NCBI RefSeq assembly: GCF_900142475.1
Contig: NZ_FRAY01000003.1
Coordinates: 248,001-312,000, forward strand
Reading direction: 5' to 3'
Source: Fibrobacter sp. UWH4
GTDB lineage: Bacteria; Fibrobacterota; Fibrobacteria; Fibrobacterales; Fibrobacteraceae
Length of the DNA: 64,000 bases
This document shows, in pieces, positions 1 to 64,000 of this stretch. Numbering within the stretch: the first letter of the stretch is position 1; each line of letters starts with the position of its first letter. A program made the position numbers and the translations under genes. Under the pieces are notes generated by a model. The model searched no databases. It worked only from the letters and a program-made list of their open reading frames with translations, and was not told where the DNA came from.

Positions 1-71
1 TTTAGAAACCAATAATCTTCGCTGTTAATGGAACTAGCGTTAAGGATAGGATCGTTTTCTAAATCGTTCAT
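1..71 (-). CDS. Start of a protein running off the left edge
   Basis: An ATG at 69-71 on the minus strand opens a frame that stays open for 23 codons to the window edge; the start reads MNDLENDPILNASS, then INSEDYWFL. It lies 16 nt downstream of the stop of the DUF2914 gene, so the two are probably co-transcribed. No signal peptide is visible in the part seen. The gap has no clear Shine-Dalgarno sequence. Function cannot be assigned. Confidence 0.5.
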   Translation of the reverse strand, partial: MNDLENDPILNASSINSEDYWFL

Positions 72-87
72 AGTTTAAATATAGAAA

Positions 88-1509
88 TTAGCGGAGGGTG
101 TCACGAACAAAACCGTCTTCAGGCGGTTCGCCAAAGACTTCGAAGGTTCCCGAACCAATGACGGCCCCGTTCTTGTACGCGACTTCGACGCGGTACTTGC
201 CCGGGGGCGTGTTCTTTTTGCGTGTGAACGTCCTGAAGCCCGATTCGCGGCCTCCGTTTAGCGTCATGCGTCCCGAAGAAATGCGGTCCGTCAGTTTGTA
301 CTTGCTGGTTTGAGGATCCTGGTAGTACCATAGGTATTCCAGTTCGGCCTTGAGTTTTGCCGGTGCGTAAATCGAGGCGAGGAAATAAACCTCGGAAGAA
401 TCAACCTTGTGTACGCTCGGAATCTGCAACCCGATGCTCTGGAAAATATTTGGGTCATCGATGTCGCAGGTGTAGGTTGCCTTGTCAAAATTCTGGCAGG
501 CAATTTTTTGCTTGAGCACGAGCGGAACGGGCGGAACCCAGTTCATAATGTAGGCGACCACCAGGAGAATGCTGATGAGCGCCGGGGCTACGAGAATGCT
601 CTTTTTGCGGTGCGAAATTTTCCAAATAAACATGCACATTCCGAACGAAAGTAGCGTGCTCAGGAAAAACCAAATGAATCCGATTCGATGAACCAAGTGC
701 GGAATGGCAAAGTTCATGAACATGGTGCCCAGCAGACAGAAAAAGGCGAGGCTCACTCCGAAACTTTCGTATTTCTTCTGCAAGAATTCGTTACCGACCA
801 AAAGGATTGCTAACAAAATAACGAGTAGGAACGAGGCGAGGGATCCGCTGCTCTTGAAATAGCAGACTACAAGGGCGCTAAACAGGCCGCCGAAGCAGAA
901 CTGGACTGCCCAGGTGAATCGCTGCTTCCAGGTTTCGCTCCACTCGCGGTCCAAAAAGCGGTGGCGCACGACAATCGCATTTTCGGGAATGGCGGTCGAT
1001 TCATAGCCGACGTTCTTGGCGAACTTGCTAGCGGCATCTTTCGCCTTGACTGCGGCATCCTTTGCTTGGGCGGATGCCTTGGCGGCGGCGTCTTTCGCTT
1101 CTTGTGCCGCTCGGTTCGCCGCTTCAATTGCCTTGGCGGGGGCCTTTTCTGCAAGGAGAGCTGCTGCCTTCTTGAATTTAGATTCGACGGCCGTTTCTGC
1201 AGGAGCGTGAGTTTTGGGTGGTGTAGTTGCTGATGACGTATTTTGCTTGGGTTTTGCCTGAGCCTCCGCCAGCGCTTGCAGGCGTTCTGTGGTCCAGCCT
1301 TCGGGGTGTTCCAGCTGCGCCGAAAGCAAGATTACCAGAATAAGCGCACCGGTGTAATAGGCGAGTAGGATAAGAATGTCGGACCCATAGACCATTTGCC
1401 CGAGCGTTATGGAATCCCATGCAAAACCGCCCAAAAAGGCTATCGCGGGAAAGAATTTCTCAATTTTTTTGACAGCGGGCTTTTCCCGCAACTTGTTCAC
1501 GAACTCCAT
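88..1509 (-). CDS. Multi-spanning membrane protein with C-terminal DUF2914-like domain
   Basis: About 473 residues. The N-terminus has two hydrophobic segments (about residues 20-65), then a charged Ala/Lys-rich stretch (about 85-165) built from heptad-like KAKDAA repeats that should form a long helix. Six or so membrane segments follow (about 200-335), and a soluble C-terminal domain of about 130 residues resembles DUF2914, a family of unknown function usually at the end of membrane proteins. I chose ATG 1509 over the upstream in-frame TTG at 1524; neither has a good ribosome site. A Bacteroidetes-style promoter lies just upstream at 1550-1578. The role is unknown; the Ala/Lys helix suggests a cytoplasmic or periplasmic spacer. 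Confidence 0.8.
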   Translation of the reverse strand: MEFVNKLREKPAVKKIEKFFPAIAFLGGFAWDSITLGQMVYGSDILILLAYYTGALILVILLSAQLEHPEGWTTERLQALAEAQAKPKQNTSSATTPPKTHAPAETAVESKFKKAAALLAEKAPAKAIEAANRAAQEAKDAAAKASAQAKDAAVKAKDAASKFAKNVGYESTAIPENAIVVRHRFLDREWSETWKQRFTWAVQFCFGGLFSALVVCYFKSSGSLASFLLVILLAILLVGNEFLQKKYESFGVSLAFFCLLGTMFMNFAIPHLVHRIGFIWFFLSTLLSFGMCMFIWKISHRKKSILVAPALISILLVVAYIMNWVPPVPLVLKQKIACQNFDKATYTCDIDDPNIFQSIGLQIPSVHKVDSSEVYFLASIYAPAKLKAELEYLWYYQDPQTSKYKLTDRISSGRMTLNGGRESGFRTFTRKKNTPPGKYRVEVAYKNGAVIGSGTFEVFGEPPEDGFVRDTLR

Positions 1510-1549
1510 GGCAAAAAAATACAAAAATGGGAGGCTTTTAATCCGAATA

Positions 1550-1578
1550 CAAAGATAAAGAAATGTTTATTTGCTCAA
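1550..1578 (-). promoter_or_regulatory. Bacteroidetes-type promoter candidate for the DUF2914 gene
   Basis: On the minus strand a TTG (1576-1578) is followed after 18 nt by TATCTTTG (1550-1557), matching the TAnnTTTG -7 box and TTG -33 box known for Bacteroidetes primary sigma factors. The start codon is about 40 nt downstream. Assignment is by motif only. Confidence 0.45.
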
Positions 1579-1643
1579 TTTTTTTGAATAAGGATGAAAT
1601 TGTCATAAATTAATTAAATTTAAGGTGTTAAAAAATAAGATGG

Positions 1644-1874
1644 GTGAAAAATGAAATTTGTGCCAATTTTTTTTATGTTTCAAAGAATATGTTTATAGAA
1701 GGACCTTTTGGTGGAACTATATTTGCCCCTCTATCTAAACTTATTTTAGGACAAAATACTAAAGTATTATATGGACTTTTTTTTGCCAAAGATATTACTG
1801 TTCATCAATATACTCAAATATATCGTGTAGACTTTGATCCTATTGTAAAAAAAACGTATGTGTTAGGTAGGTAG
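1644..1874 (+). pseudogene. C-terminal remnant of a fibro-slime/anchor-type surface protein
   Basis: A 76-codon frame whose residues 16-76 contain GTIFAPLSKLILGQ, then YGLFFAKDITVHQ and a final DFDPIVKKTYVLGR. From memory this GTIxAP...LGQ...AKxIxVHQ pattern is typical of the extreme C-terminus of large Fibrobacter surface proteins (fibro-slime or choice-of-anchor A type). Those proteins are many hundred residues long, whereas nothing coding precedes this piece, so it looks like the tail left after a deletion. It is AT-rich like the next gene, from which it is separated by 4 nt. It could instead be an independent small protein; there is no signal peptide. Confidence 0.45.
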
Positions 1875-1878
1875 AACG

Positions 1879-3258
1879 ATGAAAAAAATAATCCAATTTG
1901 TAATCTTCCTTGTTGCCTTTTTACAGGCGGAAACATTTACCTTCTATCTATTCGTTCCTGAATATAAGGAATGGATTGAGGCTCCTCCTGCAATCAAAAA
2001 TTTGGAAAATGGTGATACTGTTTCCATGTCTGCTGATGAATATGTTGGATGGTATCATTATTCATGGGATAAAAATGAAGTTCCCGATTCGATTCTAATT
2101 TATTCGCGTAGGGATTCCTCTTATCTTGATCCAATAAGTTTAGACGGCTATTGTTCTAAAACAGCAAGTCCTCTAATGATGAAATTGTTGAGTGATGCAA
2201 TAAATCAGGATACAATTTTTTTCGTTGCGGATTCATCTTCGCGTGAAATAGTGAATGGTGAGGATGTTTTTTCTTATTTTGATATTCGTAAGGAATTGCA
2301 TTATGCTCAAAAAGATTCTTTTGATTACTATGTAAAAACTTTATATATCCTTGTTCCTGATTATAAAGAATGGATTGACGAAATACCTGTTGCGATAGAT
2401 GCTTATGATTTTTCTAGAGCATGGGAAATGCAGCCTGATGAAAGGTATGACGGATGGTTCTTTCATTCATGGAAATATTGCTCGGAAACTCCAGATTCAA
2501 TTTATTTAGTAAAAAAAATGGATAATGAGAGAAAATCTCTTGTGGGGATAAACGGATATGCATACGGCGAAACGGAGCTTGTTGCGTTGAATCTTGAAAT
2601 GGGAAGGGAAATTTATTTCTATCCTGATTTAAATTACGATTGCGAAATCCCTGGTAAAGATTGTTTTTGTGAAAAAGAAGGTGAATGTTTCTGTAATATT
2701 CAGGAACGTTCAACATGGCAATATTATGATGTTCGTTCAGAATGTCAGCTGAGGTATGATTGTTTAAAAGATGATTTTGAACCGACCTATTATGATAATG
2801 TGAATAAATTAGCTTTTATGTATACGGTTTCTTCCGTGGAAGGAACTCTGATTCAGGCTGAAAAGAAAATGACCTCGGATGCAAATGATGTTGTTTATTT
2901 CGATAAACAAAGTATTCATGTTAATACAAAACAGCTTGTAGATGGCTCTTATATCGTTGAATTTTGGCCGATAGCGAATGGAAGTGCAAGAAAACGAATT
3001 CTTCGATTCTCTGTAAAAAATGGAGTCGCATCAAAAGGTCCGTCTTTTGTGAAACGGCCGTATATTGGTATTCAGACATTTGGTTCTTCAATACAGATTT
3101 CAAGTTCCATATCTCAACCGTATGTTATATTCTCCTCTATGGGGCAAACAATAACTCGTGGTTCTGTTAAGGGTACGATAAATGTAAAGATGCCTTCAGC
3201 GGGGATTTATCTTGTAAAAGTGGGAGCAGAAATGCTTCGGATAAAGGTCTTTGAATAG
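1879..3258 (+). CDS. Secreted duplicated-module protein with T9SS-like tail
   Basis: 459 residues with a clear signal peptide (MKKIIQFVIFLVAFLQA). Two homologous modules follow: the first begins FYLFVPEYKEWIEAPP (about residue 22), the second LYILVPDYKEWIDEIP (about 154), each with a matching YDGWFFHSW / YVGWYHYSW motif, so the protein arose by internal duplication. The second module carries an added Cys-rich insert (CEIPGKDCFCEKEGECFCN). The last 65 residues resemble a T9SS sorting domain (IFSSMGQTITRG...AGIYLVKVGAEMLRIKVFE), predicting export and surface attachment. Base composition is markedly more AT-rich than the neighbouring proS, which hints at acquisition or weak codon selection. Enzymatic function is not evident. 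Confidence 0.75.
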   Translation: MKKIIQFVIFLVAFLQAETFTFYLFVPEYKEWIEAPPAIKNLENGDTVSMSADEYVGWYHYSWDKNEVPDSILIYSRRDSSYLDPISLDGYCSKTASPLMMKLLSDAINQDTIFFVADSSSREIVNGEDVFSYFDIRKELHYAQKDSFDYYVKTLYILVPDYKEWIDEIPVAIDAYDFSRAWEMQPDERYDGWFFHSWKYCSETPDSIYLVKKMDNERKSLVGINGYAYGETELVALNLEMGREIYFYPDLNYDCEIPGKDCFCEKEGECFCNIQERSTWQYYDVRSECQLRYDCLKDDFEPTYYDNVNKLAFMYTVSSVEGTLIQAEKKMTSDANDVVYFDKQSIHVNTKQLVDGSYIVEFWPIANGSARKRILRFSVKNGVASKGPSFVKRPYIGIQTFGSSIQISSSISQPYVIFSSMGQTITRGSVKGTINVKMPSAGIYLVKVGAEMLRIKVFE

Positions 3259-3337
3259 TTTTGCAGGCCTCGATTCTTGTCGAGCGTCTTCGTTTTAGCT
3301 AAATTTACGCCGTAAAAAATTTTAAAAGGCAAAAACC

Positions 3338-5032
3338 ATGAAACTCTCCAAGTACTTTTACGTGACGCTCCGCGAAACGCCGAGCGACGCCACCATGCCG
3401 AGCCACATCTTTTTGATGCGCGGCGGCTACATCAAGCCTGTTTCTACCGGTATCTACTCCATGATGCCGATAGGTTTCCGCGTGATCCAGAAGATCGTGA
3501 ACATCATCCGCGAAGAAATGAACAAGATTGGCGGTATCGAAGTGGACTTGCCGGTGGTACAGACTGCTGAACTCTGGAGCGAATCGGGCCGTTACCAGGC
3601 CATTGGGGAAGAACTGCTCCGCTTCAAGGACCGCAACAACCACAACATGGTGCTCGCCATGACGCACGAAGAAGCCATGACCGACCTCGTGCGCTACGTG
3701 CTCAACAGCTACAAGCAGCTGCCGGTGATGCTCTACCAGTTCAAGACCAAGTACCGCGACGAAGCCCGTGCCCGCGGCGGCCTGATCCGCGTTCGCGAAT
3801 TCCTGATGAAGGACGCCTACAGCTTCCACACCAGCCAGGAAGACCTGGACCGTCACTACCAGGAAGAATACGACGCCTACCTGCGCATCTACCGTCGCGT
3901 GGGCATTGAACCGGTGGTGGTGCAGAGCGATACGGGTATCATGGGCGGTAAGGTCGCTCACGAATTCATGCTCGACACTCCGAACGGCGAAGATTACTTG
4001 ATTCTCTGCAAGAAGTGCGGCTACCAGGCGAACCGCGAAATTGCGAAGTTCCAGCGTGTGCCGTTCAAGGGCGACGAAAATGCAGCCCTCGAAAAGGTCG
4101 CCACGCCGAACAGCGAAAGCATCGAAGAAATTACCAAGTTCCTGAACGTGCCTGCCGAATCGACTGCCAAGTGCGTGTTCTTCGACTTCGAAGGCAAGCT
4201 CATCACGGTTGTTGTCCCGGGCAACCTCGACGTTTCCGAAATCAAGCTTCACAACTTGCTGAAGGCCAAGGAACTTTACCCGGCCGAAGACAGCCTCATC
4301 AAGGCATGCGGCATGGTTCCGGGCTTTGCTTCCCCGATCAATTCTCACGATACGCGCGTCATCGTGGACGAAGCGATTGCCGATTCCTTCGACCTCGTGA
4401 CCGGCGCCAACGAAGAAGGCTTCCACTTCAAGCATTGCAACCCGAAGCGCGACTTCCCGAAGTTCGAAGTGGCCGACATTGCCGAAGCTTCCGAAGTCTG
4501 CAAGTGCCCTTGCTGCGGTGAACTCCTCACGGAAACTCGCGGTATCGAAATGGGCAACATCTTCAAGCTCGGCACCAAGTTCTCCGAATCCATGGGCGCA
4601 AAGTTCCTCACCGCCGAAAAGACCACCGCTCCGGCCATCATGGGCTGCTACGGCATCGGCGTGGGCCGTTTGATGGCTTCCGTCGTGGAAAACAGCCACG
4701 ATGACTTCGGACCGATTTGGCCCAAGTCCATCGCTCCGTTCCAGGTGGAAATCGTCCCCATCGGCAAGGATGCCGAACTCGTTGAACTCGCCGAAAAATT
4801 CGAAAAGGAACTCGAAGCCGCCGGCATTGACGTGCTCGTGGACGACCGCGACGAACGTCCGGGCGTGAAGTTCAAGGACGCTGACCTCTGGGGTTCTCCG
4901 GTGCGTATCGCCATCGGCAAGAAGGGACTTGCGAACGGTGAAGTCGAATGGAAGTTCCGCAACGAAAAGGAATTCTCCATGGTCAAGGTGGAAGACGTCG
5001 TCGCGAAGGCGAAGGAATATTTCGCTGAGTAA
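3338..5032 (+). CDS. proS: Prolyl-tRNA synthetase, bacterial type with editing domain
   Basis: 564 residues, the normal length for bacterial-type ProRS. It charges tRNA-Pro with proline in the cytoplasm. The class II core is seen at the N-terminus (MPSHIFLMRGGYIKPVSTGIY; motif 2 region FKTKYRDEARARGGLIRVREF), followed by a YbaK-like editing insertion (about residues 225-385, with FLNVPAESTAKCVFF), then motif 3 (IMGCYGIGVGRLMASVVE) and the anticodon-binding domain (IDVLVDDRDERPGVKFKDADLWG). It stands alone between unrelated genes. The complementary strand carries a 577-codon open frame, a by-product of codon bias and not treated as a gene. Confidence 0.98.
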   Translation: MKLSKYFYVTLRETPSDATMPSHIFLMRGGYIKPVSTGIYSMMPIGFRVIQKIVNIIREEMNKIGGIEVDLPVVQTAELWSESGRYQAIGEELLRFKDRNNHNMVLAMTHEEAMTDLVRYVLNSYKQLPVMLYQFKTKYRDEARARGGLIRVREFLMKDAYSFHTSQEDLDRHYQEEYDAYLRIYRRVGIEPVVVQSDTGIMGGKVAHEFMLDTPNGEDYLILCKKCGYQANREIAKFQRVPFKGDENAALEKVATPNSESIEEITKFLNVPAESTAKCVFFDFEGKLITVVVPGNLDVSEIKLHNLLKAKELYPAEDSLIKACGMVPGFASPINSHDTRVIVDEAIADSFDLVTGANEEGFHFKHCNPKRDFPKFEVADIAEASEVCKCPCCGELLTETRGIEMGNIFKLGTKFSESMGAKFLTAEKTTAPAIMGCYGIGVGRLMASVVENSHDDFGPIWPKSIAPFQVEIVPIGKDAELVELAEKFEKELEAAGIDVLVDDRDERPGVKFKDADLWGSPVRIAIGKKGLANGEVEWKFRNEKEFSMVKVEDVVAKAKEYFAE

Positions 5033-5136
5033 TGACAAGGGAGGGGTTCTCCCTCCCTAAAACTCTCCCTGCGCTCGAAACTAGTTTCTTCGCGGGCACC
5101 TTCGGTGCAAAAAAAATTATTTTATAATGAAGATAA

Positions 5137-5164
5137 ATCCTATAGCGAATGCTATAGGATATTT
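5137..5164 (+). terminator. Hairpin downstream of proS
   Basis: A 10-bp perfect stem (ATCCTATAGC 5137-5146, GCTATAGGAT 5151-5160) with a GAAT loop is followed by ATTTTATT. The U-tract is short, so termination may be weak. Confidence 0.6.
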
Positions 5165-5204
5165 TATTAGAAAAAAAGCGTCGGCCAGGGAAGGGGAGGG
5201 TGCA

Positions 5205-5251
5205 GGGAGGGGACCGGGCGGCCTTCGCAACTCCGAGCTGGGTCCCCTCCC
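5205..5251. repeat. GC-rich inverted repeat in the proS downstream gap
   Basis: GGGAGGGGACC (5205-5215) pairs with GGTCCCCTCCC (5241-5251). The 324-bp gap 5033-5356 holds this dyad, the proS terminator and an AT-rich promoter zone for the next gene (5262-5340); I see no gene in it. Confidence 0.55.
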
Positions 5252-5356
5252 GCAAAAATAAAGCTTTTTATTTATAACCTCTGTTTTTTTGAAACTTTTT
5301 TAAAAAGTCATTTTTCTATATTATTCTCCGAAAAAAATTTCTCTAAGGAGATTCTT

Positions 5357-6652
5357 ATGGACATGAAGAAGATTGCTCTTGGTTCTGCAGCGTTGGCTGC
5401 TTTTGGTCTTATGGGTTGCGACCAGATGGGTGGCGACAAGGCCGAATCCAAGGCTCCGGCCGCAATTACTGCAAATTCTACCGACGACCAGAAGTTTGCC
5501 TATATGCTAGGTGCTCAGTTCGGTGGCCAGAATTTTACGATTATTCCGCGCCAGATGGGCGAAGAACTCTATGAAGATGCCCTGCTGCAGGCGATTCACG
5601 ACAATGTAAAGGCGAATAAGGATACGAACTTCAAGGTTCAGATGACTCCGGATTCGCTGCAGGCCGTGAGCCAGCGTTACACGGTAATCGCCCGTACCCG
5701 CAACGAGATGCTTCGCCCCGATAGCGCCCTGTTGGCCGAAGGCAACCAGGAAAAGATCAGGGCTTATGTGGATTCTGTTTCGAAGACTCTGCCTGTCGCA
5801 AAGGCTCCTGCTTCTACGGGTGCTGCAGTGACGGTTGCTGGTGATTCTCCGGACAATACCAAGTTCTCTTACCTGCTTGGTCTCCAGTTTGCAAACCAGC
5901 TTATTGCAATCGGTAACCAGTTCCAGACTGAATTTGATGTCGACTATTTCATTCTGGGTGTCAAGGAATCTGTAGCCAAGGTTGCTGACTCGACGGTTGC
6001 TCTTTCTCTCCCGCAGGATTCTCTGACTGCGGTCGGCCAGCGTTACCAGCAGAAAATCCAGGAACTGCGTCAGGCTGCTTTCAAAAAACAGCAGGAAGAA
6101 GAAGCCAAACTGAAGGAAGAAATTGCTCCGCTCCGTGGCGATACCCTTGCTAACGGCATGCCGCAGAAGTTTAACCTGAAGGTGAAGGCTACCAAGATTT
6201 CCGTCGACAAGGCGATTGCATCTGGACTCGAAAATCTCGAACCGTTCGCGAACAAGCCGCTTCTCGTGTTCTATTTCTCCGCCACTTGCGGACATTGCGC
6301 TCACGCTGCACCTGAAATCCTTGCGATTGCCAAGGAATTGGCTCCGAAGGGCCTCACGACGCTCGCTGTGGCCAGCGGTGGAAACCAGAAGGTCGGTATC
6401 CGCAAGTTCATGGACAACGCCAAGTGGGACGAAACTGTTAACGTGGTCTGGGACGAATCCCGCCAGTTCGGCGAACTCTATAGCGACGGCTATGTTCCGA
6501 AGGTCTACGCCGTAAATCCGGATGGCACTTACAAGATGTATGCCGCCTTCGAAAGCCAGAAGGAAGAACTCAAGCAGGACCTTGCTGGAATCCTTTCCGG
6601 CAAGAATGTTGAATGGAAGCCCGAAGCTCCGAAGACTGAAGAAAAGAAATAG
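5357..6652 (+). CDS. Lipoprotein: two FKBP_N-like domains plus thioredoxin domain
   Basis: 431 residues. A lipoprotein signal ends at the lipobox LMGC (Cys near residue 24). Two related segments (about 48-160 and 168-260; FAYMLGAQFGGQNF and FSYLLGLQFANQLIAIGN) resemble the N-terminal dimerisation domain of FKBP-type prolyl isomerases, but no FKBP catalytic domain follows. Instead a TlpA/thioredoxin-like domain occupies about 285-420 with the redox motif CGHC at Cys311-Cys314. It probably acts as a periplasmic disulfide reductase/isomerase anchored to a membrane. The ribosome site AAGGAG (5344-5349) suits ATG 5357. The arrangement is unusual (see findings). Confidence 0.8.
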   Translation: MDMKKIALGSAALAAFGLMGCDQMGGDKAESKAPAAITANSTDDQKFAYMLGAQFGGQNFTIIPRQMGEELYEDALLQAIHDNVKANKDTNFKVQMTPDSLQAVSQRYTVIARTRNEMLRPDSALLAEGNQEKIRAYVDSVSKTLPVAKAPASTGAAVTVAGDSPDNTKFSYLLGLQFANQLIAIGNQFQTEFDVDYFILGVKESVAKVADSTVALSLPQDSLTAVGQRYQQKIQELRQAAFKKQQEEEAKLKEEIAPLRGDTLANGMPQKFNLKVKATKISVDKAIASGLENLEPFANKPLLVFYFSATCGHCAHAAPEILAIAKELAPKGLTTLAVASGGNQKVGIRKFMDNAKWDETVNVVWDESRQFGELYSDGYVPKVYAVNPDGTYKMYAAFESQKEELKQDLAGILSGKNVEWKPEAPKTEEKK

Positions 6653-6724
6653 TTCAGATTTCGGAATTCAGAATTCAGAGTTGGAGGAAAAATTCCGAAA
6701 TCCGAATTCAGAATTCTGAATTTA
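6653..6724. repeat. GAATTC-type degenerate repeat cluster
   Basis: The whole gap between the thioredoxin lipoprotein stop and the mnmG start consists of repeated TTCGGAATTC / AATTCAGA / AATTCCGA units, present in both orientations so that the cluster can fold. Related clusters lie at 20203, 25205 and 27834. Confidence 0.7.
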
Positions 6725-6728
6725 TCTT

Positions 6729-8654
6729 ATGTCTCTAATCGCAGAATTCGATGTAGTCGTTGTCGGCGGTGGTCATGCCGGTATCGAGGCGACCCACGCC
6801 GCTTGGAAATTGGGCGTAAAGACCGCCATGCTCACGATGGATATTAATGCCATCGGTCGTATGAGCTGTAACCCGGCCGTAGGCGGGGTGGCGAAGGGGC
6901 AGATTGTCCGAGACATTGATGCGCTCGGTGGCCTGATGGGATTACTCACCGACAAGGCGGGCATCCAATTCCGCATGCTCAATATGAGCAAGGGGCCGGC
7001 CGTGTGGGGTCCGCGAGCCCAATGCGACATGAAGTACTACAGCGAGGTGGCACGCGAAGTCATTACAAGCCTTCCGGGGCTTTCGGTGATTCAGGGGGAA
7101 CTCGCTGCTTTTTCGCGAATGGCTGACGGTCGCTTGGAACTTTCGCTCCTGAATGGCGAACGCTACATCACGCGCTCGCTCGTGATTACGAGTGGGACCT
7201 TCCTTGCTTCCAAGATGTTTACCGGGCTTGAAACCAGCATCGGTGGGCGAGTGGGTGAGCCGAGTGCCGATAAACTTTCAGAATGCCTTGCACGCGAAGG
7301 GATTGCGCTCCGTCGCCTGAAGACGGGGACTCCCAGCCGCTTGGACCCTGATTCCATCGACTTTAATGAGTGCGATATTCAGCGTGGCGACGATACTCCG
7401 TGGCCCATGAGCGATCGTCACTTGGCAAACACGGTGCCAGGCCGCGATGCGGATTATTTCTGGGGCGACCCGACGAATAAATTTGTTCGAAACGATTGCG
7501 TGTGCTGGATTACCCGCACGAACCTGAAAACTCACGATATTCTGCGCAGTGGCTTTAAGGATAGCCCGATGTTTAGCGGACGCATTCATGGAAAGGGCCC
7601 GCGCTACTGTCCGAGTATCGAAGACAAGATTAATCGTTTTGGCGATCGTGACGGTCATCAGCTTTTCTTGGAACCGGAACAGGCCGATATCGGTCGAGTC
7701 TACATCAACGGTTTCAGTTCTAGCTTGCCGGCGGATATTCAGCTTGCGGCTATTCATACGATTCCGGGATTGACCCGCGCCCGTGTGTTGCAGATTGGCT
7801 ATGCTGTGGAATATGACTCGGTGGATGCCACGCAGCTTTTCCCGACGTTTGAATGCAAGAAGGTTCCGGGGCTCTATTTTGCGGGTCAGGTCTGCGGTAC
7901 GAGCGGCTATGAAGAAGCTGCCGGTCAGGGGCTTTTGGCGGGTATCAACGCCGCCCTGAAGGTCAAGGGCGAAGAACCTTTGATTCTTGGTCGCTCGGAT
8001 AGCTACTTGGGCGTCATGGCGGACGATCTGGTAAACATTCTGCTGGATGAACCTTATCGCATGTTCACGAGTCGCGCCGAATACAGACTGTTCCTCCGTA
8101 GCGATAATGCCGAAGCTCGCCTCAAGGAACGCGCCCATAAGATTGGCATGATTTCGGATGATGATTATGCGGACTTCAAGCGTCGTCAGAATCTGATTGA
8201 AATTGCCCGCACCCGTATGGCCGAGGAATCGGCGGCGCCCGACCAGGCGAATCCGATTCTTGAAGCGGGTGGCCAGGCGCTTTCGACGGAACGCACCCGT
8301 TGGATCAACGTGTTGCGTCGTCCGGGAATCGATCCGGAACAACTTTTCAAGGCTGCCGTGCCCGACTTGAATCTTTCTCGCCGCGACCAGTGGTTCATGT
8401 ACGCCGAAGAAATCTACGCAGGATTCTTCGACCGGCAGGCCCGCGAAATCGACGACCAGAAGAAGATGGAATCCGTGCGCCTGCCCGAAAACTTCGACTA
8501 CATGCAGGTGACCGCCGTCAGTATCGAAAGTCGCCAGCGCCTCAATGCTCACAAGCCCTTGACACTCGGCCAGGCTAGCCGTATTCCCGGTGTCCGCCCG
8601 GCTGACATTACGGTTCTCGCGCATTGGCTAGAAAACAAGAAACTGAACGGCTAG
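6729..8654 (+). CDS. mnmG: tRNA U34 carboxymethylaminomethyl-modifying enzyme MnmG (GidA)
   Basis: 641 residues, normal length. With MnmE it installs the (carboxymethyl)aminomethyl group on U34 of tRNAs reading split codon boxes; FAD- and folate-dependent, cytoplasmic. The FAD-binding motif VVVVGGGHAGIEA is at residues 10-22, followed by the family signatures GRMSCNPAVGGVAKGQ and GLYFAGQVCGTSGYEEAAGQG. The C-terminal helical domain ends normally. The start ATG follows a repeat cluster; a GGAGG about 40 nt upstream is too far to be its ribosome site. A terminator follows directly. Confidence 0.97.
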   Translation: MSLIAEFDVVVVGGGHAGIEATHAAWKLGVKTAMLTMDINAIGRMSCNPAVGGVAKGQIVRDIDALGGLMGLLTDKAGIQFRMLNMSKGPAVWGPRAQCDMKYYSEVAREVITSLPGLSVIQGELAAFSRMADGRLELSLLNGERYITRSLVITSGTFLASKMFTGLETSIGGRVGEPSADKLSECLAREGIALRRLKTGTPSRLDPDSIDFNECDIQRGDDTPWPMSDRHLANTVPGRDADYFWGDPTNKFVRNDCVCWITRTNLKTHDILRSGFKDSPMFSGRIHGKGPRYCPSIEDKINRFGDRDGHQLFLEPEQADIGRVYINGFSSSLPADIQLAAIHTIPGLTRARVLQIGYAVEYDSVDATQLFPTFECKKVPGLYFAGQVCGTSGYEEAAGQGLLAGINAALKVKGEEPLILGRSDSYLGVMADDLVNILLDEPYRMFTSRAEYRLFLRSDNAEARLKERAHKIGMISDDDYADFKRRQNLIEIARTRMAEESAAPDQANPILEAGGQALSTERTRWINVLRRPGIDPEQLFKAAVPDLNLSRRDQWFMYAEEIYAGFFDRQAREIDDQKKMESVRLPENFDYMQVTAVSIESRQRLNAHKPLTLGQASRIPGVRPADITVLAHWLENKKLNG

Positions 8655-8688
8655 GGGTTCCGCAGGTGGCGGTCACCCCCGTTTTTTG
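8654..8688 (+). terminator. mnmG terminator
   Basis: Two-tier hairpin: outer GGGGT/ACCCC and inner CCGC/GCGG, followed by GTTTTTT. It begins in the last base of the mnmG stop codon. Confidence 0.75.
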
Positions 8689-8718
8689 ACTCGAAAAAGC
8701 ATAATTTTTAATTGCTTT

Positions 8719-8750
8719 TTTGAGAAAACATCAAAAAATTACTATCTTTG
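8719..8750 (+). promoter_or_regulatory. Bacteroidetes-type promoter for the Lys-rich protein gene
   Basis: TTTG (8719-8722), 20 nt, then TATCTTTG (8743-8750) matches the Bacteroidetes TTTG/TAnnTTTG promoter closely. The ATG at 8786 is 35 nt downstream. Confidence 0.6.
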
Positions 8751-8785
8751 CGCCGTCAATTAACAATATTTCCAAGAGATCTATT

Positions 8786-9073
8786 ATGTCAGAAGAAACT
8801 GAAGTCAAATCCACAGAAGAAATCAAGCCTCAGGAAACAAAATCCCAAGAAAAGAAGGCCCCGGCCAAGAAGAAGCGCCCCCTGAACGCCAAGCGTAAGG
8901 GTGCTCCCGCTCCCAAGAAACCGGCTGTCTTTAGCGATTCCCTGGAAGAACGTTTCCCCGCCCTCGCCGCCAAGCTCAAGAAGCAGATTGAAGACGGTAT
9001 CAAGCAGAAGATCAAGGAAGCCCAGAACGACCCGAAGGTCAAGGCCGCCTCTAAGAAATTCGCTGAGAAGTAA
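8786..9073 (+). CDS. Small Lys/Ala-rich basic protein
   Basis: 95 residues. The N-terminal half is low-complexity and strongly basic (KKAPAKKKRPLNAKRKGAPA), resembling histone-H1-like or nucleoid/RNA-binding tails; the C-terminal half is a predicted charged helix (LAAKLKKQIEDGIKQKIK). I use ATG 8786, not the upstream ATG at 8720, because 8720 overlaps the promoter. Has its own promoter and terminator, so it is a single-gene unit. No family is recognised; a nucleic-acid-binding role is an inference from charge only. Confidence 0.75.
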   Translation: MSEETEVKSTEEIKPQETKSQEKKAPAKKKRPLNAKRKGAPAPKKPAVFSDSLEERFPALAAKLKKQIEDGIKQKIKEAQNDPKVKAASKKFAEK

Positions 9074-9098
9074 TTCGATTTTTCTTTGACAATTTAAA

Positions 9099-9132
9099 AT
9101 GCCGCTGGTCATTCGATCGGCGGTATTTTTTA
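9099..9132 (+). terminator. Terminator after the Lys-rich protein gene
   Basis: ATGCCGC (9099-9105) pairs with GCGGTAT (9120-9126, one G-U) and is followed by a T-rich tail. Confidence 0.6.
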
Positions 9133-9166
9133 TATATTTATTTAAAAATTTACAAGGAGATTTCTA

Positions 9167-9772
9167 ATGCGTAAGTTGTTTACGATTCTCGCTCTCGGTT
9201 GTGCTCTCGGTATGGTTGCCTGCGGTGGTGGCGGCAAGACCGTGACCCGTATCGATGAAAAATCTACGACGGATTTGTCGGGTAAGTGGAACGATACCGA
9301 CTCTCGCCTGGTTGCAGAAGAAATGATTACGAGCTGCTTGCACAGCGCCAAGATCGAACGCGTGATTGGCGAAATGGGCCGCACTCCGACCATCGTCATT
9401 GGCAAAATCCGCAACAAGAGCCACGAACACATCAGTGTCGAAACCTTCGTTAAGGACATGGAACGTACCCTCCTGAATTCCGAGGCGGTTGACTTCGTGG
9501 CAAATTCCGCCGAACGCGCCGAACTTCGTAACGAGGTGGCCGACCAGCAGGGGAACGCAACCGAAGAAACTGCCAAGGATCTTCATCAGGAAACGGGTGC
9601 CGACTGGATGCTGACCGGTACCATTAACACCATCGTGGACCAGGAAGGCGGCAAGTCCGTTATTTTCTACCAGGTGGACCTGGAACTCACCGACCTGCAG
9701 AGCCACAAGAAACTCTGGATGGGTGACAAGAAGATCAAGAAGTTCGTCTCTCAGGATTCTGTGAAGCTTTAG
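9167..9772 (+). CDS. LpoB-like penicillin-binding-protein activator lipoprotein
   Basis: 201 residues. Lipoprotein signal with lipobox MVAC (Cys20), followed by a short Gly-rich linker and a single domain (about 45-195) resembling LpoB / PBP activator: LVAEEMITSCL, TIVIGKIRNKSHEHIS, TGADWMLTGTIN and KKLWMGDKKIKKFV. The family's role is to reach from the outer membrane through peptidoglycan and stimulate a class A penicillin-binding protein; here the linker is short. An AAGGAGA ribosome site precedes the ATG. The gene is flanked by terminators on both sides, so monocistronic. Confidence 0.8.
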   Translation: MRKLFTILALGCALGMVACGGGGKTVTRIDEKSTTDLSGKWNDTDSRLVAEEMITSCLHSAKIERVIGEMGRTPTIVIGKIRNKSHEHISVETFVKDMERTLLNSEAVDFVANSAERAELRNEVADQQGNATEETAKDLHQETGADWMLTGTINTIVDQEGGKSVIFYQVDLELTDLQSHKKLWMGDKKIKKFVSQDSVKL

Positions 9773-9779
9773 TCGATTT

Positions 9780-9811
9780 CCCGCAGGGCATTCCCTTGCG
9801 GGGCTTTTTTT
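9780..9811 (+). terminator. Terminator whose U-tract touches the next start codon
   Basis: CCCGCAGGG pairs with CCCTTGCGGG (one bulge) around a CATT loop, followed by C and seven T (9805-9811). The ATG of the next gene is at 9812, so no room is left for a separate ribosome site. Confidence 0.8.
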
Positions 9812-10471
9812 ATGCGTCTTTGGATTACGACCGCACCTGACGATTTTTCTGCTGAGTTCGACGATATCGAGCAGATGTTTTCTCGTGGGCTTTCGCGCCT
9901 TATTTTGCAGAAGCGGAGCCGTACCGGTGCCCCTTATGCGACCGAAAGCGAATATGAACGCTGGCTTATGGCTCTCCCGATGGAATGCCGTGACCGCATC
10001 TGGGTGCGTGGGACTCCCGACCTGGCGGAACACCTGGATGTGCGCGGGTGCGTCGCCGAGGCGACTTCGCTTTTGGGAGATGTTCCCGAAAGCTGGAAGC
10101 GTGTGAATTGTATCGCTTTTTGCCGCAAGCTTGAACAGCTTGAAATGCTTCCCGAGTGGGTAGCAGGGGCTTTGGTGGGGCCCGTGTTCCAGCCGCAGTC
10201 CGTCTACGAACCGGTCGAAACGCTCGGTGCCGGATTGGTTGCGGATAAATTAATCGCACGTGATTCAAATCGCGATTCGTCCAATTCGGAGCAAGGTGTA
10301 TCTGCTCCTAAGGTTCCGCAGGTTATCGCTTTCGGTGGCGTTGACCATGAAACTCTCGATGAAATAAAAAAACTCCCCGTGCAGGGCGTCTCTGTTTTGG
10401 GCGGAATCTGGAATTATGCCGATCCGGTAAATGCGTTTATAAAGCTAAATAGGACTGTCGCAGGAATGTAA
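9812..10471 (+). CDS. Thiamine-phosphate synthase/TenI-like protein
   Basis: 219 residues with the ThiE/TenI barrel outline: MRLWITTAPDDF at the start, LILQKRS, DIWVRG-like strand, AGALVGPVFQPQS (equivalent of the family's GPVFxTxSK) and IAFGGVDHETLDEIKKLPVQGVSVLGGIW at the end. ThiE joins HMP-PP and thiazole phosphate to make thiamine phosphate. Key phosphate-binding positions look altered (QS instead of TxSK, divergent HLGQ region), so it may be a TenI-like or non-thiamine relative. No other thi genes are nearby. The ATG directly follows the upstream terminator's U-tract. Confidence 0.7.
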   Translation: MRLWITTAPDDFSAEFDDIEQMFSRGLSRLILQKRSRTGAPYATESEYERWLMALPMECRDRIWVRGTPDLAEHLDVRGCVAEATSLLGDVPESWKRVNCIAFCRKLEQLEMLPEWVAGALVGPVFQPQSVYEPVETLGAGLVADKLIARDSNRDSSNSEQGVSAPKVPQVIAFGGVDHETLDEIKKLPVQGVSVLGGIWNYADPVNAFIKLNRTVAGM

Positions 10472-10474
10472 TGT

Positions 10475-10548
10475 GAGTGGTTAGTAAATAGGGCCGCTTC
10501 GCCGCGACTATAAGTCCTAACCACTAATCACCAACCACTGTCTACTCA
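10475..10548. repeat. AACCACTAATCACC-type degenerate repeat with inverted arms
   Basis: GTGGTTAGTAAATAGG on the left and CCTAACCACTAATCACC on the right flank a GC-rich hairpin (GCCGCTTCGCCGCG). Similar units lie at 39543, 40736 and 40826. No gene in the gap. Confidence 0.6.
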
Positions 10549-10563
10549 TCCCACATCCTTGAT

Positions 10564-12366
10564 CTACCGCTCTATATAAACAGTGTTTCTCGGCTTGGCC
10601 TTGAGCCTGTTGCCGAGCAAATCAAAGTAAACCGGGTTACGGTTTAGGCGAGCGGGTTTACTGAAATCGCGGTATTTCTTGGCAATGCTGACAGTCGTGT
10701 CCGGCTCCACGTACGGCTTGTCCGGATCGTCGACGACCATCTTGATGCGCGCCGTGCTCTTGCAGCCGGTTTCGTTGGTGTAAGTCACGGTATAGTAACC
10801 GCTGAAGTTGCCGTCTACGTTCTTGAGAGTGTTTTCGCGAGTCGTCGACTTGAATCCGTTCGGGCCTTCCCAGCTCCAGAGCTTGCCGTCCCACGGGTGC
10901 GGGCCGAACTGCACCGTAGCGCCCTTCGCGACCTTCAGATCGAGTGTCTCGTTCCAGCCTCCTTCATCGATTTTCACGTAGGGGATAATCTTCGTGCCGC
11001 TGCAGGGGCCAACGACCTTCTTGCCGTCGCACACGCCGATGGAATCTGGAATGTCAATCACTCGCGGTTCAAAGTCCGGAGTGGGGAAGGCTTTCATGAG
11101 TTTTGCAGTCTCTTCGGCGGTAACCGGGAGGATTGTCCCGTGGCGGGGTGTGAATGCGCCGCTCGTCTTGGTATCCTGCACGAACTTGAAGTTTTCGAGG
11201 TCGGAACTGCTTGTGAACTGGTAATGCCCGTTCATGTAGCAGTCGTACATGAGCACCCAGGTGTTCTGGTTGATGAGCTTGAAGACTCCTGCACCTTCTA
11301 CGGCCTCGGTCGTCTGTTGCAGGGCCTTGCTCGGTTTGCTCCACTGCGAACCGCTGGCGGCTCCACTTTTCGGCATGAGAGAACTTGCGGTCACCTTGCA
11401 GATGCCGCCGTCGCCTTCGTTCTTGTAGAAGGCGTGGTAGAACTTGTCGACCGGGTTGTAGACGATGTCCATGTCGATGGTCGATTTGCCGCGGTCAAAG
11501 AAATGCTGCGGTTCGCCTTCTAAGTCGGTAAAGTCCTTGTTCGAGTAGGCATAGAACACCTTGTCGTAGGGGATGGTGCCATCGTTGGTCAACAGCGAAA
11601 AATATACTAGCGGGCGGCCCTTGGTGCCGTCGCCGTTGTCGTAGGTGTCGTCCCAGAAGGTTTCGGGGGCCCAGACACGGGTCACGTTCGCGAAGTTCTT
11701 GCCCTTGTACTTGTCCGGGAAATGTACCGTGCTGTGTTCCCAGTTGATGAGGTCGCGGGAGCGCATGAGCACCATGCCGCGGTTGCTTGCCCAGCCCTCG
11801 GCGCTCTTCATGTCGGTATTTACCATGTAGAACCAGCCGTCGGGAGCGCGCAGCACGTGCGGGTCGCGGAGTCCCTTCTTGATGCTCACGGTATCAGCGG
11901 CCACCACGCGCTTGCCGTTGTTCATGGCGGTAAAGCTGTAACCGTCGTTACTCAGCGCGTAGTAGATATTTTCGTTGTCGTTTGACGGAAAATAGGCGAA
12001 AAGGTAGTTGGAGTAGGGTTCATACCCGTGGATGGAAACCTTGAATAGTTTTTTCTCGGTTTGCTGCGATGTGTCGACATTCTTGATGCTGGCGGTCAGG
12101 GAAACTACCTTGTTTTCGCCCACGAAGCGTCCGTTGATGCGTCCGTCATGTCCGAGGAAGAGGGTGTCCGAACTTTCCCAGGTGATAGGGTATTTGCGGT
12201 CGGTACGGGGGGTGGAGTCGGGAAGGACGAGGTCTTCATAGAGGTCATTTATCGCATTGCCCAGTTTGACGCTGTCGTATGCGGCCCAGAACGGCGAAAT
12301 TTCGACGATGTCTTGGGAAAAGGCGATTCCCGCCCCTATAATCGCAAGTGCAAATGAACGTTTCAT
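10564..12366 (-). CDS. Secreted glycoside hydrolase family 43-like enzyme
   Basis: 600 residues with signal peptide (MKRSFALAIIGAGIAFS). An N-terminal all-beta segment (about 40-110) precedes a five-bladed propeller domain of GH43 type (about 115-430). Candidate acidic residues sit in GLRDPHVLRAPDG (catalytic base region), STIDMDIVYNP (pKa modulator) and AVEGAGVFKL (acid). A C-terminal Ig-like region (PYVKIDEGGWNETLDLKVAKG...) and a short VYFDLLGNRL tail follow. Likely an arabinofuranosidase/xylosidase or arabinanase acting on hemicellulose outside the cell; substrate cannot be told. AGGAG lies 9 nt before the ATG. Transcribed alone. Confidence 0.8.
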   Translation of the reverse strand: MKRSFALAIIGAGIAFSQDIVEISPFWAAYDSVKLGNAINDLYEDLVLPDSTPRTDRKYPITWESSDTLFLGHDGRINGRFVGENKVVSLTASIKNVDTSQQTEKKLFKVSIHGYEPYSNYLFAYFPSNDNENIYYALSNDGYSFTAMNNGKRVVAADTVSIKKGLRDPHVLRAPDGWFYMVNTDMKSAEGWASNRGMVLMRSRDLINWEHSTVHFPDKYKGKNFANVTRVWAPETFWDDTYDNGDGTKGRPLVYFSLLTNDGTIPYDKVFYAYSNKDFTDLEGEPQHFFDRGKSTIDMDIVYNPVDKFYHAFYKNEGDGGICKVTASSLMPKSGAASGSQWSKPSKALQQTTEAVEGAGVFKLINQNTWVLMYDCYMNGHYQFTSSSDLENFKFVQDTKTSGAFTPRHGTILPVTAEETAKLMKAFPTPDFEPRVIDIPDSIGVCDGKKVVGPCSGTKIIPYVKIDEGGWNETLDLKVAKGATVQFGPHPWDGKLWSWEGPNGFKSTTRENTLKNVDGNFSGYYTVTYTNETGCKSTARIKMVVDDPDKPYVEPDTTVSIAKKYRDFSKPARLNRNPVYFDLLGNRLKAKPRNTVYIER

Positions 12367-12581
12367 ATTTTCATTCTCCTATAACCTCAGTAATTTCGAC
12401 TCAAGTCCTCATTACTAATCGCTGCCTACATCAAATATAACTACTCCGTTTCGTTCCGTTTTGCCCTGAAAAATACGATTGTTGATAATTTTTCCACGGT
12501 CCAGGTGTATTTTATGTCACATGAATTTCGAAAAAAACATATAATAAAGTTGCAAAATGCCATTTTTGAGAAAAAAAAGGC

Positions 12582-12606
12582 ATATTATTCCAAGTTGGAA
12601 TAATAT
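12582..12606. promoter_or_regulatory. 25-bp perfect palindrome upstream of the HD-GYP regulator
   Basis: ATATTATTCCAA-G-TTGGAATAATAT, a 12-bp perfect dyad with one central base, ends 42 nt before the ATG of the HD-GYP gene. It sits just upstream of a -35-like TTGGAC (12610) and a TATATT (12635). Looks like a dimeric regulator site. The rest of the 282-bp gap 12367-12648 is AT-rich with no gene. Confidence 0.6.
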
Positions 12607-12648
12607 AAATTGGACAAATTTCAAATTTTAATGATATATTAGGAGTGT

Positions 12649-13716
12649 ATGGATCGATCCCGCGCGAAAATTTTAGTTATTGACGATACGAAAACAAACA
12701 TCGAAGTGCTCGAAGGCATTTTATCCAACGATTACGATGTTTTTGTTGCCCTGGATGGTAAAAAAGGGCTGTTGCTTGCCGAAAAGGTCAAGCCTGATCT
12801 TATATTGCTCGATGTGATGATGCCCGAAATGGACGGCTACGAGACTCTTCACCAGATGAAGGAGAAGGGGCTCGTCGACAATACTCCGGTCCTGTTCCTG
12901 ACCGCCAAGGCGGATTCCAAGAGTGAACAGCAGGGGTTGGACCTTGGGGCGGTCGACTACATTACCAAGCCGTTCCATCCGAACCTGGTACAGCTCCGTA
13001 TCAAAAACCAGCTTGAATTCAAGCACCAGCGTGACCATCTGCAGGAACTTGTTGAAGAAAAGACGGTGGACCTGCGCAAGACTCTCAAGGTGATGCTCAC
13101 GAGTCTCGGTGCACTTGCCGAATACCGTGATCCTGAAACCGGGGCGCACATTAAGCGTACCCAGGTGCTGGTGCAGATGCTTGCCGAAAAACTGCGCAAT
13201 CACCCGCGTTTTAAGGATGCCATCCCCAATAACGAATATATAGACTACTATGCAACGGCGGCCCCCTTGCACGACATTGGCAAGGTGGGCATTCCCGACG
13301 AAATTCTGCGCAAGCCAGCCCGCCTGAACGAAGAGGAATGGGCCGTGATGAGTACGCATGCGCAGATGGGCTACGATGTGCTTGTCAATGCGACGCATGA
13401 ACTCAAGGACCACCCGCTGGTGCGAATTTCTGCAGAAATTATCTTGAATCACCATGAGCGTTTTGACGGTGACGGATACCCGAACGGTCTCAAGGGTGAC
13501 GCTATCCCTGTCGGTGCGCGCCTGATGTCGGTTGCCGATGTCTACGACGCCCTTGTTTCCAGGAGGCCCTACAAGGAAGCTTTCCCGCACGAAGTTGCCG
13601 TCAAGGAAATCCAGGAAGGAAGGGGTACCCAGTTTGATCCGGACGTGGTCGATGCCTTTATGGAACTGGAATCGCAGCTTCCTGCCATTTACGACCGGTT
13701 CAAAGAAGAATCCTAG
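12649..13716 (+). CDS. Response regulator with HD-GYP c-di-GMP phosphodiesterase output
   Basis: 355 residues, RpfG-like architecture. Receiver domain at 5-125 with phospho-acceptor Asp55 (LLDVMMPEMDGYE) and conserved Lys (ITKPFHP). HD-GYP domain at about 150-345: metal-binding His208-Asp209 (LHDIGKVGIPDEI), HHERFDGDG, and the diagnostic GYP at 276-278. It should hydrolyse cyclic di-GMP when phosphorylated. It is 12 nt upstream of a large hybrid histidine kinase and probably its partner. A 25-bp palindrome lies in front of the operon; AGGAG precedes the ATG. Confidence 0.92.
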   Translation: MDRSRAKILVIDDTKTNIEVLEGILSNDYDVFVALDGKKGLLLAEKVKPDLILLDVMMPEMDGYETLHQMKEKGLVDNTPVLFLTAKADSKSEQQGLDLGAVDYITKPFHPNLVQLRIKNQLEFKHQRDHLQELVEEKTVDLRKTLKVMLTSLGALAEYRDPETGAHIKRTQVLVQMLAEKLRNHPRFKDAIPNNEYIDYYATAAPLHDIGKVGIPDEILRKPARLNEEEWAVMSTHAQMGYDVLVNATHELKDHPLVRISAEIILNHHERFDGDGYPNGLKGDAIPVGARLMSVADVYDALVSRRPYKEAFPHEVAVKEIQEGRGTQFDPDVVDAFMELESQLPAIYDRFKEES

Positions 13717-13728
13717 TGAGGTTTTGAT

Positions 13729-16700
13729 TTGACCCACAATCCCATCAATGCGCAGCGTCGTCGCCTTCGAAACCGTATTTCAATGGTTTATGTGTTGCCG
13801 ACTTTTATAGCGGCGATTGTGTTGGTCTTTATATTTTCTTATGCGGTTCGTTCCATGCTGGTGGATTCGGCGGTCGCCAATACCGAGACGGCGCTCCACG
13901 AACGCGTTCAGACCGAAGTCGAGGCTTTTCTCAAGAATCGCGAAGATAAGTTCCTCTCGTTTTCAAAGCGTTTTCAGCAGATAACGAAGGACAATGCGCT
14001 TCGGCCCATGCTTTACAAGCAGACGCAGCAGGGGGGTGAAGGGATTGTCGATGTCTATTACGGAAGCAAGGACGGCGATTTCATTTCGGGTCGCGGACTG
14101 AAACTTGAGAGTGGGAAGACGGAATTCCGCACGACGGGCTGGTACCTGGAAGCATCGCGTAAACGCGGACTTGCCTACACGGGGCCGATTCTCCGCAAAG
14201 ATGTGAACAAGCAGGTGCTTTCGCTTTCGTATCCGATTTGGGATAAGAATCACAAGTTCAAGGGAGCCGTCGCCGAAGATATCAATCTTCACAAGGTGCG
14301 TCTTTCGATGGGCGGGCTTGCCAAGGAAGAAGGCGGCGTCACGATGCTGGTGGGGAGCGAAAACGACAACCTCCTGACCTATTTCCCGTACGAGATCAAT
14401 CGTGGAAAGGTCCTGCAGGATAGCGTCGAAAATTTGCTTCAGCTGGTTTCGGACAAGTTCAATTCCGATACGCTGATGGATGGGCGCATCTTGCGATTCG
14501 AAAAGACGAATGAACATCGCCAGCAGCTCATTTTCATGGTGACTCCTTTGAGCCAGTTGCCGTTCTATATTGTCCACGTGAGTCAGCACAACAGGATTGC
14601 CGCGAATATCGACAACCACGCATCGACGGTATTCGGCGTGGTCGCCATCGCCGTGTTCCTGATGATGGGACTTGCTGCCCTTCTTTCCCATATTCTTTTC
14701 CGTCGTTATATCCAGCGCGATCTGAACGACAGCGTGAATTCCAGTACCTTGTTCGATACACTTTTGTGGAAAGGCGACAATTTTACGATTATCCTTACGA
14801 ACGAGAATTTTGACATTCTTCATGCGAGTGCTTATGTGGTTGATTTCCTGAACGTCGGCGAGGACATGAAGGACGAAAGCTTGTTCAAGTTCTTCAAGTC
14901 GGAAACCTTTGAAAAGTTTGCGCGCAGAGTTGCCATGGGCGGCCAGATGCTTGCCAGTGAACGCAAGACGATTGAGCAAGTCCAGAATTCTGACGGGGAA
15001 GTGGCATGGTGGGGCATGTCGTTCCAGGTGCTTGTCGAAGATAACGGTGCGACAAGATTCCTGATCATGGTGACCGACGAAACGAGCGGAATCCAGAAAG
15101 ATACCATCTTGGATACGATCATGCTTTCGGGCGACCATTCGATTCTGATCATCTTTGACAAGAATATGCATGTCAAGTACATGTCGAGGCAACTTGCTGA
15201 ATTCTTGAACAAGGAATGGCGTTCGTTTATCGGTCTTTCGATTATGGATCTTCCCGAAATGGGACTGCCTAAATCGATTATCTCTTCGATGATTGATTCG
15301 TTCAAGAAGGACGAAGTCTGGAAGGATTCCTTTATGCTGAAGCCCGAGGACGGTTCCTCGGAAACTTGGTTCCGTGGTGAAGGCTGCACCTTGAAGACGC
15401 AGGAAACCGTTGTCGGCTACATGCTTTCGATGATCGATATCTCGGAGGTGGTGGCGGCTCGCGAAATTGCCGAGCAGGCGACCCAGGCGAAAAGCGAGTT
15501 CCTTGCGAATATGAGTCATGAAATTCGTACGCCGATGAATGCCATTATCGGCATGGCGCACCTGATTTCGGAAACGAACCTGGACAATCACCAGCGCGGT
15601 TTTGTGGATCGCATTAGTCATGCGGCAAAATCCTTGCTCGGCATCATCAACAATATTCTAGACTTCTCGAAGATTGAGGCGAAAAAGCAGGATCTGGAAA
15701 TTACGCAACTTGTGTTACAGGATGTCATCGGCGAGGTGGCGGCGCTTGCGGAAGTTCGTATTGCAGGTCGCCCGATTGAACTGATTGTGGATGTAGATCC
15801 GGATATTCCAGAAATCTTGATGGGTGACCCGCTCCGTCTTTCGCAGATTTTCACGAACCTGATCAACAATGCGACCAAGTTTACCGAAAAGGGCGACATT
15901 ACTTTGAGTGTAAAGCTCTTGCAGCAGGTGAACAATACGGTCAAGCTGTATTTCTGCGTCAAAGATACGGGAATTGGCATGACTCCCGAGCAGCTGGGGC
16001 GCCTGTTCAACGCCTTTACGCAGGCGGACGGTTCTACAACGCGCAAGTATGGCGGCACGGGACTTGGACTCGTGATTTCGAAGTCGCTGGTGGAACTGAT
16101 GGGCGGTCAGCTGCAGGTGTCGAGTGTTTCGGGAGAAGGTTCTCAATTCTTCTTTACGATTTCTCTGCCCGTGGCATCGCAGGCCGGCGAACCGAAATGG
16201 AAAAGTGAAGACCGGTTACGCAACAAGAATATCTTGCTGATCGATGACTGTGCGAACTTGAGGACGGTTCTTCGCCATTACCTGACGCGTCTGCAATGCG
16301 TTGTCGAGGAAGCCTGTTCCGTTGACGAGGCTCTGGAGCTGATCCAGGCTCATGAAGAGGCCAACGAGGATCCGTACGATCTGTTCCTGGTGGATTACAG
16401 TATGCCTCTCTTGAACGGTTTTGACTTTGTGTATGGCCTGAGCGATTCGATGAAGTCGATTCCCAAGATTTTGATGCATCCGATCCATTTTGACGAAAGT
16501 GAACTTTCGACGGCCGAAGGACTCGGGTTCAATGCGTTTGTCTCTAAGCCGCTGCAGTTGAGTTCCATGTTGAGCGCCATGCAGGAAGCTTTCGGTTATC
16601 CGCTCACGTACCAGAAGGCGGCCAAGAAAGAAAAGGGTAAAATCTACTTCAAGGAAGCTAAGATTCTTCTGGTCGAAGATAACCAGATGAACCAGGAATT

Positions 16701-17700
16701 GGCGGTGTCCCTGTTGAACAGCGTCGGCCTTACCACGATGATCGCGAACAACGGTAAAGAAGCCTTGGAAATGCTCAAGAAGGATGCGTTCAACCTGGTG
16801 CTGATGGATATCCAGATGCCCATTATGGACGGCCTTACGGCGACCCGCGAAATCCGTGCCCGCGAAGATGAATACTTCAAGCAGGTGCCGATCCTCGCCA
16901 TGAGTGCCCGAGCTTTCAAGAAGGATACGGAAGAATGCCTTGAAGCGGGTATGAATGCGCATATCGTAAAGCCGATTGACCCGACGATTCTTTACGAGGA
17001 ACTGGCGAAGTTCCTGCAGGTTGCCGCAGAAACGCAGGGCGCCGCGAAGGACGATCAAGTCGATATCTCGCAGGATGACAAGGACTTTATTTCGCATTTC
17101 CAGAAGGTCAAGAATTTTGATGCGGAGTCGGGGCTTTACCATGTCAACAACAACCGCAATATGTTCCTCAAGATTTTGCAGGGCTTCGTCCGCGATTATG
17201 GTGGAAATTCGTTCAATCTGCGTTCCCTGATAGAACAGTTCCATTACGAAGAGGCGACCCGTATCGTGCATACGATTAAGGGACTTTGTGGAACTATCGG
17301 CGCAGGCCATGTCCAGAACCTTGCGGCAACGCTCGAAGCGGACTTGGAACAGAAACAGTGCAATTTTAGCGATTACAATGTTTTCGAAGAAAACCTGCGT
17401 GAACTTGTCGACGAACTGAATATCGTTCTGACGGATATCGTGACGGAACAGAACGAACCTGTCCAGAAAGTGGATGATCCCGAAGCAGAAAAGAAGTTGC
17501 GTGAAGCGGTTGTCGCCTTGAAGGATGCGGTGGATACCTGTTCTTCGACCCAGTGCAAACGAATCTTGGACGGTATAGACGGGATTGCCTTTGAAAAGAG
17601 TCAAGAAGTTCTTCTGCGCAAGCTGAAGGAACTGCTTGAAGATTACGATTTCAGCGAGGCCGCCGAAATCCTGGATTCCCTGGAAAAGACTCTCGGTTAG
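13729..17700 (+). CDS. Hybrid sensor histidine kinase (dCache-PAS-HisKA-REC-REC-HPt)
   Basis: 1323 residues, TTG start preceded by GTGAGG at a proper distance. Order: membrane helix (about 18-42), extracytoplasmic dCache-like sensor (45-295), second helix (298-322), two PAS-like regions (345-455, 460-570), HisKA with His597 ([14 protein letters not shown]), ATPase ([15 protein letters not shown]), receiver 1 with Asp889 ([10 protein letters not shown]), receiver 2 with Asp1027 ([11 protein letters not shown]), and a C-terminal HPt domain with His1181 ([15 protein letters not shown]). This is a full phosphorelay on one chain, able to pass phosphate to the HD-GYP regulator encoded 12 nt upstream. 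The ligand is unknown. Its stop overlaps the convergent zinc-ribbon gene by 4 nt. Confidence 0.92.
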
Positions 17701-17936
17701 TGTAGCACCATTGCTGCGATAAATGCCAGGGTGACGATGATTGCCGCTACGATGGCAAGCGGGTTCGCTTTTTTCTTGGAACCGAATTCATTATCGACTA
17801 TTTCTTCGTAGTCCGGTGTCTCGAGATCGGTAAATTCCGAACCTTCGCTCCAGCCGGTTTCCTTGTCGCTTCCGCAGTGCGGGCAAAAGGTGGCGTTTTC
17901 CTTGAGTGGGGAATGGCAGTGGGGGCAATAGTTCAT
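17697..17936 (-). CDS. Small zinc-ribbon membrane protein
   Basis: 79 residues. N-terminal double CxxC zinc ribbon ([26 protein letters not shown]), an acidic linker, and one C-terminal membrane helix ([20 protein letters not shown]). ATG 17936 places the ribbon at the very N-terminus as is usual; the upstream extension to 18017 is basic and low complexity and was rejected. Such ribbon-TM proteins are common orphan genes with unknown role. Its stop overlaps the stop of the convergent kinase gene (shared TTAG at 17697-17700). Confidence 0.75.
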
Positions 17937-18088
17937 AAAAGTCAAAGTAGAAAAAGTCTTTTGAGTTTTCTGTCCGCTTTTTGGGTTTTCCATCCGCTTT
18001 TTGGGGCTTCTGGTCATTTTTTTGAGGCTCTAATTTGCTTTTTTAAGGTAAAAAATGCTATAATACTGATGTATAAGTGGAGGATTCT

Positions 18089-19150
18089 ATGAATCGTACA
18101 ATTAAAGGTCTTCTCGCTATAGTCGCCATGACGGCGATGTCCTTTGCGCAGGCTCCGGTTGATTCCGCTACGGCACCTGTTGCTGAACCTGCTGCTCCCG
18201 CGGCAGAAACTGTCGCAGAACAGGCGGCCCCAGCAGCTCCTGCCGCTGTTGAAGCTGCTCCCGAAGAAGCTGCTCCCGTGGCAGTCCGTGGCGCCGATGC
18301 CGCTGAAGCTGCTCCCGCCAGCTCAAGTTCCGACGTCGCTGCACCCGTTCCTGCGGAACCGGTGCAGGAACCAGCCGTTGTCGTGGCCCCGAAGGCTGTT
18401 CGCGGTGCCGACAAGGATCCTCAGGCGGTTGAACGTTTCCGCGATGCAAAGAATGTGGTTTATTACGAAACGGTCTACACTCGTGAAGATGGCGTGCCCG
18501 TCCGTACGGTTTACGTTGCCGAACGTGAAGGCAAGGATACCGTGACCATGGACAACCTGATGGGTCTCAAGCCGATGAAGTTCAAGATCGGTGCGCACGC
18601 CTCTGTCGGCGCCTACCAGATATCCGGCAATGATTGGGATAGCGACCGCTATACCGGTATGAACTGGAAAGCGGGTCTCATGGCCTTGATTCCCCTGAGT
18701 GAATATACGATGGGCCTTAAGATTGGTGCTATGTACGAACAGACCAAGGCGAGTGAGTCCTACTACATTAACCAAGTCCCGACAAATTTCGAATTTAGGC
18801 AGAAGATGATCGATATTCCGGTTCTGTTCACCTTCAAGGCTCCGTCTTCCAGTCTTTACTTTGATCTCGGTGTCGAAATGAGTATTCCTCTTTATGACAA
18901 GCTGAAGATCTCTTATACAGATCGCAATGACAACCATGTCTCTAGTCGCGTAGACCTGATGGATGACTACCGTAATGCGATGGATTGGGCGTTCGTTTTC
19001 GGTTTCTCGATTATGGCCAATCAGTATATCTCGCTTGATATTGCCGCTAATCTCGGTATGTCCGATCTTTACGATGGTCACTTTAAGTACACGAACTTGA
19101 ATTTGGATGCCTCCTCCTTCAACGTAGGTATCACTCTCTATCCGTTCTAG
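18089..19150 (+). CDS. Outer-membrane beta-barrel protein with Ala/Pro-rich N-terminal linker
   Basis: 353 residues. Signal peptide MNRTIKGLLAIVAMTAMSFA, then about 95 residues rich in Ala, Pro and Glu, two of them containing VRGAD, then a beta-barrel domain (about 160-353) with alternating hydrophobic strands and a terminal Phe (NVGITLYPF), the usual barrel-end signature. Probably an outer membrane porin-like or OmpA/attachment-type protein whose linker spans the periplasm. GGAGG (18079-18083) fixes the ATG at 18089; the GTG at 18077 overlaps that site. Same design as the gene at 22260. Followed after 3 nt by the antiporter gene. Confidence 0.75.
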   Translation: MNRTIKGLLAIVAMTAMSFAQAPVDSATAPVAEPAAPAAETVAEQAAPAAPAAVEAAPEEAAPVAVRGADAAEAAPASSSSDVAAPVPAEPVQEPAVVVAPKAVRGADKDPQAVERFRDAKNVVYYETVYTREDGVPVRTVYVAEREGKDTVTMDNLMGLKPMKFKIGAHASVGAYQISGNDWDSDRYTGMNWKAGLMALIPLSEYTMGLKIGAMYEQTKASESYYINQVPTNFEFRQKMIDIPVLFTFKAPSSSLYFDLGVEMSIPLYDKLKISYTDRNDNHVSSRVDLMDDYRNAMDWAFVFGFSIMANQYISLDIAANLGMSDLYDGHFKYTNLNLDASSFNVGITLYPF

Positions 19151-19153
19151 TCT

Positions 19154-20134
19154 ATGATACTTGCTATTGTTGCTGTAATTGTTGGCTTGGCCGTTCTCGT
19201 CTGGAGTGCGGACAAATTTGTGGATGGTGCCGTAGGTGTTGCTGAATTCTGCGGCATGTCCACGCTCCTTATTGGTATGGTTATTGTTGGTTTCGGAACC
19301 TCTGCTCCGGAGCTTACGGTGTCTGCGATTTCTGCGGCGCAGGGAAATCCTGAGCTTGCGCTTGGAAACGCTTATGGAAGCAACATTGCAAACATTGCGC
19401 TGATTTTGGGGGCGACCGCACTGATTTCTCCAATCTTGATGCAGCGTTCCGTGCTTCGCGGGGATTTGCCGATTCTGCTCGCGGTTTCAGTTCTTTCGAT
19501 TATCCTCGTTTGGGATGGAAGCGTCGCTCGTTGGAACGGCATTCTGTTGCTTGCTGTTTTTGCAGCCGCAATGGCTTACAGCATTCATCGCGAACTGAAA
19601 AAAGCCAAGTTGGAAAAATCCGAAAGCCTGTCGGGGAAAGCTGATTCTGCCGAACCGAAAAAGGTGTCTCTCGGAAAATCTGTCTTTTGGTTAGTTCTTG
19701 GTCTTGTGTTGCTTGTCGTGAGTTCTCGCGCCCTTGTCTGGGGTGCTGTTGAAATAGCCCGTACGCTTGGCGTGAGCGACCTTCTGATTGGCTTGACGAT
19801 TGTTGCCGTTGGAACATCTCTTCCGGAATTGGCTAGCTCTATTGCCGCTGCTCGTAAAGGCGAAAACGACATTGCTCTGGGCAACATCATCGGTTCGAAC
19901 TTGTTCAATACGCTTGCGGTGGTTGGCATTGCGGCGATTGTTTCGCCGATGGATGCAATTGAAAAGGCTGTCACTTATCGCGACATGCCCTTGATGATTG
20001 CTTTGACCGTTGCCTTGATTGTGCTTGGCTTTAGGCGTAAAGGCGATGGCCGCTTGAACCGTATTGCCGGCGCCATTCTTTTAGCCGTCTATGTCGGTTA
20101 CCTAGCTCTGCTTATCGTGCAAGCAACAAAATAA
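19154..20134 (+). CDS. CaCA-family calcium/sodium antiporter (YrbG-like)
   Basis: 326 residues, about ten membrane helices in two inverted halves. The two alpha repeats are explicit: VGFGTSAPELTVSAISAAQG (about 45-64) and VAVGTSLPELASSIAAARKG (about 217-236), each followed by an N-rich ion-binding helix (GNAYGSNIANIAL, GNIIGSNLFNTLA). It exchanges sodium or protons for calcium across the inner membrane. It starts 3 nt after the barrel-protein gene and has no own ribosome site, so translational coupling is likely. Confidence 0.9.
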   Translation: MILAIVAVIVGLAVLVWSADKFVDGAVGVAEFCGMSTLLIGMVIVGFGTSAPELTVSAISAAQGNPELALGNAYGSNIANIALILGATALISPILMQRSVLRGDLPILLAVSVLSIILVWDGSVARWNGILLLAVFAAAMAYSIHRELKKAKLEKSESLSGKADSAEPKKVSLGKSVFWLVLGLVLLVVSSRALVWGAVEIARTLGVSDLLIGLTIVAVGTSLPELASSIAAARKGENDIALGNIIGSNLFNTLAVVGIAAIVSPMDAIEKAVTYRDMPLMIALTVALIVLGFRRKGDGRLNRIAGAILLAVYVGYLALLIVQATK

Positions 20135-20148
20135 TTGTGAATAAAAAA

Positions 20149-20186
20149 AAGTCATCCTGAACTAGATGTTTCGCTCAGGGTGACTT
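20149..20186 (-). terminator. Terminator for the SpmA/SpmB-like gene
   Basis: A 12-bp stem (AAGTCATCCTGA with TCAGGGTGACTT, one G-U) is followed on the minus strand by eight T. Its arms resemble the GTCATCCTGAGC dispersed repeat. Confidence 0.8.
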
Positions 20187-20202
20187 ATGATTCTATTAGA
20201 AA

Positions 20203-20272
20203 TAATTCTGAAATCCGAATTCCGAAATCTGAAATCTGAAATCCGAATTCTGAATTCCGAAATCTGAATTAG
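20203..20272. repeat. GAATTC-type degenerate repeat running into a stop codon
   Basis: Nine or so successive units of the type AATCTGAA / AATCCGAA / AATTCCGA with a period of about 8 bp. The last unit overlaps the TAA of the minus-strand gene (20269-20271). Confidence 0.75.
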
Positions 20273-21513
20273 TTAGGCGGGAAGAACAGGTAGGCGATTG
20301 CGATTGCTGCAATCACGCCGGCTGCATCTGCGATCAAGGCGCATGTAACGGCGTGGCGAGTCTTCTTTACTCCTACGGAACCGAAGTACACCGCGATAAT
20401 GTAGAAGGTCGTATCGGCGGCTCCCTGGAACATGCAGCTCAGGCGACCTGCAAAGCTGTCTGGACCGAGAGTCTTCATGGCGTCGATCATCATGCCGCGG
20501 GCACCGCTACCGCTCAAGGGTTTCATGATGGCAGTGGGGAGGGCTGGCACGATATCGTTGCCCACTCCGCAGAGTCCAAGAATCCAGGAAACGCCGTTCA
20601 GCAACAAGTCCATGGCACCGCTTGCACGGAAAACGGCGACACCCACGAGGATGGCGACCAGGTTCGGAATGATCATCACGGCGGTATGGAAGCCATCTTT
20701 CGCTCCTTCGACAAAGGCTTCGTAGGCCTGCACCTTCTTGTATACGGCGAGTCCGAGGAAGGCTACGATGATGCCGAACAGGGCGATGCCGCTAATCAAG
20801 AGACTGGTCGTGCCGATGGCTTCTGCCGTCAGGTGGCTGAAGTAGACCATGATAGAAATAACGCAAGCCGAAAGTCCGCCGAGCCAGGCGACCGTTACTG
20901 GGTCCTTGAGCTTGACCTTCTGGAAAAAGCTGAGTGCGACTATGCCGGCGATAGTGCTGAAGAACGTAGAAAGCAGGAGCGGAAGGAAGACGTCGCTCGG
21001 ATTGGAGGCGCCCATCTGCGCGCGGTAGGTCATGATGCTTACTGGAATCAGCGTAAGGCCGCTTGCGTTCAGCACCAGGAACATAATTTGCGAATTGCTC
21101 GCGACGGTCTTGTCTTCGTTCGGATTGATTTCCTGTAGTTGCTTCATGGCCTGGAGGCCCATCGGGGTGGCGGCGTTGTCGAGACCGAGCATGTTGGCGC
21201 TGATGTTCATGAGCATGGTTCCGATAACCGGGTGGTTCTTCGGTATTTCAGGGAACAGGCGGCTAAACAGCGGCGAGACGATTTTGGCGAGAATCTGGAC
21301 TGCGCCTGCCTTTTCGCCGATTTTCATAATGCCGAGCCAAAGCGAAAGGATGCCGGTAAGCCTTAAGGCAATTTCGAATGCCGTTTTCGACATGTCGAAT
21401 GCACCGAGGATTGCCTTGTTGAAAATGCCGGAATCGCCGAAGGCGATCCATTGAATCATGCAGGCGACAAATGCGCCAAAGAAAAATACGAGCCAAATGA
21501 TATTTAAGACCAT
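20269..21513 (-). CDS. SpmA-SpmB-like fused nucleoside-recognition (Gate) membrane protein
   Basis: About 414 residues from ATG 21513 (MVLNIIWLVFFFGAF); the longer frame from 21540 adds nine atypical residues. Two homologous halves are visible: an SpmA-like half (about 1-200; MLMNISANMLGLDNAATPMGLQAMKQLQE) and an SpmB-like half (about 245-414; IVPALPTAIMKPLSGSGARGMMID), with about ten membrane helices. In Bacillus the two are separate spore maturation proteins; in non-sporing bacteria fused forms are common and their substrate is unknown. Convergent with the antiporter; a strong terminator and a repeat cluster lie between them. Confidence 0.85.
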   Translation of the reverse strand: MVLNIIWLVFFFGAFVACMIQWIAFGDSGIFNKAILGAFDMSKTAFEIALRLTGILSLWLGIMKIGEKAGAVQILAKIVSPLFSRLFPEIPKNHPVIGTMLMNISANMLGLDNAATPMGLQAMKQLQEINPNEDKTVASNSQIMFLVLNASGLTLIPVSIMTYRAQMGASNPSDVFLPLLLSTFFSTIAGIVALSFFQKVKLKDPVTVAWLGGLSACVISIMVYFSHLTAEAIGTTSLLISGIALFGIIVAFLGLAVYKKVQAYEAFVEGAKDGFHTAVMIIPNLVAILVGVAVFRASGAMDLLLNGVSWILGLCGVGNDIVPALPTAIMKPLSGSGARGMMIDAMKTLGPDSFAGRLSCMFQGAADTTFYIIAVYFGSVGVKKTRHAVTCALIADAAGVIAAIAIAYLFFPPN

Positions 21514-21562
21514 AGCATAAAAATAGCAATAATGAAACAATATGGAAAGCGATGTGCCCCAA

Positions 21563-21599
21563 TAAAAAGCGGACCTGTTGGATTAACCAACGGTCCGCT
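21563..21599 (-). terminator. Terminator of the Asp-rich lipoprotein gene
   Basis: AGCGGACC+GTTGG pairs with CCAAC+GGTCCGCT (one bulged T) and is followed on the minus strand by five T. Confidence 0.8.
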
Positions 21600-21624
21600 C
21601 TTGTTTATTTAGATGTTGCGATTT

Positions 21625-22242
21625 TTAGTACTCGAATCCGCAAGCGGACATTGCATCACTCTCGCTGATTTTGGTACAGCTGCTAGATGTGCAGGAATAC
21701 ACTTCGCCATCGTTGCAAGCATAGATGCCCGAACAAGCTTCAACGTATGTGTCACAGACGCTTTCGATGGATCCTGAATTGGATATAGGGGCTATATCCC
21801 AGTCGTCGTCATCGTCGGAGCTCCAGTCGTCGGAGTCCCAGCTTGAGTCGCTGTCATAATCGTCATCGCTATCGTAGTCGTCGTCGCTGATGTTTTCGTC
21901 ATCATCGTCGTCTGCGAAATCGCTACAAGAAATCTCGTCGTCGTAAACGGAAATGTCTCCGTAAATAGACGAGGTACATTGCTTTTTTGCGCCAGACGGA
22001 CAAGCGGAAACGATCATGTAAGTAAACTTGTCTTCAGCTTCGCCGTTGTTCTTGCACAGGTTTTTAGGCACACTACCGCAAATGACAGGCTCTTCATCAT
22101 TGGAGGCCAAGCAGTAAGATGTCGTGTTTGCATCTGGACTGGTTTCGTCACCCGTAAGTACAGCATCGGTCGATCCCTTGCCAGAGCAAGCGACCAAGGC
22201 CAGCATACCTGCTGCGAGTGCGTACTTTGTTACTTTGTACAT
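21625..22242 (-). CDS. Lipoprotein with Asp/Ser-rich low-complexity segment
   Basis: 205 residues. Lipobox LVAC (Cys19), then a Cys-containing N-terminal part (about 40-105), then an extremely acidic segment of about 45 residues made of DDD, DYDSDD and SWDSDDW units (about 108-152), then a second Cys-rich part ending CGFEY. The acidic run could bind calcium or act as a charged surface spacer. Seventeen nt downstream of the barrel-protein gene 22260-23579, so the two form an operon and may interact at the outer membrane. GAGGTGATTT precedes the ATG. No named family. Confidence 0.75.
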   Translation of the reverse strand: MYKVTKYALAAGMLALVACSGKGSTDAVLTGDETSPDANTTSYCLASNDEEPVICGSVPKNLCKNNGEAEDKFTYMIVSACPSGAKKQCTSSIYGDISVYDDEISCSDFADDDDDENISDDDYDSDDDYDSDSSWDSDDWSSDDDDDWDIAPISNSGSIESVCDTYVEACSGIYACNDGEVYSCTSSSCTKISESDAMSACGFEY

Positions 22243-22259
22243 AAATCACCTCTGGGAGA

Positions 22260-23579
22260 TTAGAACGTGAGGAACACGCCGAGGTTGCCGACAAGGCCGC
22301 TCCAGGACTGGCTACCCAGGTCGTCTGCAATGGAAGCTTCGACGATCAGGTTGTTGTACTGGAAACGGATACCGCCGTTTGCCACGGTGCCGTTAGTACG
22401 CATAGTGATAATGGAAGTTTCGTCGGTGTTCTTGCCCTGTTCGATGGTGGTTGCGCTGCGGCTAAACACGTTCCAGAGGTAGGTTGCACCGGCAAAAACA
22501 ATCCAGTTTTCGTTGATGGCCATTTCGCCCAAGATGTTCGGGCTGGTGTAGAGGCTGATGGAATTACGATTGTTGGTCTCGGTGTTTTCGCCTGCGCCAT
22601 TTTCGATTTCATCATAGAGACGGATGGGGGCGAAGGTGTTCAAGCCAAGGAAGACGTTAGCAGAAGCTGTCTGGAAGACCGGAGTACCCAGGTTGAAGAA
22701 CGGCTGGAACTGGATGTAGGCGTCTTCGCCGGTGACTTCGCGGCTCTGGTTACCCTGGGAATCCTTCTGCCAGTCGGTGTGGCGGAAGAAGTTCACGCCG
22801 ACGGACCATGCGAGACCCTTGGCGGAAGGACTGTTAGAAAGGGCGAGGTCTGCACCGAGAGTCCAGTAGTCTTCGTCGTGGTCAACCTTTGCGCCGTTGG
22901 CGTCGGTTTCGGTATCGGTTTCAGTCTGGTAGGTGAGCCAGTAGAGGCGAGCCGTGAGGTCCAAACCGCCGAGGAGCGCACCAATACGAAGGGCGACAAT
23001 GTCACCAGCGTTCGTGGTAGAAGCATCTCTGGTGCTCTTGGTATTTGCAGTTTCCTGTTCGCGGGATTCCCATCTCTTGTCGAGGGCAACGTCAACAGCC
23101 ACGCCGAAGCTCTTCATGGCGAGACCTGCGGTGAGCATTCCGAGGCCGTTGCTGTTGTCAAAGGCGAGCAGGTAAGTCATGGAACCACTGCCGAGGGCCA
23201 ATGCGCCATACTGGTCAGACGGTTCGACGTAAATCAACTTGCGGCCGTTCATCTTGTAAATGGCGTTCATGTCGCTACCGATGGTGGAGGCGGCAGCTTC
23301 GTTGCCAACCATGTTGTAGGCATTGCCATGGAGAACGTTCAGGCCCTGTGCCGGAGCTGCAGCGGGCTGTTCAACAGGAGCCGGTTCCTGGAAAACGGGC
23401 ATCGGCTGCGGGGCAACTTGAGGAGCGGCAGCAACGGGAGCCGGTTCCGGTTCAGATTCTTCCTGAACGGCTTCAGTGGAAGCTTCGGTGGTGGTGGATT
23501 CTTCGTACTCGTCGTAGTCCTGTGCGACAGCAGCAGAAACAGCGACAGCGGTAGCGAGGGTAAGCAACTTAATGTTCAT
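22260..23579 (-). CDS. Outer-membrane beta-barrel protein with acidic/Pro-rich linker
   Basis: 439 residues. Signal peptide (MNIKLLTLATAVAVSAAVA), an acidic then Pro/Ala-rich linker (about 20-85, DYDEYEESTTTEAS and EPAPVEQPAAAPAQ), and a long beta-barrel domain ending GNLGVFLTF with a terminal Phe. The pattern of strands (GGLDLTARLYWLTYQTET, IYVEP, WIVFAGATYLWNVF) fits a porin/transporter-like barrel. ATG 23579 has GGAG upstream; the extension to 23759 is rejected because it runs through hairpins of the intergenic region. First gene of an operon with the Asp-rich lipoprotein. Confidence 0.75.
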   Translation of the reverse strand: MNIKLLTLATAVAVSAAVAQDYDEYEESTTTEASTEAVQEESEPEPAPVAAAPQVAPQPMPVFQEPAPVEQPAAAPAQGLNVLHGNAYNMVGNEAAASTIGSDMNAIYKMNGRKLIYVEPSDQYGALALGSGSMTYLLAFDNSNGLGMLTAGLAMKSFGVAVDVALDKRWESREQETANTKSTRDASTTNAGDIVALRIGALLGGLDLTARLYWLTYQTETDTETDANGAKVDHDEDYWTLGADLALSNSPSAKGLAWSVGVNFFRHTDWQKDSQGNQSREVTGEDAYIQFQPFFNLGTPVFQTASANVFLGLNTFAPIRLYDEIENGAGENTETNNRNSISLYTSPNILGEMAINENWIVFAGATYLWNVFSRSATTIEQGKNTDETSIITMRTNGTVANGGIRFQYNNLIVEASIADDLGSQSWSGLVGNLGVFLTF

Positions 23580-23685
23580 TATGGATTCTCCATGAGAGAG
23601 GTGTTTAAATTGAACCGAAATATAAAAAAAGTAACAAGTTTGATGGGAAATAAAAGCAAAAATTTTAAGAAAAAAATAAATAAAA

Positions 23686-23706
23686 CGCATACGCAAAGCG
23701 TATGCG
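23686..23706 (-). terminator. Perfect hairpin with T-rich tail on the minus strand
   Basis: CGCATACGC-AAA-GCGTATGCG followed on the minus strand by TTTTATTTATTTTTT. Probably the final terminator of serS transcription. Confidence 0.75.
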
Positions 23707-23744
23707 CAAGACAAACTCAATTTGCCGAAGCCCGGGAGGTGGTT

Positions 23745-23865
23745 AGGGAGGGCGTGCACTCCCTAGTCTCATTATTTTTTAGGTTCAATCTTCTCTAGCC
23801 CCCCTAACGAGCAGGCAAGGTTTCTTGCGAAACCTCGCACTCAGATTTTTCTTGACGAAAAATCT
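23745..23865. other. Three further hairpins between serS and the barrel gene
   Basis: AGGGAG/CTCCCT (23745-23764), AGGTTTC-TTGC-GAAACCT (23818-23835) and AGATTTTTC/GAAAAATCT (23843-23865) are stacked in the 3' region of serS. With the terminator at 23686 there are four hairpins in the 296-bp gap 23580-23875; no gene is seen. Confidence 0.6.
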
Positions 23866-23875
23866 TCACACATGG

Positions 23876-25162
23876 TTAGGCTTTCGGTTTAATAACCTCA
23901 AGCCCACCCATGTACGGCCTCAGCACTTCAGGAATCAAGAGCGAGCCGTCCTTCTGCTGGTAGTTGTCGCAGATGCCGACCATCACGCGCGGAGTGGCGA
24001 GGCCAGAACCGTTCAGCGTGTGGACGTAGACGTTCTTGCCGTTAATCTTCGTCTTGATGTTGGCGCGGCGTGCCTGGTAGTCTTCGAAGTTCGAGCAGGA
24101 GCTCACTTCGAGCCACTTCTTTTCCACCGGGGCGTAGACTTCGAGGTCATAGCACTTGGCGGCACCGAAACCGAGGTCGCCCTTGCAGAGGGCCAAGCGG
24201 TGGTAGGGGAGGCCGAGCTTTTCCAGGAGCTTTTCACCGAAGCGTGTGAGTTCCTCGTGGTCTTCGTAGCTGTGTTCCGGATGGGCGAAGTAGACCATTT
24301 CCACCTTGTTGAACTGGTGTAAGCGGAGAAGACCGCGGGTGTCCTTGCCGTAGGAGCCGGCTTCGCGGCGGAAGCAGGCGGAGTAGGCGCAGATGCGCTT
24401 CGGAAGTTCAGATTCCGGAATCACTTCGCCGGAGTAGAGGTTGGTCAGCGGCACTTCTGCAGTCGGGATGAGGAACAGGTCGTCATCCTTGTCGCAGCGG
24501 TACATGTCTTCTTCGAACTTCGGGAGCTGGCCCGTGCCGCGCATGGTGTTGCGGGTCACCAGGTACGGAGGAGTGAATTCTTCGAAGCCAGCCTTCTGGT
24601 GTTCGTCGAGGAAGAACTGGATGAGGGCGCGTTCGAGACGAGAGCCGAGACCGCGGTAGACCGGGAAGCCGGAACCGGAAATCTTGGCGCCGCGTTCGAA
24701 GTCAAAAATGCCGAGGCGTTCGCCCAAAGTCTTGTGGTCAACGCGGGCGAAGTCGTCGTTCTTGGTGTAGTAGTCGGCCGGAATCGGACCGTCTTTTTCA
24801 ACAACGTTATCCGAGCTGTCCTTGCCTTCCGGAGAACGCGGAGCGATGTTCGGCACGTGCATGAGCATTTCGGTCTGCTTGTAGTCGAGTTCCTTGAGCT
24901 TCTTGTCGAGTTCGTCGATCTTGTTGCCGAGTTCGCGCGTAGCGGCCTGAGCTTCGTCGGCGTTTTCGCCCTTCTTCTTGAGTTCGCCAATCTTCTTGGA
25001 CTGGGCGTTGCGTTCGCTCTTGAGGCGTTCGACTTCGGTGAGGAGCGGGCGGCGTTCGTTATCGACTGCCAGCACGTCACGAAGGCTTACGGTCGTATAT
25101 TTCTTTTCGGTTTCAGCAATGTAGTATTCCGGATTTTCACGGATTTTTTTGATGTCAAGCAT
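23876..25162 (-). CDS. serS: Seryl-tRNA synthetase
   Basis: 428 residues, normal length. N-terminal coiled-coil arm that grips the tRNA-Ser variable arm (about 28-100, LKSERNAQSKKIGELKKKGE), then the class II core with motif 2 (CFRREAGSYGKDTRGLLRLHQF) and motif 3 (NGSGLATPRVMVGICDNYQQKDGSLLIP). It charges tRNA-Ser and tRNA-Sec type substrates in the cytoplasm. A TATCTTTA box on the minus strand (25195-25202) lies 33 nt before the ATG. Confidence 0.98.
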   Translation of the reverse strand: MLDIKKIRENPEYYIAETEKKYTTVSLRDVLAVDNERRPLLTEVERLKSERNAQSKKIGELKKKGENADEAQAATRELGNKIDELDKKLKELDYKQTEMLMHVPNIAPRSPEGKDSSDNVVEKDGPIPADYYTKNDDFARVDHKTLGERLGIFDFERGAKISGSGFPVYRGLGSRLERALIQFFLDEHQKAGFEEFTPPYLVTRNTMRGTGQLPKFEEDMYRCDKDDDLFLIPTAEVPLTNLYSGEVIPESELPKRICAYSACFRREAGSYGKDTRGLLRLHQFNKVEMVYFAHPEHSYEDHEELTRFGEKLLEKLGLPYHRLALCKGDLGFGAAKCYDLEVYAPVEKKWLEVSSCSNFEDYQARRANIKTKINGKNVYVHTLNGSGLATPRVMVGICDNYQQKDGSLLIPEVLRPYMGGLEVIKPKA

Positions 25163-25194
25163 TTTATGCCTCGGATGATAAAAATTTTACGGGT

Positions 25195-25202
25195 TAAAGA
25201 TA
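25195..25202 (-). promoter_or_regulatory. TATCTTTA -7-like box upstream of serS
   Basis: Minus-strand TATCTTTA at 33 nt from the serS ATG resembles the TAnnTTTG box seen at 1550 and 8743. The GAATTC repeat begins immediately upstream, so no canonical -33 element is present. Confidence 0.35.
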
Positions 25203-25204
25203 GT

Positions 25205-25238
25205 TAATTCGGAATTCGGAGTTCGGATTTCAGAATTA
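25205..25238. repeat. GAATTC-type degenerate repeat upstream of serS
   Basis: AATTCGG-AATTCGG-AGTTCGG-ATTTCAG-AATTA: five units of about 7-8 bp, directly upstream of the serS promoter box. Confidence 0.65.
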
Positions 25239-25375
25239 AAAAAGCGGAAAAAATAGAGTGCGTATTAAATTTCGGCGTTGTCTTTTGCAACAACATTATT
25301 GTGTCGTGGATTGAGTTAATCCTATTTTTTGGGATATATATTGTATTTCAAGATATAATATCTAGGGAGTTAAAA

Positions 25376-26488
25376 ATGAAATACTTGTTACCAGTATTGG
25401 CAGCAGTGTCGTTGTCTTTTGCCCAGTGGGGAAACTGGGGTGGCAACGGCGGCGGAAAAACCATCAATGACTACAAAAAGGTGTCTGTTTCGGGCCGAGA
25501 CATTCATGTCTATGCACCGTCAAATCTTGCACCGAAGAGTCCGTTGCTTCTTTCTCTGCACGGCATGGACCAGGACCCGAATTACCAGCAGAATAATACC
25601 CATTGGGAAACGGTTGCTGATACGGCGGGCTTTGTCGTCGTTTATCCGAGGGGTGCTACGGGGATGAGTACGTGGGATATCCAGGGAGACAAGGATACTA
25701 AATGGGTGGTGCAGATTATCGAGCAGATGGTCAAGGACTATGATATCGACACCACGCGAGTTTACCTTTCGGGATTTTCGATGGGTGGCATGTTTACCTA
25801 CCATGCCATGAGCAAAATTGCCGACAAAATTGCGGCTTTCGCCCCTTGTTCTGGGCCGAATGTTTACGGAGCGTCGAAAGCTCAACGCCCTGTTCCCATT
25901 ATGCATATTCACGGAACAAACGACGATGTGTTGAATTACAGTATGGTTGAGAATTTCTTAAAGAATTACCGCGATCAGTTTAATTGTCCGTCAAAGGCTG
26001 AAGAACAGGGCAACTATCCCAATGCTGAAAACTCGGGTGGAACCATGTACACTTGGGGACCTTGCGATAAGGGGGTCTATATCAAGCATTTGAAACTCCC
26101 TGGCCGTGGTCACAGTCCTTCCCATGCAGACGTTTCGGACATCTGGAACTTCGTGAAGCAATGGGACGTAAATGGCCTTATTAGCGAAAAACCTGAACCA
26201 GAATCATCAAATTCTTCCGAAATAGCAAATCAGGATCTGTCTTCATCTAGCGAGGGTATCGATGCGTTGCGGATGGATCCTAGCTTGGCCTTGGTCTCTG
26301 TCTACAAGTCTTCTGACAACAGCCTCATGGTTGTGGGAGCCCAGGGCATGTCTATCACCGTGTTCAATAGCCTTGGCAACGTCGTTAGCACGACCCGTGG
26401 CATTGCAGGCGCCCAGAAGGTATACACTGGAGCTAAGGGAGTGTACATTGTGAAGGTTGGTTCTAGGACTTTCAAGACATCGCTCTAG
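25376..26488 (+). CDS. Secreted CE1-type esterase (feruloyl/acetylxylan/PHB-depolymerase family)
   Basis: About 370 residues. Signal peptide MKYLLPVLAAVSLSFA, then an alpha/beta-hydrolase domain (about 25-275) with the oxyanion region LLLSLHGMDQD, nucleophile Ser135 in GFSMGGMFTY, an Asp in HGTNDDVLNY and the catalytic His in GRGHSPSH. A Ser-rich linker (SSNSSEI, SSSSEG) leads to a C-terminal T9SS-like sorting domain (VFNSLGNVVSTTRG...GVYIVKVGSRTFKTSL). Probably removes feruloyl or acetyl groups from xylan at the cell surface. AGGGAG lies upstream of ATG 25376, which begins a good signal peptide. Confidence 0.85.
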   Translation: MKYLLPVLAAVSLSFAQWGNWGGNGGGKTINDYKKVSVSGRDIHVYAPSNLAPKSPLLLSLHGMDQDPNYQQNNTHWETVADTAGFVVVYPRGATGMSTWDIQGDKDTKWVVQIIEQMVKDYDIDTTRVYLSGFSMGGMFTYHAMSKIADKIAAFAPCSGPNVYGASKAQRPVPIMHIHGTNDDVLNYSMVENFLKNYRDQFNCPSKAEEQGNYPNAENSGGTMYTWGPCDKGVYIKHLKLPGRGHSPSHADVSDIWNFVKQWDVNGLISEKPEPESSNSSEIANQDLSSSSEGIDALRMDPSLALVSVYKSSDNSLMVVGAQGMSITVFNSLGNVVSTTRGIAGAQKVYTGAKGVYIVKVGSRTFKTSL

Positions 26489-26514
26489 GAATTAACAGAT
26501 TTGTTGCTTTAAGG

Positions 26515-26539
26515 ACACTCCCTTGGGAGTGTTTTTTTT
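26515..26539 (+). terminator. Terminator of the CE1 esterase gene
   Basis: ACACTCCC-TT-GGGAGTGT followed by seven T. It ends only 12 nt before the lptE-like ATG. Confidence 0.9.
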
Positions 26540-26550
26540 AAATTTGAGAC

Positions 26551-27063
26551 ATGTTTGCTAAAAAGGCGTCTTATTTAATTTGTTTAGTCGCGGTTGCCCT
26601 GTGTGTAGGGCTCTTGAGTGGTTGCTATAGCTTTACGGCATCGACGCTCCCAAGCCATATCAAGACGGTCAAGATTCACGAAGTCGAAGACAAGACGCTT
26701 GACCCGGTGCTGGCCAACAACATCCGCGCCGGGGTGCTCGAAATGTTCCGAAAGAATGCGGGCGGTGTGCGTGTCGTCAACGACAATGCCAATGCTGATT
26801 TCGAAATGACTCTCTTGAGCTATACGAATAAGCCGGAAAACTATAACAGTTCCAGTGACGTGGAAACCTACCGCGTGACGATTCGCGTAAGTGTCAAGTT
26901 TTACGACAACGTAAAGGAACGTGTTATTTACGAATCCAAGTCGCTGAGTGCCGAAGGCACTTACGATGTGCAGGCGAATGAGACCGAAGACCGTCACGGT
27001 CAGACCCGCGCCATCGAAAAACTTCAAGACCTCATTATTACCAACGCCCTGGCTAAATGGTAA
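26551..27063 (+). CDS. lptE: LptE-like LPS-assembly lipoprotein
   Basis: 170 residues. Lipoprotein signal with lipobox LLSGC (Cys25), then CYSFTASTLPSHIKTVKIHEVEDKT, the typical start of LptE in the FCB group, and a compact alpha/beta domain. LptE plugs the LptD barrel that delivers lipopolysaccharide to the outer leaflet. Preceded by a strong terminator with no clear ribosome site in the 12-nt spacer (TTAAATTTGAGAC). The last codons GCCCTGGCTAAATGGTAA are repeated imperfectly about 50 nt downstream. Confidence 0.8.
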   Translation: MFAKKASYLICLVAVALCVGLLSGCYSFTASTLPSHIKTVKIHEVEDKTLDPVLANNIRAGVLEMFRKNAGGVRVVNDNANADFEMTLLSYTNKPENYNSSSDVETYRVTIRVSVKFYDNVKERVIYESKSLSAEGTYDVQANETEDRHGQTRAIEKLQDLIITNALAKW

Positions 27064-27121
27064 CTGCTTACGCAGTGCCGATAATAGTCAGGGCTGCCCT
27101 TGCCAAATGGTAAATAAAAAC

Positions 27122-27150
27122 GCAGAGCACACGGTAAACGTGTACTCTGC
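27122..27150 (-). terminator. Terminator between lptE and the Nudix gene
   Basis: GCAGAG+ACACG pairs with CGTGT+CTCTGC (one mismatch) and is followed on the minus strand by TTTTTA. The convergent gap 27064-27329 otherwise holds only AT-rich sequence. Confidence 0.65.
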
Positions 27151-27329
27151 TAGGGGTTGGTTTGGAGTAACCAATAAGATAGAAAATAAAATCTTAATTG
27201 GAATAAACTTTTTTGTAAAAAATACAAAAATATTTACACTTATTTAGTTATTGTTGTTGAAATTGCACTGAAAAGCGCAATTTAATTCCTTGTCTTTTAC
27301 ACGAATCGCAATGCAGAGTGTGAGAAACA

Positions 27330-27830
27330 TCACTTGCAAAAATGTTTTAAAAAACTTTCAAGGATGACTGGCTCATCGTTCAGCAGGGCTTGGGTGAGCG
27401 AATTTCCTTTGTATGTAAGTTTGAGCGAGAAAAATGGTTCGCCACGTTCGAGAAGCGCCAGGAATATTAAGTCGCCATCCCAGTGGGGGAGTTTGGCCAC
27501 ATCTTCCTTGGGAATCCATTCGAGCGTGCCTTCGTCGCATTCCTTGAGGGTGCCAGTGAATTCTGTCGCCGTGAACAGGTGCATGAATTCGGTTTGGTCC
27601 ATGCCGTCGCTAATGAAGGTGACTATCCCTCTGTACTTCGGGCGAATCAGCGTGAGGCCTGTTTCTTCGAGAGCCTCGCGCTTGATGCAGTCCTCGGGAG
27701 ATTCCCATTCCTCGAACTTGCCGCCAATGCCGATCCACTTGTCCTTGTTGATATCATTCTTTTTCTTGACGCGGTGGAGCAGCAAGTACTTGCCGTCTTG
27801 TTCGATGTAGCAGAGAGTTGTGTTGAGCAT
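27330..27830 (-). CDS. Nudix hydrolase (MutT/8-oxo-dGTP diphosphatase type)
   Basis: 166 residues. The Nudix box is complete: GGKFEEWESPEDCIKREALEETG (written here only in its key parts: GG, E, REALEETG), at about 37-59. It begins MLNTTLCYIEQDGKYLLLHRVKK, typical of bacterial MutT/YtkD-type 8-oxo-(d)GTP diphosphatases that cleanse oxidised nucleotides. Downstream of leuB but separated by a strong terminator and by a GAATTC-repeat cluster that touches its start codon, so it probably has its own promoter there. Confidence 0.88.
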   Translation of the reverse strand: MLNTTLCYIEQDGKYLLLHRVKKKNDINKDKWIGIGGKFEEWESPEDCIKREALEETGLTLIRPKYRGIVTFISDGMDQTEFMHLFTATEFTGTLKECDEGTLEWIPKEDVAKLPHWDGDLIFLALLERGEPFFSLKLTYKGNSLTQALLNDEPVILESFLKHFCK

Positions 27831-27833
27831 AGA

Positions 27834-27867
27834 TAATTCGGAGTTCGGAATTCAGAGTTCGGAGTTG
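27834..27867. repeat. GAATTC-type degenerate repeat 4 bp before the Nudix start
   Basis: AATTCGG-AGTTCGG-AATTCAG-AGTTCGG-AGTT, five units of 7 bp occupying the expected 5' leader of the Nudix gene. Confidence 0.65.
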
Positions 27868-27885
27868 ATAACCACACTTCGTTCA

Positions 27886-27910
27886 CAAAAAGACCCCCGC
27901 AAGGCGGGGG
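27886..27910 (-). terminator. leuB terminator
   Basis: CCCCCGC-AAG-GCGGGGG with a TCTTTTTG tail on the minus strand. Confidence 0.9.
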
Positions 27911-27938
27911 AACTCTTGTGAGAAAAGTTGAGGTCTTA

Positions 27939-29042
<1,104 letters not shown>

Positions 29043-29100
29043 TTAAAATTTGAACGGCGTAAAAATAGTAAATTGTGGGGTAGTTGTTTGGAAGTTGAAT

Positions 29101-30381
29101 ATGAACATTTATAAAATTAGAATGCGTGCTGCGGTTGTGGCGAGCTGTATTTCCCTTAGTTTGGCAGGACATAGTATGGCAGGAACTCCTATAAATACCG
29201 TGCCCTGGAACGGCCATGTCGGGGCAGTAAGTTTTACTTTTGACGATGCTCTTGCAAATCAGCCGCAGAACTTGAAGCCGATGCTGGATGATTTACCGGA
29301 TGTCCACGTGACGTTCTTTCTAACGGACATGGGAAATGGCCTGAAGCAGAATGCCGCGGGTTTTGCTGCGCTTGCAAAGGCGGGTAACGAAATTGGAAAC
29401 CATACCAAGACGCATGCGCACTTGACTGGAGTCGGCAGTGATAGCGAACTTGAAGAAGAAATCGTCAAGTTTGCGGAAACGATTGAAAGTACGCTTGCGG
29501 AGCAGGGGGCAGATGTGAAGGTGACGTCGCTTGCGACACCCTTCTGCGAGAATAACGCCAAAATTAAGGATGTAATTGCCAAACGGCACTTTATCAATCG
29601 TGATTGTGGGTGGCATGGACGCAACGATTGGGATACGGAGCCGGATTGGATGAGTCTTCAGGCAAAAATCTGGACGCGCTCGGGTGCGACTGTTACCGAA
29701 ATGCTTTCGGCGCTTGATACGGCTGCCTATATTGGAAATTTCGAAGGGGCTAACCCCTGGGATGTTCAGGTGAAGGATGGATCTTGGCTCGTTGTGCTGA
29801 ATCACGGAGTCACGGATGATGCGGGGGATGACTACGCCATTAATCCATCGGACATTAAGAAAATATTTGAACATGCCGTCGAAAATAAATTGTGGGTTGC
29901 TCCGTTTGGGACGGTCGGTGCTTACCATCGTGCGCACTTTGTTGTCGATGCCGCGACTTCAAACGCTACCGATGATGGTTTTACAGTGACTTGGGAAATT
30001 CCGAATGAACATATGCCGAAAAGTGTTCCGCTGCGCGTGAAAATCGATACGCAGAGTGTTGACGAGAATGCCGTCGTGGAACAAGCTGGCAAGAAGATTG
30101 TACCCGAAAGCGACGGTTCATACATTATTGAATTTATGGCGAAAGAACTCAAGGTGCGAAAGCCTAACGCGGACGATGTTCTAGATGATTCCCAAAGCAC
30201 TCTCCACAAGACGACTTTTGCAAATCCTGCCTATACGAAATATACAGTGTTCGATTTGAATGGCGTTCGACTCGGAGGAACCAATGGCTGGATTATTCCT
30301 GCCTCTTATCCCAAGGGGAGCTACATTATTCGCGCCGAAGCGGGCGACTTACCTGCAGTGACAAGAATCGTGAATAAATAG
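29101..30381 (+). CDS. Secreted polysaccharide deacetylase (CE4/NodB) with T9SS-like tail
   Basis: About 426 residues. Signal peptide after MNIYKIRMRAAVVASCISLSLAG; NodB domain (about 40-260) with the metal/catalytic motif FTFDDA and the His pair in NHTKTHAHL, plus LATPFCENN. A beta-sandwich region (about 285-375) and a tail resembling a sorting domain (YTVFDLNGVRLGG...GSYIIRAEAGD) follow. Likely deacetylates acetylated xylan or chitin-like polymers outside the cell. ATG 29101 is chosen over 29050 because it puts the basic n-region directly before the hydrophobic core. Divergent from leuB. Confidence 0.85.
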   Translation: MNIYKIRMRAAVVASCISLSLAGHSMAGTPINTVPWNGHVGAVSFTFDDALANQPQNLKPMLDDLPDVHVTFFLTDMGNGLKQNAAGFAALAKAGNEIGNHTKTHAHLTGVGSDSELEEEIVKFAETIESTLAEQGADVKVTSLATPFCENNAKIKDVIAKRHFINRDCGWHGRNDWDTEPDWMSLQAKIWTRSGATVTEMLSALDTAAYIGNFEGANPWDVQVKDGSWLVVLNHGVTDDAGDDYAINPSDIKKIFEHAVENKLWVAPFGTVGAYHRAHFVVDAATSNATDDGFTVTWEIPNEHMPKSVPLRVKIDTQSVDENAVVEQAGKKIVPESDGSYIIEFMAKELKVRKPNADDVLDDSQSTLHKTTFANPAYTKYTVFDLNGVRLGGTNGWIIPASYPKGSYIIRAEAGDLPAVTRIVNK

Positions 30382-30396
30382 GTGAAATTTCATTCG

Positions 30397-30424
30397 CAAA
30401 AAAGGAGCCGTTAGGCTCCTTTTC
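30397..30424. terminator. Bidirectional terminator between convergent genes
   Basis: AAAAGGAGCC-GTTA-GGCTCCTTTT, symmetric, between the deacetylase gene and the Cys-rich lipoprotein gene. Confidence 0.85.
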
Positions 30425-30456
30425 AATTTATTGGTGGGACGATTCTGATTGTTGTC

Positions 30457-32244
30457 TTAATCGTCGTTTTCGTTGCCCGAGGGCTTAGCGCAGCGGTCTC
30501 TCGACCAGTTGGTCTGCTTGAAGCAGGCGCTTCTGGTGTAGCAACATCCGTTGGCGTTGTTTGCTGTTATTTCGCAATTACAAGCGATGCCGTCTCCATT
30601 GCCGTCGTCATCGACAAGGTCTCCGTTGAAGCAGACAACCATGAATCCGCCGGTGTGGTAATCCTTGTTAATGCAAGTCTGCAGGGAGTTGTGGCATTTG
30701 CCGAAGTTGGTTCCCAGGGCGTTGCACGATACGCGGCGCGTCTCGTTAGTAAGGTCGAATTCAAAATCTTCCACGCGTTCTTCAGGAGCGGAGACTGGTT
30801 TGTGATTCGTCCAGTTGTAGCCGTGAACTTCTTTCGCTGCCATCTTTTTACTAGGAATCAGATCCTTCCATTTCTGTTTCGTCTCGAAACTCCTAAACGG
30901 CGGGTAGTCGGGGTCTTCATTGGCAAGGATTTTCTTGCAACGTTCCTCGTCGTAGCAAGGATTTGGATTGGAAGGCGCTCCGCCCATTGGCTCACCCCAG
31001 CAAGGATCACAATTAGAACATTGGTCTATGTCGCATTCGTTCTCCATCTTCTGTGGATCGGTGCCTTCTCTACAAGCGACGGGGCATTGGTAATACTCCT
31101 TGTCGAGCGGGTCGAACTTGTTATGGAGCCGTTCCCATTGCCCGTCGACGCACCTGTACATGATGGCGTTGTTGTTGATGTCGTTGTCGCACCTCAGTTC
31201 GCCGTTCAGGCACTCGCCGCAGATGGCCTTGTCGGTACGGCACGACTTGTTGCCGCATATGGAAACGGCCTTCTTGGCTTCGCCGGCGACGCACTCGTAG
31301 ACGGTTCCCTTTCCTTCGTCATCGTTGGTGCATGTGTGTTCGTAGTTCGTGCACTCGCCGCAACCGTTGTCGCGCGGGTCACAGGATTTTCCGTCACAAC
31401 TTTCAGTTACTTTCTTGCCCTTTTCGCAGCGGGTGACCGTCGCCTTGAAGTTTTTGTCCTCGGTACAGGTCTGCACGTCGTTGAGGCATTCGCCGCAGTC
31501 CGTGCCCTTTTCGTTGCAAGAGACCGTGCCGCACGAGCGGTTCACGACGATTCCCTTCATGCATTCCTTGACAATGCCGATGCTTGCAGGGCTGTCGGAG
31601 CATGTACTCTTGTAGCTGTCGTCGCACTCGATTTCAACAGCGTCCTTGTTCGCACATTCCTTGCTCTTGGTGTTGCAGAGAACGCCTTCGTCGCAGGAGA
31701 CTTCGTCGCAGACGCAAATTCCATCCTTTGCCGTACCGCCAGATGCCTTGCACAAGTCGGCGAATGTGGTCGCGGTCGAGGAAGAACTGGCGGTGGAGTC
31801 TATGTCAGTTGGTTTGCTCTGGTTGCCGCAGATGCCCGTGATGGTGTTGCAGACCGCACCGACATCGCAGAGCTCGTTTTTACAGGAGCAGGCACCGTCT
31901 TTTACCTTGCCGCCGGAAGCCTTGCACAATTCGGTAAATTTATCGAGTTCCGCCTTGGTCATGGACGAGGAACTGGCGACACTGCTGGGAGATTTTGCGG
32001 AACTTAAAGAATCGCTCTTGGGGACGGGGGTCCAGCTTTGGTTGTCGCAGTAGTACTCCGCGTCCTGCTCCTTGGCGTAAACGGTGTCGCCCTGGTTGAT
32101 ATCGTTGCAGCTACCGAGTTCGTAGATGGAGTTGACCTCGGTGATTATTTTGCGGCTGGAGGAATCGTCGTCGCCACAGGCATCTAGCGTTAATGCGATG
32201 CCAAAAACGGCTACAATTTCAAAAAGAAAAACGGCTTTGTTCAT
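30457..32244 (-). CDS. Large Cys-rich repeat lipoprotein
   Basis: 595 residues. Lipobox LDAC (Cys23), then about 60 cysteines in repeated units. One repeat type (FTELCKASGGKVKDGACSC / FADLCKASGGTAKDGICVC, each followed by a CNT...C piece) occurs twice, separated by Ser-rich linkers; a second type (CGECLNDVQTCTEDKN, CGECTNYEHTCTNDDEG, CGECLNGELRCDNDIN) occurs three to four times. EGF-like or disulfide-ladder folding is likely. An exported surface lipoprotein of unknown function, perhaps adhesion or cell-wall contact. Transcribed alone from a promoter in 32245-32359. Confidence 0.75.
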   Translation of the reverse strand: MNKAVFLFEIVAVFGIALTLDACGDDDSSSRKIITEVNSIYELGSCNDINQGDTVYAKEQDAEYYCDNQSWTPVPKSDSLSSAKSPSSVASSSSMTKAELDKFTELCKASGGKVKDGACSCKNELCDVGAVCNTITGICGNQSKPTDIDSTASSSSTATTFADLCKASGGTAKDGICVCDEVSCDEGVLCNTKSKECANKDAVEIECDDSYKSTCSDSPASIGIVKECMKGIVVNRSCGTVSCNEKGTDCGECLNDVQTCTEDKNFKATVTRCEKGKKVTESCDGKSCDPRDNGCGECTNYEHTCTNDDEGKGTVYECVAGEAKKAVSICGNKSCRTDKAICGECLNGELRCDNDINNNAIMYRCVDGQWERLHNKFDPLDKEYYQCPVACREGTDPQKMENECDIDQCSNCDPCWGEPMGGAPSNPNPCYDEERCKKILANEDPDYPPFRSFETKQKWKDLIPSKKMAAKEVHGYNWTNHKPVSAPEERVEDFEFDLTNETRRVSCNALGTNFGKCHNSLQTCINKDYHTGGFMVVCFNGDLVDDDGNGDGIACNCEITANNANGCCYTRSACFKQTNWSRDRCAKPSGNENDD

Positions 32245-32359
32245 AAATACTCCGTTAGTTTTGTAGTCTTAATGATAGAAATTTTTAAGATAAAAATATT
32301 GTCTTCTTTTCGAAAAGCGGCTTTCAGGTCTAACCTGTTTTTTTGGCTATTTTAAGCCC

Positions 32360-33102
32360 ATGCTTTCTTTTGTTTCTCCCGAACTTCAAAATTGCGAGCG
32401 GTCGTTAAGGCTGTGGCAGAATCGGGTTACGCCGGTAGTGACGCGAATTTTGCAAACATTTATCTTCTGCGGAAAACTGCCGAAGGCCTCGCGACGCTCG
32501 CGGGTAGCCAGTACCGCAAAAAGCGCAACCACATTTCGCGATTCAACCGCACTTATGCAAACTATGAACTGCGTGAAATTACGGGTGTAAACATCGCCGA
32601 TGCCCTCGACGTGGAAAATCGCTGGCTGAAAGGCGATCCTGCAGATAATGCTGGCGATGCAAATGAGAATGCGGGTGCCGCCCCGAGAGAATCGAGTGTC
32701 GAACTGCCCTGTGACTGCGCCGAAGCCGCCTGGGTCGAACGCTCCGAAGACGAAAAATCACGCATGGCGGAATACTGCGCCATCGTGGAAGCGCTGGAAA
32801 ACTTCGACGCTCTCCAGATGCGGGGCGCAGTCCTGTACGTAGAAGGCAAACCCGTCGGCATGACGATGGCTTCTGAGACTGCTCCCGGCGCATGGGACAT
32901 CCATTTCGAGAAAGTCATCGGAGAATACGCGGACAATGGCGGTTATGCGATTATAAACAAACTATTCGTCGAAAAACTCTGGGCTACGGGAGTTCATTTG
33001 ATAAACCGCGAAGAGGACATCAACATCGAAGGCCTCCGCAAGGCGAACTTTCATATTACCCGCAGACTATATTAGACAAGTCCCACATCGTCATTCTAGA
33101 GG
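32360..33102 (+). pseudogene. Decayed copy of the DUF2156 gene
   Basis: Compared with the intact paralogue at 34861-35850, this copy has: a 1-nt loss near 32392 (after PELQN) that shifts the N-terminus out of frame; an in-frame deletion of about 95 codons (LLR is joined directly to AEGLATL); and a 1-nt loss near 33046 (GLRKA) after which the frame stops at LY. The former TGA stop also reads CGA, so the restored frame runs on into the next pseudogene. Most of the rest, including RKKRNHISRFNRTYANYE and INKLFVEKLWATGVHLINRE, is still recognisable. DUF2156 is related to the C-terminal domain of phosphatidylglycerol lysyltransferases. Confidence 0.85.
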
Positions 33103-33126
33103 GGCGAAGTCCCGATAGAATCCATA
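33090..33126. repeat. TCATTCTGGAG...GAATCCA palindromic repeat (decayed module copy)
   Basis: GTCATTCTAGAGGGG, a hairpin core GCGAAGT, then CCCGATAGAATCCATA. The same family occurs at 35833, 43126, 49761 and, inverted, in the signal peptide at 51436-51470. Confidence 0.75.
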
Positions 33127-33157
33127 CATCCTATGCCTTAATGTGTGAAGAAATTTT

Positions 33158-33626
33158 ATGCTTTCCTCTATCCTATCATACCTGCAAGTTCTGCTGTTCC
33201 TTCCGTCGGCAGAGCCTCTGGGAAACGCCGCTGTTCCCGCCCGAAGTCGTTGAAAAACTCAGCAAGCCTAACGAATACGGCGTGGTGGGGGAGTTCCGCG
33301 ACGGCCAAATCGTCCTTGGCGGCTACAAAACCGCCGACCCCGAAGAAGAAGTTCCCTGCACCTTCCTGGACCCGCAAAAAGGTTGCATCCTGAAGCCCGA
33401 AGACAAGCCCTTCGACTGCTCCATCTGGCCACTCCGCATCATGAATAAAGACGGCGAACTCGTCATCGCGCTTACGCCCACATGCCCGAGCATCGGCGCA
33501 GTTCCGAGCCAAATTCTCAACGAACTTGTAAAAACTGGCCTCGGCGAAAAGATTCTTGAATATGCAAAAAAGCATCCTTACATCATAAAGGAATATCGGG
33601 CCGGTTTCCCGATTATTTATCTTTAG
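33158..33626 (+). pseudogene. Decayed copy of the YkgJ-like Cys-cluster protein gene
   Basis: Against the intact paralogue at 35884-36360 this copy lacks 14 nt directly after MLSSILS, which removes the first cysteines (QCAAC) and shifts the frame. From TCKFCCSFRRQSLWETPLF onward the protein is about 95 percent alike and stays open to the end (GFPIIYL). The downstream frame is only open from within the decayed DUF2156 copy, so no proper start remains. It ends 4 nt before the GTG of tgt. Confidence 0.85.
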
Positions 33627-34772
<1,146 letters not shown>

Positions 34773-34860
34773 AACCGTTTTGAAATGGCTGTTTACGGTT
34801 GTATTTGCAAGGTGTAAAAAAATTATTCCTTGCGACAAGAAAAATTGTATTTTCTGAAAG

Positions 34861-35850
34861 ATGATAAACTTTAAGAGTCCAGAAATTTCTGATTGGGCTG
34901 CGGCGGCAAAGGCCGTGGCCGATTCGGGTTATACCGGCAGTGACGCGAGCTTCGCGAATATCTATCTACTGCGCCAAAAGTACGGAACGCAAATCGCTTT
35001 GCAAGAGGGGTTCCTCTTCCGCTATTACAACGGGCAAGGGAGCCGCAGGGGCTATGCCTTTCCGCTAGGAGAGGGCGATGCGGAGGCGGCGCTCGCACTT
35101 ATTGTCGAAGATGCCCGCGAATCGGGCCGTCCGCTGGAATTCTGCCTGGTAGACGAGCCTCGGGCACAGATTTTGCGGGAGTATTTTAAGACAGTCGGGG
35201 CGAACGGCGCAAAATCCGCCCTTCATTTTACAGAAAATCGCGGCGACAGCGACTACATCTATTCTGCCGAAAGTCTTGCCACTTTGACCGGAAACCTGTA
35301 CAAGAAAAAGCGCAACCACGTTTCCCGATTTAACAGGACTTATTCGGACTACGAAATCCGCCCGCTTACGCCGGAGAATTTTGCCGACGCGCTCATGGTC
35401 GAAAAGAGTTGGCTCAATATCGAAACCTTGGGAGAATCCAGCAATACTGATTGCGAATGCCGCGAAGCCGCCTGGGCAGAACGCTCCGAAGATGAAAAAT
35501 CCAAATTCTCGGAATACTGCGCCATCCGCGAGGCTCTTGAACACTTTGATGCTCTCGGCATGAAAGGGGCGGTGCTCTATATTGGAGGAATTCCGGCCGG
35601 CATGACGATGGCTTCAGAAATTTTGCCCGGCGTCTGGGACACGCATTTTGAAAAGGTCATTGATGAATACGCCGTGAATGGCGGATATGCGATCATAAAC
35701 AAACTATTTGCCGAAAAACTCTGGGCTACGGGAGCTCATTTGATCAACCGCGAAGAGGATGTCAACATCGAAGGACTCCGCAAGGCCAAACTCTCGTACT
35801 ACCCGCAAACTATATTAGACAAGTCCCACATCGTCATTCTGGAGGGGTGA
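34861..35850 (+). CDS. DUF2156 protein (LPG-synthase C-terminal-like)
   Basis: 329 residues, intact copy. The domain resembles the GNAT-like C-terminal part of phosphatidylglycerol lysyltransferase: FANIYLLRQKYGTQIALQEGF, FTENRGDSDYIYSAESLATLTG, KKKRNHVSRFNRTYSDYE and GGYAIINKLFAEKLWATGAHLINRE. It has no membrane domain, so it is a cytoplasmic acyl/aminoacyl-transferase-like protein of unknown substrate. The last residues (HIVILEG, TGA) lie in a copy of a dispersed palindromic repeat. The YkgJ-like gene starts 33 nt later, and the same pair is duplicated upstream of tgt. Confidence 0.85.
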   Translation: MINFKSPEISDWAAAAKAVADSGYTGSDASFANIYLLRQKYGTQIALQEGFLFRYYNGQGSRRGYAFPLGEGDAEAALALIVEDARESGRPLEFCLVDEPRAQILREYFKTVGANGAKSALHFTENRGDSDYIYSAESLATLTGNLYKKKRNHVSRFNRTYSDYEIRPLTPENFADALMVEKSWLNIETLGESSNTDCECREAAWAERSEDEKSKFSEYCAIREALEHFDALGMKGAVLYIGGIPAGMTMASEILPGVWDTHFEKVIDEYAVNGGYAIINKLFAEKLWATGAHLINREEDVNIEGLRKAKLSYYPQTILDKSHIVILEG

Positions 35851-35868
35851 AACCCCGATAGAATCCAT
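35833..35868. repeat. TCATTCTGGAG...GAATCCA palindromic repeat overlapping a stop codon
   Basis: GTCATTCTGGAGGGG-TGAAA-CCCCGATAGAATCCATA. The GGGG/CCCC stem contains the TGA stop of the DUF2156 gene, and the repeat supplies its last codons. Confidence 0.75.
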
Positions 35869-35883
35869 AACATTTAAAGACAA

Positions 35884-36360
35884 ATGCTATCCTCCATCCT
35901 CTCCAAAAGTCAATGCGCCGCCTGCAAGTTCTGCTGCTCTTTCCGCAGGCAGAGCCTCTGGGAAACCCCGCTGTTCCCGCCCGAAGTCGTTGAAAAACTC
36001 AGCAAGCCCAACGAATACGGCGTGGTGGGGGAGTTCCGCGACGGTCAAGTTATTCTTGGCGGCTACAAAACCGCCGACCCCGAAGAAGAAGTTCCCTGCA
36101 CCTTCCTGGATCCGCAAAAAGGTTGCATCCTGAAGCCCGAAGACAAGCCATTCGACTGTTCCATCTGGCCGCTCCGCATTATGGACAAAGATGGTGAACT
36201 CGTCATCGCCCTCACGCCCACCTGCCCAAGCATCGGCGCGGTTCCAAGCCAAGTTCTCACCGAACTCGTAAAATCTGGTCTCGGCGATAAAATTTTTGAA
36301 TACGCCAAGACGCATCCGGAAATCATCAAGGAATATCGTGAAGGCTTTCCGATAATTTAA
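35884..36360 (+). CDS. YkgJ-like zinc/iron-chelating Cys-cluster protein
   Basis: 158 residues, intact copy. The N-terminal cluster CAACKFCC (about 11-18) and later cysteines in CTFLDPQKGCILKPEDKPFDCSIWPL fit the YkgJ/UPF0153 family, whose members are predicted to bind a metal through eight or so cysteines. Biochemical function is not established. It lies 33 nt after the DUF2156 gene, and the pairing is repeated in the decayed module upstream of tgt, suggesting the two proteins work together. Confidence 0.8.
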   Translation: MLSSILSKSQCAACKFCCSFRRQSLWETPLFPPEVVEKLSKPNEYGVVGEFRDGQVILGGYKTADPEEEVPCTFLDPQKGCILKPEDKPFDCSIWPLRIMDKDGELVIALTPTCPSIGAVPSQVLTELVKSGLGDKIFEYAKTHPEIIKEYREGFPII

Positions 36361-36381
36361 TCCGATTGCGTTTTCACGCCT

Positions 36382-36966
36382 TTAATGCGAACCAAGTGAC
36401 AAGGCAATCTTCTTGCACTTGGCAATTTCTTTGGGCGTAAGGCCATTTTGCTTATGGGTTCCGCCTTTTTGAATCACACCTGCAATCTTGAATCCACTCC
36501 AGCAAAGGATTTCCTTGAGGGCGCGAACGGTGCCGGCCGACTGCTTGAAAATCAGGTTGAATGGCCACTGGGTAGTGCATGTCGTCACAATGACAGCCTT
36601 CTTTCCCTTTAACAGTGGAATCGGGTAATCACGCTCGCTGTGGTCCATCATGCCGTAAACCCAGCGGTCGAAAAGCATTTTGAGTTGCCCGGTCATGTTG
36701 CCCCAATAGCAAGGCGAACCGACCACTAGACCGTCGCATTCTTGCACCAGGCGCAGAATCCGCTTCGCATCGTCCTCCGGCATCACGCAATCGTGAGCGC
36801 TACGGCATTTCATGCAGCCAATACACGGACGAAATTCCAATTTGCAGACATCAATGATTGTTACCTCGGTGCCTTTTTCAAACAGGGTATCACCTATGAT
36901 ATTTAACATCTGGCTGATGTTTCCGTCTTTGCGCGGGCTCGCATTCAAAATGACCACTTTTCTCAT
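36382..36966 (-). CDS. Flavodoxin-like NAD(P)H-dependent FMN reductase
   Basis: 194 residues from ATG 36966 (MRKVVILNASPRKDGNIS, the FMN-phosphate loop). CKLEFRPCIGCMKCRSAHDC carries the CxxCxxC-type motif of iron-sulfur flavoprotein-like reductases, followed by DGLVVGSPCYWGNMTGQLK (flavin ring contact). Probably reduces FMN or quinone/nitro compounds. Convergent with the YkgJ-like gene. Short pieces of both its 3' end and its 5' leader recur, joined together, in the remnant at 38518-38795. Confidence 0.85.
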   Translation of the reverse strand: MRKVVILNASPRKDGNISQMLNIIGDTLFEKGTEVTIIDVCKLEFRPCIGCMKCRSAHDCVMPEDDAKRILRLVQECDGLVVGSPCYWGNMTGQLKMLFDRWVYGMMDHSERDYPIPLLKGKKAVIVTTCTTQWPFNLIFKQSAGTVRALKEILCWSGFKIAGVIQKGGTHKQNGLTPKEIAKCKKIALSLGSH

Positions 36967-37141
36967 TGTGTCTCCATCCAAAAGAAACGTTCTTCTATAA
37001 AACTTTCTCCTGTTAAACACCCCAGAATCTAGAAAATGTTACTTTTGAACCAAGACGTCGTTTTTTGTCCGAATTTGGCGATTTTGTATTTCGTGAAAAT
37101 TTTGACTCAATTATAAGTTATATTTAGATTGAAAATAACTG

Positions 37142-38353
37142 ATGGAGCCCGTCATGGTTTTGAACAGAAAGATAAATACTCGCGTCTCTAGCAAGAACGT
37201 CATTGCGAACCCCGTAGGGGTGAAGCAATCCATTGCCGTTCTTTCCTTCACCCTTCTCCTTGCCGCCTGCGGTGGAGACAGCAGTTCGGGCGCCAAGGAC
37301 CCTGAACTAGCTGAAGGAAACGATACGGACCTGATGGTTGAAACCTTCGACGACCTGCTGGTTTGCAGCAGCAAACGCGAAGGTACGACAGCCTACGTGA
37401 AGGACGAAAAGAACGCCTACGTGTGCGTAGCCGGCGACTGGACCTTGGACGGCGAGGATCCCGCCGAAAAGAGCTCTTCGTCGAAAAAAACTTCTTCGAG
37501 CAGCGGCAAGGCGAAGTCTTCATCGAGTTCGATAAAGTTGGAACTTTCGTCTTCTGTTGATGATTCTCAGTTGTCCAGCAGTGAAAAGTCGAGTAGTAGC
37601 GAGACAAGTGTGTATAGTAGCAGTTCTACAGACAAGATAAAATGTCAAGAGCTTTTAGAAAGTGAAACGAACTGGAACTGGGATGTGCCGAAGGAATGTC
37701 GCTTCAACCCTGATATTGATTACGGCACGATGACCGATGAACGCGATGGCAAGGTTTACAAAACAGTGAAAATCGGTGATCAGATTTGGATGGCCGAGAA
37801 CTTGAACTACGCCGACAGTACAAAGACTCCGAGCCTGAAGGGTAAATCTTGGTGCTTCAACGATAGGGCTGCCAACTGCGACGTGGTCGGTCACCTTTAC
37901 ACCTGGGCGGCGGCAATAGACTCGGTGAAACTCGCAACCGATGCGGACAACCCGCAGGACTGTGGCTTCGGCAAAACCTGCGACCTCGCTTCGGCAGGCT
38001 CAGTGACCTTGGTTCAGGGCATCTGCCCCGAGGGTTGGCACCTGCCAAGTTATGACGAATGGAAAACTCTGTTCGATGCCGTCGGCGGTCAAGATACGGC
38101 AGGCAAGGTTCTCAAGTCGCAGACGGGTTGGCCTAGCAATGGCCACGAAACGGATGCCTTCGGTTTTTCCGCCTTGCCTGTTGGCGGCAAGAACGATGTT
38201 GGCTACTTCGGCGTCGGCACGTACTTCTGGAGTTCTACAGAGGTCAATAGCGGCCACGTGTACGACGTGTACTTGTACTACGGCCTCGGCAATGCGGGCC
38301 TGGCCATCGAGAATAAGATCCTCGGGTTCTCTGTTCGTTGTCTCCGGGACTAG
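37142..38353 (+). CDS. FISUMP-domain lipoprotein with repeat-derived signal peptide
   Basis: 403 residues as called. Lipobox LLAAC (Cys41), Ser-rich linker (about 110-170, repeated SSSS with Lys), then a FISUMP domain (about 190-403) with VKIGDQIWMAENLNYAD, YTWAAAID, CPEGWHLPSYDEWKTL and terminal FSVRCLRD. Function of this Fibrobacter-expanded domain is unknown; surface display is likely. Residues 18-30 (VIANPVGVKQSI) are encoded by a dispersed TCATTGCGA...GAAGCAATCC repeat. A GTG at 37220 inside the repeat would give MKQSIAVLSFTLLLAAC, a textbook lipoprotein signal, and may be the true start. Confidence 0.85.
   Translation: MEPVMVLNRKINTRVSSKNVIANPVGVKQSIAVLSFTLLLAACGGDSSSGAKDPELAEGNDTDLMVETFDDLLVCSSKREGTTAYVKDEKNAYVCVAGDWTLDGEDPAEKSSSSKKTSSSSGKAKSSSSSIKLELSSSVDDSQLSSSEKSSSSETSVYSSSSTDKIKCQELLESETNWNWDVPKECRFNPDIDYGTMTDERDGKVYKTVKIGDQIWMAENLNYADSTKTPSLKGKSWCFNDRAANCDVVGHLYTWAAAIDSVKLATDADNPQDCGFGKTCDLASAGSVTLVQGICPEGWHLPSYDEWKTLFDAVGGQDTAGKVLKSQTGWPSNGHETDAFGFSALPVGGKNDVGYFGVGTYFWSSTEVNSGHVYDVYLYYGLGNAGLAIENKILGFSVRCLRD
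37196..37232. repeat. TCATTGCGA...GAAGCAATCC repeat inside a coding region
   Basis: AACGTCATTGCGA, hairpin ACCCC-GTA-GGGGT, then GAAGCAATCCAT. The flanking blocks are identical to the intergenic copy at 42999-43034, while the middle differs. It lies in the signal-peptide region of the FISUMP lipoprotein. Confidence 0.75.
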
Positions 38354-38371
38354 CGGTGATGCGAACCCTGC

Positions 38372-38405
38372 ACGGAAATGCTAGCATTTCCGTATTGCTT
38401 TTTTT
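38372..38405 (+). terminator. Terminator of the FISUMP lipoprotein gene
   Basis: ACGGAAATGC-TA-GCATTTCCGT, then TTGCTTTTTTT. Confidence 0.85.
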
Positions 38406-38517
38406 CTCCATGGCACCGCCTAAACGATATCGGCCAATTTATATGGGGTAGGGGTGATGCAATCTTGAAAGAATTACCTCGATTTTTGGGGATTACATCA
38501 AAGCCGAGGGTTGTTCT

Positions 38518-38795
38518 AGACGACTCGTCATCGCGCTCACGCCCACCTGCCCGAGCATCGGCGCGGTTCCAAGTCAGGCCCTCGTGGATCTCGTGCAGGA
38601 CGGCCTCGGCGATAAATTTTTTGAATACGCCAAGACGCATCCGTACATTATCAAGGAATATCGCGAAGGATTCCCGATAATTCTAATGCGAACCAAGTGA
38701 CAAGGCAATTTTCTTGCACTTGTGTCTCCATCCAAAAGAAACGTTCTTCTATAAAACTTTCCCTTGTTAAACACCCCAGAATCTAGAAAATGTCA
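38518..38795 (+). pseudogene. Third remnant of the YkgJ/flavodoxin segment
   Basis: 38520-38683 matches the last third of the YkgJ gene (LVIALTPTCPSIGAVPSQ...EYREGFPII). It continues with the 3' end of the flavodoxin gene (AATGCGAACCAAGTGACAAGG), then jumps at CTTGTG to that gene's upstream leader (TCCATCCAAAAGAAACG ... CACCCCAGAATCTAG), so about 545 bp of the flavodoxin gene are missing. This shows that a block from 36.2 to 37.05 kb was copied here and then deleted internally. No reading frame is functional. The region 38406-38517 before it holds nothing recognisable. Confidence 0.85.
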
Positions 38796-39438
38796 CTCAT
38801 GGGGAAATCTTTCAAAAAATATGGGGAAAAGCTTTATATGAAAGAAAACGCCGAGATTCCGCCGTCTATTTGTTACTTCAAACTGAACACCGCCACCGAC
38901 AAACATAAAAAGTAAATTGGCCTGCAGACCAACACTTTCCATAAATCCCACTTCTCTCATATCCCGACCGCCATCCTTTACCCACCATTCAAATAAATGA
39001 TTTTCAAATGCGGCTAGGCCGATCATGTTGTTCCCCCAAAATGCATAATACGATGTACCCGAAGAAAGCCATAATGATCCGAAAACAATGTAGTAGGCAA
39101 CAGATTTTTCCTCTTTGTAGCTTTCATTGGCTTGCAATATTAGATTTGCCGTGCCTGCAATCGCAAAAACACTTAAGCTACCATAAGATGTCTCATCAGC
39201 ATCTAACCTTAAATCTAGCCGTGGGGAATATTCAAGATATAAGCCTATGTTTTTAAACGGCTGAAATCCATTAAAAAAATCCTTCGATTGCAATTCTGTC
39301 TAGAGAGGAATATCCGAAACCTCCCAAAATAAGGGCGGGGTCAATTTGTCTTTTCCTATCAACTTCGGGGACTACGCCATCTTCGTTCGCAAATGCGATG
39401 GTGCATATTAAAAGTACGATGGCGATGAATTTGTTCAT
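38793..39438 (-). pseudogene. Secreted protein gene split by a T7-run frameshift
   Basis: ATG 39436-39438 opens a signal peptide (MNKFIAIVLLICTIAFANE) and continues to DRIAIEGFF before a TAA right after seven T (39273-39279 on the plus strand as A7). With one T fewer the frame continues into NGFQPFKNIGLYLEYSPRL and stays open to 38793, giving about 217 residues. The rest has hydrophobic, Gly-rich strands (FGSLWLSSGTSYYAFWGNN, LLFMFVGGGVQFEV) like a small barrel or membrane-associated protein. It may be a pseudogene, a phase-variable gene or a sequencing error. AT-rich. Directly abuts the remnant at 38518-38795. Confidence 0.75.
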
Positions 39439-39450
39439 GAATGTAATTAT

Positions 39451-39480
39451 AAAAAACTCCCGGGCATCGCTGTCCGGGAG
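39451..39480 (-). terminator. dnaJ operon terminator
   Basis: CTCCCGG/CCGGGAG stem followed on the minus strand by six T. Confidence 0.85.
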
Positions 39481-39510
39481 AATTTCTGAGATCCTTCGAC
39501 TTCGCCCTAT

Positions 39511-39531
39511 GGGCTCCGCTCAGGATGACAC
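39511..39531 (-). repeat. Inverted copy of the GTGTCATCCTGAGC repeat
   Basis: The reverse complement, GTGTCATCCTGAGCGGAGCC, is identical to the start of the 133-bp repeats at 43105 and 49740. Confidence 0.75.
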
Positions 39532-39542
39532 GCCGATGGCAT

Positions 39543-39574
39543 GCCTAACCACTAATCACTAACCACTGTTTACT
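39543..39574. repeat. AACCACTAATCACT-type repeat overlapping the dnaJ stop
   Basis: CCTAACCACTAATCACT then AACCACTGTTTACTT; the TAA of dnaJ (39570-39572, minus) lies inside the last unit. Confidence 0.65.
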
Positions 39575-40715
39575 TGAACAGATTCTTCATCTTCTCGAGG
39601 AAGGATTCTTCCTGTGCGGTTTCCTTGTCGTGCCTGAGTTCCGCGAGTTTCTGGTAGAGTTCCTTCTCTTCACGGCTCAAGTCCTTCGGGATTTCCACGC
39701 CGATGTTCACGTAGAGGCTTCCGCGGTCGCCGCGCTTGTTCAGCGGGTACAGGCCCTGTTCGCGCAGGCGCAAGATGCTCCCGGCCTGAGTGCCGGCCGC
39801 AATCTTGATCTGCACTTCGGCACCGTCCAGCGTCGGGATGCGCTGCGTTCCGCCAAGGACCAGCTTGTGGACCGGCACCTTGATTTCGCAGTGTAAATCG
39901 TCGCCTTCGCGGGTGTAGAAGTCGTCGGGCTTTTCGGCAATCACCGCCAGCAAGTCGCCGCAGGCACCGCCGCGAGGCCCGCAGTTGCCTTCGCCACGCA
40001 GGTTCAGGTACTGGCCCTCGGCAACGCCCGCCGGAATCTTGATGGAGATTTCTTCCGTTTCCTGCACACGGCCCTCGCCGTGGCAATGCGGGCACGGTTT
40101 CGCGATGACTTCGCCCATGCCGTTACAGGTGGGGCAGGCGCTTTCGGTAATCATCTGGAAGAATCCGCCCGTAGAACGGCGAACACGGCCCGTTCCGTGG
40201 CAGGTGTCGCAGGTCTTGATGTCCTGGCCGCCCTTGCCGTTACATTCCGTACACGGCGTGTAGCGTTTCAGGCGAACCTTCTTGGTGCAGCCCTCGAAGA
40301 TTTCCTTGTAGCTGAGCGCCACCTTGATCTGCAAGTCGTTCCCGCGCGGAGGCCCGGCCTTGCGTGAGCTTCTGCGGCCACCGCCGCCAAAGCCACCGAA
40401 TCCGCCACCGAAAATATCGCCAAAGTTCGCGAAGATATCCTCGAAACTGAATCCCTGGCCGCCGAATCCGCCGCCACCAAAACCGCCACCGGGGGCGTTA
40501 AAGCCGAACTGGTCATACTGCTTACGCTTCTCGGGGTTGCTGAGCACATCGTAGGCCTCGGCAGCCTCCTTGAACTTCTCTTCGGCTTCCTTGTCGCCCG
40601 GGTTCTTGTCCGGGTGGTACTTGATGGCAAGTTTCTTGTAGGCGTGCTTGATCTCGTCAGGACTCGCGTCCTTGCCGACGCCTAGAACTTCGTAATAATC
40701 TCTTTTTTCAGCCAT
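39570..40715 (-). CDS. dnaJ: Chaperone DnaJ
   Basis: 381 residues, type I J-protein. J domain with HPD ([10 protein letters not shown], about 32-41), a long Gly/Phe-rich linker ([18 protein letters not shown]), four CxxCxGxG zinc repeats ([32 protein letters not shown]) and the C-terminal substrate domain. It delivers clients to DnaK and stimulates its ATPase. Lies downstream of dnaK in the same direction but with a terminator-like hairpin and repeats in the 173-bp gap, so expression may be partly uncoupled. Confidence 0.97.
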
Positions 40716-40735
40716 AATATGCCTTCGGCATTAAA

Positions 40736-40768
40736 GTGGTTAGTAAACAGTGGTTAAGCCGTAAACAG
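40736..40768. repeat. AACCACT-type repeat upstream of dnaJ (inverted orientation)
   Basis: AGTGGTTAGTAAACAGTGG then TTAAGCCGTAAACAGG, the complement of the TGTTTACTAACCACT unit. Confidence 0.6.
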
Positions 40769-40787
40769 GAGTTGTTCATCTACAACA

Positions 40788-40820
40788 AAAGGATTGCCTC
40801 AATTTTAAGGCGAATCCTTT
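40788..40820 (-). terminator. Hairpin between dnaK and dnaJ
   Basis: AAAGGATT+GCCT pairs with AGGC+GAATCCTTT (one bulge); TTTT follows on the minus strand. May reduce read-through into dnaJ. Confidence 0.65.
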
Positions 40821-40825
40821 CGTAT

Positions 40826-40891
40826 AATTAGTGGTTTTTGTCAATGACTAAAACTAATCACTAATCACCAACCACTAACCACTTCCTATTA
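40826..40891. repeat. AACCACTAATCACC-type repeat running into the dnaK stop
   Basis: A left arm ATTAGTGGTT is followed by ACTAATCACTAATCACC and AACCACTAACCACTTCC; the dnaK TAA (40889-40891) ends the cluster. Confidence 0.65.
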
Positions 40892-42790
40892 GTCCACCAC
40901 TTCCGCGTCGACGACTTCCGGACCGTCGCCCTTCTTGTCGTTCTTCGGCTGTTCAGAAGCACCCGGCTGCGGACCCGGCTGGGCCTGGTTTGCACCGGCG
41001 GCCTGGGCCATGGAGCTGATCATGCCCTGGAGCTTGTCCATAGCGGCCTTGATCTCCTCCTTGGTGCCGTTGTCCTTCTTGGCCTTGATGTCGTCGATAG
41101 CAGCCTGCAGCTGGCTCTTGGTGTCGGCCGGGAGCTTGTCGCCAAATTCCTTCAACTGACCTTCGGCCTGGTATGCCATCTGTTCGGCCTGGTTCCTGAT
41201 GTCCACCAGTTCACGCTGTTCCTTGTCCTTGGCAGCGTTGGCTTCGGCATCCTTCACCATCTTGTTGATTTCGTCCTCGGAAAGGCCGCTGGAAGAAGTA
41301 ATCTTGATGGACTGTTCCTTACCGGTTTCCTTGTCCTTAGCAGACACATGCACAATGCCGTTTGCGTCGATATCGAAGGTCACTTCGATCTGCGGCACGC
41401 CACGGGGCTTCTTCGGAAGGTCGGTCAGGTCGAACTTGCCGAGCGTACGGTTGTCGCGGGCAAATTCGCGTTCGCCCTGCAGCACGTGAATCGTCACGGC
41501 CGGCTGGTTGTCTTCGGCGGTAGAGAACACCTGGCTCTTCTTGGTCGGAATCGTGGTGTTACGGTCGATGAGCTTGGTCATCACGCCACCGAGAGTTTCG
41601 ATACCCAAAGAAAGCGGGGTCACGTCGAGGAGCAACACGTCCTTCACGGAGGAGTCGCCGCTAAGCACGGCACCCTGGACGGCGGCACCGATAGCCACCA
41701 CTTCGTCCGGGTTCACAGTCTTGTTCGGTTCCTTGCCGAAGAACTTCTTCACGGCTTCCTGAACGGCCGGAATACGGGTAGAACCACCGACCAGGATCAC
41801 TTCGTCGATTTCGCTCAGGGAGAGGCCGGAGTCGGCGATAGCCTTGCGGCAGGGTTCCATGGAGCGTTCCACCAGGTGGGCGGTCAGCTGGTCAAACTTT
41901 GCACGGCTGAGCGTGAGGTCCAAATGTTTCGGGCCCGAAGCGTCGGCAGTGATGAAGGGGAGGTTGATGTTCGTGGAAGTCGTGGCAGAAAGGTCGATCT
42001 TGGCCTTTTCCGCGGCGTCCTTCAAACGCTGCAGGGCCATCTTGTCCTTCTTCAGGTCGATGCCCGGATTGTCCTTCTTGAATTCGTCGTTGATCCAGTC
42101 GATAATCACTTCGTCGAAGTTGTCACCGCCGAGCATCGTATCGCCGTTGGTGGCCTTCACGCTGAACATGCCGTCGTCGATTTCCAGGATGGAGATATCG
42201 AACGTACCGCCACCGAGGTCATACACGGCGACCTTTTCGCTCTTCTTGGAGTCAAGACCGTAGGCAAGTGCGGCAGCCGTCGGTTCGTTCACGATACGCA
42301 GCACTTCGAGGCCAGCAATCTTGCCGGCGTCCTTCGTGGCCTGACGCTGGGAGTCGTTAAAGTAGGCGGGGACCGTAATCACGGCCTGCGTCACCGGCTG
42401 GCCCAGGTAGTCTTCGGCAATCTTCTTCATGGTCTGGAGAACCATGGCCGAAATCTCGGGAGGAGCGAACTGCTTGTCGTCCACCTGCACGCGGACCGGG
42501 TCGGAACCCGAGCCCACCAGCTTGTAGGGCATGTTCTTTTCGGCAGCGGAGCATTCGCCGGCCGTACGGCCCATGAAACGCTTGATGGAGTAAATCGTCT
42601 TTTCGGGGTTGGTGATAGCCTGGCGCTTTGCCACGTGGCCCACCAGACGTTCGCCGTTCTTGCCGAAAGCGACAATGGACGGGGTGGTGCGGAAACCTTC
42701 CGCGTTAGCGATGACGACCGGCTTGCCGCCTTCCATCACGGACACGCAGCTGTTGGTCGTTCCCAAGTCAATACCGATAATCTTGCTCAT
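40889..42790 (-). CDS. dnaK: Chaperone DnaK (Hsp70)
   Basis: 633 residues from ATG 42790 ([20 protein letters not shown]), preceded by AGGAG; the upstream extension to 42832 is rejected. ATPase signatures [14 protein letters not shown] and [14 protein letters not shown], substrate domain, lid, and a Gln/Gly-rich tail ending in the usual EVVDAEVVD. Core heat-shock chaperone with DnaJ. No GrpE gene and no CIRCE element (TTAGCACTC dyad) is seen nearby. Confidence 0.98.
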
Positions 42791-43000
42791 AATGAGTCTC
42801 CTATTTTTAAATTCTTGCCGCCCGCGAATCAATCTGAACGGGGCGATTTTTTACGCCCATACATAAGCAAAACCCGTGCCAAATGCTAACAACTGGCAAA
42901 AAACGGCCATTTCGTTTCGTTCTGAAACAAGAAAAGCCCCTAAACCGGGGCAAAAAAGGCGTGTTTCATTATGGAACGGCGCTTTGGAAGAATGTGAAAA
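42791..43000. other. dnaK upstream region
   Basis: Part of the 576-bp gap 42791-43366. A small hairpin GCCCC-TAAACC-GGGGC (42936-42951) followed on the minus strand by TTTT sits about 145 nt before dnaK; no gene seen. The rest of the gap is filled by dispersed repeats listed separately. Confidence 0.5.
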
Positions 43001-43036
43001 CGTCATTGCGAGGAACGACGCGACGAAGCAATCCAT
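43001..43036. repeat. TCATTGCGA...GAAGCAATCC repeat, intergenic copy
   Basis: CGTCATTGCGAGGAACGACG then CGACGAAGCAATCCAT. Same flanking blocks as the copy inside the FISUMP gene at 37196. Confidence 0.75.
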
Positions 43037-43104
43037 AAAAAAAAGTGGGGGAGGCATCCCCCTGCTTCAGCCTTGCCCTATTGACATGCCCGTGGAAACC
43101 TCGG

Positions 43105-43237
43105 GTGTCATCCTGAGCGGAGCCTGTCATTCTGGAGCGCAGCGATAGAATCCAGGCGTAGTCGATATACGAAACTTGGCTACTTGTAGCCTTAGTTGAG
43201 TTAGGTTCGTAGGAGCAGGATCTAGGGCAAGTCTTCC
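43105..43237. repeat. 133-bp repeat, copy 1
   Basis: Identical over 133 bp to 49740-49872. Starts GTGTCATCCTGAGCGGAGCC, includes GTCATTCTGGAGCGCAGC / GATAGAATCCA, the hairpin GGCTAC-TT-GTAGCC (43179-43192) and ends TAGGGCAAGTCTTCC. CTTGCCCT just outside the left end pairs with AGGGCAAG near the right end. Flanked on both sides by GC-rich hairpins that resemble but do not match those at copy 2. Confidence 0.9.
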
Positions 43238-43366
43238 GTCACCCCCTCTCCTAGGGGGACACCCCCTAACACCCCTTCCAGTGAACGTTGCTTGTAAACC
43301 AACGTAAAATAAGTTATATTGCCAAAAAATTTTTTCTTTAAATTGATTTAAAATAAGGATTCTTTC

Positions 43367-44041
43367 ATGAATAAAATACCCCTGTTAGTTATTGTATTCA
43401 CTGCTTTGACAATGTTTTTTTCTGGTTGTGGTAGCGACAAAGGCTCTAGTGCCGACGACAAATCCAATGAAAAAGTTGATGTAAAACAAGGGAGTTTCGT
43501 AGATTCACGTGATGGAAAATCATATAAGACTGTTTTCTTGGGTGATCAGGAATGGATGGCAGAAAATCTGAATTATGCGACAGCTGGAAGTTATTGTTAT
43601 GACGGGCTTGATGAAAACTGCACTGAGTTCGGGCGTTTGTACAGTTGGTACGAGGCGCAGGAAGTATGCCCAGAGGGGTGGCATTTGCCAACAGATGAAG
43701 AGTGGAATCTGATGCTGGATTTCGTTGGTGGCAAGGAGGTTGCTGGAAGAAAGTTGAAAAGCGCCAGTGGATGGGAAAATGACGGTGGATGGGAAAATGA
43801 TTTGAAAGGAGACCGTTGTAACGGACTTGACACTTACGGTTTTTCTGTGAAACCTTCTGGTAATTGTGCTTTTGATAATGTTTGCTTGGGAACTTTTTTT
43901 GCGGAGTTTTGGTCCAATAAAAGCCATGGTACAACCAGCGCTTACTATTGGAGTTTTTCTTTCTCTACAGATTCCGTTCTTTACTATGACGGTGAATATA
44001 GAGGTAATCGAAAGTCTGTCCGCTGTCTCAAAAACAATTAG
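43367..44041 (+). CDS. FISUMP-domain lipoprotein, short form
   Basis: 224 residues. Lipobox FFSGC (Cys21), a short linker without the usual Ser run, then a complete FISUMP domain (about 42-224): VFLGDQEWMAENLNYAT, YSWYEAQEVCPEGWHLPTDEEW, FVGGKEVAGRKLKSASGW and terminal KSVRCLKNN. A small internal duplication is visible at GWENDGGWEND. AT-rich compared with dnaK. AAGGATTC precedes the ATG. First gene of the accessory region, next to copy 1 of the 133-bp repeat. Confidence 0.85.
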   Translation: MNKIPLLVIVFTALTMFFSGCGSDKGSSADDKSNEKVDVKQGSFVDSRDGKSYKTVFLGDQEWMAENLNYATAGSYCYDGLDENCTEFGRLYSWYEAQEVCPEGWHLPTDEEWNLMLDFVGGKEVAGRKLKSASGWENDGGWENDLKGDRCNGLDTYGFSVKPSGNCAFDNVCLGTFFAEFWSNKSHGTTSAYYWSFSFSTDSVLYYDGEYRGNRKSVRCLKNN

Positions 44042-44147
44042 GGTCATGACGAGTTTTTCCAGATTACCTCATTGTCAAGAGATTATCTCATCATAAAAAA
44101 ATCCAAAATGTATTGCGTTTGTGTGGACAAAACGTATATTAATAGAC

Positions 44148-44465
44148 ATGAATAAGACCGCAAATTTATACGCCCGTATTGAACCCGATGTCAAAGAACA
44201 GGCCGAAAGCGTCCTGGAAACCCTCGGCATATCCGTTTCCAGCGCAATCAACATGTTCTATAAGCAGATAATTCTGCAACAGGGCATTCCCTTTGATGTG
44301 AAGTTGCCCAAGGCTCCAGAAAACGCCGCCAAATGGTCAAAAGAACGCTTCGATGCGGAACTCGAAAAAGGCTATGATGATATGCTGAAAGGTCGCACAC
44401 GCCCTGCCGCGATGGTCCTTTCCGATGTCAAGAAGAAATACAAGAAAATCGATCCACTGGTCTAG
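44148..44465 (+). CDS. RelB/DinJ-family antitoxin
   Basis: 105 residues. Ribbon-helix-helix N-terminus (MNKTANLYARIEPDVKEQAESVLETLGISVSSAINMFYKQIILQQGIPFDV, seen at residues 1-50) is typical of RelB/DinJ antitoxins that bind operator DNA and neutralise an endoribonuclease. A TATATT -10-like box lies 10 nt upstream. The partner gene 3 nt downstream encodes a DUF2442 protein, not a RelE/YafQ toxin (see findings). Confidence 0.85.
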   Translation: MNKTANLYARIEPDVKEQAESVLETLGISVSSAINMFYKQIILQQGIPFDVKLPKAPENAAKWSKERFDAELEKGYDDMLKGRTRPAAMVLSDVKKKYKKIDPLV

Positions 44466-44468
44466 ACT

Positions 44469-44723
44469 ATGCTTCACGTGATTGACGCAAAATATATTGG
44501 CGATTACAGGATATCCGTCGAATTCAACGACGGATGCCGTTTTGTCGCTGATTTCGAAAGCGTCATCAAGTCAGGCCATCGAGCCATAGTGCGGCAACTT
44601 GCAGACATCAATACCTTTAGGGATTTCGCGCTGCAAGCGTACACAATCACATGGTCAAACGGCGTCGACTTCGCTCCAGAATTCATCAAGAAACTGATAA
44701 ATCCCGAACCCAGTCCGGCATAA
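44469..44723 (+). CDS. DUF2442 protein
   Basis: 84 residues. MLHVIDAKYIGDYRISVEFNDG ... FRDFALQAYTITWSNGVDFAPEFI is the DUF2442 pattern (NadS-like/phage-lambda-repressor-like small proteins). DUF2442 genes usually accompany DUF4160 toxins and are thought to be antitoxins. Here it follows a RelB-type antitoxin 3 nt upstream, and no DUF4160 gene is present. Confidence 0.85.
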   Translation: MLHVIDAKYIGDYRISVEFNDGCRFVADFESVIKSGHRAIVRQLADINTFRDFALQAYTITWSNGVDFAPEFIKKLINPEPSPA

Positions 44724-44728
44724 GCCTG

Positions 44729-44763
44729 AACTTGATATCGCAATATGCGATTTCAAGTTTTTC
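44729..44763 (+). terminator. Terminator of the RelB-DUF2442 pair
   Basis: 14-bp stem with one mismatch (AACTTGATATCGCA with TGCGATTTCAAGTT), loop ATA, tail TTTTTC. Confidence 0.85.
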
Positions 44764-44888
44764 TCAAAATAGGGGCTAAAATTTCTTCCGAACGTCTGCA
44801 GCGGAAAGCCAGCAGCCCTGTTCGGCAGATCGTTCGCCCTCGGCAAGAGCATTCTGGAGTTTCAATAAAGCCCTGTTCTGTATCAAAT

Positions 44889-44912
44889 AAAAAAAATCTC
44901 CGTGGGGGAGAT
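44889..44912 (-). terminator. Terminator of the RhuM-PLD gene
   Basis: ATCTCC/GGAGAT stem followed on the minus strand by eight T. The gap 44764-44931 otherwise shows only a short open stretch without start (GKPAALFGRSFALGKSILEFQ-like, 44785-44851, plus), possibly a gene tail. Confidence 0.7.
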
Positions 44913-44931
44913 GTTCCCCTTTCGTTTTTTT

Positions 44932-45888
44932 TCAAGTATTGGTGCTTTCCTGTACTTTCTCGATAATTTCCTCAGGAGTCACAAAGTTCAGTACACTATA
45001 AGCGGTCATTTCATTGCCCATATCTTTGAAACTGGCCCCAAAGTGATAGACAGTGTCATCAATCAGCAGGAACCGGTCATGAATCGTCCGCATCGTCTTT
45101 AAATCTAGGTCAGGATATTGCTTTTTGTGCAAGGCTACTGCCTCCTTGAATTCGGGAGTGATTCTTGGAGAATAAATAACGGCCTTGACGCCCTTCATAC
45201 GCATCGCCGCAAATTTCAGTACTTCGATTGTGGCATACGGGTCAATAAAAACTACAGAACGCTTCGCCGACTTCACGAGATCAGCAATTAAAACGAGCCC
45301 GTCAAAACGTGTTCCAGTCGCAAGTATGCCTCCTGTAGGAGTTTGCGAAGCTTTGACGAAGAAATCGATGCGTTGTTCGACCGCAGAAAGGCGGGAATCC
45401 TGTTCGGCTATGGATTTTTCCACACCTTCAATTTTTACATTTTGGTCCTCAATTAGCTGCCGCTGCTCATGCAAACGGTCAGCAATCTGCAAGTCTGTTG
45501 CAATTTTTCGTTGGTTTACAGCGAACCCTTTGAGCATATAGTCTTTCAATACCGTATTTGCCCATTGTCGAAAACGAGTTCCGGCAATAGACTTGACTCG
45601 GTAACCAACAGAAATAATTACATCAAGGTTATATAGGGTTGTATTATAGGTTTGGTCAGCATCAGCACCCATATGTGCAAAATTTGCACACGTGATATCC
45701 TTTTCCAATTCACCCTCTTTATAGATATTTTTGATATGCCTCCCAATAACGGTCCTATCTTTTTGGAACAAGTCGGCCATCTGAACTTGCGAAAGCCAGA
45801 CGGATTCATTTTCCATACGAACCTCTAACCGAACTTCACCTTCTGGCTGGTAGAGCACAATTTCGCCTTTTTCTTCTGTTTTATCCAT
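44932..45888 (-). CDS. RhuM-family protein fused to a phospholipase-D-like domain
   Basis: 318 residues. N-terminal RhuM domain (about 1-140): VRMENESVWLSQVQMADLFQKDRTVIGRHIKNIYKEGEL with a helix-turn-helix-like start, then NLDVIISVGYRVKSIAGTRFRQWANTVLKDYM. A predicted coiled coil (about 145-190) links to a C-terminal domain (200-318) with VVFIDPYATIEVLKF and HDRFLLIDDTVYHFGASFKDMGNE, a PLD-like HxK-type motif in variant form. RhuM proteins occur in phage, virulence and plasmid loci; the PLD-like half suggests nuclease or phosphodiester binding. TAGGAGT precedes the ATG. Confidence 0.8.
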   Translation of the reverse strand: MDKTEEKGEIVLYQPEGEVRLEVRMENESVWLSQVQMADLFQKDRTVIGRHIKNIYKEGELEKDITCANFAHMGADADQTYNTTLYNLDVIISVGYRVKSIAGTRFRQWANTVLKDYMLKGFAVNQRKIATDLQIADRLHEQRQLIEDQNVKIEGVEKSIAEQDSRLSAVEQRIDFFVKASQTPTGGILATGTRFDGLVLIADLVKSAKRSVVFIDPYATIEVLKFAAMRMKGVKAVIYSPRITPEFKEAVALHKKQYPDLDLKTMRTIHDRFLLIDDTVYHFGASFKDMGNEMTAYSVLNFVTPEEIIEKVQESTNT

Positions 45889-45905
45889 TTTTTACTCCTA
45901 TAAAC

Positions 45906-45974
45906 AAAAAAAAGCCGGCTTTTGATATATAAAACTCCCAATATTCATTGGGGATATAGCAAAAGTCGGCTTTT
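45906..45974 (-). terminator. Large nested hairpin downstream of the 16-residue-repeat gene
   Basis: Outer arms AAAAGCCGGCTTTTG (45910-45924) and CAAAAGTCGGCTTTT (45960-45974) enclose an inner hairpin TCCCAAT-ATTC-ATTGGGGA; eight T follow on the minus strand. The left arm is itself a perfect 14-bp palindrome. Confidence 0.7.
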
Positions 45975-46043
45975 CTAGTCGAACGTGGCTTGTAAGCGGA
46001 AATCCGCTACCAGTGCCTGTCAAGTTTTAATATACAAAAAAAA

Positions 46044-46388
46044 CTATGACGCGAAAAGTATCGCCAGCAGGGCCATCCACTCGCGGCGAGATAAAACGCC
46101 CTCTACTTCATAAAGGTTCTTTCCGCAGTACTCTTTTATTTTGCTGCCGTCCACTTCGTATATCGTGGGGCCGCAATAACGTTTTAGTTTTTCCCCGTCG
46201 AATTCCAGCAGGGTCTTTCCGCAATATTCCTTTATTTTATCCCCGTCTATCTCAAAAATGTTTTTGCCGTAATATTCTTTCACCTTGTCGCCATCAATTT
46301 CGTAAAGAGTTTTACCATAGTATTCCTTGATTTTGCCGCCTTCTATTTCAAGCAGCGTCTTGCCGTAATATTCCTTCAGTTTAGCCAT
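46044..46388 (-). CDS. Protein of six tandem 16-residue repeats (KIKEYYGKTLYEIDGD type)
   Basis: 114 residues from ATG 46388, preceded by AGAGGATATC. Six back-to-back units of 16 residues fill residues 3-98: KLKEYYGKTLLEIEGG, KIKEYYGKTLYEIDGD, KVKEYYGKNIFEIDGD, KIKEYCGKTLLEFDGE, KLKRYCGPTIYEVDGS, KIKEYCGKNLYEVEGV. The last 16 residues (LSRREWMALLAILFAS) are hydrophobic. Each unit looks like two short beta strands, so a repetitive beta-propeller or beta-flower-like fold is plausible. No function can be given. Confidence 0.8.
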   Translation of the reverse strand: MAKLKEYYGKTLLEIEGGKIKEYYGKTLYEIDGDKVKEYYGKNIFEIDGDKIKEYCGKTLLEFDGEKLKRYCGPTIYEVDGSKIKEYCGKNLYEVEGVLSRREWMALLAILFAS

Positions 46389-46430
46389 GATATCCTCTTT
46401 TTTTGGGGGCTTCCATTTGAATATAATAAA

Positions 46431-46467
46431 AACCCTGGCCATCGTTACGGGAGGTCGGGGATTTTTT
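46431..46467 (+). terminator. Orphan terminator-like hairpin, repeated at 47385
   Basis: CCCTGGCC pairs with GGTCGGGG, then ATTTTTT. No plus-strand gene precedes it. The same arrangement (CCCCGGCC ... GGTCGGGG) follows the PIN gene, so the RelB-PIN unit is bracketed by two related hairpins in the same orientation. Confidence 0.65.
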
Positions 46468-46497
46468 ATGAGTGGGGAAGAATCCCCCCATTAATCG

Positions 46498-46594
46498 TCA
46501 AACGTCTTCGTAATGTCCTTTGCACGAAAGGATGTCGATGAACAGTTAGTCGTTCTCTATTGACTCTAATTCGCTGAGTTCGTTGTTTAAGTTG
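46498..46594 (-). pseudogene. C-terminal remnant of a YoeB/Txe-type toxin
   Basis: On the minus strand one frame reads ...ELSELESIEND, stop (TAA 46546-46548), then LFIDILSCKGHYEDV, stop (TGA 46498-46500). The end LSCKGHYED is the characteristic C-terminus of YoeB/Txe endoribonucleases, including the catalytic-region His-Tyr. The in-frame TAA and the lack of the N-terminal two thirds show that it is dead. Identification rests on a short stretch. Confidence 0.4.
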
Positions 46595-46641
46595 CATTTC
46601 GGTGTGTTTTTATGTATATTTTAACAAAAGAGGTTGCTATT

Positions 46642-46974
46642 ATGTCACAAACCACCTTTAGCATCAGAATGGATGACAGCCTGAAAAAAGACTTTGACAA
46701 ACTTTGCGAGGAGTTTGGCATGTCGATGACCACGGCGATAAATGTCTTTGCTCGTGCCGTTGTGCGCGAGAAGAGGATTCCTTTCGAGGTTTCGTCTACA
46801 AAGGCTCCCGCCTATGCCGCCGACAGGCGTGTTTTCTACAATGCAAATCCAGTTGCGAGCCGCATGTCGATGGTGATGCGCCAGCTTTCTGCCGAGGCCG
46901 AAAGAGCTGGGGCCGCCGATATGACTCTAGACGAAATCAATGCCGAAATTGATGCAGCCAGGAGCGGTCGATGA
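46642..46974 (+). CDS. RelB/DinJ-family antitoxin paired with PIN toxin
   Basis: 110 residues from ATG 46642 (MSQTTFSIRMDDSLKKDFDK), a ribbon-helix-helix DNA-binding start with MSMTTAINVFARAVVREKRIPFEV as in RelB/DinJ. The C-terminal half (about 60-110) would wrap the toxin. GAGGTTGC precedes the ATG. The stop overlaps the toxin start by 4 nt (ATGA), a usual toxin-antitoxin layout. Pairing of a RelB-type antitoxin with a PIN toxin is less common than with RelE. Confidence 0.85.
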   Translation: MSQTTFSIRMDDSLKKDFDKLCEEFGMSMTTAINVFARAVVREKRIPFEVSSTKAPAYAADRRVFYNANPVASRMSMVMRQLSAEAERAGAADMTLDEINAEIDAARSGR

Positions 46975-47384
46975 AGTATTATGCGGTCATTGACACGAAT
47001 GTCATTGTTTCCGCTTTGCTGAAATGGAACTCTGTTCCTGGAGTCGTATTGCAGGCAGTTTTCAATGGATTTGTTGTTCCTGTATACAATGATGAAATTC
47101 TGATTGAGTATCGCAATGTTTTGAATAGACCGAAATTCGGTTTTTCTTCAGAGTTAATTTCAGAAACCATATCCCAGATAGAATCCTTGGGTGTTATGGA
47201 AAATGCTCTTGAAACTGTTGCAGAAGCCATGCCCGATCCAAAGGATATTGTCTTTTATTCCATTGCGCTTTCTCATGGCAAAACAGCCGAAACGCATCTT
47301 GTAACGGGGAATATCAAACATTTCCCTGCAAATCCGATTGTAGTCACCCCGCGACAGATGTTGGATATTCTGTGCATGTACTAA
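46971..47384 (+). CDS. PIN-domain toxin (COG1569-type)
   Basis: 137 residues. The PIN active-site acids are visible: YAVIDTNVIVSAL (Asp8 region), EYRNVL (Glu), and PDPKDIVFYSIAL with VTGNIKHF (Asp/Asn positions). PIN toxins are Mg-dependent ribonucleases, here probably held in check by the RelB-type protein encoded just upstream with a 4-nt overlap. A terminator follows at once. Confidence 0.85.
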   Translation: MKYYAVIDTNVIVSALLKWNSVPGVVLQAVFNGFVVPVYNDEILIEYRNVLNRPKFGFSSELISETISQIESLGVMENALETVAEAMPDPKDIVFYSIALSHGKTAETHLVTGNIKHFPANPIVVTPRQMLDILCMY

Positions 47385-47423
47385 AAATCCCCGGCCTTCT
47401 TTACGAGAGGTCGGGGTATTTTA
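47385..47423 (+). terminator. Terminator of the RelB-PIN pair
   Basis: CCCCGGCC (47389-47396) pairs with GGTCGGGG (47409-47416), followed by TATTTT. Related to the hairpin at 46431. Confidence 0.75.
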
Positions 47424-47465
47424 AAGTATGGGGGAGGCTGCGCGCGGTTTAAGATCCGCGGGAAC

Positions 47466-49604
47466 TTATTCCCCGACTTGCAGTTTCAGGGTCTTTCCGG
47501 CGGGGTTGCGGACCACATAGACGCCGCTCCCGAAGCCGGCGGTCTTGAGTCCGGCCTTGAGGTCCGTGAGCGTTGCGCCGGCGTTCATTCGGATGTTCCC
47601 GAGCTCGGAGCCCATCAGGTCGAATACCCTGTAGCTGCCCGCGGCCCTCGCGAAAGCATTTGCCATGCCTGCGGCTCCTGCAGCTCCGGCGCCGTTATGG
47701 GCGATTTTCGGCACGATGCCCGTGGTTCCGTTGCGGATGTCCTCAGCGCTGCCTTCGCTTTCACCCCCAATTTCTCCAAATGCAATCCAGTCGAGGTTCA
47801 CGTAGTCGCTTGTCACCATCACCTTGAGCACGTGCTCGCCCTCGGTGAGTTCCTTGGTGGTCGTTCCCTTGAAGGTGCCGTAGGAGTCGAAATCCCCGGT
47901 GCCCGCGAGTGCGAGCGTGTCGGTAATCGGCTCGTCGTCCATGAACAAGCGCACGCCCGTGTTGTCCATGCCGCTAGCGTAACTGAGCTCGAAGGGGAGC
48001 TTCCCGCCGGCCTGCACGTTCACGGTGTATTCCAGCCATTCGCCCTTCTGCGTGTAGCCCACGGCAAATCCGTCGCCGTTCTTCACGATATCCACGCGGT
48101 CTTCGCGATATTCCTTGCCTTGGTTTTCGGTGTCCATGTCATAGTAGGCCTTGCCGGCACCGCCCACATCGTAGTTCTCAAAGTCAATGAAGTTGGCGGG
48201 GCCTTCAACGCTTGCGCCTATAACCGGAACGTCGCATTTAGCTTCGGGGTCGGTGAGTTTTTCCTTGCAGAAGGGGCTTTGCGGAATGGCTGTCTTGCTA
48301 TCCTCGAATTCCCAGTAGTCCGCTTCGAAGTCGCCTTCAAATACAAAGAATACGTCGTGCTTGCCAACGGCACCTGTGAGCGGAACTGTTACGAGGCCGT
48401 CTGCGGAAAATTCCGCCTTGCCAACAATTTCGCCGTTCACCTTGTCCAGACGGACGGTGATGCTCGACGCCTTCTTGACGTTCAGAACGGACGCCGAGAA
48501 GCTTTCTGCGCCTGCATCGCCGAATTCCACGCCACTAATCTTGGTGTATTTTCCTTCGGAAAGATTAGTGATGACCGTATTGCCGGCGGTACCGCTCTTG
48601 CGGACCCTCACGTCTTCGCCCCACGACATGGTTTCCGCTTCCACGCGCTTGTACGGGTCGAAATCTTCCACCTGAGCCACGCCATTATCCGGCCAATAAT
48701 CAATTTTTTGAATAGTGCCGTCGGCGTTGTACTTCATTTCGGAAAGGCCGACAGAACGACGCTCCTTGTGTTGGAATTTCTGGCCCATCTTCTCGGACTT
48801 GTAACGCCAAAGTTCGTAATTTAGGCCGAAAACGTAGGATTTCCCCTTGAAATCGATGATACCCGGGTGGTTTCCGTTACTGCGCGACGAATGCGGCATA
48901 ATGTCCCCCTTGTAGGTCCAGGGGCCCGTAATCTTGTCGCTCATGGCATACCCGATACCTTCCGCACAGCAGGTCGATGCGAAAGTCATGTAGTAATTGT
49001 TGCCGTGCTTATAGACCCAGGGGCCTTCCTGGTAATCCTTGATCTTGGGGTAGGTGACGATGGAGCCCTGAGTACTAATCATGTCCTTGTTCAACTTGAT
49101 CATGTACAATTCGGGGTTGCCCCAGTACATGTAGGCCTGCCCGTCGTCGTCAATCCAGACGGTAGGGTCGATATCGTTCCAGTGCTCGCGCTGCCAGACC
49201 AGGGCCTTGTTCAAAGGTTCCTTGAAGGGGCCGTAAGGGTTATCCGCCACCAAGACGGAAATGCCGTTGCCGTGAATGGGGACGTACATGAACCACTTGC
49301 CGTCGCGCTCGATGACCTGTTCCGCCCAGGCCCCGTTGGTTTTTGTGCTCCACTTGATGTCGCCCAGGCTCGCTACGGCTCCATGACTGGTCCAGTTGAC
49401 CATGTCCGTGGAAGTGTGCAAAAGCCAGTCGTACATCATGAACCCGTCGGCATTGTCCTCGTCGTGGGTCGTGTACAGGTAAACCGTATCCCCATGGACA
49501 TAGGGCGCCGGGTCCGCCGTATAATTTGTCGTGATTACAATTTTCTGAGCGAAACCCGTACAAGCCAAGGCCAATACGGAAGAAACGAATAAGATATTTT
49601 TCAT
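47466..49604 (-). CDS. Secreted GH43 enzyme with two CBM6-like modules and sorting tail
   Basis: 712 residues from ATG 49604 (GGAG 6 nt before; the TTG at 49616 contains that site). Signal peptide, GH43 propeller (about 20-315) with acidic residues in YTADPAPYVHGD, DIDPTVWIDDDG and YQEGPWVYKHG, then a first beta-sandwich (about 325-425), a CBM6-like module (about 465-640; FIDFENYDVGGAGKAYYD, GYTQKGEWLEYTVNV), and a tail (YRVFDLMGSELGN ... GVYVVRNPAGKTLKLQV) resembling a T9SS sorting domain. Likely an arabinofuranosidase/xylosidase acting on plant cell wall. A TATCTTTA box lies at 49636-49643 on the minus strand. Confidence 0.88.
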   Translation of the reverse strand: MKNILFVSSVLALACTGFAQKIVITTNYTADPAPYVHGDTVYLYTTHDEDNADGFMMYDWLLHTSTDMVNWTSHGAVASLGDIKWSTKTNGAWAEQVIERDGKWFMYVPIHGNGISVLVADNPYGPFKEPLNKALVWQREHWNDIDPTVWIDDDGQAYMYWGNPELYMIKLNKDMISTQGSIVTYPKIKDYQEGPWVYKHGNNYYMTFASTCCAEGIGYAMSDKITGPWTYKGDIMPHSSRSNGNHPGIIDFKGKSYVFGLNYELWRYKSEKMGQKFQHKERRSVGLSEMKYNADGTIQKIDYWPDNGVAQVEDFDPYKRVEAETMSWGEDVRVRKSGTAGNTVITNLSEGKYTKISGVEFGDAGAESFSASVLNVKKASSITVRLDKVNGEIVGKAEFSADGLVTVPLTGAVGKHDVFFVFEGDFEADYWEFEDSKTAIPQSPFCKEKLTDPEAKCDVPVIGASVEGPANFIDFENYDVGGAGKAYYDMDTENQGKEYREDRVDIVKNGDGFAVGYTQKGEWLEYTVNVQAGGKLPFELSYASGMDNTGVRLFMDDEPITDTLALAGTGDFDSYGTFKGTTTKELTEGEHVLKVMVTSDYVNLDWIAFGEIGGESEGSAEDIRNGTTGIVPKIAHNGAGAAGAAGMANAFARAAGSYRVFDLMGSELGNIRMNAGATLTDLKAGLKTAGFGSGVYVVRNPAGKTLKLQVGE

Positions 49605-49635
49605 CTTAATCTCCAAACATGTTTTACACCAGAGA

Positions 49636-49643
49636 TAAAGATA
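49636..49643 (-). promoter_or_regulatory. TATCTTTA -7-like box upstream of the GH43-CBM6 gene
   Basis: Minus-strand TATCTTTA 31 nt before the ATG, same element as at 1550, 8743 and 25195. Confidence 0.35.
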
Positions 49644-49739
49644 TATCGCGAAAAGCCCCGCGGAACGCCCCGGGATTAACTTATCATTGACATTTTTACA
49701 AAAGCGGGGGAAGGCTCCCCCTGCTTGCAGCCTTGCCCT

Positions 49740-49872
49740 GTGTCATCCTGAGCGGAGCCTGTCATTCTGGAGCGCAGCGATAGAATCCAGGCGTAGTCGA
49801 TATACGAAACTTGGCTACTTGTAGCCTTAGTTGAGTTAGGTTCGTAGGAGCAGGATCTAGGGCAAGTCTTCC
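49740..49872. repeat. 133-bp repeat, copy 2
   Basis: Base-for-base identical to 43105-43237 and in the same orientation. It lies in the 744-bp gene-poor stretch 49605-50348, preceded by the hairpin GGGGGAAGGCTCCCCC. Copies 1 and 2 bracket 6.5 kb of accessory genes. Confidence 0.9.
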
Positions 49873-49957
49873 AGCACCCCCTCGAACGGGCGCTCAGGCG
49901 CCGCGCCCGTAACGCCCCGGCTTCAAAATGTCCACGGCTCCAGAGCTAAGCTCGCCT

Positions 49958-50192
49958 CGCTCACATGGCCTCGGCCTTCGGCCGACGAATGTTCGCTCGA
50001 CGACTTATCTTCTTCCGCCTTAGGGCTTTCATTTCCGGTTGTCTTGCCGCACTTGATGCGGCACCTCCTTTCCCCGCCCGCGTCATGCCGATGGAAATCG
50101 GCATTAGCTTTTCATGTCCGAAAAAAAACGCTCCGGCTCAGTCTGCTCCGCACGCTCGCATGGCCTCGGGCTTCGCCCGACGAATGTTCGCT
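49958..50192. repeat. 40-bp direct repeat pair with compensatory hairpin change
   Basis: Copies at 49958-49997 and 50153-50192 differ at 3 of 40 positions. Two of the differences are partners in the same hairpin: TCGGC-CTTCG-GCCGA in the first, TCGGG-CTTCG-CCCGA in the second. Both copies continue CGAATGTTCGCT. No reading frame of interest; function unknown. Confidence 0.8.
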
Positions 50193-50221
50193 TAGCGGCC
50201 AGGCATTCACCGTCGCTTTCT

Positions 50222-50281
50222 TTAGGCGTCCATTTTGTAGTTCTTGCGAGTGAAATTTTTCTTAATGTTCTTCTTAGACAT
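50222..50281 (-). CDS. Possible 19-residue basic peptide
   Basis: MSKKNIKKNFTRKNYKMDA, preceded by TTGAGGGTTATT with GAGGG at a good distance from the ATG and by a hairpin GGGCTGT/ACAGCCC (50294-50312). It lies 67 nt after the stop of the minus-strand FISUMP gene. Could be a real micro-gene or chance. Confidence 0.3.
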   Translation of the reverse strand: MSKKNIKKNFTRKNYKMDA

Positions 50282-50348
50282 AATAACCCTCAATGGGCTG
50301 TTAAGCACAGCCCTGTTTATTTGTTAAAATTGTTTGTTTAATTAACGA

Positions 50349-51497
50349 TTACTCAACCATTACGCAACGGACGGACGCCCCATACGTTTTATAAAGATCT
50401 CGACTAGAAGCCGTTTTATCAGTATCACTCATTGATGAAATTGGAGCACCTTCTTCAGGATATTCAACAGATTCTCTAGGATAAAACCATTGAGTTGCTA
50501 CTTTTTGATTCTTAAACTTATACGCCCAATTATACCCAGCCCCAAGCAAACTATATCCACTATAATTATACCCACCAAAACTTGTTGCGCGAGCATCTTC
50601 TGCGCCATGTCTATTTCCATCTGCATGCAAAATGATATAGAAATCATTTTCAGTTAACAAGCGCCAACCTTTGGGACAAATTCCCTGGTGGTTCGGCTTA
50701 ATCTGATTTGCACAGCTCTTGGTATTGCACTCGCTCGGTAAATTCATCATCTCGGCCCACTGATAAAGTCCACCATATTTGTCACAGTTGGTAGTGTCAT
50801 TATCGTAGCAATAGCGTTCTATTTTAGAATCGTTATTTTGGTCTTCTTCACCATCAACCATTTCACCAATATTCAAATTTTCCGCCATCACGGTAACAGA
50901 AGCAGAATTTTCATCTTTGTCTTTTCCATTAATTGTCAAATAGTAATAGGAGCGCCCGTTACGGGTATCGGTAAATTTCTTGTAGGCCCCAGTAAGGACG
51001 CTATCTGAATATAAAGCTCTTCGATGATTATACGGCACATATTCGCTACTACTCGACGGTTCCACCATACTGCAGCTCGAAACCACAACACTCGAAGAAG
51101 ACTGCTTAACTTCTTCGCTGCTGCTCGACTTTGCTTCAGAAGAAGAAGAGTTCACCGAAGAACTAGATTCCTTCGCCTTTTCTACTGAAGAACTAGAATT
51201 TTCGTCTTTTTTAGAAGACGAAGAGGCGACCTCACCTTCGCTAGAAGATGACGTCGACTTTTCTACCGAGGAAGAAGACTTTTCCTTATCGGCACTCTTT
51301 TGCGAGCTAGAAGAATTTTTGGAAACCTCATCGCTACTGCTCGAAACTTCCGCAATCGGGTCAGGGTCGGCACTGCTGGAGCCGCTGTCGCACGCAGTAA
51401 ACGCAGCAAAGACAAGAGCCATGGCAAGAAGTATGGATTCCCTACGCTTCGCTTCGAGAATGACAGGCCAAGAATGACGCAATGTAAAAATCTTCAC
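50349..51497 (-). CDS. FISUMP-domain lipoprotein with repeat-derived signal peptide
   Basis: 382 residues; GTG start with GGAGG 6-7 nt upstream. Lipobox FTAC (Cys36), a long Ser/Lys/Glu linker (about 48-145, many SSSS runs), then FISUMP domain (about 160-382): YYYLTINGKD, VTVMAENLNIGE, YCYDNDTTNCDKYGGLYQWAEMMNL, GICPKGWRLLTENDF and terminal GASVRCVMVE. Residues 7-23 (RHSWPVILEAKRRESIL) are encoded by a TCATTCT...GAATCCA palindromic repeat, giving an unusually long n-region before the hydrophobic core. Surface role unknown. Confidence 0.85.
   Translation of the reverse strand: MKIFTLRHSWPVILEAKRRESILLAMALVFAAFTACDSGSSSADPDPIAEVSSSSDEVSKNSSSSQKSADKEKSSSSVEKSTSSSSEGEVASSSSKKDENSSSSVEKAKESSSSVNSSSSEAKSSSSEEVKQSSSSVVVSSCSMVEPSSSSEYVPYNHRRALYSDSVLTGAYKKFTDTRNGRSYYYLTINGKDKDENSASVTVMAENLNIGEMVDGEEDQNNDSKIERYCYDNDTTNCDKYGGLYQWAEMMNLPSECNTKSCANQIKPNHQGICPKGWRLLTENDFYIILHADGNRHGAEDARATSFGGYNYSGYSLLGAGYNWAYKFKNQKVATQWFYPRESVEYPEEGAPISSMSDTDKTASSRDLYKTYGASVRCVMVE
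51431..51480 (-). repeat. TCATTCT...GAATCCA repeat inside a coding region
   Basis: Minus strand: GCGTCATTCTTGG, then CCTGTCATTCTCGAAGCG / AAGCGTAGGGAATCCATAC. The CCTGTCATTCT and GAATCCA blocks match the 133-bp repeat. It encodes the n-region of the FISUMP signal peptide. Confidence 0.75.
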
Positions 51498-51610
51498 AGA
51501 AGACCTCCAGTAACCTCGAAATTCTACACCCCAAATTTAATTTATTTTCGCACAAATTGTCCCCTCCGGCTATTGACAGGGGTGTTCAATTTATATATAT
51601 TAGTGTTCAA

Positions 51611-52672
51611 ATGAGCAAAAATAGTCAAAAAATCAATCCCGTGTCTATCCGCAGTTCCGCTGCAGAATACTTGACTTATGTGGCTGCCGTGGGCGGTTCC
51701 GAACAGAGCGTCGAAATGCGTTACGAAGACGAAAACGTATGGCTCACGCAAAAAATGATGGCAGAACTGTACGGGGTCGATGTGCGTACGGTTAATGACC
51801 ATATTTCAAAAATTCTGGCAGATGGTGAATTGCCCGAAAATCCAACTATCCGAAATTTTCGGATAGTTCAAACAGAAGGTTCACGACAGGTTTCCCGTGA
51901 AATAATGCACTACAACCTCCAGATGATTATCGCCGTGGGGTTCAAGGTCAACAACGAGCGGGCGGTGCAGTTCCGCAAGTGGGCGGGGCAAATTGTCAAG
52001 GATTACACCATCCAGGGCTGGGTCATGGACAAGGAGCGGCTCAAGAATTTCGGGACAATCCTTACCGAAGACTATTTCGAACGGCAATTGGAGGCCATTC
52101 GAGAAATCCGCATGTCGGAGCGGCGCTTTTACCAGAAGGTGACTGATATCTATTCGACTGCGCTAGATTACGATCCCTCTGCAAAAATTACCCGGGATTT
52201 TTTCAAGAAGGTCCAAAACAAGCTCCACTGGGCGATTCACGGCCATACGGCGGCGGAACTCATTGTAGAACGGGCTGACAGCCAAAAGGAGCACATGGGG
52301 TTAAAGACCTGGGCTGCATCTCCAAAGGGCAAAATTCTTCAGTCCGACGTAGTTGTCGCAAAGAATTATCTTGAAGAAGATGAACTCAAGGCCCTGGAGC
52401 TGATTGTCTCGGGTTATCTGGATTTTGCAGAAATGCAGGCCGCAAGGCACATTCCCATGACGATGGAAGACTGGGCGAGGCATCTTGACCGCATTCTTGA
52501 GGCTACGGAGCACGAACTTTTGACAAACGCGGGCAAAATTTCCATGGAAGTGGCCCAGGCCCACGCCATTACGGAATGGGAAAAATATCGCGTGGTTCAG
52601 GATAAGCTTTTCCACAGCGATTTCGACTACTTTTTGGAATTGCACGAAAAAATGGCACAGTACAAAGCGTAA
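51611..52672 (+). CDS. RhuM-family protein
   Basis: 353 residues from ATG 51611. RhuM domain throughout: SVEMRYEDENVWLTQKMMAELYGVDVRTVNDHISKILADGEL, NLQMIIAVGFKVNNERAVQFRKWAGQIVKDY, and the full-length C-terminal part (RFYQKVTDIYSTALDYDPSA, HWAIHGHTAAELIVERADS). This is the classical long form, unlike the PLD fusion at 44932 with which it shares the N-terminal domain. Found in pathogenicity islands and next to restriction or toxin genes; biochemical role unknown. Divergent from the FISUMP gene. Confidence 0.88.
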   Translation: MSKNSQKINPVSIRSSAAEYLTYVAAVGGSEQSVEMRYEDENVWLTQKMMAELYGVDVRTVNDHISKILADGELPENPTIRNFRIVQTEGSRQVSREIMHYNLQMIIAVGFKVNNERAVQFRKWAGQIVKDYTIQGWVMDKERLKNFGTILTEDYFERQLEAIREIRMSERRFYQKVTDIYSTALDYDPSAKITRDFFKKVQNKLHWAIHGHTAAELIVERADSQKEHMGLKTWAASPKGKILQSDVVVAKNYLEEDELKALELIVSGYLDFAEMQAARHIPMTMEDWARHLDRILEATEHELLTNAGKISMEVAQAHAITEWEKYRVVQDKLFHSDFDYFLELHEKMAQYKA

Positions 52673-52819
52673 CTGTGCCTAAATAGCGGGGGAGTGTCGC
52701 GCGGGATTATTTCAGGTATTGGGAAGATTGTTTAATTTCGTAAACAAGCGTTCATTTTAATTAAACGAGCTTATATTTATTTATATCGCCCGCGTGGGTG
52801 TGTTGTTTGGGAAAAATGT

Positions 52820-55099
52820 ATGAAAATCAATCATGGTATAAATTTTGCCATGGCGGTATTTTGCGCAGGTGCCGTAAGCGCGAACGCCGCCATTGAATGG
52901 GTAAATCAGTGTGCCAGTAACGGCTTTACACTGATTGCGGAATCGGATCACTTTGAAGTTTGCAAGAAGCCGACGACCGACGATGGCCAAGCGAATAATG
53001 TCTCGATTCCGAATGCGGATGCGCAGGGCGTGCTTACGTCGCTCGAAAAAGTTTATTCATTCTATATCGATTCGCTCGGCTGGATATTGCCCTTCCCGAA
53101 AAGCCCGGATAAAAAGCTCAAGAGCAACATTTACGTGTTCGACAACTCCGTCATGGCGGCGCTTTACGGCGGGCAGGACTACGTAAAGGGCCTGAACAAC
53201 GAATTTGGCCCCGGTATGTGGATTGGCGTGGGCTCGCTGAAGGATTACTGGGGCACATCGCACGAATTTGCGCACGGCCTGCAAGGCGTTGCGGGCTGGA
53301 TGGGCAACAACAGCCATTCGGGCTGGTTTGCCGAAAGCCACGCGAACTGGATGGCGCATCAATACAATCCGAACGACGCCCATTGCTCGGAATACCTGAT
53401 TAATTATCCATACCTGTATTACGGTTCTACGCGCGACCGCTACTGCAACTGGCAGTTCTTGGAGCACCTCAAGGAAGAATTCGGCGGCGGCTACAAGGGT
53501 GCTCACGAAGTCAACCGTATTTGGATGGAATCGATTCGCGACGGGGAAGACGGCCGCATGGAGCAGACTCCGTTTACCGCGATGATGATGGTTTACGGCT
53601 GGTCGCTCGATAGCTTGAACCAGCAGTTCGGCAAGTTCGCGATGAAGAACGCGACGCTCGAGTATGCTCCCGCAAAGAAGGCTTTGTATAAAAAATCCTA
53701 TGGCGACTATGAATTCAAGACGCGTCGTGACGCAAGCTGGGGCGACAACTACCGCAGACACCCGCGCGTGACCATGCTGAACAAGATGGAATGCGCGGCG
53801 GGCGAGAAGTGCGCGGACCGCTACATTTCGCCGAGTTATTGGGCTCCACAGCGCTGGGGCTACAACTTGGTGCGAATCTATCCGGATTCCGCCGGAAAGG
53901 TCACCGTCAAGTTCCGTGGCATTGTGCAGGACAAGCCGACTGTGAGCGGGTATAAATGCTTTGGCGACAACACCGATCACTACATGGGAAAATCATACAA
54001 CTGGTGCAATTACGCGCCCGACAAGCTGCCGGACCCGGCCTCGGGCTGGACGGTCGGGCTAGTCGCGGAGGGCGCGGACGGAACGCCCCGTTACAGCAAG
54101 ATGAAGCATGGAACCGGATTCAATCTTGAAATCGAGACAACGGCAAGCGACAAGGCTTTGTGGCTTGCCGTGACGGCGACTCCGGCTGAAATGCAGACGA
54201 TTTTGTGGGACCACTTCTACTACAGCATTTATCGTTACCCGTACATGATCGAGGTCGTGAATGGCGCTCCCGAGGGCTACAACAAGGATTTCTGGAAGCC
54301 CGCAAATGCGAGCGGATACACTAAGCACAGCAACGGCGGCGGTCTCGTGAGCAGCAAGGCGAAGGTCGATGCGAGCGTGTTCGTGGGCCCCGACGCAGTC
54401 GTGAACGGCGGTACCATTAGCGGCAAAGCCCGCATCGAAGACTTCGCGGTCGTAGACGGCGGCACCATTAGCGGGAATGCCGTTGTTCGCGGGCGCGCGC
54501 TCGTGACAGCAGGTACCATCGGCGACGATGCCGTGCTCGAAGAAGACGCCTGGCTCGTGAGCGGAAGCATTACCGGCAAGGCGAAAGTCGGCGCGCTTTC
54601 GATTATCGTGAATACGACGGTGACCGACAACGCTCAAGTCTACGGCGTGATGTGGGCGGTAAATGGCAAAAAGCTCTCTGGCACGGCGCAGTTGCGCGGC
54701 GACCTCGAAAACAACTTCGACAAGGAAATCTCGAAGGGGATCTTCTACGGCATGGTCGACAACGGAATGCTTAACAATGCAAACTACGGCGCAAACCTCA
54801 CGACTCCGCCAACCGATGCGACTGCGAGCCTCGACAAGGCCGTATGGTATGCCGTGGCCGATGATTCCACTGGAACGAATCCTACGGGGACTGTTCATGC
54901 TCAAAGCCTGCGCCTGAATTTGGCGGACGATACTTTTGAAGTGTTCAATTTGAACGGAAAGTACCTGGGTGTCGTTAAAAATGCGGCCCGGGATCGAATT
55001 TCTATGCAAGAATCTCTGCGCAGGGCGGGCCTGAACGCGGGCACATACCTTGTTCGTGGCAAGGATTCTCGCGAAATGCACCGAGTAAATCTGCGGTAA
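52820..55099 (+). CDS. Secreted Svx/AvrXca-type metalloprotease with beta-helix stalk
   Basis: 759 residues. Signal peptide (MKINHGINFAMAVFCAGAVSANA). DUF6055/Svx-like peptidase domain (about 25-480) with zinc motif HEFAH at 148-152 and a downstream Glu in GWFAESHANWMAHQ. Then about 17 hexapeptide-type turns (510-625; VFVGPDAVVNGGTISGKARIEDFAVVDGG-like, given in parts: VSSKAKVDASV, TISGKARIEDF, TISGNAVVRGR) predicted as a left-handed beta-helix, and a sorting-type tail (FEVFNLNGKYLGVVK...GTYLVRGKDSREMHRVNLR). Plant-wall-associated protein degradation or glycoprotein cleavage is plausible. Transcribed alone. Confidence 0.85.
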   Translation: MKINHGINFAMAVFCAGAVSANAAIEWVNQCASNGFTLIAESDHFEVCKKPTTDDGQANNVSIPNADAQGVLTSLEKVYSFYIDSLGWILPFPKSPDKKLKSNIYVFDNSVMAALYGGQDYVKGLNNEFGPGMWIGVGSLKDYWGTSHEFAHGLQGVAGWMGNNSHSGWFAESHANWMAHQYNPNDAHCSEYLINYPYLYYGSTRDRYCNWQFLEHLKEEFGGGYKGAHEVNRIWMESIRDGEDGRMEQTPFTAMMMVYGWSLDSLNQQFGKFAMKNATLEYAPAKKALYKKSYGDYEFKTRRDASWGDNYRRHPRVTMLNKMECAAGEKCADRYISPSYWAPQRWGYNLVRIYPDSAGKVTVKFRGIVQDKPTVSGYKCFGDNTDHYMGKSYNWCNYAPDKLPDPASGWTVGLVAEGADGTPRYSKMKHGTGFNLEIETTASDKALWLAVTATPAEMQTILWDHFYYSIYRYPYMIEVVNGAPEGYNKDFWKPANASGYTKHSNGGGLVSSKAKVDASVFVGPDAVVNGGTISGKARIEDFAVVDGGTISGNAVVRGRALVTAGTIGDDAVLEEDAWLVSGSITGKAKVGALSIIVNTTVTDNAQVYGVMWAVNGKKLSGTAQLRGDLENNFDKEISKGIFYGMVDNGMLNNANYGANLTTPPTDATASLDKAVWYAVADDSTGTNPTGTVHAQSLRLNLADDTFEVFNLNGKYLGVVKNAARDRISMQESLRRAGLNAGTYLVRGKDSREMHRVNLR

Positions 55100-55106
55100 A
55101 CGGGGT

Positions 55107-55133
55107 TTTAGGGGTGTCCCCTAGGAGAGGAGG
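55107..55133 (-). repeat. Inverted copy of the tail of the 133-bp repeat region
   Basis: TTTTAGGGGTGTCCCCTAGG then AGAGG is the reverse complement of the segment just after copy 1 (43243-43268, CTCTCCTAGGGGGACACCCC), with small differences. Confidence 0.6.
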
Positions 55134-55225
55134 TAGCGAACAACGCCGTGTGAGCGAGGGGGAGACTTCCCCCTTTGTTCATTTTTTTGTTATAATAACG
55201 GATAGCACAAGAAGGGGAATATTGT

Positions 55226-56230
55226 TTGCTAAAAATTGTCCTCATAATGCTGGCTTTGATCAGCGTGGCAAGTTTTGCTCAGGACCCGAATCTGCATATC
55301 TATATTGCATATGGGCAATCCAATATGGCAGGGGAGGGGGCGCTCTTGAGTTCGGACTATGTGCCGATCCCGCGTTTTTATGTGTTGCGCGCTGCTGATT
55401 TTTCGGACCAGAAGGTGGGGGAACTTTATCCGGCGATGCCTCCGATGGGGCATAGTCAGTCGATGATCGGCATATCGGATTTCTTTGGTCGCAAGATGGT
55501 GCAGGAACTTCCGGACAGCGTCAGTGTTGCCGTGGCGAACGTGGCTATCGGAGGGCAAAGCATCGACCTGTTCGACAAGGACCGCAATGCAGAGTATATT
55601 GAAAGAATGAAAAGTACCGGAACTACCTGGTGGTGGATTCCGTACTTGAACGAATATGGGGGCGACTTGCACCAGCGCATCGTCGAAATAGGCAAGATTG
55701 CTAAACAGAAGGGCGTTATCAAGGGATTCTTGTTCCACCAGGGCGAGGCGGATAACCAGATGAACGACTGGCCCAAGCGAGTCAAGAAGGTCTATGACGA
55801 TTTTATCAAGGAACTGGAACTCGATCCGAAAAAGACTCCCATATTGATAGGTGAACTTGCGCCGACGGGCGACTATGGCTGGAGAAATACGGCGGTTGCG
55901 GAAGCCGTTAGTCTGATTCCAAATGCGCATCTGATTTCGGCGCAGGGATGCCCTGTGCTTAAGGAAACGGATGCCTTGACGCATATCTCGTACAAACTCC
56001 ATTTTACCCGAGAAGGTTACGAGATTCTGGGATCTCGCTATGCTGTAAAGATGCTTGATTTGCAAGGCATAAAGGCCAGCACCGACGCGATTGCGGCGAC
56101 GCCTCGCGTGCGAGCAGAGGATTCTCGGGAACCACGACTTTATTTTGATACGCGAGAACAGGCCGTTTTTATTCGGGTGCAAAAAAACGGAAGGGAAGTC
56201 CGGTACCGTGTGACGGGAAAAAGAAAATAA
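55226..56230 (+). CDS. Secreted CE6-type acetylxylan esterase (SGNH/SASA family)
   Basis: 334 residues, TTG start with AAGGGG upstream. Signal peptide MLKIVLIMLALISVASFA. SASA/CE6 domain: Ser32 in IYIAYGQSNMAGEG, VAIGGQSIDLF, FLFHQGEADNQ, and the catalytic His in YKLHFTREGYEILGSRYA. It should remove acetyl groups from xylan or related glycans. A short C-terminal stretch (PRLYFDTREQAVFIRVQKNGREVRYRVTG) may be a degenerate sorting tail. Downstream of the Svx gene but separated by a repeat-bearing gap. Confidence 0.88.
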   Translation: MLKIVLIMLALISVASFAQDPNLHIYIAYGQSNMAGEGALLSSDYVPIPRFYVLRAADFSDQKVGELYPAMPPMGHSQSMIGISDFFGRKMVQELPDSVSVAVANVAIGGQSIDLFDKDRNAEYIERMKSTGTTWWWIPYLNEYGGDLHQRIVEIGKIAKQKGVIKGFLFHQGEADNQMNDWPKRVKKVYDDFIKELELDPKKTPILIGELAPTGDYGWRNTAVAEAVSLIPNAHLISAQGCPVLKETDALTHISYKLHFTREGYEILGSRYAVKMLDLQGIKASTDAIAATPRVRAEDSREPRLYFDTREQAVFIRVQKNGREVRYRVTGKRK

Positions 56231-56251
56231 GGCGTGCGCCTGGAAAGCAAA

Positions 56252-56274
56252 AGCCCCGGATTAAATCCGAGGCT
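56252..56274. terminator. Bidirectional hairpin between CE6 and trpB genes
   Basis: AGCC+CGGAT pairs with ATCCG+GGCT (one mismatch); TTTTGC follows on the minus strand. Confidence 0.6.
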
Positions 56275-56346
56275 CACTTAATATTTGCTCATACCTCAAA
56301 GTGCCGAAGGCACGACCTCGTGCCTCTAGCGCTTTGGGCGTATCTG

Positions 56347-57726
56347 TTACACCTGCGGAAGCTGGGCGAGGCTCTTCGCGATGTCTTCATCCGTCGGGAT
56401 GTAGTCGTTCATTTCGCCGTCGTTGAACTTCTGGTAGGCCACCATGTCGAAGTAACCCGTGCCGGTGAGACCGAATACGATGTTCTTGGCCTGGCCGTTT
56501 TCCTTGCACTTGAGGGCTTCGTCGATGGTTGCGCGGATGGCGTGGCTGGATTCCGGAGCCGGGAGAATGCCTTCGGTCTGGGCGAAGAGCTTGGCGGCTT
56601 CGAATACCTTGGTCTGTTCCACGGACGTTGCGCGCATGAGGCCCTGATCGTAGAGTTCAGAGAGGATGGTGCTCATGCCATGGTAACGCAGGCCACCAGC
56701 GTGGTTGGCTGACGGCATGAAGCTGGAGCCGAGAGTGTACATCTTGGCGAGCGGGCAAACACGACCGGTATCGCAGAAGTCGTAGGCGTACTTACCGCGA
56801 GTGAGGCTCGGGCAGCTTGCCGGTTCCACAGCGAGAATGTCGTAGTCGGCTTCGCCACGGAGCTTTTCGCCGACGAACGGGCTAATAAGGCCACCGAGGT
56901 TGGAACCACCGCCGGCGCAACCGATAATAAGGTCGGCCTTCACGCCAAGCTTGTCGAGAGCGGCCTTGGTTTCGAGACCGATCACGGACTGGTGCAGCAA
57001 CACCTGGTTCAGCACGGAACCGAGAACGTAGCGGTAACCCGGCTGCTTCACGGCGGCTTCCACGGCTTCGGAAATGGCGCAACCGAGGCTTCCGGTGGTG
57101 CCCGGGAATTCGGCGTTGATCTTCTTGCCGATTTCGGTGTTCATAGAAGGAGACGGAGTCACAGATGCACCGTAGGTGCGCATGACTTCGCGGCGGAAGG
57201 GTTTCTGTTCGTAAGAAACCTTCACCATGTAAACCTGGCAATCCAGTCCGAAGAAGGCGCTGGACATCGAAAGAGCCGTGCCCCACTGGCCTGCACCCGT
57301 TTCAGTCGTCACGCCCTTGAGGCCCTGCTTCTTGGCGTAGTAAGCCTGAGCGATGGCGGAGTTGAGCTTGTGAGAACCCGAGGTGTTGTTTCCTTCGAAC
57401 TTGTAGTAGATGTGAGCCGGAGTGCCGAGTGCCTGTTCCAGGAAGTAAGCGCGAACGAGCGGCGACGGACGGTACATCTTGTAGAAAGTACGGATGTCTT
57501 CAGGGATTTCGATGTAAGGAGTGTCGTTATCGAGTTCCTGCTTGATGAGTTCATCGCAGAAAACCGGCTGGAGGTCTTCGAAAGTCACCGGCTTGCCGGT
57601 ACCCGGATTCAGGAGCGGAGCGGGCTTCTTCTTCATGTCGGCACGGACGTTGTACCATGCCTTCGGGAGTTCGTCTTCTTTAAGGTAAGTCTTGACCTGA
57701 CCTTCGATCTTGAGCGAGTTTCTCAT
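56347..57726 (-). CDS. trpB: Tryptophan synthase beta chain, TrpB2 type
   Basis: 459 residues, the longer TrpB2 form. PLP lysine in KFEGNNTSGSHKLNSAIAQAYY; GVTTETGAGQWGTALSM and IIGCAGGGSNLGGLISPF (phosphate-binding Gly run). The N-terminal extension (MRNSLKIEGQVKTYLKEDELPKAWYN) and extra residues are characteristic of TrpB2, which often works without TrpA, condensing indole with serine. No trpA or other trp genes are near. Divergent from the small gene at 57877. Confidence 0.95.
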   Translation of the reverse strand: MRNSLKIEGQVKTYLKEDELPKAWYNVRADMKKKPAPLLNPGTGKPVTFEDLQPVFCDELIKQELDNDTPYIEIPEDIRTFYKMYRPSPLVRAYFLEQALGTPAHIYYKFEGNNTSGSHKLNSAIAQAYYAKKQGLKGVTTETGAGQWGTALSMSSAFFGLDCQVYMVKVSYEQKPFRREVMRTYGASVTPSPSMNTEIGKKINAEFPGTTGSLGCAISEAVEAAVKQPGYRYVLGSVLNQVLLHQSVIGLETKAALDKLGVKADLIIGCAGGGSNLGGLISPFVGEKLRGEADYDILAVEPASCPSLTRGKYAYDFCDTGRVCPLAKMYTLGSSFMPSANHAGGLRYHGMSTILSELYDQGLMRATSVEQTKVFEAAKLFAQTEGILPAPESSHAIRATIDEALKCKENGQAKNIVFGLTGTGYFDMVAYQKFNDGEMNDYIPTDEDIAKSLAQLPQV

Positions 57727-57842
57727 ACTAATTCCTTTTTTGCAGCCTGCTTAGGGCGAAAACATATTTTTGCCACAACAATATAAAAAAAGTTTGTCGT
57801 AAAATGAGTTTGTCTACGCCGATATAGTCTAAAATGGAATAG

Positions 57843-57870
57843 TTGACATAAAAAATTTTTTTAGTATATT
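57843..57870 (+). promoter_or_regulatory. Near-consensus sigma-70 promoter for the 57877 gene
   Basis: TTGACA (57843-57848), 16 nt, TATATT (57865-57870). Expected transcription start is at about 57876-57877, i.e. at the ATG itself. Confidence 0.7.
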
Positions 57871-57876
57871 GAAAGT

Positions 57877-58047
57877 ATGGCTATAAATCATACACTATTC
57901 ACAGGGCAGACGGAACCGGCAGGGGAGGTCCGCGTGTTGCATACTGGGGAGGGTGCAAAACCACTCCCGGTCCATAGTGGCAAAAAGTCCATTCGCCTGC
58001 GTACGCACCGAAAGCCTAAAGTAAAATCCGTGAGCAAGGAACCGTAA
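57877..58047 (+). CDS. Possible leaderless 56-residue basic protein (or structured RNA)
   Basis: ATG 57877 starts 6 nt after a near-consensus -10 box and the frame runs 56 codons: MAINHTLFTGQTEPAGEVR at the start, a basic C-terminus KKSIRLRTHRKPKVKSVSKEP. Transcription from the visible promoter would begin at or next to the ATG, giving a leaderless mRNA. No family recognised. Several local hairpins (TTGCA/TGCAA, CCACT/AGTGG, and the nested stem at 58031) mean that a non-coding RNA is a serious alternative. I see no SRP, 6S, tmRNA or RNase P signatures. Confidence 0.45.
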   Translation: MAINHTLFTGQTEPAGEVRVLHTGEGAKPLPVHSGKKSIRLRTHRKPKVKSVSKEP

Positions 58048-58067
58048 ACTTTTACGGAACATGCTCA
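58031..58067 (+). other. Nested hairpin at the end of the small gene
   Basis: TGAGCA/TGCTCA outer stem encloses CCGTAAA-CT-TTTACGG. No U-tract follows. It overlaps the last five codons and stop of the 57877 frame and may be a 3' RNA end or a site shared with the convergent xer gene. Confidence 0.55.
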
Positions 58068-58080
58068 TCATCGAAACCCT

Positions 58081-58992
58081 TTAACGACGTTGCTGTAAAG
58101 CAGCGTCTTTTTGTTCTCTCGGGTGGTGCATCCGGTGCTCTTGCTTGATAAATTCCTTATCGATATGCGTATAAATTTGTGTGGTGCTGATGTCGGCGTG
58201 GCCAAGCAGTTCCTGCAACACGCGCAGGTCCATGCCCGCCTCGAGACAATGCGTGGCGAAACTGTGCCGGAACGTGTGCGGCGAAACTTGCTTGCTCAGG
58301 TGCATGGTATGCTGCTGCACGATTTTCCAGGCTCCCATGCGGCTCATAGGCTTGCCTCGGGAATTTAAAATTATGTTGTCCGTAGTCGGGTGCGTGAGCG
58401 GACGGCCGAGTTCAATCCAGGCTTTTAGATTCTCTTTCGCCTTGCTGCCGAGTGGAACCAGGCGCTGCTTGTTTCCCTTGCCGATCGGCGTGAGCCATTC
58501 ATTGTCGATGTCCAACTGCGAAAGTTTGATGCCGAGCGCCTCTGAAATGCGGAGCCCTGCGCTGTACATGAGCTCGAAAAGTGCCGTGTCGCGTAGCGGG
58601 TTCTTGCCGTTTGCGGCACTCTCGAACACGCTGTCGATTTCTTCGCGGGTGAGGTATTGCGGCAGGTAATGGCCCAGTTTCGGACGTTCAAGCATCGAAT
58701 CGGTGCTGTAGTCATACTCGCCCTGGTTCTGCATGTACTTGAGGAATCCGCGCAGGCTCGAAAAATGCCTCGCGATGGAGGTGGGGGAGTATTCCTCTTG
58801 ACCGGCGGTAAGCGTCAGGAACTCGTCCAGCTTTTCGGGGGTGAGTTCCTTGAGGTCCAGGCCGATTTCGTCGAGCCAGGCTACAAAATGCCGCAGGTCT
58901 TCCTGGTAGCTCTGGATGGTAGCGGGCGAAAGGTTCCGTTCCACTCCCAAGAAGGCTAGGTAACTGTCCATGCGGTTCGAATTAAGGCTCAT
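58081..58992 (-). CDS. xerD: Tyrosine recombinase XerC/XerD
   Basis: 303 residues, typical Xer length. N-terminal SAM-like core-binding domain (MDSYLAFLGVERNLSPATIQSYQEDL) and catalytic domain with Arg in SAGLRISEALGIKLSQLD, Lys region GKGNKQRLVPLG, HTFRHSFATH (His-x-x-Arg), GHADISTTQIYTHID (His and nucleophile Tyr). It resolves chromosome dimers at dif with a partner recombinase; XerD is preferred over XerC from overall similarity, moderately. Stand-alone gene. Confidence 0.9.
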   Translation of the reverse strand: MSLNSNRMDSYLAFLGVERNLSPATIQSYQEDLRHFVAWLDEIGLDLKELTPEKLDEFLTLTAGQEEYSPTSIARHFSSLRGFLKYMQNQGEYDYSTDSMLERPKLGHYLPQYLTREEIDSVFESAANGKNPLRDTALFELMYSAGLRISEALGIKLSQLDIDNEWLTPIGKGNKQRLVPLGSKAKENLKAWIELGRPLTHPTTDNIILNSRGKPMSRMGAWKIVQQHTMHLSKQVSPHTFRHSFATHCLEAGMDLRVLQELLGHADISTTQIYTHIDKEFIKQEHRMHHPREQKDAALQQRR

Positions 58993-59004
58993 GGTAATAA
59001 TATA

Positions 59005-59040
59005 GAACTTAGAGCTTAGAGCCTAGAGCTTAGAATTAGA
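59005..59040. repeat. CTTAGAG-type degenerate repeat
   Basis: GAACTTAGAGCTTAGAGCC then TAGAGCTTAGAATTAGA: about five 7-8 bp units between the xer start and the tRNA promoter. Confidence 0.65.
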
Positions 59041-59069
59041 TTTTTTTGAAAAAAATGCGTTTTTACCCC

Positions 59070-59098
59070 TTGACAGGGAATTTTTTTTATTCTATAAT
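59070..59098 (+). promoter_or_regulatory. Consensus sigma-70 promoter of tRNA-Lys
   Basis: TTGACA (59070-59075), 17 nt, TATAAT (59093-59098): a perfect consensus. The tRNA begins 21 nt after the -10 box. Confidence 0.85.
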
Positions 59099-59119
59099 TG
59101 TGCGCGTCCAAGCGACAAT

Positions 59120-59192
<73 letters not shown>

Positions 59193-59197
59193 CTAAA

Positions 59198-59228
59198 AAC
59201 CGTCTCCATCCCGAGGCGGTTCTTTCTT
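59198..59228 (+). terminator. tRNA-Lys terminator
   Basis: AACCG+CTC pairs with GAG+CGGTT (one mismatch), then CTTTCTT. Confidence 0.75.
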
Positions 59229-59350
59229 ATATGTCATGTTTTTCGCAGGTCTCTTTTGGCGATGTGCTTGTAAGTTTTCACGTTGACATTTTGTAAGAAA
59301 ATTCTATTTTATAAGACAATATAGAGTTGTTTAAGAGGAATTTTTCGATA

Positions 59351-60274
59351 ATGAAGATTGTTTTGCCTGTTGCTGGAAACGGACTTCGCTTGCGCCCTTT
59401 TACAGAAAATGTACCAAAGTGTTTGCTCCCCGTTGCCGGAAAGACTATTCTGGATTGGATTGTTGAAAAATCGCTTGAACTTAAGCCTTCTGAAACCATT
59501 TTCATTACAGGCTACAAGGCCGAAGTTGTGGACCAATTCCTGACCAAGCGTTCTGCGTGGGGCAAAACCCGCACGGTTCTCCAGGGCAATCCCCAGGGCC
59601 TGGGCGAAGCGGTCAGCCTCGCACTTCCATTCGTGGATGACGACGAACCGGTGCTGATTATTTTGGGCGACACCCTCTTCGAAGCAGACCTTTCCATCTT
59701 GAACGATGTTGACCAGAACGTCCTCTACACTTATAAGGTCGAAGATCCGCGTCGCTTTGGCGTGGCCGTCACCGATTCTACGGGCTGCATTAAACGCCTT
59801 GTCGAAAAGCCGCAGGAATTTATTTCGGACGAAGCGATTGTAGGTATTTACTACATCAAGGATACCAAGGTCCTTAAGGAAAGCCTTAAGTACTTGATGG
59901 ACAACAACATCCGTACCAAGAACGAGTTCCAGCTCACGGACGCCCTCGAAATGATGATCGAGAAGGGATGCCGCTTCCGTACTGCCCCCGTAAGCAAGTG
60001 GCTGGACTGCGGCCTTGCCGAAACGCTCCTCGAAACCAATGCCCATGTACTCAAAGGTTACGACAATTCGTCTTCGGTGAACCTCCCTGGCGTCAAGTTG
60101 ATAGCCCCCTGCCATATCGGCAAGAATGTGAAAATCGTGAACAGCACCATCGGTCCGAATGTGTCGGTGGGGGATGGTTGCGTTGTCGAGAATAGTACCC
60201 TCAAGAATGCTGTCCTTTGGGATGGCGTCAAGGTCGAAGGTCGCACGCTCGATAATGTGATTGTACACGAATAG
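59351..60274 (+). CDS. Sugar-phosphate nucleotidyltransferase (RmlA/GlmU-like)
   Basis: 307 residues from ATG 59351 (MKIVLPVAGNGLRLRPFTENVPKCLLPVAGK, the nucleotide-binding signature GxGxRLxPxT...PK). Catalytic Asp in ILGDTLFEAD, sugar-binding VEKPQE and GIYYIKD, NEFQLTDAL, and WLDCG. The last 70 residues form four or five hexapeptide turns (SSVNLPGVKLIAPCHIGKNVKIVNS), so a left-handed beta-helix tail. It transfers an NMP to a hexose-1-phosphate, probably dTDP- or UDP/GDP-glucose type, for cell-surface glycans. GAGG upstream. Followed by a terminator that abuts the next gene. Confidence 0.88.
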   Translation: MKIVLPVAGNGLRLRPFTENVPKCLLPVAGKTILDWIVEKSLELKPSETIFITGYKAEVVDQFLTKRSAWGKTRTVLQGNPQGLGEAVSLALPFVDDDEPVLIILGDTLFEADLSILNDVDQNVLYTYKVEDPRRFGVAVTDSTGCIKRLVEKPQEFISDEAIVGIYYIKDTKVLKESLKYLMDNNIRTKNEFQLTDALEMMIEKGCRFRTAPVSKWLDCGLAETLLETNAHVLKGYDNSSSVNLPGVKLIAPCHIGKNVKIVNSTIGPNVSVGDGCVVENSTLKNAVLWDGVKVEGRTLDNVIVHE

Positions 60275-60309
60275 CCCTGCTGCTTAGACCCCTATTTTTC
60301 TAAATTTAA

Positions 60310-60343
60310 ACCTGTAAAATAATCTTTTTTACAGGTCTTTTTT
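60310..60343 (+). terminator. Terminator whose U-tract touches the next start codon
   Basis: ACCTGTAAAA pairs with TTTTACAGGT, followed by C and six T (60338-60343); the ATG of the giant acyltransferase gene is 60344. Confidence 0.8.
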
Positions 60344-63300
60344 ATGTGGAAAATTAAAGGAGCTATCCGTTACTTCCTATCCATCCTAGCGATGACTTTT
60401 GTGCAGATGGGAGTGTTCATCTACGCCCAAAAGATTCTCTCGGGGTCGTTTACCAATGTTGAATCGGGGCAGACCTGGCAAGCTTTCATGCTGCAGATTT
60501 TCTTCCTGGCACCATACATTCTGATGGTGTTTTTCGCAGGTTTTTTCACCAACAAGTTTTCCAAGAACAAGGTGCTGGCGTGGTCGGCTCTGACCATGAC
60601 ACTCTTTGTGATTGCCCAGTCGGTGCTGGTAACCTGCAACTGTCCGCGCGTGGCGTTCTGGCTTTCGATAGGGCTCAGCTGCGGCTTTGCGGTTCACAGT
60701 GCGGCCAAGTACGGTATCCTTAAGGAGATGTTCGGGGTCCGTAACCTGAGTTTTGCGAATGCGTTCTTGCAGATTTTTGGTCTGGGCGGCATCATTTGCG
60801 CCTCGTGGCTTGCCGTGGTGGGCGTGAACCTGATTAACCTGGAATCGCTGCAGTCGTACGCTGCCGTGCACCGCATTACATCGGAGTCTGTCGTTATCCC
60901 GTGGATCTTGTCCGGCGTAGGTGTCCTTGGTACGGTAGCCAGCTTTATGGTTCCGAAGGTCAAGTACGAAAACCCGAACGTGAACATTTCGAATGTAAAA
61001 AAGCACTTGAGCCTCGGCTGGCGTGTACCGACATTGCGAGCCTCGATTATCGCCCTTTCGATGTTCTGGGCCTTGGCGCAGGTGTTCGTGCTGATGTACC
61101 AGGATGTGTCGGGAACGAATGAAATCGATACGATTCAGAATTATCTTGCTTTTACGATAGTGGGTTTGATGGTGGGGTCGGTCATTGCGGCCACCAAGTC
61201 TCGCGACTTTATTGAAACCGGCTTTATTCCGATGGGGATGATCGGTGTCTCGGTGTGCATGTTCCTGGTGCCGTTCTTTGTGCATCCGTTTGCGCTGGTG
61301 GTGTTGTATTCTCTGACCGGTATTTTTGGCGGACTTTTCTTGGTGCCGGTCAATGCGCTGTTGCAGTACAACACGCGTCCGAACAATTCCGGGTCGGTGC
61401 TTGCGCTTGCAAACATGATCCAGGCGCTGGTGCTCATTGCCTTCCTGTTCCTGTTCTCGATGATGGTGCACTATACCGACATTCGTCCGCAGCATTATTT
61501 CTTGGGACTTGCCGTCGTTTCGCTGCTCGTCTTTGTCTGGACGATTTCGAACTTGCCGCAGGCGCTTTTGCGTACGATGCTCAAGCTCGTGTTCAACCGC
61601 TACCGTATTCGCGTGTTGGGCGTGCAGAATATTCCGAACGAAGGACCTGTGCTTCTGGTGGGTAACCATCATAGCTTTATTGACTGGGCTATGATCCAGA
61701 TGGCCTCTCCGCGTCCGCTCTGCATTGCAAGTAACAAGGACCACTTTGAACGATGGTATCTGCGTGCCGTGCTCAAGCGCCTAGGAATGATCCGTATCGA
61801 CAATAACAACCCCAAGGAGGCAATGGATAAGATTCATGAGGCTCTCCTTGCCGGTAAGGCGGTCGTGATTTTCCCGACGGGCGAAGTGTCCAAGTCGCCG
61901 CATGTGGAACCTTTCACGATAGACTATTCGTCGGCTATTGACGAGACGGATGCGGTTATTGTTCCTTTCTACATTCAGGGACTCTGGGGATCCAACTTCA
62001 GTTACAGCGGCTCCGACATGTACGGTGCATCTGCGGACCGTGCGGTAACGGTTGCTTTCGGCAAGGCGATTCCTGCCACTACACCTCCTAACGAGGTCCG
62101 AGCTATTATCCGTAAGATTTCGATCGATGCCTGGAAGTACGCCGTCAAGTTTGTCCGCCCGATTGCGGCATCGTGGATTCGTACCTGCAAGCGTTACGTG
62201 AAGCATGGCCCGGCAATCTACAATACCGACGGGGGGCATTTTTCGGGCTATAAGCTGATGGGTGCCGTGATGGCTTTCCGTGGACTTTTGAGGAAAAAGC
62301 TCGGCAAGGACGAACAAAATATCGGTATTATGCTCCCGCCTTCTCCGGCAGGCGTTATCGTGAACCTGGTGCTCTGGGTCATGGGCAAGACGAACGTGAA
62401 CCTGAACTATACCTCTTCTGTAGACAACGTAAAGTACTGCTGCGAAAAGGCGGATGTATCGACGGTCATTTCGAGTAGGCAATTTATCCAAAAACTGAAG
62501 GGTCGCGGAAACGATTATTCGCAGGTGGCTTCCGACAAGGTGCGTATCCTTTATGCTGAAGACCTGATGAAGGAAATTCCGAAGGCAAAGATTGCCGCCC
62601 TGTTGTTCCTGTGCATTATTATGCCGTCGTGGCTGATCCGTTTTGTGTTCTGCAAGCGTACCAGCCTTGACGATACTGCCGTGATTGTGTTCAGTTCCGG
62701 TTCTGAGGGTACCCCGAAGGGTGTTCTCCTTTCGCACCGTAACCTGATGGGCAATATCCAGCAGCTGGCCTGTATCATTAACGTGAGCCGCGGCGACGTG
62801 ATGCTTTCGGAACTTCCGCTGTTCCATAGCTTCGGCCTTACGGTGACGACGCTCTTGAACCTCACGGAAGGTTGCCCGATCGTAGCTGTGGCTGACCCGA
62901 CCGACGTGAAGACGATGGCGCGCGTTTGTTCTGAATTCCACGTGACCTGCCTAGTGGCGACGCCGACTTTCTTGCGCGCCTTTACGGTTAGCCGCTATGT
63001 GCATCCGCTCGTGTTCAAGTACGTGCGTATGATTATTGCCGGTGCCGAAGCCTTGCGCCCGGAACTGGCGACGGCATTCCGCCTTAAGTTCGGTAAGGAA
63101 ATCTACGAAGGTTACGGCTGTACCGAAACTGCTCCGGTGGCCTCGGTGAATACCGAAAATACGCTGCGTAACGACTATATGACGCTCCAGGTGAACAATA
63201 AGCCCGGAACCGTTGGGCCGGCTCTCCCCGGAACGCAGTTCCTGATTGTGGACCCCGAAACGAATATTCCGCTGCCGACAGGCGAGGCGGGCATGATTCT

Positions 63301-63772
63301 GATCGGCGGCTGTCAGGTGATGCAGGGGTACCTCAAGGACCAGGAACGAACCGATAGCGTTATCGTAAAAATTGACGGCATCCGCTATTACCGTACGGGC
63401 GACAAGGGTTACCTCGACGAAGATGGATTCCTTACGATCGTTGACCGTTACAGCCGCTTTGCAAAGCTCGGTGGCGAAATGATCAGTCTCGGAGCTGTCG
63501 AAAAGAAAATTCAGGATACGCCGGTGCTGGAAGGTTGCGATTACCTGGTGACGACGATTCCGGATTCCGCGAAGGGCGAAAAGATTGTGCTCCTGTACCA
63601 GGGTGAAAAGGATCCGAAGGATGTGCTTTCGGAATTGCGCGCAAGCGGATTCCCGCCGATTATGCTTCCGTCGCTTGCTTTCGCGGTCGAAAAGGTGCCG
63701 AAACTTGGTACCGGCAAGGCTGATTTTACCACGGCAAAGAAAGTTGCCAAGGAACTGGCTGGAGTAAAATGA
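60344..63772 (+). CDS. LplT-PlsC-acyl-ACP synthetase triple fusion (Aas-like)
   Basis: 1142 residues. Residues 1-410 are a 12-helix MFS transporter like the lysophospholipid flippase LplT; about 425-600 is a PlsC-type acyltransferase with NHHSFID (HxxxxD) and FPTGEVS (altered EGTR box); about 640-1142 is an AMP-binding ligase with VFSSGSEGTPKGVLLSHRN (P-loop), GYGCTETAP and YRTGDKGYLDEDG. In E. coli LplT and Aas are separate proteins that bring in lysophosphatidylethanolamine and re-acylate it; here all steps are on one chain. Internal sequence has no frameshift. ATG sits directly after the upstream terminator. Confidence 0.92.
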   Translation: MWKIKGAIRYFLSILAMTFVQMGVFIYAQKILSGSFTNVESGQTWQAFMLQIFFLAPYILMVFFAGFFTNKFSKNKVLAWSALTMTLFVIAQSVLVTCNCPRVAFWLSIGLSCGFAVHSAAKYGILKEMFGVRNLSFANAFLQIFGLGGIICASWLAVVGVNLINLESLQSYAAVHRITSESVVIPWILSGVGVLGTVASFMVPKVKYENPNVNISNVKKHLSLGWRVPTLRASIIALSMFWALAQVFVLMYQDVSGTNEIDTIQNYLAFTIVGLMVGSVIAATKSRDFIETGFIPMGMIGVSVCMFLVPFFVHPFALVVLYSLTGIFGGLFLVPVNALLQYNTRPNNSGSVLALANMIQALVLIAFLFLFSMMVHYTDIRPQHYFLGLAVVSLLVFVWTISNLPQALLRTMLKLVFNRYRIRVLGVQNIPNEGPVLLVGNHHSFIDWAMIQMASPRPLCIASNKDHFERWYLRAVLKRLGMIRIDNNNPKEAMDKIHEALLAGKAVVIFPTGEVSKSPHVEPFTIDYSSAIDETDAVIVPFYIQGLWGSNFSYSGSDMYGASADRAVTVAFGKAIPATTPPNEVRAIIRKISIDAWKYAVKFVRPIAASWIRTCKRYVKHGPAIYNTDGGHFSGYKLMGAVMAFRGLLRKKLGKDEQNIGIMLPPSPAGVIVNLVLWVMGKTNVNLNYTSSVDNVKYCCEKADVSTVISSRQFIQKLKGRGNDYSQVASDKVRILYAEDLMKEIPKAKIAALLFLCIIMPSWLIRFVFCKRTSLDDTAVIVFSSGSEGTPKGVLLSHRNLMGNIQQLACIINVSRGDVMLSELPLFHSFGLTVTTLLNLTEGCPIVAVADPTDVKTMARVCSEFHVTCLVATPTFLRAFTVSRYVHPLVFKYVRMIIAGAEALRPELATAFRLKFGKEIYEGYGCTETAPVASVNTENTLRNDYMTLQVNNKPGTVGPALPGTQFLIVDPETNIPLPTGEAGMILIGGCQVMQGYLKDQERTDSVIVKIDGIRYYRTGDKGYLDEDGFLTIVDRYSRFAKLGGEMISLGAVEKKIQDTPVLEGCDYLVTTIPDSAKGEKIVLLYQGEKDPKDVLSELRASGFPPIMLPSLAFAVEKVPKLGTGKADFTTAKKVAKELAGVK

Positions 63773-63774
63773 AC

Positions 63775-63821
63775 AATGTGTAGTGTGTAATGTGAAATGA
63801 CTAATTACACACCTCACACTA
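63775..63821. repeat. Degenerate TGTGTAAT/ATTACACA dyad
   Basis: ATGTGTAGTGTGTAATGTG on the left and CTAATTACACACCTCACACT on the right form an imperfect dyad; period and style match the AACCACT-type intergenic repeats. Confidence 0.5.
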
Positions 63822-63831
63822 GTAAAAGCCT

Positions 63832-64000
63832 ATGACTGAAGAAAAAGAGATCCGTGGACTGACTCCTGTGCGTACGGCTCGAGTGATTTCGACGCTGGTT
63901 GCCCTGATGGGCATGGTTTTCCTGCTGATGCAGCGCGTGCTGTCGGCGGTCCTACAGATGGCGACTGATGGATTGAACCTCGGGCTTGCGCGCTACAACA
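63832..64000 (+). CDS. Start of a membrane protein running off the right edge
   Basis: ATG 63832 opens a frame that reaches the window end: MTEEKEIRGLTPVRTARVIS, a hydrophobic helix (LVALMGMVFLLMQ) and an amphipathic continuation (VLSAVLQMATDGLNLGLARYN). Sixty nt downstream of the acyltransferase fusion, so possibly the same transcript. Function unknown from the part seen. Confidence 0.6.
   Translation, partial: MTEEKEIRGLTPVRTARVISTLVALMGMVFLLMQRVLSAVLQMATDGLNLGLARYN

Follow-up and report, generated by a model that had tools for sequence, protein, structure and literature searches.

How a short palindromic repeat, dispersed through a bacterial genome, comes to lie in frame within the signal peptide of a lipoprotein is the question raised by this locus of Fibrobacter sp. 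UWH4: the repeat may have been inserted into an existing signal peptide, or it may have supplied the gene with a new translation start. The locus lies in a 64,000-nt stretch of DNA (hereafter, the window), where the open reading frame 37142-38353 encodes a FISUMP protein (PF09603, E=2.4e-29). The most likely start of the lipoprotein gene (37154-38353, + strand) is ATG 37154, another in-frame ATG being found at 37142, and a GGAG Shine-Dalgarno-like motif (37144-37147, + strand) stands 6 nt before ATG 37154. Read from this codon, the N-terminus is MVLNRKINTRVSSKN-VIANPVGVKQSI-AVLSFTLLLAAC-GGDSSSG and has, by inspection, the features of an SPII lipoprotein, namely a basic n-region, a hydrophobic core and a lipobox Cys (NRKINTRVSSKN...KQS-IAVLSFTLLLAAC). 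The core and the lipobox LLAAC occupy 37233-37270 (+ strand), with the Cys codon (37268-37270) as residue 39. The repeat begins 44 nt after ATG 37154, reads N-VIANPVGVKQS-I and stops before the hydrophobic core IAVLSFTLLLAAC, in agreement with the initial annotation, which had described an in-frame repeat encoding a peptide just ahead of the core. The repeat-encoded residues precede the lipobox Cys39, and from lipoprotein biology they would be expected to be lost on cleavage by signal peptidase II. As to the surroundings of the gene, parts of its upstream region (36198-36421 and 36966-37043) recur downstream of it at 38523-38797, where the stretch between them is absent (direct repeats D2, D9 and D17), and the FISUMP gene therefore sits between tandem-duplication remnants.

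The element itself is a 35-bp CGTC-type palindromic repeat (CGTCATTGCGAACCCCGTAGGGGTGAAGCAATCCA; 37198-37232, + strand), whose bounds, set by its CGTC head and CCA tail, refine the 37196-37232 given initially. CGTC (37198-37201) is followed by an outer stem ATTGC/GCAAT (37202-37206/37225-37229), an internal loop GA/GAA, an inner stem ACCCC/GGGGT (37209-37213/37217-37221) closed by the loop GTA, and the CCA tail; folded in isolation as RNA, the repeat reaches -13.2 kcal/mol (z -2.75). A second copy of the same family, noted before at 42999-43034 and bounded here at 43001-43035 (+ strand), is intergenic, upstream of dnaK, and is weaker, its minimum-energy RNA fold differing from the family fold. 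A loose pattern finds three matches in the window against 0.17 expected, the one at 20297 probably being due to chance. Seen in the window by itself, the match covers few letters, and one may ask whether two short stretches are simply similar by chance. This is extremely improbable and already contradicted: exact GTCATTGCGA-N4-30-GAAGCAATCC matches number 33 in the genome of origin (3.7 Mb) and 0 for the reversed control, and across the phylum 71 of the 168 genomes, representing 8 of 41 genera, contain the family, whereas no genome contains a control match. GTCATTGCGA is present in all 33 copies, the element measures 27-37 bp between its fixed arms, and both the central hairpin sequence and the length of the inner stem vary between copies. 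The arms of the inner hairpin covary: among 26 distinct copies from this genome, 87 of 110 mirrored positions pair, compared with 71.9 +/- 3.8 after the right halves had been shuffled among equally long copies (none of 5000 shuffles reached 87). A few close inverted pairs stand among the repeat matches of the phylum scan, head-to-head dimers being the predominant arrangement of CGTC-tagged REPs.

In terms of known elements, the repeat resembles the CGTC-tagged REPs of Di Nocera, De Gregorio and Rocco (2013; PMC3733652) in its CGTC head, the AT in the first two stem positions and the CCA tail, and also in being multi-copy, dispersed, both intergenic and intragenic, and without a dedicated transposase, as those REPs are reported to be (PMC3733652). 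CGTC-1 to -4, however, have continuous stems of 8-9 bp and loops of 4-5 nt (PMC3733652), whereas the Fibrobacter repeat combines a 5-bp outer stem, the GA/GAA internal loop, a 5-bp inner stem and a 3-nt loop with a freely varying inner hairpin. Judged by these sequence features, the Fibrobacter repeat is a bulged variant of the known CGTC-tagged REPs, a type which, according to the same authors, may have escaped detection (PMC3733652). The text of PMC3733652 does not mention Fibrobacter, and the named contigs bearing the bulged hairpin variant all belong to Fibrobacter or Fibrobacterales. An Rfam search of window positions 36900-43300 gave no match; a literature search with the DNA words of the repeat brought up no paper on it among the 40 listed, and a search for Fibrobacter together with REP returned nothing relevant. 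With regard to mobilization, a search of this genome for Y1 transposases (Y1_Tnp) found none, and across 80 genomes of the genus copy number bears no relation to the presence of Y1_Tnp (p=0.61); a RAYT/Y1 transposase was rejected as the mover on these grounds.

The age and origin of the insertion can be approached through related genomes. A 151-nt N-terminal block containing the repeat occurs once in each of five other Fibrobacter species (G061, G016, G002, G082 and G035) at 92-99% identity, the G082 copy having one change inside a repeat arm. In all five relatives, genes of the tgt-dufA-ykgJ-NADPH reductase/dnaJ neighbourhood adjoin the block on the same contig (dufA and ykgJ being our working labels for window open reading frames 34861-35850 and 35884-36360), while in most of 20 other genomes examined no FISUMP gene was found between the tgt/dnaJ-region neighbours. 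A FISUMP gene adjoins dnaJ in G028 and lies between the NADPH reductase gene and dnaJ in G083. These two genes (gene 1 in G083) have the leader and start of the repeat carriers (ACAAGGCGAAACTCCACAGGTTTTAACCGATGGAGGCCGTCATGGCT) but no repeat of the 37198-37232 type. About 40 nt after its ATG, the G028 gene has instead a GTCATCCTGGAGC..GATAGGATCC palindrome (GTCATCCTGGAGCCACGTAGTGGCGATAGGATCC), which belongs to a second palindromic family and encodes SSWSHVVAIGS; G083 gene 1 holds what looks, in sequence, like a decayed form of it. In G063, where a homologue has a related leader, neither repeat is present, and relative to it the genes with the 37198-37232-type repeat are longer by 54 nt, the repeat among them; as this gap exceeds the 35-bp repeat, no clean single insertion with target duplication is seen. 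Separately, a second gene of G083 (L243) has a signal peptide, MKAYKRTPKSVIATLKSFQGLVTLFAILLAAC, whose GCGTCATTGCTACCC segment may go back to a 37198-37232-type repeat that has decayed.

Comparing orthologues with and without the insert, as the initial annotation had proposed, thus yields genes of both kinds: a homologue with none in G063, a different repeat in G028 and the same repeat in five others. The insertion into a signal peptide that it had envisaged gains support from these homologous leaders lacking the repeat (G063) or carrying another one (G028 and G083 gene 1), and from the dispersal of the element in the genome. The converse would be that an ordinary segment of the signal peptide later became a dispersed repeat. 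The segment is common to six species and hence not recent; nevertheless, such an origin is very improbable and is already contradicted by the distribution, as the repeat extends to further genera and families within the phylum and to unrelated genes, its other genomic copies share the repeat alone and not the flanks, and genes with the same leader exist without it.

Where translation starts bears directly on whether the repeat is coding. It had been suggested that GTG 37220 (37220-37222, + strand), at the right edge of the repeat, would give an ideal lipoprotein start, in which case the repeat would lie in the 5' untranslated region and supply the start (MKQSIAVLSFTLLLAAC). The GTG does exist, is in frame and would give a compact lipoprotein signal; NH2-terminal REPs in annotated open reading frames are often located 5' of the true start, and misannotated starts have been warned of (PMC3733652). 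In addition, codon changes among the six species, all non-synonymous between ATG 37154 and the end of the repeat (0 synonymous, 6 non-synonymous), contrast with 11 synonymous and 4 non-synonymous changes in the 37233-37270 region of the core and lipobox, so that no substitution signature of translation is seen between the ATG and the repeat end. Against this, an AGGG directly abuts GTG 37220 with no spacer, leaving the codon without a spaced Shine-Dalgarno motif, and the GTG would be buried in the -13.2 kcal/mol hairpin. Conservation of the leader, GGAG(G) and ATG upstream of the repeat site extends from the carriers to genes that lack the repeat, GGAG or GGAGG standing at the same place in G061, G035, G016, G002, G082, G028, G083 gene 1 and G063, and the frame through the repeat is kept in all six species. 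In the same line, a second FISUMP gene of this genome (L016) has GGAGG, 6 nt and a GTG, followed by five codons (MKIFT), its repeat and the hydrophobic core (MKIFTN-VIASPVRAKQSI-FGRLVFALVFAAFTAC). A start at GTG 37220 is unlikely on this evidence, and the idea that the repeat supplied a new start finds no support; from the conserved leader, the unspaced GTG within its hairpin and the like order in L016, the start is placed upstream and the repeat most likely lies inside the coding sequence.

We therefore favor, with a probability of roughly 0.77, the reading that a REP entered the stretch coding for the n-region, that translation from ATG 37154 would read through it and that it would be tolerated since the peptide is cut off. 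According to this proposal, a dispersed, non-autonomous CGTC-tagged REP-type repeat would have entered the n-region-coding stretch of a lipoprotein gene before the separation of, or locus exchange among, at least six present-day species. Translation from ATG 37154 would run through the repeat and insert some 12 residues, one of them a lysine (VIANPVGVKQSI), after the charged n-region and ahead of the hydrophobic core; signal peptidase II would then remove the peptide ahead of Cys39 and leave the mature protein unchanged. Tolerance would follow from the copy being stop-free in the frame used, from the flexibility of n-regions in length and sequence, and from removal of the peptide ahead of Cys39.

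Alternatively, the repeat might have been retained for a useful function, with the mRNA hairpin or the lysine-bearing peptide tuning translation or export of the lipoprotein. The isolated hairpin is indeed stable, and the 79 nt from the ATG to the repeat end have changed little among the six species, with 6 distinct codon changes as opposed to 15 in the following 59 nt; paralogue exchange, however, could also account for this low divergence. Moreover, the 136-nt start region is no more structured than its shuffles (z 0.33), the changes inside the repeat are all non-synonymous, and other species carry another repeat or none, making a selected role rather unlikely compared with the tolerated insertion that we propose.

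A strict structural scan ((GTC)AT-nnn ... nnn'-AT-CC) of 75 distinct FISUMP lipoproteins located seven repeats in 8,775 nt of signal-peptide regions, four of which represent the single insertion shared at the 37198-37232 site, leaving four independent events; nine more lie in Ser-rich linkers, all in the VI..S frame, and none was detected in 45,000 nt of FISUMP domains. If position were irrelevant, the chance of finding all four independent matches in the signal-peptide region and none of them in the domain would be about 7e-4, a figure that serves as a guide and not as a survey given that the sample was gathered around the 37198-37232 finding. A relaxed search of FISUMP open reading frames, outside this strict count, shows repeats in other frames too, with SLRGxxxTAAIS in signal peptides and RHCEDCKDEAIS in a linker. 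These observations suggest, at somewhat less than even odds, that the n-regions and Ser-rich linkers of Fibrobacter surface lipoproteins may have been repeatedly rebuilt from interchangeable palindromic repeats, unrelated families filling one site of orthologous genes in different species, with the frame sorted by what each site tolerates; if so, signal peptides would accept such insertions readily, since the encoded peptide is cut off. A paralogue of L016 (L190; G000:C3:326000-330500, - strand) has a second palindromic repeat in its signal-peptide segment together with an early in-frame TAA, and is probably a pseudogene.

Other palindromic families also occur in the window, their counts covering the examined loci. 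A second family (GTCATTCTGGAG..GATAGAATCC) at 35833-35866 overlaps the end of open reading frame 34861-35850, providing its last codons and TGA stop; a direct repeat of 144 nt contains further copies of this family, at 43126-43153 and 49761-49788. A third (GTCATCCTGAG..GAAGGATC) lies at 39490-39529 (- strand), just downstream of dnaJ.

The repeat is not restricted to lipoproteins: of the strict genomic copies, 33 in all, about 14 are located in, or at the edge of, plausible open reading frames. Pfam-supported hosts of the in-frame repeat include NAD-dependent DNA ligase (LigA), porphobilinogen deaminase (HemC), a GSCFA protein, YidC, HrpB, an Eco57I-type enzyme, ScpA (in its C-terminal tail), a lipid A acyltransferase-like protein and two FISUMP lipoproteins, together with MutY and a methyltransferase, where it lies at the N-terminal edge and the start is uncertain. 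The putative signal peptide of an ExbB-like protein, also Pfam-supported, contains the repeat (MYKHVIASVAKQSRTALFATVLFLSASSAFA), and TruB of F. succinogenes RUG10650 carries VIANPEGVKQS. In HemC, the site is without insert in G010, G003, G086 and G102 (TLCSPSDEL..LARV) and filled by TLSQLRHCEGNSPKQSIDAILAHV in this genome, G061, G091 and G030, by another variant in G035, and by a GTCATCCTGAGC..GAAGGATC repeat in G005; the net gain of 8 residues against a core repeat of 32 nt again shows no clean target duplication. Both hemC (L279-L304) and the GSCFA gene (L249-L278) have one internal site that is empty in some species and occupied by different repeat families in others. GSCFA and LigA follow the pattern of HemC, with sites with and without inserts or with differing repeats across species. 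The LigA linker before the KIDG motif (L120-L148, from about 29 Fibrobacter species; compare L012) is different in nearly every one of them; this variability leaves the bounds of insertion unreadable, and LigA was rejected as a clean empty site on that account. Several of the linker variants look, from their sequence, like translated dispersed repeats, and the linker amounts to a hot spot within an essential gene.

Palindromic repeats lying in frame within genes are familiar chiefly from Rickettsia, and they have often been ascribed to relaxed selection in parasites. The likeness to Rickettsia palindromic elements noted in the initial annotation applies to the way of working and not to size or host. 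As far as Ogata et al. (2000) are represented in PMC2229807 and PMC3733652, those elements are in-frame palindromes in protein genes, mostly tolerated, of 105-146 bp and in an obligate intracellular genus; the Fibrobacter repeat, in turn, measures 27-37 bp and resides in rumen bacteria, with signal peptides among its sites. Here too, in-frame palindromes occupy conserved genes whose homologues lack the insert (HemC and GSCFA, and also LigA), and RPE-4 and RPE-6 are themselves CGTC-type repeats (PMC3733652). One precedent was found for a repeat within a predicted signal peptide, YPAL/RU-2 in Yersinia YPO1552 (Delihas, 2007; PMC2759123). In that case a 168-bp element is fused in what was proposed to be a new exported protein, whereas the 35-bp element of Fibrobacter is placed within the n-region in a lipoprotein family that is already established, and other species carry a different repeat very near to that point. 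What is new is the genus, the bulged, freely varying hairpin and the finding that, at orthologous loci, almost one and the same point of the n-region is occupied by different repeats.

The frequency of these repeats in a rumen genus with genomes of 2-5 Mb speaks against relaxed selection as the only reason for their presence within genes. Signal peptides offer a simple explanation of tolerance at one kind of site, where the inserted residues should be cut off. For annotators, VIANPVGVKQS-like peptides in Fibrobacter proteins can be regarded as repeat-derived, and the ligA, hemC and GSCFA sites, with their differing repeats, permit comparative tests of repeat movement and of protein tolerance.
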